DNA from: Pseudofulvimonas gallinarii
GTDB taxonomy: Bacteria; Pseudomonadota; Gammaproteobacteria; Xanthomonadales; UBA2363
Assembly: GCF_004343305.1 (NCBI RefSeq)
Contig: NZ_SMAF01000003.1
Coordinates: 62,001 to 126,000, forward strand
Length of the DNA stretch: 64,000 nucleotides
Direction of reading: 5' to 3'
The notes beneath the pieces were generated by a model. It saw only the letters and a program-made list of their open reading frames with translations. It had not been told where the DNA came from and did not search any database. Below are positions 1 through 64,000 of this stretch, one piece after another. The position numbers and the translations under genes were made by a program. Each line of letters begins with the position of its first letter. The stretch's first letter is position 1.

Positions 1-263
1 GACGCCTGCGACATCGCCACAGGCGTCTGGCCGAAGAGATCGAGGCGGGCGATCACCAGCGCGGCCAGCGCGCCCTTGCCGACATCGATGGCCGCGACCA
101 TCAGCGCGAATGTCCAGCCTTGGGTCCGGAATGCATTGGTCGCACCGGCATTGCCGCTGCCGGCCTTGCGGATGTCGATGCCGCGCAGGTGACCGAGGAC
201 GAGGCTGCCGACGATGCTGCCCACCAGATAGGCGAGCAGCAGCTTGATCGCGAGCGCGATCAA
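1..263 (-). CDS. plsY: Acyl-phosphate:glycerol-3-phosphate acyltransferase PlsY (N-terminal part)
   Basis: Inner-membrane enzyme that moves an acyl chain from acyl-phosphate to glycerol-3-phosphate, the first step of phospholipid synthesis. Only the first 87 codons are present; the gene runs off the left edge. The family signature is visible: a membrane segment ending in GS-x3-GS, then RGIDIRKAGSGNAGATN (acyl-phosphate and glycerol-phosphate binding loop), an RTQGW segment and a D-x2-KG motif. The reading frame starts at TTG (263-261), which overlaps the TGA stop of the upstream kinase gene (262-260) as TTGA, so translational coupling is likely. No other start in this frame precedes the first membrane segment. 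The family call is firm; the exact start is inferred. Confidence 0.9.
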   Translation of the reverse strand, partial: MIALAIKLLLAYLVGSIVGSLVLGHLRGIDIRKAGSGNAGATNAFRTQGWTFALMVAAIDVGKGALAALVIARLDLFGQTPVAMSQA

Positions 264-2122
264 GGCTGCACCGGATCGTCGCTGGCGGAGTCCGGCAGCC
301 GCTGCAGGCCGACGACGACGGTGCCGGGGCCGGCATGGCAGCCAAGCGCCGGTCCGCACTCCGTCACCCAGATCTTGTCGAGTCCCTTCATGCGTTCACG
401 CAGCGCCCCCGCCAGGGCGGCCGCCTCGTCACCGGCGTCGCAATGGGCGACGATCGCGCGCCATCGCCGGTCCTTGCCCTGCCGTCGCAGGACGCGGTCC
501 GCAAACCGTTCCATCAGCGGGCCGCGCGCGCGCAGTGCGCCGAACGGCTTGATCCTGCCGTCCCGAATGGTGATCAGCATGCGCAGGCGCAGCAGGTCGG
601 CCAGCCGTTTCAGCAGCGGCGGCACGCGACCGCCGGCAACGCCGTAGCGCAGATCGGCGATCAGCGCATAGACGCGCGTGTTCTCCATCGCCTGCGCCGC
701 GGCGGCGCGCACCTGCGCGACACCGCCACCGGCCGCCGCACATTCGGCGGCGCTCAGTGTCACCAGCGCCTGGCCACAGGACGCGGACAGCGTATCGATG
801 ACATGGATGTGATCGGGGTCGGTATCGCGGGCGGCACTGACGGCGGCCTGCCAGGTGCCGGAGACCCGGCTGGATACGTCGAGGGCGACGACGTCGTCGC
901 AATGGCCCCGTGTCAGTTCGAACGAACGGCGGAAATCGCCCGCCGGCGGCTGCGACGTGCGCAACGGCGTCGGATCCTGGCGCAGGCGGGCGTACAGCTC
1001 GTCCGCCGACAGCGTGATGCGGTCCAGGAAATCCTCTTCACCGGCAACGACGCGCACCGGGATCACGCCGATGCCGAGTCGTTCGACCTCGCTGGCGGGC
1101 AGGTCGGCGGCGGAGTCACAGACGACGCGCACCGGCTGGAAGGCCGAGGCGCGCAGGCGTGCCTGGGCGTGCATGTCGTCCGCCTTGCGCTGGGCGACTT
1201 CGCCGAAAGCCGCCAGCGCCTCGAACAGCCGGTTCGGCGAATCGATATGGGCATGGACGCGGATGCGTTCGCGACCACCGGCGACGACCAGCGAATCCAG
1301 CGGCAGCGCATCCAGCGCGGCGCGGATGTGCGTGGGGTCCAGACCGGTTCCGGTCACCACGCACTCGCTGCAGTAGCGGTAGCGACTGTCGGTTTCGACC
1401 GATTCCAGGTGCACGTCGGTGTCGTTGACCGTCGTGACCGGGCGCAGCCCTGGCGGAAGGCGCAGCGCCCGCCGGCCGTTTTCCAGCCATTCCTCGACGC
1501 CTTCCAGGAAATCCACGAAGCCGGCGGCGCCGGCATCGACCACGCCCGCGGCGCGGAGGACCGGCAACTGGCGGGGCGTGTCCGCCAGCGACTGCCGGGC
1601 ACGATGCAGTGCCTGGGTGAATTGCGCGCGCAAGTCGGCGACGCCCCGCTCGGCCTGGCGCCGCAGCTCGGCCGCGAAATCGCCGATCACGCTGAGGATC
1701 GTGCCTTCCCTCGGCTGTGCCAGCGCGCCTCGCGCCGAGCGCGCCGCCGCTTCGGTGGCGTTCGCCAGCGTCGAGGCATCGGCGACGCTGCGGCGACCCA
1801 GCGCGTCGGCGAGACCCTGGAAGAACTGCGCGAAGATGGCGCCTGAGTTGCCGCGCGCGCCATCGACCGCGTCGCGCGCCACGCGCGCCAGCAGGTCACC
1901 GACATCCTTGCCGCGACCGCGCCGCGCACTGCCGAGCACGGCATTGAGCGTGAACGCCAGGTTGGTGCCGGTATCGCCATCAGGCACCGGGAATACGTTG
2001 ATGCGATTCAGGTGGTCGCGCCGGGCAAGCACGCGGCGGCATCCGGCGATCAGCGCGGCGCGCAGGCGGGGTCCACTCAGCAGCGCGGGGACGGTAGGCG
2101 GTTGGATGAGGGCGGCATTCAT
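260..2122 (-). CDS. FakA-FakB fusion: DAK2 kinase plus DegV fatty-acid-binding protein
   Basis: Predicted cytoplasmic fatty acid kinase that makes acyl-phosphate. About 620 residues. Residues about 15-205 form a DAK2 (FakA-N) kinase domain with the metal and nucleotide motif [14 protein letters not shown] and a GARGNSGAI loop. Residues about 225-315 match the FakA middle domain (YCSE...DSLVVAGG...VHAHIDSPN). Residues about 335-620 are a DegV/FakB fold ([42 protein letters not shown]-like stretch). In Firmicutes FakA and FakB are separate proteins and FakA has a further C-terminal domain; here that domain is missing and FakB takes its place. I prefer the ATG at 2122; in-frame ATG 2158 and GTG 2173 also exist, without a clear Shine-Dalgarno for any. 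plsY follows with a TTGA overlap, which fits acyl-phosphate supply. Confidence 0.85.
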
Positions 2123-2302
2123 GCGCGGCAAGCATACGGTGCCGTCCGCCTGGGGCATGCTGCCGCGCACCACGGCGCGCCGCTACTAACATGGCGCACT
2201 GCCGGCAAACCCGTCGTTGGCCGGGGTCATGCGTCAACGGGTCAGGAATGGCTGCGCTGGAATGCCGTTCCGGCGCGGCGAAAAGAATGCAAGGAGAGCG
2301 TC

Positions 2303-3229
2303 ATGCAGCAGGGCACACCCGACATCCACGCCGTCACGGAATTCCTGCAGGGCCTGCAGGACCGCATCTGCGCTGCCATCGAACAGCTGGACGGCGGGGC
2401 CGCCTTCAGCGAGGACGCCTGGCAGCGGCCGGAAGGCGGCGGCGGGCGTTCGCGCGTTCTCAAGCAGGGTGCGGTGTTCGAACAGGCCGGCGTCGGTTTC
2501 TCCAGCGTCGGCGGCGAAGCCCTGCCGGCGGCGGCCAGTGCGCGCCGGCCGCAACTGGCGGGCGCTCCCTGGCAGGCCGTCGGCGTGTCCCTGGTGTTCC
2601 ATCCGCGCAATCCGCACGTCCCCACCACGCACATGAACGTGCGCTACTTCCAGGCCAGGCCGAGCGAAGGCGAGCCTGTGTGGTGGTTCGGTGGCGGTTT
2701 CGACCTGACCCCGTTCTATCCGGTCGATGCCGACATCCGGCACTGGCACGAAGTGGCCAGGTCGGTCTGCGAACCCTGGGGCGGAGAAGCGCGCTACCAG
2801 GCGCACAAGCGCTGGTGCGACGAGTATTTCCACCTGCGCCACCGCGGCGAGACGCGCGGCGTCGGCGGCCTGTTCTATGACGACCTGAACGAGGACGGTT
2901 TCGATGCCAGCTTCGGCTACACGCGAGCGGTCGGCGAAGGTTTCCTCGATGCCTACCTGCCGATCGTCCGCGCCCGGAAGGACGCGCCGTATGGCGAGCG
3001 CGAGCGCCAGTTCCAGTTGTACCGCCGCGGCCGCTATGTCGAATTCAACCTGGTGTTCGACCGCGGCACGCTGTTCGGCCTGCAGAGCGGTGGCCGCACC
3101 GAATCGATCCTGATGAGCCTGCCGCCGCTGGTGCGCTGGGAATATGGCTACCAACCCGAGGCCGGGTCTGCCGAAGCCCGCCTGGCCGACTACCTGCGTC
3201 CGCGCGACTGGCTGGCGGAACTGCCCTGA
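2303..3229 (+). CDS. hemF: Oxygen-dependent coproporphyrinogen III oxidase HemF
   Basis: Decarboxylates coproporphyrinogen III to protoporphyrinogen IX with O2, in the cytoplasm, as a late haem-synthesis step. The 308-residue length is normal for HemF. Diagnostic stretches are [13 protein letters not shown] near the N-terminus, [41 protein letters not shown] and [18 protein letters not shown] with SILMSLPP. The start is the ATG preceded by AAGGAG at 2291-2296, six bases upstream; the frame is open further upstream but without a better start. It is transcribed away from the FakAB-plsY pair. An oxygen-dependent HemF implies an organism that makes haem aerobically. Confidence 0.97.
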
Positions 3230-3254
3230 ACCGGACGGCCGTAACGGATGCTGC

Positions 3255-3292
3255 AAATAAAAACCCCGGACGTTAGGGGTCAACGTCCGGGG
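3255..3292 (-). terminator. Intrinsic terminator of the sX13-like RNA and of polA
   Basis: Perfect 11-bp stem CCCCGGACGTT (3264-3274) / AACGTCCGGGG (3282-3292) with a 7-base loop. Read on the minus strand it is followed by TTTTTATTT, a proper U-tract; on the plus strand no T-run follows. It would end the sRNA and any read-through from polA. Confidence 0.92.
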
Positions 3293-3385
3293 CCGGTTAC
3301 AAGGCTGCCTAGGGGAGGAAACAGCCTTATCGTTTTTCGGTTCACCAGGGAGGAGGGTGAACCTGACGGGCCTCACGGCCAGTCG
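3258..3385 (-). ncRNA. sX13-like small RNA with three C-rich-loop hairpins
   Basis: On the minus strand, about 60 bases after the polA stop, lie three hairpins in a row. Hairpin 1: GGTTCACC / GGTGAACC with loop CTCCTCCCT (about 3336-3362). Hairpin 2: AAGGCTG / CAGCCTT with a loop holding TTTCCTCCCC (3301-3328). Hairpin 3: an 11-bp terminator stem with loop GACCCCT (3264-3292) followed by T5. This order, the C-rich loops and the place downstream of polA match sX13 of Xanthomonas, an Hfq-independent regulator that pairs with G-rich sites near start codons. The 5' end is uncertain; a weak -10 (CAATAT, minus strand, about 3390-3395) would start the RNA near 3385. The structure is seen directly; the family link is from knowledge and not searched. 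Confidence 0.85.
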
Positions 3386-3445
3386 CGCATATTGACGCGC
3401 GTTCGGCGGCGAAGTTCCAGTGAAAGAAGTTGGGGTGTTCAGCTG

Positions 3446-6175
3446 TCAGTGGGCTTGATCCCAGTTGTCGCCGATGCCTGCGTCAACGACTAACGGAATC
3501 TTAAGTTCCGCCGCGGCACACATGCGTTCGGTGATCAACGCGCGAGCCTCTTCCAGCGCATCTTCGCGCACTTCGAATACCAGTTCGTCATGCACCTGCA
3601 TGATCATTTTCGCCGGAAACTCACGCCGCCTCACGCAGGCGTCCAGGTCGATCATCGCGCGCTTGATGATGTCGGCGGCGGTGCCCTGCATCGGTGCGTT
3701 GATGGCGGCGCGTTCGGCGGCCTGGCGGAGATTCGCGTTGCGCGCGCGGATGTCGTTCAGGTAGAGGCGGCGCCCGAAGACGGTTTCGACATGACCGCGC
3801 TCGCGCGCCTGTTCGCGTGTGCTTTCCATGAAGGCGCGGACGCCGGGATAGCGGGCGAAGTAACGGTCGATGTAGTGCTGCGCCTCGCCGCGGTCGATGC
3901 CGAGCTGGCGCGCCAGTCCAAACGCACCCATGCCGTAGATCAGGCCGAAGTTCACCGCCTTCGCGGCGCGACGTTCATTGGCGCTGACCTCGTCGAGCGG
4001 TTTGCCCAGCACTTCGGCGGCGGTGGCGCGATGGATGTCCAGGCCGCTGCGGAACGCCGCCAGCAGCCCCTCGTCGTCGCTGAGGTGCGCCATGATCCGC
4101 AGCTCGATCTGCGAATAGTCGGCGGCGAGGATCTTCCAGCCCGGCGGAGCGATGAAGGCCTGGCGGATGCGGCGGCCTTCCTCGCTGCGCACCGGGATGT
4201 TCTGCAGGTTCGGATCCGACGACGACAGCCGGCCGGTTGCGGCGACCGCCTGGTGGTAGCAGGTGTGCACGCGCCCGGTATCGGGGTTGATCTGTTCGAT
4301 GAGCTTGTCGGTGTAGGTCGAGACCAGCTTGGCCAGGCTGCGGTAATCGAGGATCACGCGCGGCAGTGGATGCTGGTCGGCCAGGGCGTCCAGCGCTTCC
4401 TCGTTGGTGGACGGCTGGCCGGTGGCGGTCTTGAATGCCACCGGCAGGCCCAGTTCCTGGTACAGGATCGCCTGCAGCTGTTTCGGCGAATCCAGGCTGA
4501 AAGCGCGGCCGGCCATGGCATGGGCCTGCTGCTCCAGTTCCAGCATGCGCTGGCGCAGGTGGCGTCCCTGTTCGACGAGCATGTCGCGGTCGATCAGCAC
4601 GCCATTGGCCTCGACGCGGCCGAGAACCGGCACCAGCGGCATTTCGATCCGCGTGAACACATCGCGCGGACCGGGCTCGTCCTGCAGCAGCGGCCACAGC
4701 ACCTGGTGCAGGCGCAGGGTGACGTCCGCATCCTCGGCGGCGTAGCGGGTCGCCGTCCCGAGGTCGACCTGGCTGAAGCCGATGCGCTTGCTGCCCTTGC
4801 CGGTGACGTCGTCGTACTTGATCGTCGTGACACCGAGGTAGCGGGCGGCGAGCGAATCCATGTCGTGCCTCGTCGCGGTGGCGTTGAAAACGTAGGACTC
4901 GAGCATGGTGTCGAAGGTGACATCGGCGACCTCGATGCCGGCACGACGCAGGATGTGCAGGTCGTACTTGCCGTTCTGGGCGACGCGCTTTTTCATCGGG
5001 TCGGCCAGCAGGGGTGCAAGGTCCGCCAGCACCTTCGCGGCCGGCAACTGCGGGGCGACGCCCGGACCGTCGTGCGCCAGCGGCACGTAGCAGGCGATGC
5101 CGGGCGCGACCGCCAGCGACAGGCCGACCAGCGTCGCGCGCTGCGGGTCCAGTCCGGTGGTCTCGGTGTCGAAGGCGAAGCAGTCGGCGTCGCGCAGCCG
5201 TTGCAGCCAGCCGGCCCAGGTCGCTTCGTCGAGCACCAGGTCATAGTGGCGTTCGATGCTGTCGCCAGCGGGCGTCGGGACGGCCGCGGCGCCGGTCGCC
5301 GCAGGCGCGCCCGCGGTTTCGGAAACGGCGCCGCCGCCATCGAGCTCGCGCAGCGCCGCCGTGAAACCGTAGCGCGTGTAGATCTGTCGCAATGCTTCGC
5401 GATCGGGTTCGCCCGGGCGCAGCTGCCCGGGGCCGAGTTCCAGCGGCACGTCGGTGCGGATGGTCACCAGCTCGCGGTTCAAGGGCAGGCGTGGAAGGGC
5501 GGTGCGCAGGTTTTCGCCGAGCTTGCCCTTGAAGGTGTCGGCCGCGGCCATGATCGCATCCAGACTGCCGAATTCCGCGAGCCATTTCGCGGCGGTCTTC
5601 GGGCCGCATTTCTCGACGCCGGGCACGTTGTCGATGCTGTCGCCCATCAGGGCGAGGTAGTCGATGATGCGCTCGGGCGGCACGCCGAACTTGCCGATCA
5701 CGCCGTCCCGGTCCAGGGCGCTGCCGGACATGGTGTTGACCAGGCCGATGCGGTCGTCCACCAGCTGGGCGAAATCCTTGTCGGACGTCGAGATCGTCAC
5801 CTGCAGGCCGGCCGCGGCGCCTTGCCGGGCGAGGGTGCCGATCACGTCGTCCGCCTCGACGCCCTCGATGCGCAACAGCGGCAGGCCCAGGGCACGCACC
5901 AGTGCGTGCAGCGGTTCGATCTGCACGCGCAGGTCGTCCGGCATCGGCGGCCGGTTGGCCTTGTACTGCGGGTCCAGTTCCTCGCGGAAGGTCGGGCCTG
6001 AGGCATCGAAGACCACGGCGACATGGTCCGGTCGATCGGCCAGGTGCTTGCGCAGCATGTTGAAGACGCCGAACAGCGCGCCCGTGGGTTCACCCTCGCG
6101 ATTGGTCAAGGGCGGCAGGGCATGGAAGGCGCGGAACAGGTAGGACGATCCGTCGATCAGCAGGAGTGTGCTCAT
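3446..6175 (-). CDS. polA: DNA polymerase I
   Basis: Repair and Okazaki-fragment-processing polymerase, 909 residues, close to the usual 900-930. Residues 1 to about 255 are the 5' nuclease (LLLIDGSSYLFRAFHALP, GVEADDVIGTLA, GDSIDNVPGV). Residues about 315-500 are the 3'-5' proofreading domain, with an intact exonuclease motif FAFDTETTGLDP, so proofreading should be active. Residues about 520-909 are the polymerase: TGRLSSSDPNLQNIPVR, motif A DYSQIELRIMAHLS, the O-helix region RRAAKAVNFGLIYGMG and motif C VHDELVFEV. The start is the ATG at the end of a divergent gap shared with dusA. The sX13-like sRNA follows in the same direction, an order also known in Xanthomonas. Confidence 0.98.
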   Translation of the reverse strand: MSTLLLIDGSSYLFRAFHALPPLTNREGEPTGALFGVFNMLRKHLADRPDHVAVVFDASGPTFREELDPQYKANRPPMPDDLRVQIEPLHALVRALGLPLLRIEGVEADDVIGTLARQGAAAGLQVTISTSDKDFAQLVDDRIGLVNTMSGSALDRDGVIGKFGVPPERIIDYLALMGDSIDNVPGVEKCGPKTAAKWLAEFGSLDAIMAAADTFKGKLGENLRTALPRLPLNRELVTIRTDVPLELGPGQLRPGEPDREALRQIYTRYGFTAALRELDGGGAVSETAGAPAATGAAAVPTPAGDSIERHYDLVLDEATWAGWLQRLRDADCFAFDTETTGLDPQRATLVGLSLAVAPGIACYVPLAHDGPGVAPQLPAAKVLADLAPLLADPMKKRVAQNGKYDLHILRRAGIEVADVTFDTMLESYVFNATATRHDMDSLAARYLGVTTIKYDDVTGKGSKRIGFSQVDLGTATRYAAEDADVTLRLHQVLWPLLQDEPGPRDVFTRIEMPLVPVLGRVEANGVLIDRDMLVEQGRHLRQRMLELEQQAHAMAGRAFSLDSPKQLQAILYQELGLPVAFKTATGQPSTNEEALDALADQHPLPRVILDYRSLAKLVSTYTDKLIEQINPDTGRVHTCYHQAVAATGRLSSSDPNLQNIPVRSEEGRRIRQAFIAPPGWKILAADYSQIELRIMAHLSDDEGLLAAFRSGLDIHRATAAEVLGKPLDEVSANERRAAKAVNFGLIYGMGAFGLARQLGIDRGEAQHYIDRYFARYPGVRAFMESTREQARERGHVETVFGRRLYLNDIRARNANLRQAAERAAINAPMQGTAADIIKRAMIDLDACVRRREFPAKMIMQVHDELVFEVREDALEEARALITERMCAAAELKIPLVVDAGIGDNWDQAH

Positions 6176-6300
6176 GCCGGCATTGTAGGCGTCGCCAAGG
6201 ACAGGCGCGGCCAGCGGCAGGATCTGCGATGCCCGGCACGCGGCCGGGCCGGTTCAGGCAGGCCGGTTACACTAGCCCGCTTCCGAATGAGCCCGGACCG

Positions 6301-7290
6301 ATGGACCCCGTCAACCGCCAGCTGAGCGTCGCGCCCATGATGGACTGGACAGACCGGCATTGCCGCGTCCTGCACCGTCGCCTGGCGCCCGCTGCGCTGC
6401 TCTATACCGAAATGGTGCACGCGCAGGCGGTAGTCCGCGGCGACCGCGCACGCCTGCTCGGCTACAGCGACGAGGAACATCCCCTGGCGTTGCAACTGGG
6501 CGGCAGCGAGCCGGCACTGCTGGCACAGGCCGCCCGCATCGGTGCCGATGAGGGCTACGACGAGATCAACCTCAACTGCGGCTGTCCCAGCGAACGTGTG
6601 CAGGAAGGCACCTTCGGCGCCTGCCTGATGCGCGAACCCGCGCGTGTCGCAGACTGCGTGGCGGCGATGATCGCCGCCGTTCCTTCGCGGGTGCCGGTGA
6701 CGGTGAAGTGCCGCATTGGCGTCGACGACCAGGACGATTACGAGGGCCTGGAGCGTTTCGTCGCCACGGTGGCGGAGGCGGGCTGCCGCACCTTCATCGT
6801 GCACGCGCGCAAGGCATGGCTGAAGGGCCTCAGTCCGAAGGAAAACCGGGAGATTCCACCGCTGGACTACGAACGCGTGTTCCGGCTGAAGCATGAACAC
6901 CCGCAGCTCACGATCGTGCTCAACGGGGGCCTCGCCACCGTCGGCGCGGTGAAATCGGTGCTGCCCAAGGTCGATGGGGTGATGCTCGGACGCGCGGCCT
7001 ACCACACGCCGTGGATCCTCGCCGAACTGGCGCAAGCGCTCGATTCGCGGCCGCTTCCGGATCGCATCGCGCTGGTCCGCGAGCTGCGCCCGTATGTCGA
7101 GGCGCGACTGGCGGCAGGCGACCGCCTGGCCATGATCGTCAGGCACTGGCTGGGACTTGGACACGGCCTGCATGGTGGCCGCAGCTTCCGCCGGATACTC
7201 ACCGAAGAGGGCCGTCTCGCCGGTGCCGGCTGGGCGGTTGTGGAACGCGCACTGGCGTCCCTGGATCCCGGCCTGGCGGAAGCGGCCTGA
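6301..7290 (+). CDS. dusA: tRNA-dihydrouridine synthase A
   Basis: FMN enzyme that reduces uridines in the tRNA D-loop. 329 residues, normal for DusA. It has the N-terminal SVAPMMDWTDRHCR, the catalytic-cysteine motif INLNCGCPSERVQ, the DusA-type FIVHARKAWLKGLSPKENR, and VLNGGL and DGVMLGRAAYHTPW in the phosphate-binding C-terminal half of the barrel. I choose the ATG at 6301 because homology begins there; the frame is open upstream. Its TGA overlaps the ATG of the next gene (ATGA at 7288-7292 region), so the two are probably co-translated. Confidence 0.96.
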   Translation: MDPVNRQLSVAPMMDWTDRHCRVLHRRLAPAALLYTEMVHAQAVVRGDRARLLGYSDEEHPLALQLGGSEPALLAQAARIGADEGYDEINLNCGCPSERVQEGTFGACLMREPARVADCVAAMIAAVPSRVPVTVKCRIGVDDQDDYEGLERFVATVAEAGCRTFIVHARKAWLKGLSPKENREIPPLDYERVFRLKHEHPQLTIVLNGGLATVGAVKSVLPKVDGVMLGRAAYHTPWILAELAQALDSRPLPDRIALVRELRPYVEARLAAGDRLAMIVRHWLGLGHGLHGGRSFRRILTEEGRLAGAGWAVVERALASLDPGLAEAA

Positions 7291-8204
7291 TGCTGGTCAC
7301 GCGTCCCGGGGAATTCAGCGCCGCCTGGCAGGCGCTGCCGGCCGAGGACTGGGGCGCCCCGGTTGCACGCGGCGCCATGCTGCTGGCACCGGACGGGTTG
7401 ACTGCCGCCGCCGTCACCAGCGCCGACAACCGCTACATGGACCCCTCCCGTTCGGTGGATGCTGCGCGCCTGCACGAACAGCACCGTTCACTGGCGGCAG
7501 CCCTGGCATCGGAGCTGCCTGCCTGGGTATTCCCGGGCGACGAGGCAACGCCGGATGCGACTTTCCTCAACAACGCCTTCGCGACGGTGCCCGGACGCCT
7601 CATCCGGGGCGCCATGCGCTACCCGGAGCGGCAGCGCGAAACCGGTCGCGGCGACATCCGCGCGTTCTTTCGCGATGTACTCGGCTATATGGAGGTCGAT
7701 CTGGCGGGACAGGGTGTGGTGGCCGAGCTGACCGGCTCGCTGGTGATCGACCGTCGACATGGCGTCGGCTACTGCGGCCTCGGCGAGCGCTGCGACCTGG
7801 CCGGGGCGCGGGCCATGCACGAGGCCTTCGGCCTGCGCCTGACGTATGCATTCGAACTGGCGGCAGGCGAATACCACACCAACGTGGTGATGAGCGTGCT
7901 TGCCGGGCGGACCCTGGTCCTGTGCCGCGAAGGTTTCGCCGACGCCGATGCCGCCGTGGCGCTGAAGTCGGCCTACGCGGGGTCGGTGATCGAATTGTCG
8001 GCTGCGGAAAAGAATGCATTCGCGGGCAACTGCATTGCCTTGCGCGATGACAGCGTCTGGATGAGCGCCGCCGCGGCCGGCGGATTGACCGCGGCGAACC
8101 GGGAGCGATTCGCCGACATGGGCTGGCGCATCCGGGACGTCGAGCTGGACGAGGTCGAAAAAGCCGGCGGTTCGCTGCGATGCTGCGTGGCGGAGCTGTT
8201 CTGA
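7290..8204 (+). CDS. Arginine deiminase / dimethylarginine hydrolase-like protein
   Basis: Guanidino-group modifying hydrolase of the amidinotransferase fold, 304 residues. Seen are the substrate-site stretch DATFLNNAFATVPG, the histidine segment EYHTNVVMS and the C-terminal cysteine segment GGSLRCCVAELF, which fit the Cys-His catalytic pair of this family. The closest types from memory are DDAH and CtlX-like citrulline-forming hydrolases. The substrate (arginine, methylarginine or another guanidine) cannot be told from sequence. The ATG overlaps the dusA stop codon, so expression is probably coupled to dusA. A link to tRNA modification is not evident. Confidence 0.8.
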   Translation: MLVTRPGEFSAAWQALPAEDWGAPVARGAMLLAPDGLTAAAVTSADNRYMDPSRSVDAARLHEQHRSLAAALASELPAWVFPGDEATPDATFLNNAFATVPGRLIRGAMRYPERQRETGRGDIRAFFRDVLGYMEVDLAGQGVVAELTGSLVIDRRHGVGYCGLGERCDLAGARAMHEAFGLRLTYAFELAAGEYHTNVVMSVLAGRTLVLCREGFADADAAVALKSAYAGSVIELSAAEKNAFAGNCIALRDDSVWMSAAAAGGLTAANRERFADMGWRIRDVELDEVEKAGGSLRCCVAELF

Positions 8205-8256
8205 TGCTGGCCTGGCGTGCCCCGGTTCTGAACCAAACGGGTTCGGGTCTGAACAA

Positions 8257-8289
8257 GTTCAGCACGAATTCAATCCCTTGCCGTAGTCT
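8257..8289 (+). promoter_or_regulatory. Candidate PhoP box and promoter of the PepSY-phoP-phoQ unit
   Basis: Two hexamers GTTCAG (8257-8262) and ATTCAA (8268-8273) sit 5 bases apart, the 11-bp period of a PhoP box, and a possible -10 (TAGTCT, 8284-8289) begins 10 bases downstream, as in PhoP-activated promoters. The first hexamer is also half of the palindrome CTGAAC-AA-GTTCAG (8249-8262), and a further TTCTGAAC lies at 8226-8233. Autoregulation is inferred; the hexamers differ from the enterobacterial GTTTA consensus. Confidence 0.45.
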
Positions 8290-8349
8290 GGCCGGACCCG
8301 GTACCGGCTTGCACTGCGTCGGTCGGCCCACAACAATGCCGCCCCATCC

Positions 8350-8604
8350 ATGACCTTTGTCCTTCGAATCCTCTTCCTCGTGTGTGCCGCCGGCTTCGTT
8401 GCCGTGCCGGACGCGCAGGCGCGCGATCGCTCGGGGAGCCTGCAGGAAGCCATCGACGAGGTTCAGCGCGAAACCGGCGGCCGGGTCCTGGCTGCGGATA
8501 TCGTCCGCGCAGGGCCCCGCGAGCTGTACCGTATCAAGGTCCTGACGCCCGATGGCCGCGTCCGGGTTATCACCAAACAGAGCCGTGGCGGGCCACGCCG
8601 CTGA
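8350..8604 (+). CDS. Small secreted PepSY-like protein
   Basis: 84 residues: a signal peptide (MTFVLRILFLVCAAGFVAVPDAQA, cut after the ALA-like QARD region) and one short PepSY-like unit (LQEAIDEVQRETGGRVLAADIV...YRIKVLTPDGRVRVI). Such proteins often precede PhoP-type response regulators in Lysobacterales and are thought to act in the periplasm, possibly on the sensor. It is first in the unit, 27 bases before phoP, and downstream of the candidate PhoP box. The role as sensor modulator is inference. Confidence 0.75.
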   Translation: MTFVLRILFLVCAAGFVAVPDAQARDRSGSLQEAIDEVQRETGGRVLAADIVRAGPRELYRIKVLTPDGRVRVITKQSRGGPRR

Positions 8605-8631
8605 GCCGCTGCAACGACAGGGAGACGATCG

Positions 8632-9312
8632 ATGCGCATCCTGCTGGTTGAAGACGAAGCCCCGCTGCGCGAGACGCTGGCGGCACGACTGAAGCGCGAA
8701 GGCTATGCGGTGGATACCGCCGCCGATGGCGAGGAAGGACTGTTCCTCGGCAAGGAGGTGCCGTTCGACCTGGCGATCATCGACCTGGGCCTGCCGCGCA
8801 TGAACGGCATGGAGCTGATCGAGAAGCTGCGCGAGGAAAACTGCCGCTTCCCGATCCTCGTGCTGACCGCCCGCGGCAGCTGGCAGGACAAGGTCGAAGG
8901 GCTCAAGACCGGCGCCGACGACTACCTGGTCAAGCCCTTCCACGTCGAGGAACTGCTGGCGCGCATGAACGCGCTGATGCGCCGCGCCAGCGGCTGGAGC
9001 AAGCCGTTGATCCAGTGCGGGCCGGTGGTCATGGACACGACGGCGCAGACCGTCAGTGTCAACGACGAAATGGTCGAGCTGACCAGCTACGAGTACAAGG
9101 TGCTCGAATACCTGATGATGCACGCCGGCGAACTGGTGTCGAAGGCGGAGCTGACCGAACACATCTACCAGCAGGACTTCGACCGCGACTCCAATGTGCT
9201 CGAGGTCTTCATCGGCCGCCTGCGTCGCAAGCTGGACCCGGAAGGCACGCTGAAGCCGATCGACACCGTGCGTGGTCGCGGTTACCGCTTCTCCATCCCG
9301 CGTTCGGAGTAG
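8632..9312 (+). CDS. phoP: PhoP-like OmpR-family response regulator
   Basis: 226-residue two-domain DNA-binding regulator. The receiver has the acidic pair in LLVEDEAPL, the phospho-acceptor Asp in IIDLGLPRMNGMELI (about residue 51), the conserved Thr in VLTARGSW and the Lys in YLVKPFH. The C-terminal winged helix has ELTSYEYKVLEYLMMH, DRDSNVLEVFIGRLRRKLD and TVRGRGYRFSIP. These match PhoP more closely than other OmpR-family members. An AGGGAGA ribosome site (8618-8624) lies upstream of the ATG. The sensor gene follows 120 bases later. Confidence 0.92.
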   Translation: MRILLVEDEAPLRETLAARLKREGYAVDTAADGEEGLFLGKEVPFDLAIIDLGLPRMNGMELIEKLREENCRFPILVLTARGSWQDKVEGLKTGADDYLVKPFHVEELLARMNALMRRASGWSKPLIQCGPVVMDTTAQTVSVNDEMVELTSYEYKVLEYLMMHAGELVSKAELTEHIYQQDFDRDSNVLEVFIGRLRRKLDPEGTLKPIDTVRGRGYRFSIPRSE

Positions 9313-9432
9313 CCGTCAGGCCCCGCCCGCGGCGGGTCCTGATGCGACGGCACACCGGCGGCGACCCGCCGCCGGACATTCAGCAACGATCCGCACCAGC
9401 ACCGGCTGGGCGGGTCTTCAAGGGGTAGGCCG

Positions 9433-10797
9433 GTGCGACCATGGTCGCTGCAATCGCGGTTGCTGTTGGTGGTGGCGGCGGCGCTGGTCGCCTTCCTCGG
9501 CCTGACCGGCTTCGCGCTAGATCAGGCCTTCCGCGAAAGCGCGCTGACCGCGCTGCGCGACCGGTTGCAGAGTTACGTCTGGGCCTATATCGCCGGCTCC
9601 GATCCCACGGTTTCCCGCCGGCTGGTATTGCCGGAAGTGGCGCCCGAACCGCGTTTCGACCAGCCGGGCTCGGGCCTGTATGCCGGCATCACCGGCGAAG
9701 AACTGCGCTGGGAGTCGGCGTCGGCGCTGGCGCGTGACCTGCCGTTCGAGGGCGAGCTCGCGCCGGGCGAGATGAGTTTCCAGGGGCCGCTGCCCAGCCC
9801 GGTCGGCGAGATCTACCTGCTCAGCTACGGCGTCGTCTGGGAACTGGCCGACCAGGACGAACTGCGCCTGACGATCCACATTGCCGAACATGCCTCCGGC
9901 CTGCGTGGCCAGGTCGTCGTGTTCCGCCAGACGCTGTGGTTCTATCTGGGGGCGGCCGGCGTGATGCTGCTGGTCCTCATGCTGCTGATGTTCCGGTGGG
10001 GTCTGTCGCCGCTGCGTCGCGTCCAGATCGAGCTGGCGCGGATCGAGGACGGGACCGCGCAGCGCCTTTCCGACCGCTATCCGCGCGAGCTCAAGGGCCT
10101 GACCGAAAGTGTCAACGATTTCATCGTCACCGAACGCGAACACCTGGTCCGCTATCGCAACACGCTGGGTGACCTTGCACACAGCCTGAAGACACCGCTG
10201 GCAGTGATGCGCACGCGTCTCGAGGCTTCCGCCGAGGGTCCATGTGCGGGCGAGCAGGAGGAACTGCTGGCGCAGGTCCGCCGCATGGACGAGATCGTCG
10301 CCTACCAGTTGTCGCGCGCGGCGACGTCCGGCCACCAGACCTTCGCCGCTCCGCTTGCCATCGAGCCGGCGGCGGAAGAGATCGTGCGCAGCCTGGAGAA
10401 GGTCTACGCCAGTCGCGGCGTGATCTGCGAATTCGAGATCGACCCGAAAGCGCGCTTCCATGGCGAGCGCGGTGACCTGCTGGAGCTGATGGGCAACCTG
10501 CTCGAAAACGCGTTCAAGTGGGCGCGTGGCCGTGTCCTGTTGAGCGTCAGCCGGGTCGACTTGCCGGGCGGCCGCCGTCCCGGCCTTGAAATGGCCGTGG
10601 AGGACGACGGGCCGGGCATTCCGGAAGACCGTATCGCCGATGTCCTCAAGCGCGGCGTGCGTGGTGACGAGCGCGTCGAAGGACATGGCATCGGCATGGC
10701 CATCGTCCAGGACATCCTGCGCGCCTATCGTGGCAGCCTCGACGTCGGCCGTTCCGGCGCACTGGGTGGTGCGCGCTTCCTGGTGCGCATGCCCTGA
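9433..10797 (+). CDS. phoQ: PhoQ-like sensor histidine kinase
   Basis: Inner-membrane sensor of 454 residues. It has an N-terminal membrane segment (LLLVVAAALVAFLGLTGFAL), a periplasmic domain of about 140 residues rich in Asp and Glu, a second membrane segment (FYLGAAGVMLLVLMLLMF), a HAMP-like linker, the phospho-acceptor His in TLGDLAHSLKTPLAV (about residue 250) and the ATPase boxes NLLENAFKWA, DDGPGIPEDRI and GHGIGMAIVQD. An acidic periplasmic surface fits PhoQ sensing of divalent cations or cationic peptides. The start is GTG; the bases AGGGGT at 9421-9426 sit six bases before it and could pair with a loop of the sX13-like sRNA. Confidence 0.9.
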   Translation: MRPWSLQSRLLLVVAAALVAFLGLTGFALDQAFRESALTALRDRLQSYVWAYIAGSDPTVSRRLVLPEVAPEPRFDQPGSGLYAGITGEELRWESASALARDLPFEGELAPGEMSFQGPLPSPVGEIYLLSYGVVWELADQDELRLTIHIAEHASGLRGQVVVFRQTLWFYLGAAGVMLLVLMLLMFRWGLSPLRRVQIELARIEDGTAQRLSDRYPRELKGLTESVNDFIVTEREHLVRYRNTLGDLAHSLKTPLAVMRTRLEASAEGPCAGEQEELLAQVRRMDEIVAYQLSRAATSGHQTFAAPLAIEPAAEEIVRSLEKVYASRGVICEFEIDPKARFHGERGDLLELMGNLLENAFKWARGRVLLSVSRVDLPGGRRPGLEMAVEDDGPGIPEDRIADVLKRGVRGDERVEGHGIGMAIVQDILRAYRGSLDVGRSGALGGARFLVRMP

Positions 10798-10922
10798 CCG
10801 GCACGCGCCGGTCTGCTTTTCGCGCCAGGCAATCAACGCCGACGAGCCGGGTCCGTTTGCCGCTGACCGCGGCATTCCGCTATGGTGCGCGTCTGGATTG
10901 CAGACCTTCACCGGAGTCGCCC

Positions 10923-11408
10923 ATGTCCCGCCTGATCGCGCTGTTCGCCGCCGGCCTCGTGCTGGCTGCCTGCTCCTCGTCCGAATCGCCCGCTCCGGCA
11001 CCGGCGGCGGACAAGGCGGCAACGGAAACGGCCAGCGCACCGGCGCCCGCGCCCGCGGCACCCGCCGCCCCGGAAATCCCGGTGGGCGAGTGTGGCGACC
11101 AGGGCTCGCGTCCCGCCGAGGAGCGGATCGCCAATACTCCGAAGTGGTCGACGGCCAGCGAGCTGGAGAACTTCGGTTTCGATGTCTATCGTGGTGACAG
11201 CGAGGAAGGTCCCTTCGAGCGCCTTACCGGATCGCCGATCCTCGGGGCCGGCACGTCCGACGAACCGCACCAGTACAGCTTCCGTGACGACAGCATCGAC
11301 CCGTGCAAGGACTACTGGTACTACGTCGAGGCCATCTCCACGTCCGGTGCCCGTGAGAAGTTCACGCCGACCTTCCGCGCACCGGCCAAGCGCCGCGCCG
11401 CGGAGTAA
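10923..11408 (+). CDS. Lipoprotein with a fibronectin-III-like domain
   Basis: 161 residues. The lipobox LVLAAC at about residues 14-19 is followed by a Pro/Ala-rich spacer and a beta-rich domain with FGFDVYRGDSEEGPFERLTG, YSFRDDSIDPCKDYWYYVEAISTSG, the strand pattern of an FN3 fold. The DDS after the first Cys region does not decide inner or outer membrane sorting; the +2 residue is Ser, which favours the outer membrane. It lies 15 bases before the ABC permease gene, so it may be transcribed with the glycan exporter. Function unknown. Confidence 0.7.
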   Translation: MSRLIALFAAGLVLAACSSSESPAPAPAADKAATETASAPAPAPAAPAAPEIPVGECGDQGSRPAEERIANTPKWSTASELENFGFDVYRGDSEEGPFERLTGSPILGAGTSDEPHQYSFRDDSIDPCKDYWYYVEAISTSGAREKFTPTFRAPAKRRAAE

Positions 11409-11423
11409 GCCGCACCCGCCACC

Positions 11424-12179
11424 GTGCGTTTCCTCGAGCTGCTCTGGTTCAGCGCCTACGCGGAGCTGAAGGCGGAGTCCGCGCGCAGCTACCTGGGGTT
11501 CGTCTGGTGGCTGCTTGAGCCGGCCATGTTCATGGCCGTGTTCTATGTCGCCTTCGGCGTGCTGATGGGCATGCGCGACCCGGACTATATCCCGTTCCTG
11601 ATCATCGGCCTCACGCTGTGGCAGTGGTTCAAGTCCTGCATCAGCCACGGCGGCTACGCGATCTGGCTCAACATACCGATGATGCGCCAGGTGCGCCTGC
11701 CGGTGCTGCTTTTCCCGCTGACCGTGGTGGTCAGCGATACTGTCAAGTTCCTGTTTGTGTTCGCCGTGCTGCTGCTGATCCTGTGGTCGCTGGGCTATGG
11801 CCCATGGCGCGGCTACGTGGCGCTGCCGCTGGTGTTCGGCGTGCTGCTGCTGCTGGCGACCGCCTGCGGCGTGGCGGCTGCCGCCATCGTCCCGTTCGTG
11901 CCGGACATCCGTTTCGTCATCGAGAACGCGCTGATGGCGATGATGTTCGTGTCCGGCGTCGTCTTCTCGCTGGGCTCGCTGAGCGAGCCCTACCGCAGCT
12001 GGGTGGCGCTGAATCCGCTGGTCGGCATCCTGGAGTCGGCGCGCGACATCCTGATGCGTGGGCAATGGCCGGACTGGATCCTTCTCGCCAAGGCCGCGGG
12101 CGGATCCATCGTGCTGCTGGTCATCGCGATCTTCGCCATCCATCGCCTGGCGCCGCGTTACGCCAAACTGGCCGTATGA
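11424..12179 (+). CDS. ABC-2 type polysaccharide export permease (Wzm-like)
   Basis: Inner-membrane permease of 251 residues with six predicted membrane segments and the N-terminal amphipathic stretch ARSYLGFVWWLLEPAMFMAVFYVAFGVLMG typical of Wzm, KpsM and TagG. It should move an undecaprenyl-linked or lipid-linked glycan to the periplasmic face, driven by the ATPase encoded next. Start is GTG at 11424, 15 bases after the lipoprotein stop. The ATPase start follows 13 bases after its stop. Confidence 0.92.
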   Translation: MRFLELLWFSAYAELKAESARSYLGFVWWLLEPAMFMAVFYVAFGVLMGMRDPDYIPFLIIGLTLWQWFKSCISHGGYAIWLNIPMMRQVRLPVLLFPLTVVVSDTVKFLFVFAVLLLILWSLGYGPWRGYVALPLVFGVLLLLATACGVAAAAIVPFVPDIRFVIENALMAMMFVSGVVFSLGSLSEPYRSWVALNPLVGILESARDILMRGQWPDWILLAKAAGGSIVLLVIAIFAIHRLAPRYAKLAV

Positions 12180-12192
12180 GCGCCGCGATGCG

Positions 12193-12900
12193 ATGTCACA
12201 GGGCGGGCCGGCCGTGAGCGAAATACTGTTGCGCCTTGAAAACGTCGGCGTCGCCTATCACGGCGTTCGCCGCGTCGGCGCCGGCGCCTTCTGGGCCGTT
12301 GAAGACGTGAGCCTCGACCTTCGCGAGGGCGAGACGCTCGGGTTGATCGGTCGCAATGGCGCCGGCAAGAGCACGCTGCTGCGCGTCATCGCCGGCATCC
12401 TGCGGCCCGATCGCGGCCGCGTGGTGGTGAAGCGGCCGCTGCGGATCCAGATGCTGGCGTTGGGGCTGGGTTTCGTCCCGCACCTGTCCGGGCGTGACAA
12501 TGCGCTCCTGAGCGGTATGCTCCTGGGCTTGCGCCGTCGCAAGATCGAGCGCTGCCTGCCGGCAATCCAGGACTATTCGGAACTGGGCGATTTCTTCGAG
12601 ATGCCGCTGAGTACCTACTCCAGCGGCATGGTGATGCGTCTGGGCTTCGCGGTGGCGATGCAGTCGCAACCGGACGTCCTGCTCATCGACGAGGTGCTGG
12701 GCGTCGGCGATGCCGAATTCCTCAAGAAATCCGAAGGGGACCTGCGCCAGCGAATGCGCTCCGGCATGACCTGCGTGCTGGTGTCACACCAGGACTCGAC
12801 GGTCGAGGAACTCGCTCACCGCGCCGCCTGGATCGAGCATGGCAAGCTGGTCATGCAGGATGACGTCGGCGCGGTGCTGTCGGCCTATCACGCCGCCTGA
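12193..12900 (+). CDS. ABC-type polysaccharide export ATPase (Wzt/KpsT-like)
   Basis: 235 residues. Walker A GRNGAGKST, signature YSSGMVMRLGFAVAM, Walker B DVLLIDEVLGVGD, D-loop and the switch His in LVSHQDS are all intact. The length stops right after the nucleotide-binding domain, so there is no C-terminal carbohydrate-binding domain as in Wzt proteins that need a modified glycan end; KpsT or TagH-type exporters are the better comparison. ATG 12193 is used; GTG 12214 is a possible later start. Works with the permease upstream. Confidence 0.92.
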   Translation: MSQGGPAVSEILLRLENVGVAYHGVRRVGAGAFWAVEDVSLDLREGETLGLIGRNGAGKSTLLRVIAGILRPDRGRVVVKRPLRIQMLALGLGFVPHLSGRDNALLSGMLLGLRRRKIERCLPAIQDYSELGDFFEMPLSTYSSGMVMRLGFAVAMQSQPDVLLIDEVLGVGDAEFLKKSEGDLRQRMRSGMTCVLVSHQDSTVEELAHRAAWIEHGKLVMQDDVGAVLSAYHAA

Positions 12901-12915
12901 TTGCGGTTTGACAAG

Positions 12916-13737
12916 TCAGATGGCCGCGAGGGCCAGCTCTTTCTGGATTTGGCGGGCAAGAGACCGGCGATCAACTTGGCTGGCAGCCGGCCCGGGTTTC
13001 AGCGACACATAGAACTCGCAGCCCACCGAATCAAAGAAACACGATTCGGCAAGGTCGATCAGGTCCAACTGTTGCAGCTCGTGGACGATCAGCCGGAAGC
13101 TGGACGGGGTGAACCGCCATGCATGGATGTCGATATATGGCGCGTCCGTCTGTTGTGCGAGCTGGAAGAAGTTGCGCGCCTCCTCCAACGAATGCAGGTG
13201 CCTGACGTCGCCCCGCGTTCCTGCAACCCAGGTGATCGCGCCATCAAGCGCGGACGCGGACGAGAAATAGTCGAACACCCACCCGGCGGGGTGTCGGGAG
13301 CGTTTTTCCAGATGTGCCTGGAGGGCGTCACCGGTAGAGCTCAGGGGGCGGAAATAGTCGAAGCAGTAACGCTTGTCCGGGATCGCCAGGGAAAGGGTCC
13401 CCGTTGGTTTCAACAACTTCCGGCATTCGCCCAGGAAGCCGACCAGATCCGGCACATGTTCAATCACGTGTGAAGCGATGATCCAGTCGTAGCGACCTTC
13501 CTGGCCGATCAGTTCGCTCAGGGGTTGGCCTTGCCAGACATAATCGACCTTTTCGATGGCGCTTGTGTCGACGCCGTGGCCGGTGTACTTGGCAACGAGT
13601 CCAGCCTGATCCATATGGTCAACCGTTTCGACGTTGAAACCCGCACGCTTGGGCGCAATCGGGTTGTAGCTGGGACCTATCTCGAGTCCCAAGCCGCGGC
13701 GATCGATGTGCGCGAAGATCCTGTCGTTGCGATTCAT
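12916..13737 (-). CDS. Class I SAM-dependent methyltransferase
   Basis: 273 residues. Motif I region GLGLEIGPSYNP, the acidic end of strand 2 (VETVDHM), DWIIASHVIEHVPDL after strand 4 and LKPTGTLSLAIPD are the usual landmarks. Position in the locus suggests a sugar or glycan methyltransferase. It stands alone on the minus strand inside a plus-strand glycan cluster and its third codon positions look less GC-biased than those of its neighbours, which hints at separate ancestry. The ATG at 13737 starts right before the conserved region; upstream in-frame sequence looks non-coding. The acceptor is unknown. Confidence 0.85.
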   Translation of the reverse strand: MNRNDRIFAHIDRRGLGLEIGPSYNPIAPKRAGFNVETVDHMDQAGLVAKYTGHGVDTSAIEKVDYVWQGQPLSELIGQEGRYDWIIASHVIEHVPDLVGFLGECRKLLKPTGTLSLAIPDKRYCFDYFRPLSSTGDALQAHLEKRSRHPAGWVFDYFSSASALDGAITWVAGTRGDVRHLHSLEEARNFFQLAQQTDAPYIDIHAWRFTPSSFRLIVHELQQLDLIDLAESCFFDSVGCEFYVSLKPGPAASQVDRRSLARQIQKELALAAI

Positions 13738-13912
13738 GGCGGACCGTGGTCGGAGATGAGTGAAATGGGCAAGGTGCCGGGGAAAAGCGGACGCGTACGG
13801 CGGTGATGCCGCCATCCGCTCCGGGCGCCCGTCCCTGTTAGCATACCCGATTGCGTTTGTGCCTCCTCGTCCGTGGCCGGCGCTTCATTGTGTTGTTCAA
13901 CGGATTGCGCCC

Positions 13913-16900
13913 ATGCTTCATCGTCAAGAAGGCTGCAGGCTCCTGCGCGGCAGGGGTATCGAAATCGGCGCACTGCACGCTGCGACGCCCCTGTCCCCCG
14001 CGTTGCATGTCGAATACTGCGATGCCATGGATGAGGAGACGGCACGGCAGCGGTTCCCCGAACTGGCCGGCGCGGCACTTGCGAAGCCCGATCACCTGGT
14101 CGATGTCGATCTGGCCGGCCTGGCTCCGTTCGCCCGGCACAGTCTCGATTTCGTCATTGCCAACATGGTTCTTGCCCACCTGGGCAATCCGCTGCGTCTG
14201 CTGGAGGAGATGGTGCGCGTCGTGAAGCCCGGCGGGCATATCGTCGTCTCGGCCGCCGACAAGCGCTTCACCCATGACCGGGACCGGCCCTCGACGTCCT
14301 TCGATGCACTGCTGCAGGCGCATGCCGAAGGCCGGTCTTCGCCGGAGGACCAGCTTTACGTCGACCTGCTTGAAGTGCTGGATGTCGGGCAACTGCGTGG
14401 GCCGGCGCGGCGGGTCGCGCAGGCTCTCGAACGCGTGCGCGAACGACGCGAAGCCGTACACGTCTGGGACAGCACGGACTTCCGGGCATTTCTGGAGCGC
14501 GCTTTCCAGCATTTCGGTGTCGCGGCGACCTGTGTGTACGAGCGTGTCGGAGACGAAACGGGCGTGGAGGATTTCTCTGTCTGGCGTATCGGTCCTGCTG
14601 TGTCGATGACCGGCGATCAGAACTGCGCCGCTTCCGGACCGGGCGCCACCGGGCCCGGTCCCGGTGCCGGGCACCCGCCCATCGAGCCGGCCGCAGGTTC
14701 AGTTGTGCCGTCCGGCGCGGCCGCCTCGCCTGCGCGCAAGGAGCCCCGCACCGCGCCCGGTGTCCTGCTGCTGGGCATGCACCGTTCCGGCACGTCGCTG
14801 GCCACGCGGTTGCTGGGCGATGCCGGCCTGTGGCTCGGCAGCGAGGATGATTTCCTGCCCGCACATCCGCAGGACAACCCGGATGGCTACTGGGAGCGCC
14901 GCGACGTCTACGAGGCCCAGGCAGATTTCCTCCGTGCGCTGGGTCGCGACTGGGACCGGCTCGCCGGCTATCCGGGCGATGCGTTCGACACCGTGGCCGC
15001 GCATGATCTGCGCGCCGCACTGCAGGCCATCGTCGGCAGGCTGCAGCCGCATTCGCCATGGCTGGTGAAGGATCCGCGACTGGGCCTCGTGTTGCCGGCC
15101 TGGCGCGACGCCGGGGCTGACTTCGTACCCGTGGTCGTCATCCGTCATCCACTGGAAATCGCCGGCTCGCTGGCCCGCTCGCCGCGCGGTGTCTATCCGA
15201 CCGCCTATCTGCTGGCATTGTGGGAAAAATACCTGCGAAGGACGCTGGCGGGCCTTGATGGCCAGCCGGCGGTTTTCCTGGCCTACCGCCGCCTGATGGC
15301 CGATCCCGCCGCCGAACTTGCACGCGTCGTCGGGGCGCTGACCGCCGCAGGCCTCCGCGGACTGGCCGTGCCAGATCCGGGGAAGCTGGCGGAACGTATC
15401 AAGCCCGGGCTCTACCGGCAGCGCAGCGAAGGCGATCCGGACGGGTTGATGACGGCGGCGCAGCAGCGACTCTGGGCACAGGTCGAAGATGCTGCCCGTC
15501 AACCGGGAATGCAGGCCGTGCAGCCGGATGACCCTGAGCCGGACGGGATCCTGGCCCTGTTCCAGGATGCCTTCGACCAGCGCATCGCCATCGGGCGGCA
15601 TCTGGCCACCGACGACAACGTCCGTGCCATTGCAGCGATCAATGCGGCAACGGCGGAGATGCGCGAGATGGTCCAACAACGGCTCGACAACGAGCGCCGG
15701 AACAACGAGGCGCTGCGCGAGCGCATTCGCGCCCTGGAGGACGGCGAGCACGATCTGCGTGAGCGCCTGGGTGCCGATCTGGAAACGCGGGCGAGATTGC
15801 AGCAGGAACTGGAACAGGCGCAGCTGGGCCTGCAGGCCGCCGATGCCCGCTGCGAGCAGGCGCATCGGAGCGTACAGGACATGCAGCGGTCGCTGTCGTG
15901 GCGCATTACCGCGCCACTGCGCTGGGTCGCGGGAAAGCTGCGCCTGCCGCGGATGTCGTGGCGGTTCGAGCAGCGCCTGTACAGGATGTACTACGGGTTC
16001 CCCGGCATCAGTTATCGCCGCAAGCGGCAGCTCATCCTCTGGCTGCATCGCCGCCTGCCGTTCCTCACCCGATCGACGCAGTCCTACACCCTGTTCAACC
16101 AGGGCGCCAGCCGTCCCAGCGACATCCCGCCGGTACCACGAATGGATGCCGCGCGTGCCGCAGAGGTGCTGAAGACGCTGGCGCGGCAGCCGGTGTTCTC
16201 GATCATCATGCCGGTCTACAACACCGACCCGCGCTGGCTGCACGATGCCATCGAGTCGCTGCGCAACCAGTATTACGGGAAGTGGGAGCTGTGCATCGTC
16301 GACGACTGCTCCAACAAACCCGAGACCCTGGAGTACCTGGCGCAGCTGGACGACCCCCGTATCCGCCAGCAGCGCATGGAGAGCAACGCCGGCATCGCCC
16401 GGACGACCAACGCGGCGCTGGCGTTGGCGACCGGCGAGTACATCGGACTCCTCGACCACGACGACGTCCTTACCCGCGACGCATTGCTTGAGAACGTCCT
16501 TGTTCTGCAGGATCCCCAGGTCGACCTCATCTATTCGGACGAGGACAAGATGGATGTCGACGGTGGTTGCCACGGCCCTGTCTACAAGCCCGACTATTCA
16601 CCCGACTACCTGTTCTCCAACAACTATTTCTGCCACTTCACGGTGGTAGCCAGGAAGCTCGTCGACGAGGTGGGCGGCCTGCACTATGGCTATGACGGGG
16701 CGCAGGATTTCGATCTCGTGCTGCGATTGACCGAGCGGGCGCGCAAGGTCCACCACATTCCCAAGGTGTTGTACCACTGGCGCATGGTGCCCAGCTCGAC
16801 GGCGGCGACGGCCGGCGCCAAGCCCTACACCTGGGAGGCCGGGCGGCGCGCGCTGACCGATGCGCTGACACGACGTGCCATTGCCGGTCGCGTCGACCTC

Positions 16901-17803
16901 GGCCCCTATCCGAATACCTACCACGTCCGCCGGGACATCCTCGGGAAGCCGCGGGTCAGCATCGTCGTGCCCTTCCGCGATGAGCCCGCCCTCCTGCGGC
17001 AGTGCGTCGGGTCGATCCTCGAGCGCAGCACCTGGCAGGATTTCGAGCTGGTACTGGTCGACAACCAGAGCCGCTTGCCGGAGACCGCCGCCCTCCTTGT
17101 CGAGCTGCAGCAGCGTGACGCGCGAGTCAGGGCGTTGCGCTATGACCGGCCGTTCAACTACTCGGCGCTGCACAACTGGGTGGTGCCGCAGCTCAAGGGT
17201 GACCTGCTGCTGCTGCTCAACAACGACACGCAGGTCATCAGCAACGACTGGATCGAGTCACTGGTCGAGCACGCGCAGCGCCCGGAGGTTGGCGTCGTCG
17301 GTTGTCGTCTGCTGTATCCGGACGAGACGGTGCAGCATGGCGGCGTCATCATCGGCATCGGCTCCTTCGCCGGCCATGCGCACCACCTGATTCCCGCCGA
17401 CCATCCCGGCTACATGGCGAAGCCGCACCTGCTGCAGAACGTCAGCGCCGTGACCTTCGCCTGCGCGATGATGCGCATGTCCCTGTACCGCGAGCTGGGT
17501 GGGCTGGACGAAAAGAACCTCGGCGTGGCCTACAACGACGTCGATTTCTGCCTGCGTGCGATGGAGAAGGGTTACCTCAACGTGTACACGCCGCATGCGG
17601 AGCTGTACCACCACGAGTCCAAGACCCGTGGCAGCGAGAATGACGAGGCGAAAAAGGCCCGGTTCGAGGCCGAGACAGGCTACATGCGGCGCCGTCATCG
17701 GGCGCTCCTGGAGCGTGGCGACCCGTTCTACAACATCAATTTCCGGAGCGATGGCAACAGTTACGAGGTCGATCCGGGCTATACCGCCACGCTGCCGGTC
17801 TAG
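13913..17803 (+). CDS. Four-module glycan enzyme: methyltransferase, sulfotransferase, two GT2 glycosyltransferases
   Basis: 1296 residues. Residues 1-215: methyltransferase-like (RGRGIEIGALH, DFVIANMVLAHLGNP, VVKPGGHIVVSAADK). A Pro/Ala/Gly-rich linker of about 50 residues follows. Residues about 280-525: sulfotransferase-like P-loop (LLGMHRSGTSLATRLLG) with WLVKDPRL and VIRHPLE. Residues about 575-660: charged coiled coil leading to SLSWRITAPLRW, a stretch often seen before GT2 domains. Residues about 758-960: first GT2 (FSIIMPVYNTDP, LLDHDDVL, YSDEDKMD). Residues about 1010-1290: second GT2 (VSIVVPFRDEP, LLLNNDTQVI, YNDVDFCLRAME). No membrane segment is seen, so it is probably cytoplasmic or membrane-associated. 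It could extend and then methylate or sulfate the glycan. ATG 13913 is chosen because homology starts there. Confidence 0.85.
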   Translation: MLHRQEGCRLLRGRGIEIGALHAATPLSPALHVEYCDAMDEETARQRFPELAGAALAKPDHLVDVDLAGLAPFARHSLDFVIANMVLAHLGNPLRLLEEMVRVVKPGGHIVVSAADKRFTHDRDRPSTSFDALLQAHAEGRSSPEDQLYVDLLEVLDVGQLRGPARRVAQALERVRERREAVHVWDSTDFRAFLERAFQHFGVAATCVYERVGDETGVEDFSVWRIGPAVSMTGDQNCAASGPGATGPGPGAGHPPIEPAAGSVVPSGAAASPARKEPRTAPGVLLLGMHRSGTSLATRLLGDAGLWLGSEDDFLPAHPQDNPDGYWERRDVYEAQADFLRALGRDWDRLAGYPGDAFDTVAAHDLRAALQAIVGRLQPHSPWLVKDPRLGLVLPAWRDAGADFVPVVVIRHPLEIAGSLARSPRGVYPTAYLLALWEKYLRRTLAGLDGQPAVFLAYRRLMADPAAELARVVGALTAAGLRGLAVPDPGKLAERIKPGLYRQRSEGDPDGLMTAAQQRLWAQVEDAARQPGMQAVQPDDPEPDGILALFQDAFDQRIAIGRHLATDDNVRAIAAINAATAEMREMVQQRLDNERRNNEALRERIRALEDGEHDLRERLGADLETRARLQQELEQAQLGLQAADARCEQAHRSVQDMQRSLSWRITAPLRWVAGKLRLPRMSWRFEQRLYRMYYGFPGISYRRKRQLILWLHRRLPFLTRSTQSYTLFNQGASRPSDIPPVPRMDAARAAEVLKTLARQPVFSIIMPVYNTDPRWLHDAIESLRNQYYGKWELCIVDDCSNKPETLEYLAQLDDPRIRQQRMESNAGIARTTNAALALATGEYIGLLDHDDVLTRDALLENVLVLQDPQVDLIYSDEDKMDVDGGCHGPVYKPDYSPDYLFSNNYFCHFTVVARKLVDEVGGLHYGYDGAQDFDLVLRLTERARKVHHIPKVLYHWRMVPSSTAATAGAKPYTWEAGRRALTDALTRRAIAGRVDLGPYPNTYHVRRDILGKPRVSIVVPFRDEPALLRQCVGSILERSTWQDFELVLVDNQSRLPETAALLVELQQRDARVRALRYDRPFNYSALHNWVVPQLKGDLLLLLNNDTQVISNDWIESLVEHAQRPEVGVVGCRLLYPDETVQHGGVIIGIGSFAGHAHHLIPADHPGYMAKPHLLQNVSAVTFACAMMRMSLYRELGGLDEKNLGVAYNDVDFCLRAMEKGYLNVYTPHAELYHHESKTRGSENDEAKKARFEAETGYMRRRHRALLERGDPFYNINFRSDGNSYEVDPGYTATLPV

Positions 17804-17896
17804 GAACATGCATGGCCCGTACAGCGGCACGACGATGGGCCGGGCATCGGCCGGATGCGCCCCAGCGTTCGCGGGTCGGTATGGCAGGACGGTCTG

Positions 17897-18895
17897 ATGC
17901 TCGCGGTCCTGATCGTGCATTTCGGCGAGGCATCGGTGACGGCCGAGGCGATCTCGTCCGTCCTGCCACAACTGCCCGACGACGCGCGGCTGCTGCTGCT
18001 GGACAATGCGAGCGGCACCTGGACGCCGCCGCTGGCGGACAGTCGGGTGGAACTGGTCGCCAGTGCCCGGAACCTGGGTTTCGCCGGTGGCATGAACCGG
18101 CTGATCGACCACGCGCTGCAGGATCCCGCCGTCGACACGGTGCTGCTTCTTAACAACGATGTGCGCGCCGGCCCGGGGCTGGTCGATGCGCTGCTCGCTT
18201 TGCGCACGACCCGGGCCGATGCGGACATGGTGGCGACCCGGATGCTGCGCGCGGACAGGCCGACACAGATCGACAGCCTCGGCATCACGCTCTACCGCTC
18301 GGGCCTGGCCTCCAACCGGAAGCACCCCGAGGAGCGCCTGCTCGGTCCGACCGGCGGCTGCATGCTGTTGAGCCGGCGCCTGCTTGAAGACCTGGACGCC
18401 CAGCAGGGGTACTGGTTCGATGAACGTTTCTTCTGTTACGCCGAAGACACCGACCTGGTGATGCGCGCGCGCTGGCTGGGCTATGGCTGCGCCTTCGCCG
18501 AGGACGTATACGCACTGCATCATGGCTCGCTGTCCAGTGGTGGACCCGACAACGAGTTCGTCCTGTATCACGGCATCCGCAACTCGATCTGGGCGCTGGT
18601 ACGCAATGCGCCTGCGGTCTGGCTGGTGGTCTTCTCGCCCTGGCTGCTGGTGGCACACGCGGGAATCTGGGCGCGCAACCTGAGAAAGGGGCGCGCGGGC
18701 ACCCTCTGGCGCCTTTACCGGGATGCGCTGCGGGGGCTGCCGGCGATGTGGCGGGACCGCCGGATCATCCGGCGAAGCCGACGGATCCGGGCACGCGCGT
18801 GGTGGAGCTGGGTGGAACCGCGCCTCTACGAACGCGATTTCCTGCGACGGGCGTGGCAGGAGTTGTGGCGGCGGGGCCGCCGTTCCGGCCCCTGA
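17897..18895 (+). CDS. GT2 family glycosyltransferase (rhamnosyltransferase-like)
   Basis: 332 residues. The GT-A motifs are AVLIVHFGEAS, LLLDNASGT, LGFAGGMNRLI, TVLLLNNDVRAGP (metal-binding DxD equivalent) and FFCYAEDTDLVMRARWLGY. A single hydrophobic stretch near residues 240-265 (AVWLVVFSPWLLVAHAGIWA) and a basic C-terminal third suggest membrane attachment. The ATG at 17897 lies after AGGACGG; an earlier ATG at 17855 adds 14 poorly conserved residues. Family resemblance is to dTDP-rhamnosyltransferases, but the donor is not determined. It ends the plus-strand glycan cluster. Confidence 0.88.
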   Translation: MLAVLIVHFGEASVTAEAISSVLPQLPDDARLLLLDNASGTWTPPLADSRVELVASARNLGFAGGMNRLIDHALQDPAVDTVLLLNNDVRAGPGLVDALLALRTTRADADMVATRMLRADRPTQIDSLGITLYRSGLASNRKHPEERLLGPTGGCMLLSRRLLEDLDAQQGYWFDERFFCYAEDTDLVMRARWLGYGCAFAEDVYALHHGSLSSGGPDNEFVLYHGIRNSIWALVRNAPAVWLVVFSPWLLVAHAGIWARNLRKGRAGTLWRLYRDALRGLPAMWRDRRIIRRSRRIRARAWWSWVEPRLYERDFLRRAWQELWRRGRRSGP

Positions 18896-18928
18896 TCGAT
18901 TTGCCCTGCCGTCACCACCGCTGGGGCG

Positions 18929-21631
18929 TCAGTGCGCCGAATCCAGACCGCTGTAGGTGATCACGTCAGCCTCGTCGACCGAGCTGCGGTCGCGGGGCGT
19001 TGGCGGCGGCAGGGCGGCGAGGCGCGTCCGCTCCGCTTCCGCCTCGGCCTCGCGGCGCGCCGCTTCCGCCAGGGCAACCAGGTCGAGGCGTCCGATGCCG
19101 TCGCTCCGGCTGGCGTAGTCGGCCAGGTGGACACGGATTTCGGTCGCGGTCGTTGCCTCGGCGGGTGCTTCGACGCGTGCAGTGCGTCCGCGCATCTCAA
19201 GTTGGCGCTGGGCCAGCAGCTGCCCGTCCTGATCCATCCATTGCACGGTCGCGCGTCCGTTGACGGCCTGCTCGGTGGCGAGTTCCAGGCTGCTTCGGCC
19301 GCCCCGTTCCTGGACCCGCAGCTGCAGCGGCAGGCTGGGACGCTTGAGGACAACAGCGGGATCGCCAAGAAGGTTGTACGTTTCAACCAGCGTGCGTTGC
19401 CACTGGTTGGGAATGGCATGCTTCGCCCGCATCAGCGCTTCACCGATCGTGGCCCCCGGGACCATCAGCTCCCTGACTGCTGCGTCGCTGAATGCGGGCG
19501 CAGGCGAATTGCGCCATGACGCGGCAAACACCGCGATTGCACCCTTGCCGGGTTCGCGCAGGAATCGCTCCCCGATCGAATCGGCACTGGGATGGTCGAA
19601 GGGTGCCGAATAGCAGGTCATCGAGAGCACCATCGGCAGGCGGTCGCCGTTGTTGAGCTGCGCGACATGATCCAGCGTGAACAGGTCGTGGTTGCGGGTC
19701 AGGTCGGGCGGGCCGGTACGCCAGATGTAACGGCCGCCGTGGCCGATGAAGTGCACCAGCAGCTGGCCTTCGTTGATGGCCTCGTTGAGCGCATTGATCT
19801 GCGGTTCGTTGTCCTGGGCATCGGCGTCGGCGTACACGCGCTGCGACAGGAAACCCTCGTTGACGAGTGAGTCGGCGAGACGCGTGCTCTCGCTCTGGAA
19901 ATGGGGCGTCGTGTCGGTAGTGAACAATGTGTTCATCCGCCAGTCGCCGAAATCGACGCGGGTGGCGTAACGGATCGTCTTGGCGACGATCGCCTCGACT
20001 TCTTCCGGCTCGACGACCGGGAACCGGCCGAGCGCGAGATCCGGCAGCCAGTCGTCACCATCAACAGCGACGAAATAGTTGTCCGCCGCCGAGTGGCCTT
20101 CCTCGGACGGGTACTGCCAGGTCGGGATCAGGTTGCGGCGCGCCGCCAGCTTGTCGGTGCCCTCGTACATCCCGCCGGGAATCGTGCCGAACTGGCCGGG
20201 AATCAGCAGCTCCATGTTCGCCCACTTCGCGTAACGGGCGTCTTCGGCACGATCCGAGCGGATGTCGAAACTGGCGTCGCCGACCAGCAGCACGAAGCGC
20301 GGCCGCGGGGCTGGCCAGTGGTGGTAGGCGTGGGCGACGAAATCGCGGATCGCGCGGGGATGGACGATGCCGTGGTTGAACTGGTCGTACAGGTGGGTGA
20401 CATCCACTTCAGCCACGCGCAGGCCCTGGCTGCGATGGTGTTCGGCCAGCGGACGGGCGGCCTGCTGCAGGCTCGGATGCGAGACGAGCAGGTAGTCGTA
20501 ACCCTGGTCGACGTTGTGCCAGTCCGAGGCCGGCAACGTGCGGATGGCGGCGATTTCACGGTAATGACCATCGGGAACCGGCTGGTATTCACCCGGCGCC
20601 AGCGCCGGGAGGTGCCAGTGGCCGTTCCGCTTTTCGGCCAGATGGCGACTGCCGTCCTTGCCGTACAGCGCCAGTTCCCGCGGTTCTCCGGCAACAGCCA
20701 CGGCGACCGACCCGCCACCCTGGACAGTCAGGGGCAGCAGGGCATGGGAAAGGTTCGTGTCCAGCGGGTAGTCGACGTCGACGAAATCGAACATCACCAC
20801 GTCGACCAGTGCATCGGCCGTTTCCGACCGGCGTTGCGGAACGCGGAGTTCCAGCGTGTTTCCGGTGGCGGCGAGCGTGTGCGCCGGAAGTGACAGACGG
20901 GTGCGGAACTCGTTACGGCTCTCGAACTCGACGGTCGTCACCAGGGCATCATTGACGCGGATTTCGACGACGTGATCGGCAGGCTTCTGCGAGCCGCGCA
21001 CGGCGCGGACTTCGGACAGGCCACGAAAGCCCAGCTCGATATCCACGGTGCCGCCACCCGTGGACAGATCGGGCAGGTCGAACTGGCTGCGGAACGGTTC
21101 GGGATCGATCTGGGTCAGCTTGCTCCAGAACCACAGGTCCGGTTCCTCGCCCGGCTGGATCCAGCGGTTGTTGAGCCGGATCTGCAGGTTTTCCTCTTCC
21201 AGATGCAGGCTGCGACGCAGGGCAGCCATCGCACCAGTCGACGCCGCAGGGCTGGCAGGCGGCAGCGCTGCACTGCCGTCGAAGTCGAGCCTGTACACAT
21301 TGTTGACGGCGTAGGTGTCGAACCAGCTCTGCGGGCCGGACAGCCGGACGGCGTGGAAGCTCACACTGTCGCCCGGGCCGAAGCGGCCGTCACCGCCGTC
21401 ATGGACGTGGATGGCGCGGGGTTCGCCGCGGGTGCTGAGGCGCAGGAGACCGCTGTCGATCTCGCCCATCTCGGGCACGACCGCGGCAATCTGCTCGTAG
21501 CTCAGGCGGTAAGCCCCCGTGTCCGGAATCTCGACCAGCACGCTGGCAGGGGCGGCGATCGCTTCCGGGATGGCCAGCAGGCCGGCCAGTGCCAGGCACA
21601 GGCCGGTCGGTTGGGTTGGACTCACTCTCAC
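18929..21631 (-). CDS. Secreted C25 (gingipain-like) cysteine peptidase
   Basis: 900 residues. GTG start at 21631 with GAGGAG seven bases upstream gives a good signal peptide (GLCLALAGLLAIPEAIAAPA). The N-terminal half is beta-rich. Residues about 500-790 hold the C25 domain: FVLLVGDASFD, DNYFVAVDGDDWLPDLALGRFPV, the catalytic His in LLVHFIGHGGRYIW (about 627) and the catalytic Cys in LSMTCYSAPFDHP (about 672), then NLLGDPAVVL. This layout resembles PorU and gingipains of Bacteroidota. The protein ends in ADVITYSGLDSAH, a variant of the tail found on other secreted proteins here. Preceding gene is mtfA, same strand. Substrate unknown; a processing role is inferred only. Confidence 0.87.
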   Translation of the reverse strand: MRVSPTQPTGLCLALAGLLAIPEAIAAPASVLVEIPDTGAYRLSYEQIAAVVPEMGEIDSGLLRLSTRGEPRAIHVHDGGDGRFGPGDSVSFHAVRLSGPQSWFDTYAVNNVYRLDFDGSAALPPASPAASTGAMAALRRSLHLEEENLQIRLNNRWIQPGEEPDLWFWSKLTQIDPEPFRSQFDLPDLSTGGGTVDIELGFRGLSEVRAVRGSQKPADHVVEIRVNDALVTTVEFESRNEFRTRLSLPAHTLAATGNTLELRVPQRRSETADALVDVVMFDFVDVDYPLDTNLSHALLPLTVQGGGSVAVAVAGEPRELALYGKDGSRHLAEKRNGHWHLPALAPGEYQPVPDGHYREIAAIRTLPASDWHNVDQGYDYLLVSHPSLQQAARPLAEHHRSQGLRVAEVDVTHLYDQFNHGIVHPRAIRDFVAHAYHHWPAPRPRFVLLVGDASFDIRSDRAEDARYAKWANMELLIPGQFGTIPGGMYEGTDKLAARRNLIPTWQYPSEEGHSAADNYFVAVDGDDWLPDLALGRFPVVEPEEVEAIVAKTIRYATRVDFGDWRMNTLFTTDTTPHFQSESTRLADSLVNEGFLSQRVYADADAQDNEPQINALNEAINEGQLLVHFIGHGGRYIWRTGPPDLTRNHDLFTLDHVAQLNNGDRLPMVLSMTCYSAPFDHPSADSIGERFLREPGKGAIAVFAASWRNSPAPAFSDAAVRELMVPGATIGEALMRAKHAIPNQWQRTLVETYNLLGDPAVVLKRPSLPLQLRVQERGGRSSLELATEQAVNGRATVQWMDQDGQLLAQRQLEMRGRTARVEAPAEATTATEIRVHLADYASRSDGIGRLDLVALAEAARREAEAEAERTRLAALPPPTPRDRSSVDEADVITYSGLDSAH

Positions 21632-21704
21632 CTTGCATCTCCTCACACGCGTGACCCGTGATTCTAGCCGTTCAAGCCCATTGCCCTGATCAGCAACTGA
21701 ACCG

Positions 21705-22481
21705 TCAGCGGTCGACACCCTCACGTTCCGGCAGGACGAGTTCGAAGCCGTAGAACGCGCGAAGTTCCGCGTGCAGGGCCGGGTGCCCCGCGGCAAGCAG
21801 GTCCGGCGCGGAGAAAAAGGTCTCGCTGGCAACTGCGAAGAACTCGTCCGGTGCCTCCGCCGCGTAGGGGTCCATCACGGTCTCTTCGCCGGCATCCACC
21901 GCCTTGCAGAAGCGCCGGTATTCATCACTGAATATCGCCTGCCAGCGCAGTGCGGTCGCCCGGTCCGGCAACGGCGGCACGCCGTCGCAGGCGCCGTCCA
22001 GCATGTCCAGCTTGTGGGCGACCTCGTGCGCGACGAGATTGAAACCGTCGTAGGGCGCGTCCAGGTCGGCGAGGATGTCCTCCAGCGAGAGGATCAGTGG
22101 ACCCTGGTGCCAGGCCTCGCCTGCAAGCCAGTCCTCGTCCTCGGTGACGACGCCGGTGTCATCGTCGTGCCAGCTGCGTCGTACGCGGAACTGACCCTGG
22201 TAGACGATCACCTGCGACCAGCCGCGAAGCCAGTCATAGCCCAGCCGGGTGACCGGAAGGCAGGCGAGGATGGCGATCCGCAGGCGGTCGTCGTCGTCCA
22301 GTTCCAGATCGTGGCTGCCGGTGATGCACTTGTCGCGGAGGAAGCGTGCACTCAGCGCGCGCAGGCTGTCGAGGAGGCCCGGTGGCAGCCTGTCGAGCCA
22401 GCGGATGTCGGCGCAGGCGTCGAACCAGGCCTCATCGGAGATGACAGGCGGCTCCGACCGCCGTTTCAACCAGCCCAACAT
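21705..22481 (-). CDS. mtfA: MtfA-type zinc metallopeptidase (M90)
   Basis: 258 residues, cytoplasmic, no signal peptide. The zinc site HEVAHKLD lies at residues 152-159 with a further acidic ligand expected in the APDEFFAVASETFF segment, both as in E. coli MtfA. In E. coli MtfA binds the repressor Mlc and so affects glucose transport genes; whether that holds here is unknown because no Mlc or PTS gene is in view. The C25 peptidase gene follows 73 bases downstream on the same strand. Confidence 0.92.
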   Translation of the reverse strand: MLGWLKRRSEPPVISDEAWFDACADIRWLDRLPPGLLDSLRALSARFLRDKCITGSHDLELDDDDRLRIAILACLPVTRLGYDWLRGWSQVIVYQGQFRVRRSWHDDDTGVVTEDEDWLAGEAWHQGPLILSLEDILADLDAPYDGFNLVAHEVAHKLDMLDGACDGVPPLPDRATALRWQAIFSDEYRRFCKAVDAGEETVMDPYAAEAPDEFFAVASETFFSAPDLLAAGHPALHAELRAFYGFELVLPEREGVDR

Positions 22482-22540
22482 GGCTGGCAGTGTGCCGCAG
22501 GCGGCGTCCGGGCGCGAGCGGCGCCGGACGCCGGGCCGTA

Positions 22541-22759
22541 TTACCGCATGCTTCCCGGCAGGAGCGTACGCCAGCTCATGGTGGTCCGCGGTTGCGCCAC
22601 CACCACGGTGGCGGGCGTGAGGTCGGCGGTGCGGAGCACGATATCCCTGTCCGCGACGACTTCGCTTCCGGAAAGGCGCGGCGTCGTGGTCAGCGCGGCG
22701 ACGGTCAGGCCGAGGCCGAGCACTATGGCGATGACAAAACGGACGGCGAGCAGGTTCAT
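22541..22759 (-). CDS. Small membrane-anchored hypothetical protein
   Basis: 72 residues beginning MNLLAVRFVIAIVLGLGLTVAALTTT, one membrane segment, then a polar tail that ends in WRTLLPGSMR. A GGAG ribosome site lies seven bases before the ATG. No family recognised. It sits upstream of mtfA on the same strand, 59 bases away. Confidence 0.6.
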   Translation of the reverse strand: MNLLAVRFVIAIVLGLGLTVAALTTTPRLSGSEVVADRDIVLRTADLTPATVVVAQPRTTMSWRTLLPGSMR

Positions 22760-22999
22760 GTCTTTACTCCAGGGGTTCGCGCTACATCGAATGCAAACGT
22801 CGTGCCAAAGCTTTGCTGGCGCATAGGTCACTGAATTGATTGAGATGATCGATCTTGACGGCTGTCCGCGAAGTGGTCGAGTCGTCCCATGCCGGACAGT
22901 CCGCACGGACAGTGCCGATGGCGTGGGCAAAGGCCTCTGTGTCCGGGTTCTTCGTTAGGATGTGCGGGCCACGGCCACCGTTGCGGCCGGGACGGACGA

Positions 23000-24037
23000 A
23001 TGCGGCAGGACGCTGTGAGAGAACGACTGGACGAATCCAACGCCGCGCGTCCCGTGGATGGCAGCGCGCGCGGTTGGCCCGCGGAGGCCGAGGCGATGCT
23101 TTTCGCACTGTCTGAGGGCGAGGGCATCAGCCTCGCCTCGGCGCGCGAGCGCGCCGGCGGTGCCCGCGAACTCGACGCGCTCCGGCAGGACTGGGATGCG
23201 CTGGGCCTTCCCATCCGGGAGCGGGCGGCGCAACTGGTCTGGGTGGCGGACATCCTGGGGCTGAGTGCCGACCGGATCGCCGGTCATCTGTCGGCCCTTG
23301 ACGTTTCCTGTGCCGTCCGGGTGGAGGCGCTGACGGATTCCACCAACGCGCAGCTGCTGGCCGATGCGGCAGCCGGAGCGGTGGCGGCACCCAGCGCGCT
23401 GTTGTGCGAATGCCAGCGCGCCGGACGCGGGCGCCGGCAGCGGGTCTGGCAGGGCCGGTTCGGCGAGTCGATCCTGATGTCCGTGCTCCTCCACTGCGCG
23501 CGCCCGCTGGCGGAGCTGCCCGGGGTGGCCATCGTCGCCGGGCTGGCCGTCCATCGCGCGTTGTCGGAGCTGGGCGCCGGGGGCCTGGCGGTCAAGTGGC
23601 CGAATGACCTACTGCTGCACGACGCGAAACTGGCCGGGATCCTGGTCGAGAGCACCGGGCGTGCCGGCCAGCTCGTGGTCGGCATCGGCATGAACTGGTC
23701 GGGTGCGGCGGACCTGTCGGCCCGGCTGGGGCGCCCGGTGGCGGCCCTGAAGCCGGCGTTGCCGGACGGTGTCGATCGCAACCGGGTTGCCGCCGCACTG
23801 TTGGCAGCGCTGGTCAAAGACGTACAGCGCTTTGCGGACGACGGCCTCAGGCCGTTCCTGCCGGCGTTCGCCCGGCACGATGCACTTGCGGGCCGTACCG
23901 TACGGGTCATGACCGCCGACGCGATGTCCCGCTATGGCACGGCCTGCGGCCTGGCGCCGGATGGCGGTCTCAAGGTCGATCACGGTGGCACCCGGGCCGT
24001 GTATCACAGTGCCGACGTCAGCGTGGTCCTCGCATGA
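23000..24037 (+). CDS. birA: Biotin-protein ligase BirA
   Basis: Attaches biotin to acetyl-CoA carboxylase carrier protein. 345 residues from ATG 23000; ATG 23096 would give a shorter form that still contains the start of the N-terminal domain. The catalytic domain shows DSTN, the biotinyl-AMP loop GRGRRQRVW, VKWPNDLLL, KLAGILVE and GIGMNW. The first about 90 residues (MLFALSEGEGISLASARERAGG..., LRQDWDALGLPI) resemble the winged-helix of bifunctional BirA, but are Ala-rich and diverged, so repressor function is doubtful. coaX overlaps its stop codon by ATGA. Confidence 0.92.
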   Translation: MRQDAVRERLDESNAARPVDGSARGWPAEAEAMLFALSEGEGISLASARERAGGARELDALRQDWDALGLPIRERAAQLVWVADILGLSADRIAGHLSALDVSCAVRVEALTDSTNAQLLADAAAGAVAAPSALLCECQRAGRGRRQRVWQGRFGESILMSVLLHCARPLAELPGVAIVAGLAVHRALSELGAGGLAVKWPNDLLLHDAKLAGILVESTGRAGQLVVGIGMNWSGAADLSARLGRPVAALKPALPDGVDRNRVAAALLAALVKDVQRFADDGLRPFLPAFARHDALAGRTVRVMTADAMSRYGTACGLAPDGGLKVDHGGTRAVYHSADVSVVLA

Positions 24038-24834
24038 CCGTCGATCCCGATTGCCTGCCCGGCGCCAGGGCTCCCCGGCTGCTGATCGACCTCGGCAACA
24101 CCCGACTGAAGTGGGTATTGGCGTCCGGGCGGGAATTCACTGCGCCACCAGGGGCAATGCCATTCGACCTTGGGCGTCTGCCCTGGGACGTTTGGTGCTC
24201 GGCGGCGCCGGCCGAGGTCGTCATTGCATCGGTGGCACCGGACCCGGCGCGCGATGCGCTTCTCGATGCACTGGCCACTTGGCTTCGTGTTCCCGTGCGC
24301 AGTGCACGCGTCGAGGCCGAATGGCAGGGGCTATGGTGCGCTTACCGGAATCCGGAAAAGCTGGGCATTGACCGCTGGCTGGCGGTCATCGCCGCCCATG
24401 ATGCCGATCCGGCCAGCGCGGCACTGCTGGTCAGTGCCGGCACCGCGTTGACGGTCGATCGCCTCGACCCAGGGGGCCGGCATCGCGGTGGCGTGATCGC
24501 GCCCGGCCTGGCGGCAATGCGTGCCGGACTGGTCGCCGCGGCCCCCGGCCTGGCTGTGCATGGTCCGGGCGAAGCCGGCGGCAGCATGGCCACCAACAGT
24601 GCCGACGCCATCGCAAGCGGCTGCCTGCAGGCGGCCCTCGGACTGATACGGCACGCAGTCCAGGACATGCTGGATGAAGGGCTTTCGCCTTCGGTGTGGT
24701 TGTCCGGCGGCGATGCCCCGCTGCTGGCGCCACATCTGGCGTATGACCTGCGCCTGCGGCCTGCGCTGGTGCTTGAGGGTCTGGCGATCTGGGCCTATCG
24801 TTCCGCGAAGACCCCATCGCCTGACGTAGACTAG
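24034..24834 (+). CDS. coaX: Type III pantothenate kinase
   Basis: First step of coenzyme A synthesis. 266 residues. The ASKHA-fold motifs are LLIDLGNTRLKWVL (phosphate 1), VASVAPDP, the pantothenate-binding LGIDRWLAVIAAHD with its catalytic Asp, and SAGTALTVDRLD (phosphate 2), then HRGGVIAPGLAAMRAGL. The ATG overlaps the birA stop, and the SPOR gene follows after four bases, so the three genes look like one transcript. This order is familiar in Lysobacterales. Confidence 0.96.
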   Translation: MTVDPDCLPGARAPRLLIDLGNTRLKWVLASGREFTAPPGAMPFDLGRLPWDVWCSAAPAEVVIASVAPDPARDALLDALATWLRVPVRSARVEAEWQGLWCAYRNPEKLGIDRWLAVIAAHDADPASAALLVSAGTALTVDRLDPGGRHRGGVIAPGLAAMRAGLVAAAPGLAVHGPGEAGGSMATNSADAIASGCLQAALGLIRHAVQDMLDEGLSPSVWLSGGDAPLLAPHLAYDLRLRPALVLEGLAIWAYRSAKTPSPDVD

Positions 24835-24838
24835 GCCC

Positions 24839-25516
24839 ATGCTCTCGCGCGCTTTGTTCGTCATCCTGCTGGCCATGAACCTGGCGACCGCCATGTGGTT
24901 GTGGCTGGCGCCGAGCACGGCGGCCTCGCGGCCGGCCACCAGCGATCCCGGTGTCGCGGCCCTGGTCCTGCTCGGGGAGAGCATGGCCAGCCTCGGCGAT
25001 GCCAGCGCCGAACTGGCTTCCGCGCCTGAACCGGTTCAGACCGCGGTGGCCTCGACAGGCTTCTCCTGCGTCGAGATCGGTCCCTTCCAGACCCAGTCCG
25101 ACCTGCGCCAGGCCGAGTCGGCGCTGGTCGCGATCGGCCAGACGCTCGGCAGTCGCGAAAGCGTCGAGCGCCGCTTCCGTGGCTACTGGGTGTTCCTGCC
25201 GGCATCGGCCAGCCGCGACCGGGCGTTGACCACGGCCCGGGAACTGGCGGCGGCGGGCGTCCGTGACTACTACGTGGTCACCGCCGGCGACCAGGAAAAC
25301 ACCATTTCACTCGGGCTGTTCCGCGACCGTGGCAATGCCGAGCGCCGCCAGGGCGAGATGCGCAGCCGCGGCTACCAGGCCGACATGAGCGAGCGGGTCG
25401 AGGAACAGCGCGTGTACTGGCTCAAGCTGGCACAGCCGCCCGAACCGGCCGCCGACTGGCGGACGCTGGTCTCGACCGCCGACCTGCAGGCCAACCCGGT
25501 CGCCTGCGGCGGCTGA
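24839..25516 (+). CDS. Membrane-anchored SPOR-domain protein
   Basis: 225 residues: an N-terminal membrane anchor ([24 protein letters not shown]), a variable Ala-rich linker and a C-terminal SPOR-like region ([22 protein letters not shown]..., [31 protein letters not shown]). SPOR domains bind denuded peptidoglycan glycan strands, often at the division site. Third gene of the birA-coaX unit. Confidence 0.82.
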
Positions 25517-25520
25517 TCAC

Positions 25521-25550
25521 TTGCAGCGGGGCGGCAGAACAGGCTATGCT
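25521..25550 (+). promoter_or_regulatory. Possible sigma-70 promoter of rpmE2
   Basis: TTGCAG (25521-25526) and TATGCT (25545-25550), 18 bases apart, give a transcript starting about 25 bases before the rpmE2 ATG. Confidence 0.4.
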
Positions 25551-25580
25551 TGCATGCTTGATTCTGCGCAAGGCCTTGCC

Positions 25581-25826
25581 ATGAAGCCCAACATCCACCC
25601 CAATTACCGCGAAGTCGTCTTCCAGGACGCCAACGCCGAATTCGCGTTCCTGACGCGTTCCACCATCCAGACCAAGGACACGATCACCTGGGAAGATGGC
25701 AAGGAATATCCGCTGGTGAAGGTCGAAATCTCGTCCAAGTCGCATCCGTTCTATACGGGCAAGCACAAGGCCGTGGACACCGGCGGTCGCGTCGACAAGT
25801 TCCGCCGCCGCTACGCCGGCAAGTAA
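25581..25826 (+). CDS. rpmE2: Ribosomal protein L31 type B (zinc-independent)
   Basis: 81 residues starting [16 protein letters not shown]. The type A zinc ligands (Cys residues of the CxxC kind) are absent: the protein has no cysteine at all. It has the type B stretch [27 protein letters not shown]. In many bacteria this paralogue replaces zinc-binding L31 under zinc limitation; in Xanthomonas it appears to be a usual L31 beside gltA. I see no Zur box. Confidence 0.96.
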
Positions 25827-25842
25827 GCGCAGGACGCTGTTG

Positions 25843-25868
25843 GCGATGCCCCCCGCCGGGGGTGTCGC
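25843..25868 (+). terminator. Stem-loop after rpmE2
   Basis: An 11-bp stem with two G-U pairs, GCGATGCCCCC (25843-25853) / GGGGGTGTCGC (25858-25868), loop CGCC, 16 bases after the rpmE2 stop. No U-tract follows, so termination is uncertain. Confidence 0.4.
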
Positions 25869-25967
25869 GGCCAACGTTCACAGCGACCCGGGCGCCCTGA
25901 TGGGCGACTCGGGTCGTCGCGTTTTGGCCACGGACAAGCAGTCGCCGGCGCCCCGTGCGCTCGCGTA

Positions 25968-25976
25968 TGCGATAAT
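25968..25976 (+). promoter_or_regulatory. Possible extended -10 promoter of gltA
   Basis: TGC followed by GATAAT (25971-25976) makes an extended -10 element. No good -35 is present. It would give a leader of about 120 bases before the gltA GTG, with no structure that I recognise as a riboswitch. Confidence 0.4.
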
Positions 25977-26105
25977 GCCGCGATGCAATATGTCGGTCGC
26001 GCCGTCCGGTGTGCCCGTCCTCGAAAACTCCCCGCCGCCTGCATTCCCGCCGCTCCCGAAGCCGCAAGAGTGCCTGCCGGTGCATCGAATTCGCTGGAGG
26101 TCCTC

Positions 26106-27398
<1,293 letters not shown>

Positions 27399-27439
27399 GT
27401 CGTTGATCGACACGGGCTGCCTGCACGCGGCCCGACATG

Positions 27440-27475
27440 GAAAGCCCACGCCTGTGCGTGGGCTTTCTGCTTTCC
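27440..27475 (+). terminator. Intrinsic terminator of gltA
   Basis: Perfect 12-bp stem GAAAGCCCACGC (27440-27451) / GCGTGGGCTTTC (27456-27467), loop CTGT, followed by TGCTTTCC. The T-rich tail is short but the A-rich upstream arm and T-rich downstream arm are typical. Confidence 0.85.
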
Positions 27476-27612
27476 GGATCGCCAGCGACCCCGCGGCGGA
27501 TGAATCGGTCGCGTGTGGCCGCCTGCAACAGGCCGGGAATGCTGGGGTAGTATCCAGCCAAGCGCTGTCGGGTTCGCTCGGCTGTGGAACGCGGAACACA
27601 CGGAGGTCATGT

Positions 27613-27921
27613 ATGCGGATGGTCGGTCTCGCTCTTTCCGGCGCGCTGGCACTGGTGGCGGGCAACCCTGTGGCAGTGGCGGATGAAGGCTTCGCCGGCG
27701 TACGGGTCGAGTACGCACCGAAGCGAAGCGACGCCGATCCCATGGCGGTGGGCGCCGTGACCGAAAAACGGATGCCCGACGGTACGGTCGTGGCGGCCCT
27801 CAACGGCAACGCGATGGCGCCCATCCAGGCACTCGTCCGCGACGGGCGACTGCTCACGTCCTGTGGCGAGGTGGCCGATCGCTTCGATTTCCGCGCCCGC
27901 CGCCGCAGCGAGGAGCAGTGA
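27613..27921 (+). CDS. Small secreted hypothetical protein
   Basis: 102 residues. A signal peptide (MVGLALSGALALVAGNPVAVA) precedes a mature part of about 80 residues with VRVEYAPKRSDADPMAVGAV, EKRMPDGTVVAALNG and one Cys. No family recognised. GGAGG lies upstream. The gene ends at 27921 and the secreted metalloprotease begins at 27924, so the two are likely translated together. The pairing suggests a partner of the protease, such as an inhibitor or folding aid, but nothing in the sequence shows that. Confidence 0.65.
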   Translation: MRMVGLALSGALALVAGNPVAVADEGFAGVRVEYAPKRSDADPMAVGAVTEKRMPDGTVVAALNGNAMAPIQALVRDGRLLTSCGEVADRFDFRARRRSEEQ

Positions 27922-27923
27922 CC

Positions 27924-29372
27924 ATGGCGCGGTTTTACTTGCTGCTCGCTGCAATGCTCGTCGCGACGCCCGTGCCGGCGGCCGAGATGGTGATTGTCAA
28001 CACCAATGCCGGCGGAGCCGGACTGAATGATCCGTCGCCGGCAAGACCCGAGGCGGGCGTCAACGGCGGCACGACGCTGGGTGCCCAGCGTTTGCGCGTG
28101 CTGCAACGCGCCGCGGAAATCTGGGCCGCTGCGCTGGATTCCCCGGTCCCGATCCGGATCGAGGCGCGGATGGTCGAATTGCCCTGCAGCCCAGCCAGCA
28201 ACATCCTTGGCCAGGGCGGGCCTCTCTACATGGCCTGGAACTTCTCCAACGCGCCCCGTCGCGATACCGCCTATCCGATCGCGCTCGCCAACGCGCTGGC
28301 GCGTCGTGACCTGGACAATGGGGCCGACATCCGGATCGACCTGAATATCTCAGTCGACAACGGCTGCATGGACGGCACCGTTGGATGGTGGTACGGGCTG
28401 GATCCGGCAGACCCGGGTCCGGCCGACCGCTACCCGCTCCTGCCGGTCGTCCTGCACGAGATCGCACACGGTCTCGGCTTCCTCTCGAGCGTGAACCCGG
28501 GCACGGGCGAGTACTACGTTTCAATGCCTACCCTCTGGTCCAACTATCTCTATGACCAGCAGGCCGGCAAGCACTGGCGCAACATGACGGCAGCAGAACG
28601 CGCCGCATCGGCGCGCAACGACCCCTATCTCGTCTGGACAGGCGACAACGTCAACCGGCAACTGTCGAACTGGCTGCTGGGCATCCTGCGTCTGGACATT
28701 GAAGGTGTGCGTGGCGGCGAGCGCCGGCTGAGCGTTGCCACCGCCGAATTCGGCGGCAGCATTCCGTCGTCAGGTGGCCCCGCGGCAGCCGTCGTCACCG
28801 TGAATGACGGCATCGCCGCTGCCGGCGATCCGCCGGGCACTTTCACGGATGGTTGCGAATATCCGTTCCTGAACGGCAACAGGCTCCAGGGCCGGATCGC
28901 GCTGGTCGACCGCGGCAGTTGCACTTTCGTGGAAAAGGCCCGCAATGCTCAGGAACAGGGTGCAGTGGCGCTGCTCGTTGCCAACAATGTCGAAGGCACG
29001 CCGCCGACCATGGGGGGCGTGGCCAGCGACATCACCATTCCGGTTCTGGGCATCACCCGCGAGGAAGGGGCGCGCCTGAAGCGCTCGCCAGCCGGCGTAG
29101 CGAGTGCGCAACCCAGCCGCGACGAAACCCTGAGCGGGACCCGGGCCGGCTGCATGCGGATGTACGCGCCGGCCAGCATTTCCAGCGGCTCGTCGGTCAC
29201 GCACTTCCACAGCGAGGCGACGCCGTCGCTGCTGATGGAACCGGGCGTCAGTCCCGGGCTGGGCGACCAGCTGGATATGACGCTGGACCTGCTTCGCGAC
29301 CTCGGTTGGGTGATACGTGCAGGCGGTCCACCGGCTACGGCGAACGATTGTGCGCAACGACCACTGCCCTGA
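27924..29372 (+). CDS. Secreted zinc metalloprotease with PA domain
   Basis: 482 residues with a signal peptide (FYLLLAAMLVATPVPAA). The zinc motif LHEIAHGLGF lies near residue 178. A PA (protease-associated) domain at about 285-390 shows LQGRIALVDRGSCTFVEKARNAQEQGA and ITIPVLGIT. A Met-turn-like segment HFHSEATPSLLMEPG is near residue 435. In metzincins the motif continues HExxHxxGxxH; here the eleventh position is Ser, so the third zinc ligand must come from elsewhere, perhaps the HFH segment. ATG 27924 is preferred, eight bases after AGGAG; the GTG at 27918 is too close. Confidence 0.82.
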   Translation: MARFYLLLAAMLVATPVPAAEMVIVNTNAGGAGLNDPSPARPEAGVNGGTTLGAQRLRVLQRAAEIWAAALDSPVPIRIEARMVELPCSPASNILGQGGPLYMAWNFSNAPRRDTAYPIALANALARRDLDNGADIRIDLNISVDNGCMDGTVGWWYGLDPADPGPADRYPLLPVVLHEIAHGLGFLSSVNPGTGEYYVSMPTLWSNYLYDQQAGKHWRNMTAAERAASARNDPYLVWTGDNVNRQLSNWLLGILRLDIEGVRGGERRLSVATAEFGGSIPSSGGPAAAVVTVNDGIAAAGDPPGTFTDGCEYPFLNGNRLQGRIALVDRGSCTFVEKARNAQEQGAVALLVANNVEGTPPTMGGVASDITIPVLGITREEGARLKRSPAGVASAQPSRDETLSGTRAGCMRMYAPASISSGSSVTHFHSEATPSLLMEPGVSPGLGDQLDMTLDLLRDLGWVIRAGGPPATANDCAQRPLP

Positions 29373-29423
29373 GGGGCAGGCGCCGAGCGTTCCGGCCAGG
29401 TCGAGGCCCTTGCCTGGCGTCTT

Positions 29424-30023
29424 TCACGTCGCGCCAACGAGACGGCGGACCTGCTCCAGTGTGCCCCGCTTCATCGGTCGGCCGCTGATGCGGTCGATCG
29501 GCGACAGGTGGCGGTTTCTTTCCGGCAGCAGCACCAGACTCATCGCGATGCCGTCGGCACTGAAGCCGTAGGCTGGAACGCGGGTCTCGGTGTCGACGTC
29601 GAGACGGATCCTGTGCTGGCCGCGGCTGGCCGGAACCCCGCGCTCCGACAGCCACAGCACGACCTGGTCAGGATCGTCGGCGTGCAGGTGGATTTCGACA
29701 ATGCTCCCGGGGCCGGCGTGGCCGTCCAGCACGGGGCCGACCAGCCGGGGATCGAACAGCGACAGCGCCTCCATCGCTTCGATCGCGGCCCGGCGCAGCC
29801 GCTCCAGCTTCGCCACCTGGCCAGCGGGCCCGAACAGCGCCAGGTGCGCTGACAGGGCGGCGTCGATTTCGTTGCGACCAGGCAGGGCGCGCGGGTCGGT
29901 GATGCCCAGCTCGCGCGCCACCTCGGCGCGCACCCGTGCGGGGTCGTCCCGGCAGCCGTATTCGGTGAGCCGGCGGGCGACCTCGGCGGCGATGCGCTGG
30001 CGTTCCCGGAGTCTCGAATCCAT
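29424..30023 (-). CDS. Conserved hypothetical protein
   Basis: 199 residues, soluble, no signal peptide. The N-terminal third is helical and charged (RLRERQRIAAEVARRLTEYG, VRAEVARELGI, NEIDAALSAHLALFG), the rest is mixed (VEIHLHADDPDQVVLWLSERGVP, AMSLVLLPERNRHLSPIDRISGRPMKRGTLEQVR). I recall similar Lysobacterales proteins labelled only hypothetical or nucleotidyltransferase-like; no catalytic motif of that family is visible. The ATG at 30023 is the start of the charged helix. It lies downstream of mrcA, same strand, 41 bases away. Confidence 0.65.
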   Translation of the reverse strand: MDSRLRERQRIAAEVARRLTEYGCRDDPARVRAEVARELGITDPRALPGRNEIDAALSAHLALFGPAGQVAKLERLRRAAIEAMEALSLFDPRLVGPVLDGHAGPGSIVEIHLHADDPDQVVLWLSERGVPASRGQHRIRLDVDTETRVPAYGFSADGIAMSLVLLPERNRHLSPIDRISGRPMKRGTLEQVRRLVGAT

Positions 30024-30064
30024 GACGGAGGCGACCGGCGCGGCCAGCAAGCTGGACCGCCAGG

Positions 30065-32482
30065 TCAGAATATGTCGTACGCCGCTTCTTCCTCGGCGCT
30101 GGTGCCGCCAAGAATGCCTTGGCCGTGGCGGATCTTGTCGATGTCCTCACGACGCACCAGTTCGGCGATCGCGCCTGGCTCGCCGTTTTCGGCCAGGGCG
30201 CCGGTCAGCGGATTCATGGCGACGCGGACCAGTCCATCCGGCATGGTCCACTCGCGTTCGGGAACGCCTTCCAGCGCCGTGCGCATGAATTGGATCCAGA
30301 TGGGCAACGCGGTGCGCGAGGCGAATTCGCCCGGGCCCAGGCTGGTGAAGTCGTCGAAACCGACCCACACCGTCGTCACCAGGTCGCCGCCGAAACCGGA
30401 GAACCAGACATCACGGAAATCGTTGGTGGTGCCGGTCTTTCCGCCAAGATCGGTGCGTCCCAGCACCTTGGCGCCGGAACCGGTTCCGCGGTTCACGACA
30501 TCCTGGAGCAGACTCACCATGATGTAGGCATTGCGCGGGTCGATGGCCTGTGGGGCCGGGCGGGAGGGCGTCATGGCATTGCCACAGTCCTCGCGGGCCG
30601 TCAGTGGTTCGACCTGGAAGACCACCTGCCCGTCGCGGTCCAGGATGCGGTCGATGTACCAGGTATCGACCAGCTTGCCGCCGTTGATGAACGTCGCGTA
30701 GCCGCGCGCCATGTGCAGTGGCGCCACGGCACTGGTGCCCAGCGCCAGTGACAGGTTGGGTGGCATGGATTCGGCGCTGAACCCGAACTTGAGGATGTAG
30801 TCGCGACCGGCCATGGCGCCAATCGCCTCGAGCAGGCGGACCGAGACGAGGTTGCGGGAGCGGACCATCGCGTCGCGCAGGCGCATCGGCCCCATGAAAC
30901 GGCCATCGTCGTTGCCCGGGCGCCACCAGCCGTCCGGCTGCGACGGATCGGGCAATGCGACCGGTGCGTCATTGACCAGACTGCCGGGATTGAATCCCCG
31001 CTCGAAGGCCGCGGAATAGACGAACGGCTTGAAGCTGGAACCCGGTGGACGTGCGCTCTGCGTGGCGCGGTTGAACTTGTTGAGCGCGAAGCTGAAACCG
31101 CCGACCAGCGAACGGATGGCGCCGTCGCGGCTGTCGATGGAAGCCAGCGCCGACTGCACGGCCGGCATCTGGCTGAGTCGCCAGCGGCGGTTCTCGTTGT
31201 CGAACACGACGCGGACCACGTCGCCCGGCGCCAGCACATCGCCCATCCGACGGGGTTCCGGACCTCGCGCATTGACGCTGCGGTATTCGCGCGCCCAGCG
31301 GACGCCCTCCAGGTCCAGGGAGACCGTGCGGCCGTCGCGCATTTCCAGGGTCGCGGAATCGTCGCCCACTTCGACGACCAGCGCGGGATGCAGGCCGGCA
31401 ATGTTGTAGCGTCCGGCGAGCGGATCCAGACGCCAGCGGAGGGCGGGATCGCTGCCGGCAAGGTCGAGCTGCGCTTCCGGCCCGCGGTAGCCGTGCCGCT
31501 GATCGTAATCGAGGATGCCTTCGCGCACGGCGGCATTCGCAGCCTGTTGCAGGTCGCCGTCGATACTGGTCACCACGACGTAACCGTCGGTGAGCGCCCG
31601 TTCGCCCAGTCGTTCCAGTGCGTCCTGGCGGACCATTTCCGCAAGGTAGGGCGCGTCCACTTCCGCCGGCGATTCGTGAGGTCGTGCCCGCTCGGGCTCG
31701 GCCATGGCCGCTGCGTGCTGGCTGGCGTTGATGTATCCGACCTCGAGCATGCGGTCGAGGACGTAATTCCTGCGTACCAGTGCGCGCTCGGGACGGGTGA
31801 TCGGATTGCCGGTGGACGGGAACTTGGGCAGCGCGGCCAGCATCGCGCATTCCGGCAGCGTCAGGTCGGCCAGCCGCTTTCCGTAATAGAAGTCGGCGGC
31901 GGCAGCGATGCCGTAGGAGCGGTGGCCGAGGAAGATCTTGTTGAGGTACAGCTCGAGGATCTCGTCCTTGCTGAGGTTCCGCTCGATGCGCAGCGCCAGC
32001 AGGATCTCCGCGGCCTTGCGCTTCAGCTTGTATTCGGAACTCAGGAAGAAGTTGCGCGCAACCTGCTGGGTGATCGTCGAACCGCCGGGCACACGGCCCT
32101 CATGGCCCCTGCCCAGCATCCAGGCGGCGCGGAAAATGCCGCGCCAGTCGATGCCCGGATGCTCGTAGAAGCGTGCGTCCTCGGCGGCGAGGAATGCATG
32201 CTTGACGCAGTCGGGAATGTCGTCGATCCGCACCGGTATGCGGCGCATTTCGCCGAAATTGGCGATCAGGCGACCGTCCCGCGTTTCGACGCGCAGGGGC
32301 ACCTGCAACTGGACTTCGCGGAGCGTGGCGACCGAAGGCAGGGTTGGCGCGATCATCCAGTAAAGGACGCCCAATGCCGTGGCGCCGAGCAGCGCCATGC
32401 ACAGGGAAAAGATCAGCAGCCATTTCGCGATTCGGCGCCAGCGCCGCCCGGGTGCGGCGTTGGGAGAGGAAGGTGTGGACAC
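30065..32482 (-). CDS. mrcA: Penicillin-binding protein 1A
   Basis: Bifunctional peptidoglycan synthase, 805 residues, anchored by one membrane segment (IAKWLLIFSLCMALLGATALGVLYWM). The GT51 glycosyltransferase has AAEDARFYEHPGIDWRGI with the catalytic Glu, GGSTITQQVARNFFLS and KDEILELYLNKIFLGHRSYG. An OB-like insert of the PBP1A kind follows. The transpeptidase has GSSFKPF (SxxK), SRNLVSV (SxN) and GGKTGTTND (KTG). Start is GTG 32482, consistent with the short cytoplasmic tail. It is divergent from pilM, the arrangement known from Pseudomonas and Xanthomonas. Confidence 0.95.
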   Translation of the reverse strand: MSTPSSPNAAPGRRWRRIAKWLLIFSLCMALLGATALGVLYWMIAPTLPSVATLREVQLQVPLRVETRDGRLIANFGEMRRIPVRIDDIPDCVKHAFLAAEDARFYEHPGIDWRGIFRAAWMLGRGHEGRVPGGSTITQQVARNFFLSSEYKLKRKAAEILLALRIERNLSKDEILELYLNKIFLGHRSYGIAAAADFYYGKRLADLTLPECAMLAALPKFPSTGNPITRPERALVRRNYVLDRMLEVGYINASQHAAAMAEPERARPHESPAEVDAPYLAEMVRQDALERLGERALTDGYVVVTSIDGDLQQAANAAVREGILDYDQRHGYRGPEAQLDLAGSDPALRWRLDPLAGRYNIAGLHPALVVEVGDDSATLEMRDGRTVSLDLEGVRWAREYRSVNARGPEPRRMGDVLAPGDVVRVVFDNENRRWRLSQMPAVQSALASIDSRDGAIRSLVGGFSFALNKFNRATQSARPPGSSFKPFVYSAAFERGFNPGSLVNDAPVALPDPSQPDGWWRPGNDDGRFMGPMRLRDAMVRSRNLVSVRLLEAIGAMAGRDYILKFGFSAESMPPNLSLALGTSAVAPLHMARGYATFINGGKLVDTWYIDRILDRDGQVVFQVEPLTAREDCGNAMTPSRPAPQAIDPRNAYIMVSLLQDVVNRGTGSGAKVLGRTDLGGKTGTTNDFRDVWFSGFGGDLVTTVWVGFDDFTSLGPGEFASRTALPIWIQFMRTALEGVPEREWTMPDGLVRVAMNPLTGALAENGEPGAIAELVRREDIDKIRHGQGILGGTSAEEEAAYDIF

Positions 32483-32804
32483 GGCGCGGATTATATAGGG
32501 ATGATGGCGCGTAGGAGCCGCGTGTACGGTTCCCGGAAAGGTACCAGGGGCGTTGGATCGGGCGTGTCGCGGACCAGCAGTGTGGCCAGGCCGCGGGGTT
32601 TCAGGGTCCGGATGTTGCCTGAAAAGGGCGTGAACCACACGTCAGGAGAGTGATCCGGGTCGCAAAAGGGCAGGAAAAACAACACGTAACGGGTCTTTTC
32701 GCTTCAGGTTGTAAAAAAGGTGTTGCGTTCTGCTCCGGTTTTGGCCTTTAATCCACGGACAGAACAAACTGCCGTAAGAGGCCGTCTCAACAGGGGGGAA
32801 CGGC
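32483..32804. promoter_or_regulatory. Divergent mrcA-pilM control region
   Basis: 322 bases without a gene. For pilM, TTGCGT (32723-32728) and TTTAAT (32747-32752), 18 bases apart, form a plausible sigma-70 promoter. No -24/-12 GG-GC element was noticed. The part near mrcA shows nothing I can name. Right before the pilM GTG there is a run of six G (32793-32798) that may serve as ribosome site and as an sRNA target. Confidence 0.5.
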
Positions 32805-33854
32805 GTGGGTCTCTTCAAGCCAAGCTCGCCGGCACTGGTCGGTATCGATATTTCGTCCACTTCGGTCAAGCTCCTCGAGCTCAGCCGGAGTGATCGTCGC
32901 TATCGCATCGAATCGTGGGTGATCGAACCCTTGCCTGCGGATGCGATCCGCGACAAGCAGATCACCGACAACGATGCGGTGGCCGCAGCGGTCAAGCGTG
33001 CGCTGGAGCGATCCGGCTGCAAGCTCAAGCATGCCGCGGCCGCAGTGGCCGGATCCGCGGTGATCACCAAGATCATGACCCTGCCGAGCGGCCTCAGCGA
33101 GGACGATCTGGAGGGCCAGGTGCAGGTCGAAGCCGCCCAGTTCATCCCATATCCGCTGGAAGACATCAGCCTGGACTTCGCGGTCCTCGGCAATCGCGGC
33201 AGCGAACTGGTCGATGTGGTGATGGCCGCCTGCCGGACGGAAACCGTGGATGCCCGTGTCGAAGCCATCGAGGCCGCAGGCATGACCATGGAGAAGGTGG
33301 ACGTCGAAGCATTCGCCATCGCCCGGGCCGCCGAGCTGCTGCCGGTCATGCAGCAGGCGCCAATGGACGCGGTGAGCGCGATCTTCGACATCGGCGCGAT
33401 GACCACCACGATGATCGTCCTGCGCGAAGGTCGCCTGGTGTACACGCGAGAGCATGCCTTCGGTGGCCGCTCGCTGGTCGAAGACGTGCAGCGCCGCTAT
33501 GGCCTGAGCGGCGAAGAGGCGCAGTCGGCCATCAAGAGCGGCAGTCTCCCGGAAAGCTATGCCGAGGACGTTCTTCCCGGCTTCCGGCACAACGTTGCCG
33601 TCCAGATCGGCCGCCTCCTCCAGTACTTCTACGCCGGCAGCGAATTCAGCCGGGTCGACCAGATCATCGTCTCCGGCGGCATCGCCGTCGTGCCGGATCT
33701 GGCCGCCGCCATCAGTGCCGAGATCGACGTGCCCTGCCATATCGGCAACCCGCTTGCCGAAATGACCAGGGCGGGCCGGGTGCCCGCGCGGGCGATCGAA
33801 GAGGGCACGGCGATGATGATTGCCTGTGGTCTTGCCTTGCGGAGCTTCGACTGA
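32805..33854 (+). CDS. pilM: Type IV pilus inner-membrane platform protein PilM
   Basis: Cytoplasmic actin-like protein that binds the PilN N-terminus and connects to the pilus motors. 349 residues. The FtsA/MreB-like nucleotide pockets are LVGIDISSTSVKLLEL, AIFDIGAMTTTMIVL and IIVSGGIAVVPDL. GTG start after a G-rich ribosome site. First gene of the five-gene set; its TGA overlaps the pilN ATG. Confidence 0.97.
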   Translation: MGLFKPSSPALVGIDISSTSVKLLELSRSDRRYRIESWVIEPLPADAIRDKQITDNDAVAAAVKRALERSGCKLKHAAAAVAGSAVITKIMTLPSGLSEDDLEGQVQVEAAQFIPYPLEDISLDFAVLGNRGSELVDVVMAACRTETVDARVEAIEAAGMTMEKVDVEAFAIARAAELLPVMQQAPMDAVSAIFDIGAMTTTMIVLREGRLVYTREHAFGGRSLVEDVQRRYGLSGEEAQSAIKSGSLPESYAEDVLPGFRHNVAVQIGRLLQYFYAGSEFSRVDQIIVSGGIAVVPDLAAAISAEIDVPCHIGNPLAEMTRAGRVPARAIEEGTAMMIACGLALRSFD

Positions 33855-34462
33855 TGGCCGCGAATATCAACCTATTGCCATGGCGCGCGAAGCGCCGCAA
33901 GCAGCGCGAACGCGAGTTCTACACCCTGCTCGGATTTGCCGCGATCCTCGGCGTCCTGCTGGTGCTCGCGGGCATCTTCTTCTACAACGCCCGCATCGAT
34001 CACCAGAAGGCACGCAACACCTATCTCACCCGCCAGATCGAGGCCTTGAACGAACAGATCAAGGAGATCGAGCAGCTGGAAGAACGACGCCGCCAGCTCA
34101 TTGCCCGGAAGGAAGTCATCGAAAAGCTGCAGGCAGACCGTACGCGGATGGTCCATCTTTTCGACGAGCTGGTGCGAACCATTCCAGAAGGTGTCCGCCT
34201 GACCGCCATCAAGCAGGCAGGTCCCCAGCTCACCCTGGAAGGCTTGGCCGAGTCCCACTCGCGGGTCTCCATGTACATGAGAAGCCTAGAAGACTCCGAC
34301 TGGCTGACGAGTCCCGACCTGAACATCATCGATGCCAAGGGTGAGGACCAGCGCAGCCGCTTCGCCTTCACGCTGCGTGTCCAGATGACGACGCCCGGCG
34401 CGAGTGAGAAGAAGGAAGAGGCGGATACCTTTGCCTCGGCAGGTCCGGGAGGTTCGCCATGA
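33854..34462 (+). CDS. pilN: Type IV pilus assembly protein PilN
   Basis: 202 residues. The conserved INLLPWR motif at residues 4-10, which docks into PilM, precedes one membrane segment (YTLLGFAAILGVLLVLAGIFFY) and a periplasmic coiled coil (about 45-95) plus a ferredoxin-like fold. Its ATG overlaps the pilM stop and its own end overlaps the pilO start. Confidence 0.96.
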   Translation: MAANINLLPWRAKRRKQREREFYTLLGFAAILGVLLVLAGIFFYNARIDHQKARNTYLTRQIEALNEQIKEIEQLEERRRQLIARKEVIEKLQADRTRMVHLFDELVRTIPEGVRLTAIKQAGPQLTLEGLAESHSRVSMYMRSLEDSDWLTSPDLNIIDAKGEDQRSRFAFTLRVQMTTPGASEKKEEADTFASAGPGGSP

Positions 34463-35160
34463 ATCTTGCCGATTTCCGCAACCTTGATACCAGCAACGTC
34501 GGCTCGTGGCCGACTGGCGTCAAGTATACGTTCGCCTTCCTGCTGGTCATCCTGATCTGTGTCGCCGGCTGGTACTTCCAGATCAGCAACCAGCAGCTGG
34601 AGCTCGAACGGGTTGCTGCCGAGGAGCAGCGCTTGCGCAATGACTTCACCGTCAAGCAGGGCCGCGTCGTCAATCTCGAGGCCTATCGCGAGCAGCTCGC
34701 CGAGATGGACAACATGTTCCAGCAGATGGTCAAGCAGCTGCCGAGCGCGACCGAGATGCCTGAATTGCTGGTGGATATCTCCCAGTCGGCTCTGGCCGCG
34801 GGTATCGATACCCAACTGTTTTCGCCTGGCGGCGAAAGCAAGCGCGACTTCTATGCCGAAAAGCCGATCACCGTCCGCATGTTCGGGGACTACCACCAGT
34901 TTGGCGATTTCATCAGCCGCATTGCCGCGCTGCCACGCGTCGTGATCCTGGAGGTCAAGGAAATTACGCCCGAGGCGGCCCCGGCGGGCAATCAGCGGGG
35001 GCGTGCTCCAGTCCGCCGGCGACCAAACTCTTCGAATGCACCAGGTGATGCGCTGAAGCTGGAAGGAACAATCCGGACCTTCCGCTACCTGGATGAAAGC
35101 GAGCAGGCACAGCTGGAGGCGGAGAACGCCGCGGCAGCAGCACCGGCACGGAGGCGCTGA
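34459..35160 (+). CDS. pilO: Type IV pilus assembly protein PilO
   Basis: 233 residues: cytoplasmic stretch, one membrane segment (YTFAFLLVILICVAGWYF), coiled coil and a periplasmic domain (MPELLVDISQSALAAGI, YAEKPITVRMFGDYHQFGDFISRIAALPRVV). It pairs with PilN in the alignment subcomplex. The C-terminal tail is extended and Gln/Ala/Arg-rich beyond the usual fold. The ATG overlaps pilN by ATGA. Confidence 0.96.
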   Translation: MNLADFRNLDTSNVGSWPTGVKYTFAFLLVILICVAGWYFQISNQQLELERVAAEEQRLRNDFTVKQGRVVNLEAYREQLAEMDNMFQQMVKQLPSATEMPELLVDISQSALAAGIDTQLFSPGGESKRDFYAEKPITVRMFGDYHQFGDFISRIAALPRVVILEVKEITPEAAPAGNQRGRAPVRRRPNSSNAPGDALKLEGTIRTFRYLDESEQAQLEAENAAAAAPARRR

Positions 35161-35161
35161 C

Positions 35162-35716
35162 ATGTATCGTCAGGGGAAAAATCAAAACAGGCAGCTGACG
35201 CAATCGCTGTTGCTGGCCGGCGCCGTCGCAGTCGGTCTCACCGGCTGTGCAGCGGGCATGGGTGATCTGGAGGACTGGGTCGCGGAAGTCAAATCTCGCC
35301 GCGGCGCTCCGCTTGAGCCTCTACCTGTCCTCAAGACGTTCGATGCCTTCGAGTATTCGGCCTACGACCTGCGCGAACCCTTCGCCGCATGGGATGTCGG
35401 CGAAGACCAGCGCTCTGTTTCCGGGGTGGCCGCAGGGCCCCGGCCTGATCCTACACGCCGCAAGGAGGCGCTCGAGTCGTTCCCGCTCGACGCGCTGGAT
35501 ATGGTTGGCACCATCGGTCTGGGTGCGGACATGTTCGGCCTGATCAAGGCGCCCGATGGCGTGGTCTACCGCGTTCGGCCGAACAACTACCTGGGTCAGA
35601 GTGACGGCCGGATCACTGGTGTCCGTGAAGACCGCATCGAGTTGGTAGAACTCGTCCCCAATGGAGTCGGTGGCTGGAACGAGCAGCCGGCACAGATCCC
35701 TCTTGAGAATCAGTGA
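35162..35716 (+). CDS. pilP: Type IV pilus lipoprotein PilP
   Basis: 184 residues. A lipobox (VGLTGC) at about residues 24-29 is followed by a disordered linker and the beta-sandwich (DMVGTIGLGADMFGLIKAPDGVVYRVRPNNYLGQSDGRITGV) that contacts PilQ. One base separates it from pilO. Confidence 0.96.
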   Translation: MYRQGKNQNRQLTQSLLLAGAVAVGLTGCAAGMGDLEDWVAEVKSRRGAPLEPLPVLKTFDAFEYSAYDLREPFAAWDVGEDQRSVSGVAAGPRPDPTRRKEALESFPLDALDMVGTIGLGADMFGLIKAPDGVVYRVRPNNYLGQSDGRITGVREDRIELVELVPNGVGGWNEQPAQIPLENQ

Positions 35717-35727
35717 GAGAGAGCCCT

Positions 35728-37953
35728 ATGACAGCCCTCACTTCGCCCCAGAAGCGTTTCCGCAGCCGTCTAGGCCTCGCCCTGATCGCCTTGCTGGCAG
35801 CAATGCCAGCCTTCGCGGCAAACGTCCTCCAGTCGGTGAGTTACACCGCTATCAGTGGTGGCCGGATCGACATCCGCCTGGATCTCGCGAATGGCACCAT
35901 CGATTCGCGCGATTTCGCGACCGACTCCCCGGCACGAATCGCCGTTGACCTGCTCGATACGAGCAATGCCTGGCGTGACCGTCGCCTCCCGGTTGGAAGC
36001 GGCGCGGTCAGTGCGGTTTCGGCAGTCGAATCCGGTGGGCGCACCCGACTGGTTGTCGACCTGCTGAGGCCGGCCAGCTATTCACTCCGGCAGGAAGGCA
36101 CCGCGCTCCTTCTGACGGTCGACCCGGGTGTGTCGGCCGGCGGCTCCGCAGCCCTGGCCGCCGTCACCGATCCGACGAAACGCGCGGCCATCGCGACCAG
36201 CAACGAACTCGACCGCGTCGACTTCCGTCGCGGCAAGGACGGCGAGGGTCGCATCCAGTTCGTGTTCACCGGCGAAAATGTCGCCGCGGACATGCGCGAA
36301 CTGGGCAACCGTCTGCAGCTTGAACTCGCCAACGTCCGGGTGCCGGAGCGCAATGCGCGCCGCCTGGATGTGACCGACTTCGCGACGCCGGTCCAGTTCG
36401 TCGACATCAAGCCCGTCGGTGACAGTGGCGCGCGGATTGAAATCGGGACCAGTGGCTCAGTGGAGACGCTGGCCTACCAGACCGGCAGCGAGTATGTGGT
36501 CGAAGTGGCGCCGAAGCGCGAGGTCTCGGCGGCGGAGCGGCGCAACCGCCCGCCGGAATATGCCGGCCAGCGTGTGACCTTCAACTTCCAGGATATTCCC
36601 GTGCGCTCGGTCCTGCAGCTTATCGCCGACGTCTCGGAACTCAATGTCGTCGTCGCTGACAGCGTGCAGGGCAACATCACGCTTCGCCTTGTGAATGTGC
36701 CCTGGGACCAGGCGCTCGACATCATTCTGCAGGCAAAGGGTCTGGACAAGCGCAGCCAGGGCAACGTGATCTGGGTCGCGCCGCAGCAGGAGATCGCGAC
36801 GCGTGAGAAGGAGATGGAAGATGCGCGTATCGCCATCGAGGAGCGCGCCGAACTGGTCACCGACTATATTCCGGTCAGCTTCGGCAACGCCGAAGACATC
36901 GCCAAACTGCTGACGGTCGAAAGCCAGCAGACCCAGGGCGCCTCGGGCAGCGGCGGCGGCTCGCAGTCGCGCGGATTCCTGTCCCCCCGAGGCAGTGTCT
37001 CGTTCGACCGCCGCACCAATACGCTGCTGGTCAGTGACATCCCGTCGAAGATCCAGGAGATCCGTGAGCTCGTCGCGCTGCTTGACCGACCCGTCCAGCA
37101 GGTGCTGATCGAATCGCGCATCGTGATCGCAAACGAAAACTTCGCCCGCGAACTGGGTGCCCGATTCGGCATAAGTGGCGCCAAGGAAGATGGCAACGGC
37201 AATGTGTTCAGCACGGCGGGCAGTGCGGCAGGGACGGACCGCATGAGTGCAATGGCTGTTCGCAACCGCTATACCGGGGTGAGCCGTGGATTGCCGGTGT
37301 ACGTTGCGCCCGAGGAGCCCGGTGATCCGATGCCTTCGCCAGGCCTGGGCGAGCGCCTGAACTTCAATCTGCCCGTGCAGACGGCTGGCGCCGGAAGCTT
37401 CGCGCTCGCGATCCTCGGTGCGGACTACCTGCTGGATCTGGAACTGTCCGCGCTGCAGGCGGAAGGCCGCGGTGAAGTGGTTTCCAACCCGCGCGTGATC
37501 ACGGCCAACCAGCAGGAAGCCATCATCAAGCAGGGTGACGAAATCGGTTACCAGACGACTCAGGTATCGGGTGGTGTCGCCCAGACGACGGTGAACTTCA
37601 AGGAAGTGGTGCTGGAGCTGAAGGTGACGCCGACCATCACGAACGACGGTCGCGTGTTCCTTGCGCTGGCGGTCAAGAAGGATGAAGTCGCCGAGCTGCT
37701 GCAGACGCCCCAGGGTGTGGTGCCCGCCATCACCAAGCGCGAGATCAATACCGCAGTGCTTGTCCAGGATGCCGAGACCGTTGTGCTGGGCGGCGTTTAC
37801 GAGATCAGCTCGCGCGAGGACCTGCAGAAGGTACCGTTCCTTGGAGACGTGCCGCTGCTTGGCAACCTGTTCCGGAACAAGAACAAGAGCACCTCCAAGG
37901 CGGAGCTGTTGATTTTCGTGACACCGAAGCTGTTGCGTGACACGCTGCAGTGA
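35728..37953 (+). CDS. pilQ: Type IV pilus secretin PilQ
   Basis: Outer-membrane channel for the pilus, 741 residues. Signal peptide (LGLALIALLAAMPAFAA), two AMIN domains (about 28-125 and 165-245) for peptidoglycan binding, a secretin N0 domain (VTFNFQDIPVRSVLQLIADVSELNVVV), an N1 domain, then the secretin core with VPFLGDVPLLGNLFRNKNKSTSKAELLIFVTPKLL at the end. GTG 35713, which overlaps the pilP stop, is an alternative start adding five residues; ATG 35728 fits the signal peptide better. Confidence 0.96.
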   Translation: MTALTSPQKRFRSRLGLALIALLAAMPAFAANVLQSVSYTAISGGRIDIRLDLANGTIDSRDFATDSPARIAVDLLDTSNAWRDRRLPVGSGAVSAVSAVESGGRTRLVVDLLRPASYSLRQEGTALLLTVDPGVSAGGSAALAAVTDPTKRAAIATSNELDRVDFRRGKDGEGRIQFVFTGENVAADMRELGNRLQLELANVRVPERNARRLDVTDFATPVQFVDIKPVGDSGARIEIGTSGSVETLAYQTGSEYVVEVAPKREVSAAERRNRPPEYAGQRVTFNFQDIPVRSVLQLIADVSELNVVVADSVQGNITLRLVNVPWDQALDIILQAKGLDKRSQGNVIWVAPQQEIATREKEMEDARIAIEERAELVTDYIPVSFGNAEDIAKLLTVESQQTQGASGSGGGSQSRGFLSPRGSVSFDRRTNTLLVSDIPSKIQEIRELVALLDRPVQQVLIESRIVIANENFARELGARFGISGAKEDGNGNVFSTAGSAAGTDRMSAMAVRNRYTGVSRGLPVYVAPEEPGDPMPSPGLGERLNFNLPVQTAGAGSFALAILGADYLLDLELSALQAEGRGEVVSNPRVITANQQEAIIKQGDEIGYQTTQVSGGVAQTTVNFKEVVLELKVTPTITNDGRVFLALAVKKDEVAELLQTPQGVVPAITKREINTAVLVQDAETVVLGGVYEISSREDLQKVPFLGDVPLLGNLFRNKNKSTSKAELLIFVTPKLLRDTLQ

Positions 37954-37996
37954 CGGTTTGTCGGTACCCATTTGGTTGACAGGTTTGGAGAACACG

Positions 37997-40576
37997 ATGA
38001 TGCGCGCCCTCCTAAGGCTCGTTCCAATTCTTTCCTGCCTCGGGCTGGTAGCCTGCGGCGGCGGTGGTGGTGACAGCGGTGGTGCGGCGCAGCCGCCCCA
38101 GCCTGTCGCCCTGAGTGTCAACGTTGGCAGCAGCAGCCTCGGTGTCACATCGATCACTGACGTAGTGGTAAACGTCTCCCGCAGGGGAACCGGTGTGCCT
38201 GACGGCACGCCCGTGACCCTGAGCGTCGATCAGCCCAGCATGGGTCAGGTTGGTGCGGCGACCGGCGAGAACCAGAGCTTCAACAATTCGGCCAGCGCGC
38301 CAACGACGGGTGGGCAGGCGCGATTCCGCTTCAAGAGCAGCACGGCGACGGGTACCGTCCAGCTGCGTGCATCGATTGCGGATCCGGGGGCCCAGCCCGC
38401 CACCGCAACGATCAGCCTGAATGGCGGTCCGAGCAACGACACCCGCCTTACGCTGCAGGCGAATCGTCAGACCATTCCGGTGAATGCCGAAGGCCTGCCG
38501 CCATCCTGCCGCGACTTCCCTTATCAGGCAGAGGTCACCGTTACCTGGCGTAACCTTCGTGGCGAACTCGTGACCGCGCCGGAAGACGAGGAAGCCATGC
38601 GTGCCGTGTGGACTTCCGAGGACAACGTGGGCGCGCTATCGACACCGGACGATCCCGATACGGACGAGAACGAATGCGAGATGTATTTCGCCTCGACCCG
38701 TGTCGTCATGAACGCCGGTCGGGGTACGGTGCTGGTCCGCTCTCTGGGGAATGCCGGCTCAGGCCGCCTGACCGTATCGGTTGTCGACCAGGATACCGGT
38801 GAGAACCTCAGTGCGGAAATGCCGTTCACGATGACGTCCGGCGTGCCGGGAATCCCGGGTACCGTTCGTGTCGCGCAGGAAGGTCCCCCGGCCTACGTCC
38901 AGGGTTCCGGCGGCAGCACCAGCCGGCAGTTGCGGATCTTCGTCGACGACGGTGCGGGAAATCCTGTCCCTAACCCGGTGTCGGGCAGCACCAGCTACAA
39001 CAATGTTCGTCTCGAGATTCTCGATCAGGAGGGTGAGCGCCTCAGCGTCACGACCGCGGCAGGGGTGACCCAGGAAGGCCACACCGTGTCCACGCGCACC
39101 TTCAACGGCGTTGCCGGCGCACTTTTCCGGACCGCCAACCGGCAGGGTATCGTCCGCATCCGCGCGACGGCTGATCGCGCTGACAACAACGTCGACAACG
39201 GCATCACCGATCCGGTCGTCGGCGAGGGCTCGGTCGTCGTATCCGACGGCCAGCTCTTCAGCGTCACCCTGACGACCCCGGTCATGGATTCCCTCTTCGT
39301 GAACAGGACCCATGTCCTGTTGCCCGAAGACGACGACGAGAATGCACCCGCGGATGGCACCTACAGCCTGATCGTGAGCGCCATCGCCACCGACCGCATG
39401 GGCAATCCGGTACTGCCCGGCACGACCCTGCAGTTCGGCCTGATCGACAGCCCGCTGGCCGCCAACGGCAACTTCGCGCTGTTTGGAATGAACGGCGATC
39501 CGCAAGAGGGCGGCACGCTCTTCAGCGCATCCAATGGCGCCTTCACCACCGCCGGCGGTGGTGTCGGCCCGGGCGACACCCTTGTCCTGTTCGGCAAGGA
39601 TGTCACCGGCAATGAAGACCTTGAAGGATCGCGCGTGGTGCAGTCTGTCAGCAGCGCGACGAGCCTGAGCGTGACGCGTCGATTCAACTTCAACGACCAC
39701 ACGGGCCAGAGCGTCAACCGCGGGCCGGTCGTGCCATATGCCATCGGACGCGCACAGGTCGGCAACATCCACGAGTCCGCCCGTACCAACGCCAATGGCG
39801 TTGCAACGGTCTACATGAACTACCCCGTGACCCATCTGGGCCGCGCAGCCATCGTCTGGGTCCAGGGCAATGGCGCAGTGGTGTCCGGCGAGCCGAAGAC
39901 GGTTGGTGATGTCGAGTTCTACAGCTTCGCAGGCCTGGCGCCGGCGCAGCTGATGGCTGCACCGGAGTCCATCACCGCCAATCAGGCGTCGCATGTCATG
40001 GTGTGCCTGAGCGATGCGCGTGGTGAAGCCATGCGTGGTGCGAGCATCGGTTTTGCCTTCCAGGGCCTGACCTCGGGCAGTGGCAGCATCACCGGTCAGG
40101 GCTCCAGCGGGGTGGTCGGTCCGACGGATGCGAGCGGTTGTGTCGGCGTCACCGCAGTGACGACGGGTATCCAGGCGGGTGGTGGCAACCCGTCTCTGGT
40201 GTTCTTCGTTGGCGGTGCACAAGCGGTTGTCGAAATCGTCGGCGGCGAGGAACCGGAAGACCCAGGCTCCACTGAAACGGTTACGCTGACGGTGAACATC
40301 ACCGGCGAGACCGGCAACGTGCAGCTGAGCAGTTCGGAAAACAGCTTCTCGCCGCCGCGCCCCAGTGGTCTGGCAACCTGCGAAAGGACGAGTACGGCCG
40401 CTCCGACCACGACCTGCACTTACGAAATCGTCCTCGGGCGCAGCGTCGGGCTTACCGCAATGCCCACCGGCGGAAGTGCCTTCGGTGCCTGGTCGGGTGA
40501 CTGTGCAGGGGGTGCGGCGACAGTGTCGCAGCTGATGAACGGCGATCGCAGCTGCACTGCGAACTTCGTGCCGTAG
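37997..40576 (+). CDS. pilQ-linked lipoprotein with Ig-like domains
   Basis: 859 residues. Lipobox LVACGGGGG at about residues 17-20, then beta-rich repeats of the bacterial Ig-like (Big) kind, for example YSLIVSAIATDRMGNPVLPGTTLQF...TNANGVATVYMNYP and VCLSDARGEAMRGASIGF...DASGCVGVTAVTTG. The last 90 residues resemble the divergent InlB B-repeat (VGLTAMPTGGSAFGAWSGDCAG...CTANF). It starts 43 bases after pilQ with GGAG before the ATG and no convincing promoter, and ends at a terminator, so it looks like the sixth gene of the pilus transcript, where aroK-aroB often stand in other gammaproteobacteria. A surface or periplasmic helper of pili is possible; function unknown. Confidence 0.78.
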   Translation: MMRALLRLVPILSCLGLVACGGGGGDSGGAAQPPQPVALSVNVGSSSLGVTSITDVVVNVSRRGTGVPDGTPVTLSVDQPSMGQVGAATGENQSFNNSASAPTTGGQARFRFKSSTATGTVQLRASIADPGAQPATATISLNGGPSNDTRLTLQANRQTIPVNAEGLPPSCRDFPYQAEVTVTWRNLRGELVTAPEDEEAMRAVWTSEDNVGALSTPDDPDTDENECEMYFASTRVVMNAGRGTVLVRSLGNAGSGRLTVSVVDQDTGENLSAEMPFTMTSGVPGIPGTVRVAQEGPPAYVQGSGGSTSRQLRIFVDDGAGNPVPNPVSGSTSYNNVRLEILDQEGERLSVTTAAGVTQEGHTVSTRTFNGVAGALFRTANRQGIVRIRATADRADNNVDNGITDPVVGEGSVVVSDGQLFSVTLTTPVMDSLFVNRTHVLLPEDDDENAPADGTYSLIVSAIATDRMGNPVLPGTTLQFGLIDSPLAANGNFALFGMNGDPQEGGTLFSASNGAFTTAGGGVGPGDTLVLFGKDVTGNEDLEGSRVVQSVSSATSLSVTRRFNFNDHTGQSVNRGPVVPYAIGRAQVGNIHESARTNANGVATVYMNYPVTHLGRAAIVWVQGNGAVVSGEPKTVGDVEFYSFAGLAPAQLMAAPESITANQASHVMVCLSDARGEAMRGASIGFAFQGLTSGSGSITGQGSSGVVGPTDASGCVGVTAVTTGIQAGGGNPSLVFFVGGAQAVVEIVGGEEPEDPGSTETVTLTVNITGETGNVQLSSSENSFSPPRPSGLATCERTSTAAPTTTCTYEIVLGRSVGLTAMPTGGSAFGAWSGDCAGGAATVSQLMNGDRSCTANFVP

Positions 40577-40606
40577 TCTTTGAAAAGCGGTGAACGGTTG
40601 TAACGG

Positions 40607-40631
40607 AACGGCGGCCAATGGCCGCCGTTTT
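40607..40631 (+). terminator. Intrinsic terminator after the pilus region
   Basis: Perfect 10-bp stem AACGGCGGCC (40607-40616) / GGCCGCCGTT (40620-40629) with a 3-base loop and a short T run. It closes the pilMNOPQ-lipoprotein unit. Confidence 0.8.
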
Positions 40632-40669
40632 GCTACATTCGCTTCTCCGGAGCGAGGCACAGAGAGTCC

Positions 40670-41959
40670 ATGGCACTGCACACCAAGCTGTTGATCGGCT
40701 TCCTTGTTGGCCTGATCGGTGGCCTGATCGTGAACTTTACTGCTGGCGGTGACGCCGACTGGGTGGTCTGGCTGACCGGTTACGTCACGCAGCCCGTCGG
40801 CACCATCTTCCTGCGCCTGCTCTTCATGCTGGTCATACCGCTGCTGTTCTCGGCGCTGGTGGTCGGTGTGGCGGAAATGGGCGACGTCCGTGCACTGGGA
40901 CGGATCGGCTGGAAGACGCTGGCCTATTCCGCGCTGGTCTCCGCCGTCGCGGTGGTCATCGGCATGACCCTCGTCAACGTCCTCAAACCGGGCAATGGTG
41001 TCGATCCGGCCGTTGCCGAGCGCCTGCTGGGCGATGCCGCGGATCGGGCGCAATCCATCGTGACATCGGCGCGCGAAGGGGCCAGTGGCGTGATGATGCT
41101 GGTGCAGATCGTTCCGGACAATGTCATCCGTGCCGCCGCAAGCAACGACGTCCTGGCGGTGATGTTCTTCGCGCTCATGTTCGGCATCGGGCTGGTGCTG
41201 GCGCGTGGGCGCCCGGGGACCGAAGCCTTGAAGGGTGCCATCGAAGGGCTGTTCGAGGTCATGATGACCCTGATCAACCTGGTCATCCGGTTCGCGCCCT
41301 ACGCCGTGGCCTGCCTGGTCTTCAACCTTGCCGCGCTGTTCGGCTGGGATCTGCTCATCCGGTTGGGTGCGTATGCAGGTGTCGTCCTCTTGGCATTGGC
41401 CCTGCACTTCGTTGTTGTCTATACGTTGGCGGTGAAGTATCTCGGGGGCATGTCGCCGGGGTTCTTCTTCCGCGGCGTGCAGGAGGCCGTGCTGGTCGCG
41501 TTCTCGACCTCGTCCAGCAATGCCACGCTGCCAACCGCCCTCAAGGTGGCGGAAGAGAACCTCAAGTTGCCGCACAAGATCTCGCGTTTCGTCCTGACTG
41601 TGGGCGCGACCGCGAACCAGAATGGCACCGCGCTGTTTGAAGGTGTGACGGTGTTGTTCCTTGCCCAGTTCTTTGGCGTCGACCTGAGTTTCCAGCAGCA
41701 GCTGCTGGTCATGATGGTCTGCATTCTCGGTGGCATCGGTACCGCTGGTGTGCCTTCCGGCTCACTGCCGGTGATTGCCATGATCTGCGCGATGGTTGGC
41801 ATTCCTCCGGAAGGCATTGGTCTGATCCTGGGCGTCGACCGGCTGCTCGACATGTCGCGCACCGTGCTCAATGTCACCGGTGATCTGACGGCAGCGGTGG
41901 TGGTTTCCCGTGGCGAATCGGACCTGCCCGATGCAGCCGTGGCGGAGACGACTGGCTAG
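40670..41959 (+). CDS. Dicarboxylate/amino acid:cation symporter (DAACS family)
   Basis: Secondary transporter of the inner membrane for C4-dicarboxylates or glutamate/aspartate. 429 residues with eight membrane segments and two re-entrant loops. The first loop has FSTSSSNATLPTAL, the Ser-rich signature; the seventh segment has GATANQNGTALFEG (NMDGT-like, here NQNGT), and the second loop has GGIGTAGVPSGSLPV. DctA, GltP and GltT are the relatives; the NQNGT variant does not settle the substrate. It follows the terminator and has its own transcript. Confidence 0.9.
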   Translation: MALHTKLLIGFLVGLIGGLIVNFTAGGDADWVVWLTGYVTQPVGTIFLRLLFMLVIPLLFSALVVGVAEMGDVRALGRIGWKTLAYSALVSAVAVVIGMTLVNVLKPGNGVDPAVAERLLGDAADRAQSIVTSAREGASGVMMLVQIVPDNVIRAAASNDVLAVMFFALMFGIGLVLARGRPGTEALKGAIEGLFEVMMTLINLVIRFAPYAVACLVFNLAALFGWDLLIRLGAYAGVVLLALALHFVVVYTLAVKYLGGMSPGFFFRGVQEAVLVAFSTSSSNATLPTALKVAEENLKLPHKISRFVLTVGATANQNGTALFEGVTVLFLAQFFGVDLSFQQQLLVMMVCILGGIGTAGVPSGSLPVIAMICAMVGIPPEGIGLILGVDRLLDMSRTVLNVTGDLTAAVVVSRGESDLPDAAVAETTG

Positions 41960-41966
41960 GCTGCGG

Positions 41967-44012
41967 ATGGCATCGGGCACGGCAGTCCTCCTGTCAGGGC
42001 TGCTGTGCCCACGCATCGCCAGCCCTGAGCCACCACCCTGGGCCTACTGGTCCGATCCGCTCGTCCTGTCACGCCATCGCGATGACCATGCGGTGGTCCT
42101 GTATTCCACCTTCAGTCCGGTGCCGTGCGCATACGGCCCCGATGGCGCAGTCGAGCCGGGCGCCTTGGAATGCCGCTACGACCATCTGTATCGCCCGCTT
42201 GGACGGCATCGCGAGCTGCGCCTAGAAGGTGACGAGCTGCTATTGGTGGATGAGCAAGGCGCCGGCGCACTCGTCCGCGCGTGGCTGACGACCGGCGATG
42301 GCTTCAGTGCCGACTTTCCCGCCGCACTGCGCCTGCGTATCCGGTTGGACGGGAGTCCGGATCCGTTCGTCGATATCGCGCTGAACGACTGGTTCGCAGG
42401 CGATGTCTCCCCGCACCTGGCGCCCCTTGCCGGCAACAGGCATTCTGCGGCCGGCGCCGGCTTCAATCTCGTACCGGTAGTGTTCAATGCCGGGATGACA
42501 ATCAGCCTCGCCGGTGGCGATCAGGCGATCGATGCGAACAGGGTCTGGTACCAGTTCAACATCCATCGTGTAGCGGCTGACGTCGAAATCGGCGCGTCCG
42601 GATTTCCGGCCGATTGGCCGGCGCTGCACGCATTCATCAGCACGACACCGGGGGCGTACCCGTGGCCCGGGGCACCCGCTTGGGTGAGCGGGCAGCGCAC
42701 GATCAAGCCGGGTGTCGAGGAAACGCTGCTCGAACAGGCCGGGTCCGACTCGCTGCTCGGCCTCCGGTTGCGCGTTCCCGACGGGGTGGACGGGTCGTCG
42801 CTCCGTCTTCGGATGCGCTTCGATGAGGGTTCCGACATCGACCATCCACTGACCGACTGGTTCGGCATGGGCAGCGAACCGACCGAGGCGCCGAGGTCCC
42901 TGCTGGTCGGTCTGGACGACGACGGATTCGCCTATCTGTTCTGGCCCATGCCATTCCACAGTCAGGCGAGCGTGCGCCTTCTGCAAGCCGGACGAGGCGG
43001 CGAAGTGACTGTCGATTACGCCTACGTGCTGGACGGCAGACCTGCGCCCGAAGACGCCATGCATTTCGGTATCCGCGTTGCGGACCAGTGCATCGGCACC
43101 GGCCGGCACCAGAGTGACCTGTCGCTGCTTGCCCTTGGTGGCCGCGGTCGCTGGCTCGGACTGTCGACCCGCCAGCACAACCTGCTGTCCGACAACGCGA
43201 ACTATCTCGAAGGGGACGAGCGCATCCATATCGACGGCAGCGCCCATCCGGCCTTGCACGGAACCGGCAACGAGGACTTCTACAACGCCGGCTTCTATTT
43301 CGATCATGGCGGCTACGGCTACCCCTTTGCCGCGCCCATGACCGGCGCCCCCTGGCATCAGCGCGTCGCTGGTACGCCGGTGGCGTCGCGCATGTATCGC
43401 CTGTTGCTGGCCGATGCCGTTCCGTTCCGCTCCAGCCTTGATGTCCGGCTGGAACGCGGCGCCTATGGCGACCAGGCCATGTGCGCCGACGCGACGGCCT
43501 GGTTCTATCACGAACCCGGGCGGGCGATGCTACCGGTCTCGACGCTGGACCTGGTATCGGCTTCGAGCATTCAGGCAAGTCATTACGTTGCCCCGGCGTC
43601 GGCGTCATGCAGCGACCTGTCATCGCACTACATCGACGAGCCACCGACCCAGCGAAGCGGCCGCGTCTGCCGCTTCAGCGAGGGAACTTCATCGTTCCGG
43701 TTCCATCTGCGCAATCGGGCGCAGAGGCTGTGGCTGCGAAGACGCTTCGACGCGCTGGAGGGTGGCCAGGCGGCCATCGTGGTCGTCAATGGCCAGGAGG
43801 CCGGCAGGTTCCCATATGCGCCGAAACAGCCGTGGCGGCGCTGGCAGGAAGTGGATCTGCCCCTGGCAATGCCGCCGCAGCCTGCGGGCTCGATGCTGGA
43901 CATCCGGATCGTCCCCATCGACAGCGCAGCACTGTTCACCGAGGCGGCATACACGCTGCTCGCGCCACCTGGCGATCTGCTGCACGCCGATGGTTTCGAT
44001 CCGGTCCGCTGA
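41967..44012 (+). CDS. Secreted DUF2961 / GH172-like glycoside hydrolase
   Basis: 681 residues with a signal peptide (ASGTAVLLSGLLCPRIASPE). The double jelly-roll family known as DUF2961, now GH172 (fructofuranosidases and arabinofuranosidases), is recognised from ALRLRIRLDGSPDPFVDIALNDWFAGD, FWPMPFHSQASVRL and HGTGNEDFYNAGFYF, the last holding the conserved Glu of the G-T-E-D-type motif. The protein ends in GDLLHADGFDPVR, a tail shared with other secreted proteins in this window. Start ATG 41967 fits the signal peptide; a start at 41910 would overlap the symporter. It converges with the SpoIID-like gene, six bases apart. Substrate not known. Confidence 0.8.
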   Translation: MASGTAVLLSGLLCPRIASPEPPPWAYWSDPLVLSRHRDDHAVVLYSTFSPVPCAYGPDGAVEPGALECRYDHLYRPLGRHRELRLEGDELLLVDEQGAGALVRAWLTTGDGFSADFPAALRLRIRLDGSPDPFVDIALNDWFAGDVSPHLAPLAGNRHSAAGAGFNLVPVVFNAGMTISLAGGDQAIDANRVWYQFNIHRVAADVEIGASGFPADWPALHAFISTTPGAYPWPGAPAWVSGQRTIKPGVEETLLEQAGSDSLLGLRLRVPDGVDGSSLRLRMRFDEGSDIDHPLTDWFGMGSEPTEAPRSLLVGLDDDGFAYLFWPMPFHSQASVRLLQAGRGGEVTVDYAYVLDGRPAPEDAMHFGIRVADQCIGTGRHQSDLSLLALGGRGRWLGLSTRQHNLLSDNANYLEGDERIHIDGSAHPALHGTGNEDFYNAGFYFDHGGYGYPFAAPMTGAPWHQRVAGTPVASRMYRLLLADAVPFRSSLDVRLERGAYGDQAMCADATAWFYHEPGRAMLPVSTLDLVSASSIQASHYVAPASASCSDLSSHYIDEPPTQRSGRVCRFSEGTSSFRFHLRNRAQRLWLRRRFDALEGGQAAIVVVNGQEAGRFPYAPKQPWRRWQEVDLPLAMPPQPAGSMLDIRIVPIDSAALFTEAAYTLLAPPGDLLHADGFDPVR

Positions 44013-44018
44013 CCGCGT

Positions 44019-45800
44019 TCACTGCAGTCCGTCGTAGAAGATCAGGTCACCGTTGGCGACCACGCGGAGGGCAGCAGGAACAAGCAGCAGATCCTGCGCA
44101 AGGTCGTCCGGGCTGATCGAACCGTCCTCGTCGATGTCGACATACAGCGAGCCGTAGACATCGTACGTGCCGGCGCCCGATCCGGAAGGCAGCTCGAACA
44201 CGCGCTGGTGCTGGGAGCCTCCGGATGGCAGCACGGCCGGTGCGTCGTTACCCGGATCGTCGATAAAGGGGCCAGGCGGCCGGCGAAGGCTGGCGCCCAG
44301 CAGCACGCGTTCGTGCGCGGTGCTGGCCAGGTTGCGCGCGTTGAACTCGAGCACCAGCGTTGCCCCAGGCACAAGGGTGCGTTGGCGCGGGCGCACCATG
44401 TCCAGTGCGAGCACCTGCGTCATTGTTGCCGTGCGCAGCCCGCTGCCGGCGCCATGCTGGTTGTAATAGTGATTGACCTGCCAGCGCCATGTCTGCAGAT
44501 GTGGTGGCTGCGACCAGCGCTGCGTACCCCACTGGCTCATGCCACGGCCGTGTCCGAAACAGTCGCGGTCAAGACCGACAGCATCGGGAAGGCAGGGCCA
44601 GTTCGCCGCCGGTGAGCCGGCGAAGCCATTGCCGCAGGACAGGTCCTGGTTGGCGCAGCTCTGGGTTCCCAGGCGACAGTTGTTCTCCGCGGAATACTCG
44701 CTGCGGAACACGGCGCCATTGCGCTGGAGCATCAGTCCGGCGGTGCGCGCCACCGCCAGATCGGTGTTCGCCGAAGTATCGCCGTCATTGACCTGGCAGC
44801 AGGCGGAAGAACAGATGTCGAACGCACGCCCTGGCACCGGATTCAGGGCATGCCAGGCGCCGTAGCTGCGGTAGGCGACACTGCCGGCTCGCAGCGACTG
44901 TGTGGACCAGGATGCGATCCATTCGTCATTGAGGCCCCGGCGGACATAGGTCTCCAGATCGAAGACGCAGACGTGATTGCAGCTGCCGGTACAGCAGGTG
45001 GTGCTGCAGCTGGCATCGGCGTAACCGACACGCACGCTCGCCGGCGGCTCGACGGGCGTGCCGGCCGGCCATTGCATTTCGCGACCCGCCTCGATCGCTT
45101 GCGACAGCGTGTCCGCCGGCAACAGGTGACGGTGCCCGGGCTCGTCCGCGCCGGCAGCGGAAAAGTCGATGATCAACCGCAGGTCCGAACCGCGAGCGAC
45201 CGCCACCGCGCGTTCGATGCGACGCCCATCGGCTGCGGTCACGACCAGCTGATGGCGGACCAGCGCGGTGTCAGCGGGAGCTTCGGGCAGCGGCAGCGAA
45301 AATGCGCCCTGGGCGTCGCTGATGGCGCTTTCGCTGCCGCCGGCCCACTGCACGCGGACATCTTTCATCGGCTGCAGGCTGTCCGGATCGATCACGAAGC
45401 CATGCAGGGCCGCCGCGGCATGCCGCGCCACTGCGGGGATCCGCGCCGGTTGCAGCCAGAGCGTCCAGCCTTCGATACCGGTGGAGGGTTCGATCACGGT
45501 GAGCAGCGTCCTGTAGCCGTCGCTGGAAACGCGCGCCGCGGTTCGGCCTTCAACCGGCATGGCGGCACGGGCGCCCGCTTCAATCCGGTGGATGCGGACA
45601 TCGCCGGTCCGATCGAATACATCCGCCAGCGCGGCGGCGGTCGGGGCGATGTCGTTCGGCAGTGATGCCAGTTCGACCCGCGCCGGAATCCCGCGGCCGG
45701 TTTCGCCATCGCGAACGACCACCGGCTGCGCCCGGGCGGCTTGTGAAGCCAGCAGCATTGCGAATACTGGAATCAATCCGAAGCGGCTCCCGCCTGCCAT
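44019..45800 (-). CDS. Secreted cysteine-rich SpoIID/LytB-domain protein
   Basis: 593 residues with a signal peptide (FGLIPVFAMLLASQAARAQ). The SpoIID domain at about 275-430 is read from DLETYVRRGLNDEWIASWSTQSLRAGSVAYRSYG and GHGRGMSQWGTQRW, matching the LEDYL...GxVxxE...LKAQAVAARTY and GHGxGMSQ motifs. SpoIID enzymes cut stem-peptide-free peptidoglycan strands. Unusually, the domain holds many cysteines (CSTTCCTGSC, CSSACC, CRLGTQSC), which points to disulfides and an extracellular place. A carboxypeptidase-regulatory-like beta domain lies near 145-225. It ends in GDLIFYDGLQ. The ATG at 45800 has GGGAGG upstream. Confidence 0.8.
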   Translation of the reverse strand: MAGGSRFGLIPVFAMLLASQAARAQPVVVRDGETGRGIPARVELASLPNDIAPTAAALADVFDRTGDVRIHRIEAGARAAMPVEGRTAARVSSDGYRTLLTVIEPSTGIEGWTLWLQPARIPAVARHAAAALHGFVIDPDSLQPMKDVRVQWAGGSESAISDAQGAFSLPLPEAPADTALVRHQLVVTAADGRRIERAVAVARGSDLRLIIDFSAAGADEPGHRHLLPADTLSQAIEAGREMQWPAGTPVEPPASVRVGYADASCSTTCCTGSCNHVCVFDLETYVRRGLNDEWIASWSTQSLRAGSVAYRSYGAWHALNPVPGRAFDICSSACCQVNDGDTSANTDLAVARTAGLMLQRNGAVFRSEYSAENNCRLGTQSCANQDLSCGNGFAGSPAANWPCLPDAVGLDRDCFGHGRGMSQWGTQRWSQPPHLQTWRWQVNHYYNQHGAGSGLRTATMTQVLALDMVRPRQRTLVPGATLVLEFNARNLASTAHERVLLGASLRRPPGPFIDDPGNDAPAVLPSGGSQHQRVFELPSGSGAGTYDVYGSLYVDIDEDGSISPDDLAQDLLLVPAALRVVANGDLIFYDGLQ

Positions 45801-45902
45801 CCCGTCCTCCCTGGTGCACCCCGCACCCCCGCGCGACACCGTAGCGCAAGCCGCGGAACGATGTCGCGCAGGAACGGCGAGGATCCGACGAAGGCCGCTG
45901 CC

Positions 45903-46772
45903 TCAGGGTCCCGTCGCAGCCAGCTCGCGGAAGAACAGCCACATCGCGGACAGTTCCACATCCGTCATGGTCCTGAAGGCCTGCCAGGGCATCAGCGGAT
46001 GCACGGGCGTGCGGTCCGGGCGCAGACCTTCGCGCATCAGACGGCGGAAGTCCTCGGCCTGCCAGTCATGCAACGCCGTCAGGTCGGACGCCGGCGGCAT
46101 CTCCGGCGGCGTGCCCGGGACGCGACCACCACGGTAGCCGCCGCCATGGCAGCCCCTGCAGGTGCGGGCGACGTAGGCGCCGAATTCGGCGGTGGCGGCG
46201 GGCGCCGGCGCCGCGCGCTCGCGCGGGCGGTGGTCGACATGGCGCGCAGGCACCAGCTCCAGCTGACCGAAGGCGAGCAACAGACGGCCAAGCGGACGCA
46301 CCTGCGTCGTACCCGGATCGTTGTCGACGGCGGGCAGGCTTTCCAGATAGGCGGCCAGCGCGGCGGCATCGGCGTCGCTCAGCTCCGCGTAGTCCTCGAT
46401 CGGCATGAAGCGCAATGCGCGGCCGTCATGGGCGACGCCGTGGCGGACGGCGCGACCGAAGGCGTCCCGGTCGTAATGACGGCCTTCGCCTGCGGCCGTG
46501 AGATTGCTGGCAACCACCCTGGCCGGGGGCACGTCGAACACGACGCGGCCCTCGCCGCGCTCGCCGTGGCAGTCGGAACAGCCCCGGCTGTGGAACAGGT
46601 GGCGACCGTGCGCGCGGCCGTCGTCGCCGACCCTGGCCAGGGGTGGATCGGCCACGTCGATACGCAACGAGAGCACGCGTTCGCTGCTCCACCAGGCGAA
46701 GGCGAATGCGCCGATCAACAGCGTAAGGACAGCCAGTGCGGCCAGGCACAGCCAACTCAGGGCTCGTTTCAT
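45903..46772 (-). CDS. Membrane-anchored diheme cytochrome c
   Basis: 289 residues. One N-terminal membrane anchor (LSWLCLAALAVLTLLIGAFAFAW), haem motif 1 CSDCH at residues 65-69 with a likely Met ligand in RFMPIED (about 123), haem motif 2 CRGCH at 205-209 with HPLMPWQ (about 256). Two class I domains of this kind often pass electrons from dehydrogenases or to terminal oxidases. No partner oxidase or dehydrogenase is next to it. It is divergent from tktA. Confidence 0.9.
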   Translation of the reverse strand: MKRALSWLCLAALAVLTLLIGAFAFAWWSSERVLSLRIDVADPPLARVGDDGRAHGRHLFHSRGCSDCHGERGEGRVVFDVPPARVVASNLTAAGEGRHYDRDAFGRAVRHGVAHDGRALRFMPIEDYAELSDADAAALAAYLESLPAVDNDPGTTQVRPLGRLLLAFGQLELVPARHVDHRPRERAAPAPAATAEFGAYVARTCRGCHGGGYRGGRVPGTPPEMPPASDLTALHDWQAEDFRRLMREGLRPDRTPVHPLMPWQAFRTMTDVELSAMWLFFRELAATGP

Positions 46773-46915
46773 GCGTGAAATCCGTGCTTGAAGTGAATCG
46801 GGATGTGCCGGGAGCTACGCGGCGCTTGCGGCGAAGCCATCAGTCGCCGGCCTCGCCGTGTACACGCCATTCAGGCAACGCCCGGCGATCGGTGCGTTTC
46901 CGGACACGGCGCGGC

Positions 46916-46945
46916 TTGGGCGCAGGCGCCACTCTCGGCGACAAT
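46916..46945 (+). promoter_or_regulatory. Possible sigma-70 promoter of tktA
   Basis: TTGGGC (46916-46921) and GACAAT (46940-46945) are 18 bases apart and end 38 bases before the tktA ATG. Confidence 0.4.
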
Positions 46946-46983
46946 AGGCATCCCGCCTGCCGCCCTGTCCCGGAGTGCCCGAA

Positions 46984-48984
46984 ATGCCCAGTCGTCGCGA
47001 CCTCGCCAATGCCATCCGCGCCCTCGCCATGGATGCCGTGGAGGCGGCCAAGTCCGGCCATCCGGGCATGCCCATGGGCATGGCCGATATCGCCGAGGTG
47101 CTCTGGAACGACTTCCTGCGCCATGACCCGGGCAATCCGGGATGGCCGGACCGCGACCGCTTCGTGATCTCCAACGGCCACGGTTCGATGCTGCACTACG
47201 CGCTGCTGCACCTGTCCGGCTACGACCTGCCGATCACCGAACTGAAGCGCTTCCGCCAGTTGCACAGCCGCACGCCCGGACACCCGGAAGCCTTCGAGAC
47301 GCCAGGGGTGGAAACCACCACCGGCCCGCTGGGCCAGGGACTCGCCAACGCCGTCGGCATGGCGCTGGCGGAAAAGCTACTGGCGGCGCGATACAACCGC
47401 CCCGAGCATCCGGTCATCGATCACCGCACGTGGGTGTTCCTCGGTGACGGCTGCCTGATGGAGGGCATTTCCCACGAAGCCGCCTCGCTGGCCGGCACGC
47501 TCAAGCTCGGCAAGCTGGTGGCGTTCTATGACGACAACGGCATCTCCATCGACGGCGAAGTCGAGGGCTGGTTCAGCGACGACACCGTCAAGCGCTTCGA
47601 AGCCTATGGCTGGCAGGTGATCCCGGCGGTCGATGGCCACGACGCCGAAGCCATCAAGTCGGCGATCGTCGCCGCACTTGACGACGAGGACCGGCCGACG
47701 CTGATCTGCTGCCGCACCACGATCGGTTACGGCGCGCCCAACAAGGCCGGCAAGGAGGTTTCACATGGCGCGCCGCTGGGCGCCGAGGAAATCGCCGGCG
47801 CGCGCAAACTGCTCGGTTGGCCGCATGCACCGTTCGAGATTCCGCACGAGATCATGGCTGGCTGGGACGCGCGCCTTGCCGGAGGCATGCGCAGCAAGGA
47901 ATGGCAGCGCCACTTCGACGCCTATGCCCGCGTCTATCCCGCCGAGGCCGCCGAACTGACGCGGCGCCTGCGTGGTGAACTGCCTGAAGGCTTCGCGGCC
48001 GAAGCCCGTGCCTACATCGAGTCGGTGCAGGCGAAGCTGCCGGAAGTCGCCTCACGCAAGGCCAGCCAGCAGGCCATCGAAGCCTTCGCGCCGCTGCTGC
48101 CGGAAATGGTCGGCGGCTCCGCCGACCTCGCCGGTTCCAACCTGACGCTCTGGAAGGGATCGGTAGACGTCAACACCGATCCGGCGCGTGGCAACTACGT
48201 CTACTACGGCGTGCGCGAATTCGGAATGAGCGCGATCGCCAATGGCCTGGCGCTGCACGGCGGCTTCCTGCCGTACGACGCGACCTTCCTGGTGTTTTCG
48301 GATTACGCCCGCAACGCCGTGCGCATGAGCGCGCTGATCCCGGCACCGGTCATCCATGTCTACACGCACGACTCCATCGGCCTGGGCGAGGACGGCCCGA
48401 CGCACCAGCCGGTCGAACACCTGGCCTCGCTGCGCTACATTCCGAACAACGAGCTTTGGCGCCCGGCCGACGCCGTCGAAAGCGCGGTTGCCTGGCAACG
48501 CGCCATCGAGCGCCGGGACGGACCGACCTGCCTGGTGTTCTCGCGCCAGAACCTGGTCTGCCAGTCGCGCGATGCCGACACGCTGTCGGCCGTTTCACGC
48601 GGTGGCTACATCCTGCTCGATCCCGCAGATGCCAAGGTCGAAGCCATCGTCCTGGCGACCGGATCGGAGGTGGAACTGGCGATGTCGGCCGCGCGCCAGC
48701 TGGCCGGCGAGATCGGCGTGCGCGTGGTCTCGATGCCGTGCACCAGCGTCTTCGACGCGCAGCCGCTGGAATACCGGGAAGGCGTGCTGCCCTCGTGGTG
48801 CCGTGCGCGCGTCGCCGTCGAAGCGGCCCATCCGGATTACTGGCGGCGCTATGTCGGCCTGGATGGCGAAGTCATCGGCCTGGCCGGCTTCGGTGCCTCG
48901 GCACCGGCGCCGCAGCTGTTCGAGCACTTCGGCATCACCGTCGAGGCCACCGTCGCCGCCATCCGCAAGGTCGTCGGGCGATGA
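46984..48984 (+). CDS. tktA: Transketolase
   Basis: Thiamine-diphosphate enzyme of the pentose phosphate pathway, 666 residues. Markers are the N-terminal [40 protein letters not shown], the ThDP motif [13 protein letters not shown]...[10 protein letters not shown], and the central [21 protein letters not shown] 46984 with CGGAG eight bases before is preferred; GTG 46975 would add three residues. A small lipoprotein gene overlaps its stop by ATGA. Confidence 0.97.
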
Positions 48985-49199
48985 CGGCGGGCGCAGGACG
49001 CACGCTGGCGGCGGTATCGCTGCTCGTGTCCATGGCACTGGCCGGCTGCTGGGGCGGGGGCGCCGAGGTGCGCAACAGCAACCAGGCCACGACCGTAGGC
49101 CAGGAGCTCATCGACCTGCAGCGCGCCCGCGACCAGGGCCTGCTCGACGAACGCGAATACGAAAAACAGCGCCGGCGCATCCTGCGCCGGCGCGACTGA
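48981..49199 (+). CDS. Small SHOCT-domain lipoprotein
   Basis: 72 residues: signal sequence with lipobox MALAGC at about residues 18-23, then a short linker and a C-terminal SHOCT-like helix pair ([26 protein letters not shown]). ATG overlaps the tktA stop. No relation to transketolase chemistry is apparent; function unknown. Confidence 0.72.
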
Positions 49200-49218
49200 A
49201 CGCGATATCCCTTGGCCC

Positions 49219-49254
49219 GCCGGTGCGACCGGCTCCTTCCCTGGGGCCGGTCGC
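49219..49254. terminator. Stem-loop between convergent genes
   Basis: GCGACCGGC (49225-49233) pairs with GCCGGTCGC (49246-49254) across a 12-base loop; an alternative 6-bp hairpin GCCGGT-GCG-ACCGGC occupies 49219-49233. No U-tract on either strand. It lies between the SHOCT lipoprotein and the convergent FG-GAP gene. Confidence 0.4.
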
Positions 49255-49271
49255 CGGACCATCGGGGAGAA

Positions 49272-50726
49272 TCAGAGAATGCAGCCTGGCGCCGGGCCGT
49301 GGCATTCGAAGTCGTCGGCGAAAATGGCGTCGTTGAGGTCCCAGCCGTAGACATTGACGCGGCCGAAACCGGTCGGCTCACCGGGCAGGCCGACCGCCAG
49401 CCAGGCCTCGTCACCGGCCAGCGCGTAGCCGGCCTGCGAGGTCGGGAAGCTGGCGGCGAGGGGGTCGAACGGCTCGTCGCTGTGGCGGATCCAGGCACCC
49501 GCGTCGAGCAGGTAGTGGATGACCTGGCCGAAGTAGGTCGAATACGGGAAGTGCGGTGCGCCGGCCACGACCCGGTTCGGCGTCAATGCGTGCACCGCGT
49601 GTCCCATGCGGTTCTGGCTGACGACGACCTGGGCCGTCGGTATGGCGAGGATCTCGTCCGCGTTCTGGGACCAGCCGCAGCCACCCACGATGGTGCAACT
49701 GCGCGACATGATGGTGATGCTGCCCGAGGGCGTCGCCGTCGGCGGCATCAAGGTCGGGTTCGGCACCAGCCTTTCCGGTGCGCCGATGACCAGGCGTCCG
49801 GTATGCATATGGATGCTGTGGCCGAAGCGGCTGTTCGCAGGTCCATCGATGGTGCGCTCAACGGGCCAGTCCATCACCGTCGCGCCCATCGCGCGCATTT
49901 CCACGCGGTCCTTGCCGGGAATGCCCACGCCGAGCAGCAGCGTCATGCCCGGCGAAGGACCCGCCCGGTTGAACAGCAGCGAGTGACCGTACCTGGAGTC
50001 GTTGTTCGCGGCAATGGCCGGTGGCGCCAGGGTTGCGGCCTGGTCCCAGGCCAGCAGCCAGCGGAACACCTCGACCGCGCCGGTGTTGGCGCCCAGCCCG
50101 CCACCGAGCGGAAAGGTGCGTCCCGGGCAGCCCATCGCCGCCATCGGCAACGGGCTGTCAGTGCCCGGCGCGCCATCGATGATCGCGACGCTGTAGCCGC
50201 AGGTGTCCCCGTTCGTCGTGCCGACGAGGTTTATCGCGTCGACATAATTGCCCGTGGCGCCGTCGCGGTTGTAGATCACTGCGCGGCCGCGCGCGTTGCC
50301 CGATACCTGATGCCAGGGGCAGCCGACCATCAGGAAGTTGTCGCTCAGGGCGACGGTGTGGCCGCACTGCCCGTCGCCGCCGGTGCCGAACGCGATGCGC
50401 TGGTGCAGCGACCAGCCCAGGCCGGACTCGTTGCGACGGTAGATGAATACCGCGCCGCGCGCGAAGATATTGCCGCTGCTTCCGGTGAGGGTGCCGGGTG
50501 CGCCCACTACAAGCGTGTCGCCGCGCAGCGCCACCGAATGGCCGAAGCGCGGATCATCCTGCTCCGGCAGGCCGCTGAAATCGCCTTCGAGCGAGGCCAC
50601 CAGTTCGTGGACGGGATCGAGAACGGCCGAACCGCGATCGTCCGCGAGGGCGGGCGATCCGGCCTGCGCAGCGACGGCGCAGGCCAGCACGATTCGGGAA
50701 AGGGAGGCGGTGGAACGTCGGGACAT
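49272..50726 (-). CDS. Secreted FG-GAP repeat protein
   Basis: 484 residues with a signal peptide (SLSRIVLACAVAAQAGSPALA). The mature part is a run of FG-GAP-like blades, each with an FGHSV-type turn and a VGAP-type strand: PRFGHSVALRGDTLVVGAPG, CGHTVALSDNFLMVGCP, CGYSVAIIDGAPG, YGHSLLFNRAGPS, FGHSIHMHTGRLVIGAPE and MGHAVHALTPNRVVAGAPH, hence a seven-bladed propeller is likely. It ends in NDAIFADDFECHGPAPGCIL, a tail variant with two Cys. The ATG at 50726 has GGAG six bases upstream. It is divergent from the ECF sigma gene. Confidence 0.82.
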   Translation of the reverse strand: MSRRSTASLSRIVLACAVAAQAGSPALADDRGSAVLDPVHELVASLEGDFSGLPEQDDPRFGHSVALRGDTLVVGAPGTLTGSSGNIFARGAVFIYRRNESGLGWSLHQRIAFGTGGDGQCGHTVALSDNFLMVGCPWHQVSGNARGRAVIYNRDGATGNYVDAINLVGTTNGDTCGYSVAIIDGAPGTDSPLPMAAMGCPGRTFPLGGGLGANTGAVEVFRWLLAWDQAATLAPPAIAANNDSRYGHSLLFNRAGPSPGMTLLLGVGIPGKDRVEMRAMGATVMDWPVERTIDGPANSRFGHSIHMHTGRLVIGAPERLVPNPTLMPPTATPSGSITIMSRSCTIVGGCGWSQNADEILAIPTAQVVVSQNRMGHAVHALTPNRVVAGAPHFPYSTYFGQVIHYLLDAGAWIRHSDEPFDPLAASFPTSQAGYALAGDEAWLAVGLPGEPTGFGRVNVYGWDLNDAIFADDFECHGPAPGCIL

Positions 50727-50886
50727 GATGGGCTCCATGGATGAGGGAGGGTGACGTGCCCGGTCCGTTGCCCGTTGCCTCTGCACAGTTGAGAGGTCGC
50801 GGCAGGATGGATTTGTGACCGGTTGCCCAGTGGAGACGACCACAGCGAAGCAAAACGCACAGATCGGACGACCTGCCCGTCCGTTG

Positions 50887-50892
50887 TATAGT
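50887..50892 (+). promoter_or_regulatory. Possible -10 element of the ECF sigma gene
   Basis: TATAGT (50887-50892), with only a weak -35 candidate (TCGGAC, 50864-50869) 17 bases upstream. Transcription would start about 20 bases before the ATG. The AGGGGT at 50908-50913 is the ribosome site. Confidence 0.35.
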
Positions 50893-50918
50893 CCGACTTC
50901 GGGTTACAGGGGTGGAAA

Positions 50919-51512
50919 ATGAGCGCCACCGGACTGCAGTCCCTGTCCACCGAAGCGCTGCTGCAACGCTGGCAGGCGGGGGACCATGCCGCCCGCGAGG
51001 CACTCATGGCCCGCTACCTGCCCATCCTTCGCCGCCTGGCCCACAACCGCCTGCCTACACGTGCGCGCGACCTGGCCGGTACCGAAGACCTGGTGCAACT
51101 CACGGCGATCAAGGCGCTCAACGTCCTCGACAACTTCCAGCCGCAGGGCCCCGGCGGCCTGCTGGCGTATCTGCGCACCACGCTGATGAATACGCTGCGC
51201 GACGAGTTGCGGCGCGGACAGCGTTCGCCGCTCCGCGTGAGCGACGAGGTCCTGGTCGGACAGGCCGATGCCTCGCCATCACCCATGCAGGGCGTGTTGA
51301 CGGAACAGGCGCTCGCCGCCTACGAGGCGGCACTGGCGCGGCTGCGGGCCAATGACCGCGATGCGGTCAGCCTGCGTGTCGAGTTCGGTCTCGACTATGA
51401 GGAAATCGCCGGCCTCTGTGGCCTCAAAACCGCCAATGCCGCGCGCATGCGCGTCAGCCGCGCGCTGCTGAGACTGGCGGAGCTGATCGATGTCGAAACG
51501 ATCCGGCCCTGA
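50919..51512 (+). CDS. ECF-like RNA polymerase sigma factor
   Basis: 197 residues. Region 2 is read from LLQRWQAGDHAAREALMARYLPILRRLAHNRL and DLVQLTAIKALNVLDNFQPQGPGGLLAYLRTTLMNTLRDELR, region 4 from LRANDRDAVSLRVEFGLDYEEIAGLCGLKTANAARMRVSRALLRLAEL. No anti-sigma gene is beside it; instead the kinase-ATPase gene begins inside its last 23 bases, the arrangement of kinase-controlled ECF factors such as EcfK-PknS of Xanthomonas. The divergent FG-GAP gene is a candidate target. Confidence 0.88.
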   Translation: MSATGLQSLSTEALLQRWQAGDHAAREALMARYLPILRRLAHNRLPTRARDLAGTEDLVQLTAIKALNVLDNFQPQGPGGLLAYLRTTLMNTLRDELRRGQRSPLRVSDEVLVGQADASPSPMQGVLTEQALAAYEAALARLRANDRDAVSLRVEFGLDYEEIAGLCGLKTANAARMRVSRALLRLAELIDVETIRP

Positions 51513-54500
51513 ACGGACGCGGCCGCGAGGGCCCGACGCCGGTTCGCCACTGCTGGCACTGGCCGAAGCGGTGGCGGATGGTGCGCCGCTGCCGCGCGCT
51601 TCCGGCGGTGATTCGCGCATTCGCAGCGGACTGGCGCTGATCGCGGATCTGTCCGAACGCCTCGGCGCCGCGGGTGGCCGGGCACGCGGAACGCTGTCTT
51701 CGCCGGGCCGGTTCCAGTGGGGCCACCTGGAAGTGCTGCAACAGATCGGCAGCGGTGCCACTTCCGAGGTGTTCCGCGCCTTCGATCCGCTGCTTGCCGT
51801 CGAAGTGGCGCTCAAGCTCAGCCGGCCGGGACAGGGCTGGGCCGGCGCCGGCGACTGGATCGCCGAGGCGCGCAGCCTGGCGCGCATCCGCCACCCCAAC
51901 GTCGTCGCCGTCCATGGCGTCGATCGCCACGACGGCCGCAGCGGCATCTGGCTCGACCTGGTCCAAGGCGAATGCCTGGACGCCCTGGTGCGCCGCGATG
52001 GGCCGTTGCCTGCGGACGATGTCCGGCAGATCGCCGCGGACATCTGCCGTGGCCTGGCAGCGATCCACGAGGCCGGCGTCCTGCACTGCGATCTCAAGCC
52101 GGCCAACCTGATGCGCAGCCGTGACGGGCGCATCCTGATCACCGATTTCGGCGCCGCCCTCATGCCCGGCCAGGCCACCGGCATCGCGCGCGGAACGCCA
52201 CTGTGCATGGCGCCCGAAGTGCTGGAAGGCGCCCCCGGAACGGTGCAGTCGGATCTCTACAGCCTGGGCGTGGTCCTGTACTGGCTGGCAACGGCGACCC
52301 TCCCGGTGTCGGCGAGCAGTCTCGAGGAGCTGATCGCCCTCCACGGCCGCAGACATTCAGGAAAGGAGGGCAACGGCCTGGCGGGCGCATTGCCCTCCGG
52401 GCTGGCCGACCTGGTGCAGGCACTGCTCGATCCCGATCCCCGGCAGCGGCCGGCCAGCGCCGACGAGGTCGGACGCGTCCTCGCCGAGCGCGTGCCGACC
52501 GCACTGGCGGTGACGCCACGACGGCTTCCGACCCATGCGGCGCCCTCCGGGCCGGCGCGCTTCGACCGGCTGGTGGCACGCGACACCGAGCTCGCCTACC
52601 TGCGCCAGGAATTCCAGCGTGCGGTCGCCGGCCATGCCTTGCCGGTGCTGCTGGCGGGCGAGTCCGGCGCCGGCAAGAGCTCGGTCATCGCGCACCTGGG
52701 CGACTGGCTGTCCGTGCGCGGTGGCGTGCTGCTGCGCGTGGCGGCCGCGGCGCATCCGGCACCGGAACGGCTGGCGACGCTGGTGCGCCGGGCGCTGTCC
52801 ATGCTGCCCGCTGCGGCGACGCCGCGATCCGACGACGCGGCTGAACTGGCGGCGGCGTTCCGCGGCGCCCGGCGACATGTCGTCCTCGCACTGGAAGACC
52901 TGCAGCACGCCGATGAAACCGACCGCGCCTGGCTGCGTCGCCTCACCGTCGAACTGCGCGGCCTGCCCGTGCTGCCGGTCGGACTGGTGCGCACGGACGC
53001 CGGCGAAACGCCGCCTGTGGCGTCGCTGTTCGGTGACGGCCCGGTCGGTGTGCTGCGCCTGCATCCTTTCTCGCCGCCTCAGGTCCGCCTGGCGATCGAC
53101 GAGTTGCTCGGTGCACCCCAGTGCGGCCACGACGTCCCCGATGAGGTCAGCCATGCGCTGTACCGGCTGACCGGTGGGCGGCCGTTCTTCCTGGTCGAGC
53201 TGCTTCGGCACCTGATCGCCTGCGGCAGCCTGGAACTCCACGACACGCCACCGGCCTGGCACTGGCAGGGCATGCCTGAAACCTTGCCGTCCAGTCTGGA
53301 GCTGGCACTCCTCGAACGCTGTCGCACGCTTCCGGCCGGCCATGGAAGCGTCGTCGAGGCGGCAGCCGTTCTCGGCGAACGCTTCTCGCAGTCCCGCCTG
53401 GCCGCACTGCTGGACCGGGATGAGGAGGACGTGGCCACGGCGCTGCAGGCGGTGGCCGATCTGGGCATTGTCGAACAGGAGGCGCCAGGCCGATGGCTGT
53501 TCCGGCACGGGCTCATCCAGCAGGCGCTCTACCGTTCGCTGGCCGACGCGCATCGGGCGGACCTCCACCGTCGCTGCATGGGCATTTTCGCGGACGCCGG
53601 TTCCCGCGCCGAGCTGGCCGCGCTGAGCATCCACGCCGGTCATGCCGGTGATCGCGACCTGGCCTTCCGCGCGGGATATGCCGCCCTGCGTGAGGCGGGT
53701 CTGGAACAGGCCGATCCAGGCGAACTGCAGCGACTGCAGGAACTGGTCGACAGCGGGGTCATGGCCGGCGCCGAAACGCGCTGGGCCCTCGGTCTGGCGC
53801 GCATCCGCGCCCTTCGAGATCTCGGTCGCCTCTATCCGGCGCAGGAGGCTGCAGCCCGGCTGGGGACGGCGATGCGACCGCGCGCGGGCAGTCGATACGA
53901 TGACCTGCTGCGCATGGAGCGCGCGCGCACCGCGTTCGCGCTCGGCGAGCACCGCCAGGTGCTCGACGAACTTTCACCGATCCTCCTCGCCGCCCGGCCC
54001 GGTGCGCCTTCGTCGACGCTGCGGCGTGCGGCGCGCCTGCTGGAGGTCCAGGCACAGGCGGCGCTGGGTGACTACAGGACGGCGGAACGCAGCCTGGCGG
54101 ATCTGCTCGACGGCCCATCGGGCCGCGACCGGCAGGCGCAGACACTCGCGCTGTACGGATGGTGCCTGGCGCTGCAGGACCGCCTCGACGAAGCCGGCGA
54201 GGTCTTCCAGCGTGCTTTGGCGCGGCAGCGGCGCGGCCGTACCGCGGCGCGCGCGGACCTGTTGCGGCGCTACCACTGGGTGCTGCTGTGCCAGGGACGA
54301 TACCAGGAGGCCTACCGGACCGCCCTCGATGCGCACGAGTCGTATCGCGGGCTGGGTGATGCCATGGGTCAGGCCAAGGCACGGATGGGCCTGGCGCAGG
54401 TGCGCCTGGAACAGGGCCTGATGGAGGAGGCCATCGGCTTCCTGCATCGCACGCTGCACGACCTCGATCGGGTCGGCGACCGTCACTGTCATGCCGAAAC

Positions 54501-55101
54501 CCTGTGGCTGCTGGCAGCCGCGGATATCCGACTCGGCCGGCTCGCCGAAGCCGAAACGCATCTGCAGCGCGCGCTGGCCCTGATCGTCGAAATCGGCGAC
54601 CGCGACGATGAATTCCGCTTCCTGACCGAGCAATCGCGACTGCGCCGTGCCCAACGGCGACCGGAGGCGGCCCTGGCCTGTGCACGGGAAGCCGCGGCCA
54701 TCGCGACGGAACTGGGTAGTCCCACCGGCGTGGCCCTGGCGCAGGTGGAAGCGGCGGCGGCGCAGCTGGAACTGGGCGATCCGGAACCGGCGCTCGAAAT
54801 CTGCGAACCGGCATGCGTGCAATTGCAGCGCCTCGGTGCCGGTGAGCGCTGGCGCGCGCACTGGATCGAGGCGCGGTGTCGGCTCGCCCATGCGCAGCCG
54901 TTGAAGGCGGTGGTCGCCTTTGCCCGGGCGCAGGCCGTGGTCGACGGTATCGTCGGCGAGTTCGGCCGTGGAGAACTGGCGCGCCGGCGCCGTTTGGCGC
55001 AGGCCTGGTCGCCGTTGCTCGAGGAACATGCCGCGGCGCTGTCGGCCCACGCCGATGTCGGCGTCGCGGAACGCCTGCGACAACGCTGGTACGCAGGCTG
55101 A
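51490..55101 (+). CDS. Ser/Thr protein kinase with AAA-type ATPase and TPR array
   Basis: 1203 residues, no membrane segment seen. Kinase at about 75-335: glycine loop IGSGATSEVF, Lys in VALKLSRP (about 104), HCDLKPANLM, TDFGAAL and MAPEVLEG are all intact, so activity is expected. ATPase at about 355-680: P-loop GESGAGKSSV (about 390), Walker B VVLALEDLQHAD (about 465), as in STAND-type or PknK/guanylate-cyclase-type predicted ATPases. Residues about 720-1190 form TPR-like helix pairs. There is no DNA-binding domain at the C-terminus, unlike MalT or LuxR-type STAND regulators. The start lies within the sigma gene (frame +23 overlap), so coupling is likely. It probably gates the sigma factor by phosphorylation. 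Confidence 0.88.
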   Translation: MSKRSGPERTRPRGPDAGSPLLALAEAVADGAPLPRASGGDSRIRSGLALIADLSERLGAAGGRARGTLSSPGRFQWGHLEVLQQIGSGATSEVFRAFDPLLAVEVALKLSRPGQGWAGAGDWIAEARSLARIRHPNVVAVHGVDRHDGRSGIWLDLVQGECLDALVRRDGPLPADDVRQIAADICRGLAAIHEAGVLHCDLKPANLMRSRDGRILITDFGAALMPGQATGIARGTPLCMAPEVLEGAPGTVQSDLYSLGVVLYWLATATLPVSASSLEELIALHGRRHSGKEGNGLAGALPSGLADLVQALLDPDPRQRPASADEVGRVLAERVPTALAVTPRRLPTHAAPSGPARFDRLVARDTELAYLRQEFQRAVAGHALPVLLAGESGAGKSSVIAHLGDWLSVRGGVLLRVAAAAHPAPERLATLVRRALSMLPAAATPRSDDAAELAAAFRGARRHVVLALEDLQHADETDRAWLRRLTVELRGLPVLPVGLVRTDAGETPPVASLFGDGPVGVLRLHPFSPPQVRLAIDELLGAPQCGHDVPDEVSHALYRLTGGRPFFLVELLRHLIACGSLELHDTPPAWHWQGMPETLPSSLELALLERCRTLPAGHGSVVEAAAVLGERFSQSRLAALLDRDEEDVATALQAVADLGIVEQEAPGRWLFRHGLIQQALYRSLADAHRADLHRRCMGIFADAGSRAELAALSIHAGHAGDRDLAFRAGYAALREAGLEQADPGELQRLQELVDSGVMAGAETRWALGLARIRALRDLGRLYPAQEAAARLGTAMRPRAGSRYDDLLRMERARTAFALGEHRQVLDELSPILLAARPGAPSSTLRRAARLLEVQAQAALGDYRTAERSLADLLDGPSGRDRQAQTLALYGWCLALQDRLDEAGEVFQRALARQRRGRTAARADLLRRYHWVLLCQGRYQEAYRTALDAHESYRGLGDAMGQAKARMGLAQVRLEQGLMEEAIGFLHRTLHDLDRVGDRHCHAETLWLLAAADIRLGRLAEAETHLQRALALIVEIGDRDDEFRFLTEQSRLRRAQRRPEAALACAREAAAIATELGSPTGVALAQVEAAAAQLELGDPEPALEICEPACVQLQRLGAGERWRAHWIEARCRLAHAQPLKAVVAFARAQAVVDGIVGEFGRGELARRRRLAQAWSPLLEEHAAALSAHADVGVAERLRQRWYAG

Positions 55102-55117
55102 TCGTCGCAGCGAACGC

Positions 55118-55829
<712 letters not shown>

Positions 55830-55833
55830 CCGC

Positions 55834-57363
55834 ATGGGCCTGGCCGTCGTCGCCAGCCGGGCGCAGCTCGGCGTCCAGGCCCCACCGGTCGCGGTGGAAG
55901 TCCATCTCAGCGGTGGACTGCCCAGCACGACCATCGTCGGCCTGGCGGAAACGGCGGTGAAGGAAAGCCGCGACCGCGTCCGCGCCGCCATCCAGAACGC
56001 GCGGCTGGAATTCCCGGCCGGCCGCGTCACCGTCAACCTGGCGCCTGCCGACCTGCCCAAGGACGGCTGCCGCTTCGACCTTGCCATCGCCCTCGGCATC
56101 CTTGCCGCCAGCGGGCAGATTCCCCGCGAGCGCCTGGATGGCCACGAATTCCTCGGCGAGCTGGCGCTGTCCGGTGCCCTGCGGCCGGTGCAGGGCGTGC
56201 TGCCGGCCGCGATCCGCTGCGGCGCCGAAGGCCGCACGCTGATCGTGCCGGGAGGCAACGCCGGGGAAGTGGCGCTGGCCCGCAATACCCAGGCGCGGGC
56301 GGCGGACAGCCTGCTGGCCGTCTGCCGCTATCTGCGGGACGGCCTTGGCCTGCCGGACGCGGCATCGCTGGAGGCGTCGACGGTTGTCGATGACAGTACG
56401 CGGGCGGCGACGGACATGGCCGAGGTCCGCGGCCAGTTGCGCGCCCGCCGTGCGCTGGAGATCGCTGCCGCCGGCGGTCACAACCTGCTGATGATCGGGC
56501 CGCCCGGCAGTGGCAAGACGCTGCTGGCGTCCTGCCTGCCGGGCGTGCTGCCGCCGCTGGGCGAAGACGCGGCCCTGGAAGTGGCCGCGATCGCATCCGT
56601 CGCCGGGCGTCCGCCGCGCGACGCGCGGTCTTTCCGGCAGCCGCCGTACCGCGCGCCGCACCACACCGCTTCGGCGGTCGCACTGGTCGGCGGCGGCAGT
56701 CGGCCGCGGCCGGGCGAGATCTCCCTGGCGCATCAAGGCGTGCTTTTCCTCGACGAGTTGCCGGAATGGAACCGGCAGGCGCTGGAAGTGCTGCGTGAAC
56801 CACTGGAATCCGGTCGCATCGTCATTTCGCGGGCGGCACGGCAGGCCGAATTTCCGGCCGCGTTCCAGCTGGTCGCCGCGATGAATCCCTGTCCCTGCGG
56901 TTATGCCGGCGATCCCGCTGGACGATGCCGTTGTTCCGCGGATGCCATCGCCCGCTATCGCGGACGCGTCTCGGGCCCGCTGCTGGATCGCATCGACCTG
57001 CATGTCGAAGTACCGCGCCTGCCGCAGCAGGAACTGCTGGCGCCAGGCATGCGCGGGGAATCCTCGCAGTCCGTGCGCGATCGCGTCTGCGCCGCGCGGC
57101 AGCGGCAACGGGCGCGCGCGGGCGTGGCCAACGCGCGCCTGGGCGGCGCCGACCTGCGTCGGGATGTCGTGCTCGATCCAGCGGCGACCGCGCTGCTGGA
57201 ACAGGCGGCGGAGAAGCTGGAGCTGTCGGCACGCGCCTGCCATCGCCTGATGCGCGTGGCGCGCACGATCGCCGACCTGGCCGGCGCCGCAAGCGTGGAC
57301 CGCGCGCACCTGGCGGAAGCGGTCAGCTACCGCAGCCTGCGGATGTCGCCGAGCCGGGTGTAG
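55834..57363 (+). CDS. comM: ComM/YifB-like Mg-chelatase family helicase
   Basis: AAA+ protein of 509 residues that assists branch migration in natural transformation in Vibrio and Haemophilus. N-terminal ChlI-like domain (QAPPVAVEVHLSGGLPSTTIVGLAETAVKESRDRVRAA), P-loop MIGPPGSGKTLL (about residue 220), Walker B GVLFLDELPEW, the zinc-like CPCGYAGDP...CRCS motif and C-terminal SARACHRLMRVARTIADL. It pairs with ubiK upstream. With the pilus genes it fits a competence-capable cell, but comEA/comEC are outside the window. Confidence 0.95.
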   Translation: MGLAVVASRAQLGVQAPPVAVEVHLSGGLPSTTIVGLAETAVKESRDRVRAAIQNARLEFPAGRVTVNLAPADLPKDGCRFDLAIALGILAASGQIPRERLDGHEFLGELALSGALRPVQGVLPAAIRCGAEGRTLIVPGGNAGEVALARNTQARAADSLLAVCRYLRDGLGLPDAASLEASTVVDDSTRAATDMAEVRGQLRARRALEIAAAGGHNLLMIGPPGSGKTLLASCLPGVLPPLGEDAALEVAAIASVAGRPPRDARSFRQPPYRAPHHTASAVALVGGGSRPRPGEISLAHQGVLFLDELPEWNRQALEVLREPLESGRIVISRAARQAEFPAAFQLVAAMNPCPCGYAGDPAGRCRCSADAIARYRGRVSGPLLDRIDLHVEVPRLPQQELLAPGMRGESSQSVRDRVCAARQRQRARAGVANARLGGADLRRDVVLDPAATALLEQAAEKLELSARACHRLMRVARTIADLAGAASVDRAHLAEAVSYRSLRMSPSRV

Positions 57364-57383
57364 AGGCGGAAGCGCAGTGGCCC

Positions 57384-58871
57384 TCAGGGCAACTGCGCGC
57401 GCAGCTTCGCCAGGTCGACGTCGTCCGGATAGAGCTGTGCCAGCTTGTCGATCAGCGGCCGGGCCGCGGCGACGTTGTCGAGGCGGAACGCCAGCAGACG
57501 CGCCAGGCGCAGGCCGGCGTCACGATGCGCCGCATGGGCGCGGTGCCGGTTCACGAACGCCAGCAGCAGGTGGCTGGCCGGTTGCGGCTGTTCCGCCGCG
57601 ACCAGTTGCCGGGCGACGGCCAGGGCGGCGTCCGGGCGATCCATCAGGAAGCCCTTGTCACGCTTCAGCCCGAAGCGCACCAGCCAGGCCAGATCGTCGG
57701 CGCGGCCGGCGGCCTGCCACTGCGAGGCCAGGTCAGCCAGCTCCGGGAGCAACGCCGCATCCGCCGGCAGCACCTCGACGGCGGAAAGGAAATCCGGACG
57801 GCCCAGCCGCCGCTCGCGCAGTGCGGCGACCAGCTCGCGCGCGGCGGCGTCCACGTCGCCCGCGTCAACCAGGGCGCCGGCCCGTGCGCGCGCCAGTTCC
57901 GCCGCCGACGGGGCAGCCGGCGGTGCTGCGACGGCCGCGGTCACGTCGCCTTCGTTCGCCGGCACGGCCGCTGACATTGCCGCCATCGCGGCAGGTGCAC
58001 TGGCGACAACAACGCCAGCCGCTTCGACGTCGTCCACCGGATCGAGGTCATCCTCGACACCCAGCTGCGGACGCAGGGCGCGCTCCATCACGAACCACCA
58101 CGGCAGCGAGATCAGGCTCAGGATGCCAACCACGATCAGCACCACCGACGCGGCATCGCGGGCGGCCAGCATGATCAGGTTCCCGCCCACCATCTTGATG
58201 ATGGCGTGGATGACCACCAGCAGCGACGAGGTGATGGCCAGGGACGATTTCACGAACCGTCCTGCCTGCCCGAACACGACGCGGAAGCTCTGAACGAACA
58301 GGTCCGCAATCGGTTCCTTGCCTCGCAGCGCTGCGATATGCGCCATCACGCCGGTGGCGGACAGCATGAATATCAGGGGCGAGAAGATCAGGGTGAAGAG
58401 GTAGACGCCATAGACGTCGAACCGGAACAGCAGCCGGATGAAAAGCTGCGCGATGAAGGGGGTGGAGAGGATCTCCCGCAGCAGCAGGCCGATGACCCAG
58501 GTGATCGCCGCCCACGCGGCGGTGACAATGGCCACGCGGACCAGCGCCGCTTGCGGTGGCAGCAGGGCGCCGACACCCCAAGGCCGCCCTTCGCTGCGCG
58601 CCAGAACCGCGAAACCGGTCATCATCACGCCGGTCAGCAGTGCGTGCTGGAGGATGTCGTCGAAGACACTGCGCCAGCCGTCGTCGAACGGGCCGGCCAG
58701 CCGGATGTGTGGCGTCAACCATGTCAGCAGCACGACGGCCGCGGCAAACGGCGCGATCTGCCTGAAGCGTCGACCCAGCAGCTGGAACGTCGGCGCCAGC
58801 CACTGCAGCATCGGCGTCTCGTCCAGCTCCAGGTCGAGCGGGTGCGTGCCGACACGCTCTGGTGTGTCCAT
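57384..58871 (-). CDS. Multi-pass membrane protein with TPR-like C-terminus
   Basis: 495 residues. Six predicted membrane segments lie between about residues 35 and 290 (for example FAAAVVLLTWLTPHI, ALVRVAIVTAAWAAITWVIGLLL, AASVVLIVVGILSLISLPWWFV). An Ala-rich linker follows, then about 150 residues of helix pairs (ALVDAGDVDAAARELVAALRERRLG, LAVARQLVAAEQPQPASHLLLAFVNRHRAH, LPDELAQLYPDDVDLAKL-like end) that read as TPR-like. GGAG lies before the ATG at 58871. No family name can be given. Confidence 0.7.
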   Translation of the reverse strand: MDTPERVGTHPLDLELDETPMLQWLAPTFQLLGRRFRQIAPFAAAVVLLTWLTPHIRLAGPFDDGWRSVFDDILQHALLTGVMMTGFAVLARSEGRPWGVGALLPPQAALVRVAIVTAAWAAITWVIGLLLREILSTPFIAQLFIRLLFRFDVYGVYLFTLIFSPLIFMLSATGVMAHIAALRGKEPIADLFVQSFRVVFGQAGRFVKSSLAITSSLLVVIHAIIKMVGGNLIMLAARDAASVVLIVVGILSLISLPWWFVMERALRPQLGVEDDLDPVDDVEAAGVVVASAPAAMAAMSAAVPANEGDVTAAVAAPPAAPSAAELARARAGALVDAGDVDAAARELVAALRERRLGRPDFLSAVEVLPADAALLPELADLASQWQAAGRADDLAWLVRFGLKRDKGFLMDRPDAALAVARQLVAAEQPQPASHLLLAFVNRHRAHAAHRDAGLRLARLLAFRLDNVAAARPLIDKLAQLYPDDVDLAKLRAQLP

Positions 58872-58987
58872 CCCTGTACTCCCTCGGGGGGCATCCCTGC
58901 AGCGGCGGAGTGTAGGCGGCCTCAACGGGGCCGACAAGCGGATCGCGTGATCGCGCAGGCGCCGTCGCGCGGCCGGATTTCCGCCGC

Positions 58988-59608
58988 TCAGCCGGTGTCC
59001 ACGGCCGACTTGCCGCGGGCGCCGCGCCAGGGTTCGTAGAACGCGCGCAGCGTCGCGATGTCCGCTTCCATGTCGTCACCCGGCCACAGCATCGGCCCCA
59101 ACCCGATGCGCTTGTCGGGATAGTGGAAATAGGCGGGAATGATGGGCACGCCGGCGGCCTTGGCAATGCGCCAGAAACCCGTCTTCCAGCGCGGCACGAC
59201 CTTGCGCGTACCTTCCGGCGCAACACCCAGCCAGAACTTCTCGTTCTCGGCGAAGCGTTGGACCGCACTCTCGATCAAGGCGCTGCCGCCGCTGCCGCGG
59301 TCGATGGGGATGATGCCGAAATGGCGGAGGATCGATCCCAACGGCCACCAGAACAGCTGGCGCTTGGCCAGGAAGCGCGCATCGAGACCGAGCACCTGCT
59401 TGACCGCCAGTCCGTGCAGGGCATCCATGTTGCTGGAATGCGGCGCGGCGATCACCACGGCTTTCGGCACGTCCGGAAACGCGTCCACCATGCGCCAGCC
59501 GGACAGGCGCAACCACCACGCACCGAGCCGGCCGGAGATGGGCGCGCGCACGCGGGGCGCCTGCGGCGGCAGGGGTGGCGCGTAGGGCAGCGGCAACTTC
59601 GAACTCAT
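58988..59608 (-). CDS. PlsC-like lysophospholipid acyltransferase family protein
   Basis: 206 residues. The acyltransferase block I is APHSSNMD (H-x4-D), block II region FLAKRQLFWWPLGSILRHFGIIPIDR, block III APEGTRK, and block IV-like GVPIIPAYFHYP. No membrane anchor, shorter than PlsC, so it may belong to the small 1-acylglycerol-phosphate-like branch. Gene follows arfB with a 3-base gap. Confidence 0.85.
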   Translation of the reverse strand: MSSKLPLPYAPPLPPQAPRVRAPISGRLGAWWLRLSGWRMVDAFPDVPKAVVIAAPHSSNMDALHGLAVKQVLGLDARFLAKRQLFWWPLGSILRHFGIIPIDRGSGGSALIESAVQRFAENEKFWLGVAPEGTRKVVPRWKTGFWRIAKAAGVPIIPAYFHYPDKRIGLGPMLWPGDDMEADIATLRAFYEPWRGARGKSAVDTG

Positions 59609-59611
59609 TCG

Positions 59612-60046
59612 TCAGTCATCCAGTCGCGGTCGGCCGCGATTGCGTTTGATGGCGCCACGTCCGACCTTGCTGTCGACACGGCGTTGTTGCGAGGCGCGCG
59701 TGGGCTTTGTGGCAATGCGCGCCTTCGGCACGTGCAGTCCGGCGCGGATGAAATCCGCCAGGCGCTCGCGGGCGTCCTCGCGGTTGCGCGACTGGTCGCG
59801 ATAGCGCTGTGCCTGGATGACCAGCACGCCGTCATCGGTCAGTCGCCGGTCGCGCCGGCGCAGCAGGCGTTCGCGCAAGGGTTCGGGCAGCGAGGGCGAC
59901 AGGCGGATGCTGAAGCGCAGCTCGACCGCACTGGCGACCTTGTTGACGTTCTGGCCGCCCGGTCCCGAGGCGGTGACGAAGCGTTCCGACAGCTCGCCTT
60001 CCGGAATCGCAATGCCCGGCGCGATGTCGACGGCATCAGTACCCAT
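59612..60046 (-). CDS. arfB: Alternative ribosome-rescue factor ArfB
   Basis: Peptidyl-tRNA hydrolase that frees ribosomes stalled without a stop codon. 144 residues. GGQ motif at 30-32 in ASGPGGQNVNKVASAVELRF, and the basic C-terminal tail (KPTRASQQRRVDSKVGRGAIKRNRGR) that enters the empty mRNA channel. ATG 60046 is chosen since family homology begins there. Confidence 0.94.
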   Translation of the reverse strand: MGTDAVDIAPGIAIPEGELSERFVTASGPGGQNVNKVASAVELRFSIRLSPSLPEPLRERLLRRRDRRLTDDGVLVIQAQRYRDQSRNREDARERLADFIRAGLHVPKARIATKPTRASQQRRVDSKVGRGAIKRNRGRPRLDD

Positions 60047-60396
60047 CGCCGCTGGCCTCAACAAATGCGGCGCACCGACGCCGACGCGGCGCGCAGGACG
60101 CGCTCGCGGGAGCGAAGGGCTGGCGGAACCGGCAGGACATGGCCGCGCATGATACGCGACGCGGCTGCGCGGACGCCGCGGGTGCCGGGCATGGCCCATC
60201 GTCGTGGCCCGCGACGGAAACGGCTCATGGCATTCCATCCAGTCCTTCGCTGACGGTCGGATCGGGAAATCCACCCGGTGTCGCCGGGGTTTTCATCCAG
60301 GCCGCCCGGCACGCCTGCCGGCTCTGGCTTGCATGCCGACGCCGGCGCCCCGGTGCCGGCACGGCGGGCAGGTTCCCAGGTGCCGTCGGCCGGCCG
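60047..60396. other. Intergenic region without recognised gene
   Basis: 350 bases between arfB and truC, both on the minus strand. Open frames here show no homology, no good ribosome site and a composition like random high-GC sequence. A short inverted repeat CCCGG-CGACA-CCGGG (about 60279-60293) has no U-tract. It should contain the arfB promoter; I cannot place it. Confidence 0.5.
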
Positions 60397-61134
60397 TCAG
60401 TGCGTGGTCGCGTCGTCGCCGGCGAGCGCCGACGTCCAGCCGAAGCGCTCCAGCAGTCCCGTCCAGGTCGCATCCAGCGGTGCTTCAAGCCACAGCCGGG
60501 TGCCCGACACCGGATGTTCGAACGACAGTTTCCAGGCATGCAGCAGCATGCGGTGGCAGCTGAAATGTTGCCGGAACAGCCGGTTGTGCTCGCCACGGCC
60601 GAGCGTGCTGTCGCCGATGATCGGATGGTGGATGTGGTGCAGGTGCCGGCGCAGCTGGCGGTAGCGACCCGTCTGCGGCGACAGCGCCAGCAGTGCATAG
60701 CGTTGCTGCGGATAGCGTCCCAGCGCGATCGGAACTTCGACCGTCGCCAGCCGGCGCCAGCGCGTCAGCGCCGGCTTGCGTTCGCCGGTCATGCCGCCGA
60801 CGCTGAGCGGATAGTCGATCTCGCCGGCCTCGTCGGGCCAGCCGCGGACCACGGCCAGGTAGGTCTTGTCGACGCTGCGCGACATCAGCTGTTCGCCCAG
60901 CGCACTGGCCACCTCGCGCGACCGCGCCACCAGTACCAGGCCGCTGGTCGCGCGGTCCAGGCGGTTGACCAGGAACAGAGGTCCCCCGGCCTGCGTGCGC
61001 AGGCGGTCCATGAGGTAATCGCCGTCGCGCGCGACCATCCGGCTGCGGTGTACGGCCAGTCCAGCCGGCTTGTCCACGGCCATCAGTCCGCCGTCCTCGA
61101 AGACCAGCGTCAGGGGCGGATCGGGGAAGTCCAT
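60397..61134 (-). CDS. truC: tRNA pseudouridine(65) synthase-like protein TruC
   Basis: 245 residues of the RluA superfamily. The catalytic Asp is in LVNRLDRATSGLVLV; the TruC-type segment TGRYRQLRRHLHHIHHPIIGDSTLGRGEHN separates it from RluA, RluC and RluD. Modifies uridine 65 in some tRNAs. Divergent from the NYN gene across 143 bases. Confidence 0.88.
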   Translation of the reverse strand: MDFPDPPLTLVFEDGGLMAVDKPAGLAVHRSRMVARDGDYLMDRLRTQAGGPLFLVNRLDRATSGLVLVARSREVASALGEQLMSRSVDKTYLAVVRGWPDEAGEIDYPLSVGGMTGERKPALTRWRRLATVEVPIALGRYPQQRYALLALSPQTGRYRQLRRHLHHIHHPIIGDSTLGRGEHNRLFRQHFSCHRMLLHAWKLSFEHPVSGTRLWLEAPLDATWTGLLERFGWTSALAGDDATTH

Positions 61135-61277
61135 GTCGACGTGTAGAACCTGCAGGTATGCGCGCCGGTCCGGCGCGATGGCCGGCAGTGTAGAGGTGAT
61201 TCCGCCGGCCCGGGCGGATGCCGGGATCGGGGGCGGTGCCGCACTTCAGGGTGGCCCGGCGGTGCTAGCATCGCCGC

Positions 61278-62147
61278 ATGCCCCGCGATCGCCGTGACGC
61301 CGATGACCTCGCCGTGGACCAGTTGCGGCTGGCCCTGCTTGTGGATGCCGACAATGCCTCGCCGGCAGTGATCGAAGGCGTGCTGGCGGAAGTCGCGCGC
61401 TTCGGCATCGCCAGCGTCCGCCGCCTCTACGGCGACTGGACCTCGCAGCGGCACGCAGGATGGAAGAAGGTGCTGCTGGATCATTCGCTGGCGCCGGTGC
61501 AGCAGTTCGCCTACACCACGGGCAAGAACGCCACCGACAGCGCGATGATCATCGACGCGATGGACCTGATGTACACGCGCCGCTTCGGTGGTTTCTGCCT
61601 GGTGTCCAGCGACAGCGACTTCACGCGCCTGGCGCAGCGACTGCGCGAGGAAGGCCTGCTGGTCCTGGGATTCGGCGAGCGCAAGACGCCGGCGCCGTTC
61701 GTCGCCGCCTGCGACAAGTTCATCTACACGGAAGTGCTGACTGCAGGGCGCGACGCGCCGGCTGCCGCGACGTCCGGAGAAAGCGACGGCGACGCCGCGC
61801 CAGTGGCAGCGGACTCGGCCATCGCCAGGCCAGCGGCGCAGAAGGCGCCAGTGCCCTTCGACCTCATTGAGCGCGCCATCGGCGAATCCGATGACGATGA
61901 CGGCTGGGCGCACCTCGGTCCCGTCGGCGGCTATCTCACCAAGGTGCGCCCGGATTTCGATCCGCGCCTCTACGGCTTCAAGAAACTGAGCGACCTGCTC
62001 CGTGCCCATCCGCAGCGCTATGAACTGCGCGAGCTGGTCCAGGACGGCGCCGGCAGCCGGATGATCCATGTTCGCCTGGCGCGGCCGGTGAAGAAGGCGG
62101 CGCCGGCGCGTCGCGGTCGCGCCGCCAAGAAAGCGACGGCACCCTGA
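61278..62147 (+). CDS. NYN-domain nuclease with C-terminal LOTUS (OST-HTH) domain
   Basis: 289 residues. NYN (PIN-like) nuclease at about 15-155: acidic residues in LLVDADNAS, KNATDSAMIIDAMDLMY and LVSSDSDFTRLAQRLRE make the metal site. After an acidic Ala-rich linker, a LOTUS/OST-HTH domain at about 195-270 (FDLIERAIGE...HLGPVGGYLTKVRPDFDPRLYGFKKLSDLLRAHPQRYELRE), then a Lys/Ala-rich tail. LOTUS domains bind structured RNA in animals and bacteria. Likely an RNase; target unknown. Confidence 0.9.
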   Translation: MPRDRRDADDLAVDQLRLALLVDADNASPAVIEGVLAEVARFGIASVRRLYGDWTSQRHAGWKKVLLDHSLAPVQQFAYTTGKNATDSAMIIDAMDLMYTRRFGGFCLVSSDSDFTRLAQRLREEGLLVLGFGERKTPAPFVAACDKFIYTEVLTAGRDAPAAATSGESDGDAAPVAADSAIARPAAQKAPVPFDLIERAIGESDDDDGWAHLGPVGGYLTKVRPDFDPRLYGFKKLSDLLRAHPQRYELRELVQDGAGSRMIHVRLARPVKKAAPARRGRAAKKATAP

Positions 62148-62158
62148 CGGATGCGTTC

Positions 62159-63751
62159 ATGAGCGATGTCATCGTCATCGGCGCCGGGCACAACGGCCTG
62201 GTCTGCGCCGCGTACCTGGCTGCCGCCGGCCTGAAGGTGACCGTGCTGGAGCGCCGCGATGTCGTCGGTGGCGCCGCGGTCACCGAGGAATTCCATCCCG
62301 GTTTCCGCAATTCGGTGGCGTCGTACACGGTGTCGCTGCTGCAGCCGAAGGTGATCGCCGACCTGCAGCTGCACCAGCACGGGCTGCGCATCGTCGAGCG
62401 GCCGCTGGCGAATTTCCTGCCGCTGCCGGACGACCGCTACCTGAAGGTCGGCGGTGGGCGCACCGCCTCGGAATTCGCCAGGTTCTCACGCCGGGATGGC
62501 GAGCGCCTGGCGGCCTACGGGGAACGCCTCGACGCCATCGCCGACGTCCTGCGCGCGCTGGTGATGGAGACCCCACCCAACGTCGTCGAAGGTGGCTGGC
62601 TGCAGGCGCTGCCGCAGCTGTTGAAGTCGGCGAAGCTGGCCAGGCGGCTGCGGCCGCTGGGGTTGGATGGGCAACGCGAGCTGCTCGACCTGTTCACGCT
62701 GTCGGCGGCCGAGTACCTGGAACGCTGGTTCGAGAGCGATCCGGTGAAGGCGGTATTCGGTTTCGACGGCATCGTCGGCCACTACGCCAGTCCTTATACA
62801 CCCGGCTCCGCCTATGTGCTGCTGCACCACGTCTTCGGCGAGGTCAACGGACGCAAGGGCGCCTGGGGCCACGCCATCGGCGGCATGGGCGCCATCACCC
62901 GGGCGATGGCGCGCTGCTGCGTCGCGCGCGGCGTCGACATCCGCACCGGCACCGGCGTGCGCGAGGTCATCGTCGAGCGCGGCCGCGCCACCGGCGTCGT
63001 CACCGCCGGGGGCGAAACGCTGCGTGCGTCGCGCGTCGTCTCGAACCTCAATCCGCGCCTGCTGTTCGAACAGCTGGTCGATCCGGCAGTCCTGCCGGCC
63101 GATTTCCGCGTGCGCATCGGGCAATGGAAATGCGGTTCCGGCACCTTCCGAATGAATGTCGCGCTCAGCGAGCTGCCCGATTTCCGCGCGCTGCCCGGCA
63201 AGGTCGCCGCCGAACACCATGGCTCGGGGATCATCATGGCGCCCAGCCTCGACTACATGGATCGCGCGTACCTGGATGCGCGCGCGCATGGCTGGTCGCG
63301 CCAGCCGATCGTCGAGATGCTGATACCTTCGACGCTGGACGATTCGCTGGCGCCGCCCGGCGCGCATGTTGCCAGCCTGTTCTGCCAGCAGTTCGCGCCG
63401 CAGCTGCCGGACGGGTCGAGCTGGGACGACCACCGCGAGGCGGTCGCCGACCTCATCATCGACACCGTCAACGACTACGCGCCGAACTTCAGGGCGTCGG
63501 TGATCGGCCGGCAGATCAACAGCCCGCTGGACCTGGAACGCACCTTCGGCCTGGTCGGCGGTGACATCTTCCACGGCGCGTTGTCGCTCAACCAGCTGTT
63601 TTCAGCGCGGCCGATGCTGGGCCATGCCGACTACCGCACGCCGATCGCCGGCCTCTACCAGTGCGGTGCCGGCACCCATCCCGGGGGCGGCGTCACCGGC
63701 GCGCCCGGACACAACGCGGCGCGCGAAATCCTCCGCGACCGCCGCCGTTGA
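62159..63751 (+). CDS. FAD-dependent oxidoreductase (phytoene desaturase / PYROXD2-like)
   Basis: 530 residues. N-terminal FAD fold VIVIGAGHNGLVCAAYLAAAGLKVTVLERRDVVGGAA, CrtI-like YTPGSAYVLLHHVFGE and IGGMGAITRAMARCC, and the C-terminal FAD-binding signature TPIAGLYQCGAGTHPGGGVTGAPGHNAA. No other carotenoid gene is near. The family includes carotene desaturases and PYROXD2-like proteins of unknown activity; the latter is closer. Follows the NYN gene by 11 bases, perhaps co-transcribed. Confidence 0.85.
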   Translation: MSDVIVIGAGHNGLVCAAYLAAAGLKVTVLERRDVVGGAAVTEEFHPGFRNSVASYTVSLLQPKVIADLQLHQHGLRIVERPLANFLPLPDDRYLKVGGGRTASEFARFSRRDGERLAAYGERLDAIADVLRALVMETPPNVVEGGWLQALPQLLKSAKLARRLRPLGLDGQRELLDLFTLSAAEYLERWFESDPVKAVFGFDGIVGHYASPYTPGSAYVLLHHVFGEVNGRKGAWGHAIGGMGAITRAMARCCVARGVDIRTGTGVREVIVERGRATGVVTAGGETLRASRVVSNLNPRLLFEQLVDPAVLPADFRVRIGQWKCGSGTFRMNVALSELPDFRALPGKVAAEHHGSGIIMAPSLDYMDRAYLDARAHGWSRQPIVEMLIPSTLDDSLAPPGAHVASLFCQQFAPQLPDGSSWDDHREAVADLIIDTVNDYAPNFRASVIGRQINSPLDLERTFGLVGGDIFHGALSLNQLFSARPMLGHADYRTPIAGLYQCGAGTHPGGGVTGAPGHNAAREILRDRRR

Positions 63752-63874
63752 CGTTGCCTGCGCAGGCCGTCGTCCACCGGACCGTCCATGGGCACCTTGC
63801 GTTCCTTCGGCGGGCGCCAGCCGGTGCCGTAGGCGCGCGCTCGACGGCGAGGTCTGTGGGCTTGCGCGGTGGCG

Positions 63875-64000
63875 TCAGGCGCCGAGCGCGAGCTGCTGGT
63901 GCAGGAACGCCTTGGCCGCGCGCGTGTCGCGCTTGATGGTCGGCTCGGACACGCCCAGCAGCTCGGCGATGTCCTTCACTTCGAGGCCGGCGAAGAAACG
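63875..64000 (-). CDS. ECF-type sigma factor, C-terminal part
   Basis: Last 41 residues only: RFFAGLEVKDIAELLGVSEPTIKRDTRAAKAFLHQQLALGA, the region 4 helix-turn-helix of the ECF group that Lysobacterales often link to Ser/Thr kinases. The gene begins beyond the right edge. Its downstream neighbour here is the convergent oxidoreductase, so no kinase follows it directly. Confidence 0.85.
   Translation of the reverse strand, partial: RFFAGLEVKDIAELLGVSEPTIKRDTRAAKAFLHQQLALGA

Follow-up and report, generated by a model that had tools for sequence, protein, structure and literature searches.

A predicted small RNA gene with C-rich hairpin loops and a sigma-E-type promoter motif behind polA in Pseudofulvimonas gallinarii

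We analysed a 64,000-nucleotide stretch of the Pseudofulvimonas gallinarii genome (the window) and found that a predicted RNA gene on the minus strand, between polA and hemF, is well supported by its sequence (Table 1). We think it quite probable that this is a stand-alone gene for a trans-acting sRNA, which would start at an RpoE/AlgU-type promoter, block G-rich ribosome-binding regions with its C-rich loops and belong to a family that extends through the Gammaproteobacteria.

Results

The original prediction had placed three hairpins on the minus strand behind polA, and these are borne out, with loops CTCCTCCCT (3347-3355), TCCTCCCC (3311-3318, within TTTCCTCCCCT) and ACCCC (3276-3280); the T-run at 3259-3263 and the position behind a Pfam-confirmed polA also stand as claimed. 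It did not mention a fourth hairpin (HP0, 3365-3384), the sigma-E-type promoter (3391-3418) or the breadth of conservation. The predicted RNA shares its strand with polA and starts 61 bases beyond the stop codon of that gene. The region 3250-3400 folds at -72.2 kcal/mol compared to -45.6 +/- 3.7 kcal/mol for dinucleotide shuffles (z -7.1), and the RNA contains three C-rich-loop stems of at least 5 pairs, a number reached by none of 2000 dinucleotide shuffles, while 9 of the 2000 reach two. The core of the HP1 loop is identical to the anti-Shine-Dalgarno core of 16S rRNA.

Table 1. Positions of the predicted RNA gene, its parts, its neighbours and a candidate target site within the window.
Feature	Position	Strand	Basis and remarks
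Small RNA gene, predicted transcript ~126 nt	3259..3384	-	Models R1 and R2, fold z
HP0, 5' hairpin GACUGGCC-GUGA-GGCCCGUC	3365..3384	-	Fold; relatives have it in the same place
HP1 hairpin	3339..3363	-	Loop CUCCUCCCU at 3347-3355; fold; loop class conserved
HP2 hairpin	3299..3330	-	Loop UCCUCCCC at 3311-3318; fold
HP3, intrinsic terminator	3262..3294	-	Loop ACCCC at 3276-3280, within GACCCCT; T-run 3259-3263
-35 element GGAACTT, sigma-E-type promoter	3412..3418	-	Sequence; kept in congeners and class-wide
-10 element TCAAT, 16 bases past the -35	3391..3395	-	Sequence; TCTAT in congeners
polA, DNA polymerase I, upstream neighbour	3446..6175	-	909 aa, Pfam DNA_pol_A
hemF, coproporphyrinogen III oxidase, convergent neighbour	2303..3229	+	Pfam; start inferred
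GGGGGG before the pilM start (GTG 32805)	32793..32798	+	Candidate target site for the HP2/HP3 loops

An Rfam scan of the window returned no family at gathering score. On the RNA itself, ar14 (RF02344) gave the best permissive score (39.2 bits, E 1.1e-5, below its gathering score of 58.8), and the Pseudomon-1/ErsA model (RF01719) gave 17.0 bits, short of 50. The covariance search with the sX13 model (RF02232), which had been suggested as a check, produced a match that also stays below the gathering score (33.1 bits against 50, E 1.9e-4), and a whole-genome scan with this model was dropped, as it missed the window RNA and had only weak matches elsewhere. The RNA is a formal member of no Rfam family. 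Its description as an sX13-like RNA in a non-model lineage stands for place, architecture, covariation and model matches in both directions, but not for formal sX13 membership. The host belongs to a family of its own, distinct from the Xanthomonadaceae, within the order that includes Xanthomonas.

We found that the RNA lies behind polA in both congeners, with nearly identical loops and an HP1 stem that is the same except for its innermost pair. The same layout follows polA in families f3, f5, f9 and f12 and in the Xanthomonadaceae (f2); in family f4 the RNA does not follow polA immediately, although two genomes have an sX13 model match ~2 kb away from it, and in the sampled post-polA regions of family f6 it is absent. 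All 30 parsed relatives have exactly four hairpins in unchanged order. For model R1, six MAFFT-aligned sequences from family f9 alone were used, which leaves the window RNA outside the training set; R1 gives 28.7 bits (E 2.9e-4) for the window RNA and 38.2 bits (E 3e-6) for the sX13 of family f2, with 45 matches in total, other families included. Among 80 polA loci from many lineages (520 kb), each of its 16 matches at E<=1 is downstream of polA. Model R2, with 53 rows, none from Pseudomonas, scores the window RNA at 69.3 bits with that RNA in its training set, and at E<=0.01 it finds a match in 102 of the 274 genomes sampled from the class, where ~3 would be expected. On the 80 polA loci, 47 of its 48 matches lie behind polA on the polA strand and one lies elsewhere; outside the class, matches were few and weak. 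The window RNA shares the traits of this class-wide family, namely four hairpins, of which HP1 has a loop of CCUCCC type and HP2 and HP3 hold CCCC, plus a promoter of the GAAC[CT]-N16-TC type.

BLAST of the RNA within the host genome gave no paralogues. R2 points to a second RNA-like locus there (L230, G000:C1:135176-135288, minus strand; 39.2 bits) with a terminator and two CCCUCCCUC-type loops; its flanks contain no polA over 1.5 kb, and the 50 bases upstream showed no GAACTT motif. Elsewhere the RNA occurs in tandem, with four copies in a row at L234 and two or more at each of L240, L257, L258 and L068. Among 20 class-wide loci scanned, 19 have no Rfam family above threshold at the RNA; the sole other member (L243, 1517-1622) exceeds the cut-off of anti-hemB (Burkholderia RNA 7), so anti-hemB may belong to the same group.

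The stems covary among relatives, and the absence of covariation that would have spoken against the RNA was not encountered. In the alignment of R1 matches, which was fitted to the structure and therefore leans towards it, 94.2% of cells are paired, both sides change in 35 of 36 pairs, and the covariation score is 0.78 compared to at most 0.11 for slid partners. An unfitted MAFFT alignment of family f9 contains 4 double-changed pairs, all in HP1. The three congeneric sequences have 2, within the shuffle range, a number in keeping with three close sequences and too low for a decision. Plain MAFFT misaligned the hairpins of diverse relatives, and a single-family alignment was taken as the seed; another alignment (A1), made from N-padded, hand-trimmed sequences, was misaligned and discarded.

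Two classes of target had been proposed from the loops, and throughout the class HP1 loops are CCUCCC(U) or CUCCCU with nearly no exception, while HP2 loops are mostly CCCC(A) and HP3 loops mostly CCCC. Two loop classes are thus a trait of the family. In the window RNA, however, the division is less clean, since its HP2 loop UCCUCCCC holds both motifs, and HP1 and HP2 therefore have the seed complement GGGAGGA in common.

The -35 element of the putative promoter lies 27 bases beyond the polA stop codon, and the congeners carry GGAACTT-N16-TCTAT. RpoE/AlgU promoters have a consensus of the type GGAACTT-N16-TC. Of 23 class-wide loci, 21 have a GAAC[CT]-type -35 followed by N16 and TC at most 55 bases before the model match, in a stretch outside the view of the covariance models and with a spacer of 16 bases in every case; the motif occurs in 1.6% of control windows (binomial p ~4e-36 if the loci are counted as independent). 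A broader promoter pattern had 74 matches in 138 post-polA regions compared to 2.9% of shuffles. The host encodes RpoE (319.7 bits, cut-off 236) with an RseA-like ORF, named by eye, after it; the rpoE ATG is preceded, at a distance of 56 bases, by GGAACTT-N16-TC, which is consistent with rpoE autoregulation. In Xanthomonas (L074, L005), the -35 is GATCC and the -10 is degenerate.

Genome-wide, the stricter pattern GGAACTTN15-17TCNAT has three matches, one at the window RNA and one, GGAACTT-N16-TCCAT (L163, G000:C34:10065-10092), upstream of an fkpA-like gene for a peptidyl-prolyl isomerase, identified by eye. fkpA is a classic sigma-E target. GGAACTT-N16-TC was rejected as a genome-wide regulon finder, as its 25 matches do not exceed the 33 of a reversed control, and because of this lack of enrichment we claim no regulon; the motif draws its weight from its position and conservation.

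One alternative is that the hairpins are cut out of the polA mRNA by an RNase and need no promoter of their own. The short distance to polA on the same strand would suit such a 3'UTR origin, as would HP3, which also makes a good polA terminator. We consider this very unlikely, since a promoter-like motif with a fixed spacer precedes the RNA at 21 of the 23 class-wide loci, ~2 kb separate the RNA from polA in the two f4 genomes, and sX13 and ErsA are independent genes. Moreover, the RNA of family f7 has the opposite orientation to polA (L198, 484-601, minus strand; L216, 397-512, minus strand), next to a hemF-like gene, and at L216 it is preceded by GGAAACT-N17-TCAGAT; this inversion, together with a retained promoter-like motif, argues for an independent gene.

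A genuine sRNA could also be read constitutively by the housekeeping sigma factor, with GGAACTT as a chance or relic match. sX13 has been described as constitutively expressed (PMC3771888), and the motif alone lacks genome enrichment. However, no sigma-70-like site was found before the RNA, the position of the motif is conserved class-wide and in the congeners, and the same motif precedes rpoE, so that we regard constitutive transcription as improbable and favour a sigma-E-type start.

Predictions of targets, which depend on short G-rich words, were made on a 0.86 Mb genome sample with home-made gene calls. GGGAGG occurs in the -18 to -4 zone of 1.2% of genes compared to 0.15% in a control zone, which implies that few mRNAs fit. 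pilM and a prepilin-like gene are among the best predicted loop-leader duplexes, and a run of at least 4 G just before pilM is shared by both congeners; of 8 more distant genomes, 6 have it and the two from f9 lack it. We treat pilM as a candidate and a lead only, because it was picked after ranking and because G-runs may persist as ribosome-binding sites. Just before the start of pilO, GGGAGG (window 34447-34452) complements the HP1 and HP2 loops, but it is not kept in the congeners and was set aside. hfq, an sX13 target in Xcv, was likewise rejected as a conserved target, with no GGGG at its start here.

Instead of acting as mRNA antisense, the C-rich loops might be decoys to which a protein or the ribosome binds. 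The loops are strikingly constant class-wide while the stems differ, as a common ligand would demand, and tandem copies exist; on the other hand, Shine-Dalgarno-type target sites are constant themselves, and in reporter assays G-rich mRNAs escape repression when the sX13 loops are mutated (PMC3771888). A decoy role therefore seems doubtful to us, and pairing with mRNAs remains the preferred reading.

Discussion

From these features we infer transcription, sigma-E dependence, pairing of the loops with mRNAs, repression and a set of targets, the later steps being modelled on sX13 and ErsA. Under envelope stress, RpoE would be freed, and a sigma factor of the RpoE/AlgU kind would start the RNA just behind polA, with HP3 terminating it. 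Rigid stems would present the C-rich loops, so that these alone would be free to pair. HP1 (CUCCUCCCU, with its anti-Shine-Dalgarno core) would then pair with GGGAGG, and HP2 and HP3, through CCCC, with GGGG, in the ribosome-binding region of few mRNAs. Loops lying over G-rich ribosome-binding sites would block translation during envelope stress, and the best candidate targets would be type IV pilus genes, pilM first.

ErsA, an sRNA investigated in Pseudomonas, is sigma22-driven and lies between polA and engB (PMC5819304, PMC8575079). Although trained without Pseudomonas, R2 matches 28 Pseudomonas-type loci behind polA, which are related and do not represent 28 independent events, and in 3 of 3 that were scanned with Rfam the Pseudomon-1/ErsA family is found there. 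A similar region was seen at L083 (NZ_VWXI01000017.1), named Pantoea sp. Cy-639, which has a Pseudomonas-like polA region and an ErsA-like RNA and whose name may be wrong. ErsA is a probable, more distant part of the class-wide family that would also link sX13 and the window RNA. Its model scores are modest (17-31 bits), and the alignments show its HP1 truncated or unpaired, which suggests that ErsA is either a derived form or a product of convergence.

We lean towards the reading that an ancestral gammaproteobacterial sigma-E sRNA lay behind polA, with four hairpins, two of them with CCCC loops and one with an anti-Shine-Dalgarno-like loop, and that it gave rise to sX13, ErsA and the window RNA as lineage forms, mostly outside Rfam families, which would provide a repressive arm of the envelope stress response in many lineages. 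Convergence of unrelated RNAs on a favoured site behind polA, each with C-rich loops, is a somewhat less probable account. The modest ErsA scores and truncated HP1 would fit it, as would the requirement of ErsA for Hfq and its pairing through an unstructured stretch. However, place and promoter type are common to these RNAs, as are C-rich loops in the last two hairpins, and a single model match in 520 kb lies away from polA. No paper naming both sX13 and ErsA was found in the non-subscription literature searched. If sX13 and ErsA descend as lineage forms from a single sigma-E-driven RNA, findings on their targets, loops and Hfq from different organisms could be compared, a testable cause would be at hand for the increase of sX13 at 37 C and in high salt (PMC3771888), and a regulatory RNA could be annotated in many genomes where Rfam shows nothing.

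Among known RNAs, ErsA and the window RNA both lie behind polA, have a sigma22/AlgU-type promoter sequence, here GGAACTT-N16-TCAAT, and carry C-rich loops in the last two hairpins; unlike the window RNA, ErsA has a missing or truncated HP1, pairs via an unstructured linker and involves Hfq. ar14 likewise has hairpins with CCUCCUCCC loops, but its cut-off is missed and it was described for Alphaproteobacteria. Spot 42 and ar7 are also adjacent to polA in other bacteria (PMC3771888), without reported sequence similarity to sX13, and R2 found no match among the polA loci tested from Vibrio, Edwardsiella, Chimaeribacter and Aeromonas.

The closest comparison is with sX13, which represses G-rich mRNAs via its C-rich loops and represses type IV pilus genes in Xcv (PMC3771888). 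sX13 was reported to be exclusive to the Xanthomonadaceae (PMC3771888), whereas the host here is in another family of the order and relatives occur class-wide, so that sX13-like RNAs extend beyond that family. sX13 repression is Hfq-independent, and an hfq gene is present in the host genome. The Rfam sX13 model has its first base within HP0 (L074 and L006 compared to RF02232), so the annotated 5' end may result from processing or from a different start, and start site or processing may differ in Xanthomonas. Both RNAs lie behind polA, are of similar length, have C-rich hairpin loops with the third in the terminator hairpin, and are recovered by R1 (L006 for sX13). They differ in that the window RNA has a strong sigma-E-type promoter sequence and unrelated stem sequences, and in their HP1 loops, AUCCCCUG in sX13 and CUCCUCCCU here; sX13 has CCCC or CCCCC in three loops, while the window RNA has CCCC in HP2 and HP3 and none in HP1. 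Altogether, the window RNA most likely works like sX13, as a variant set apart by its loops, its promoter and its Rfam score.
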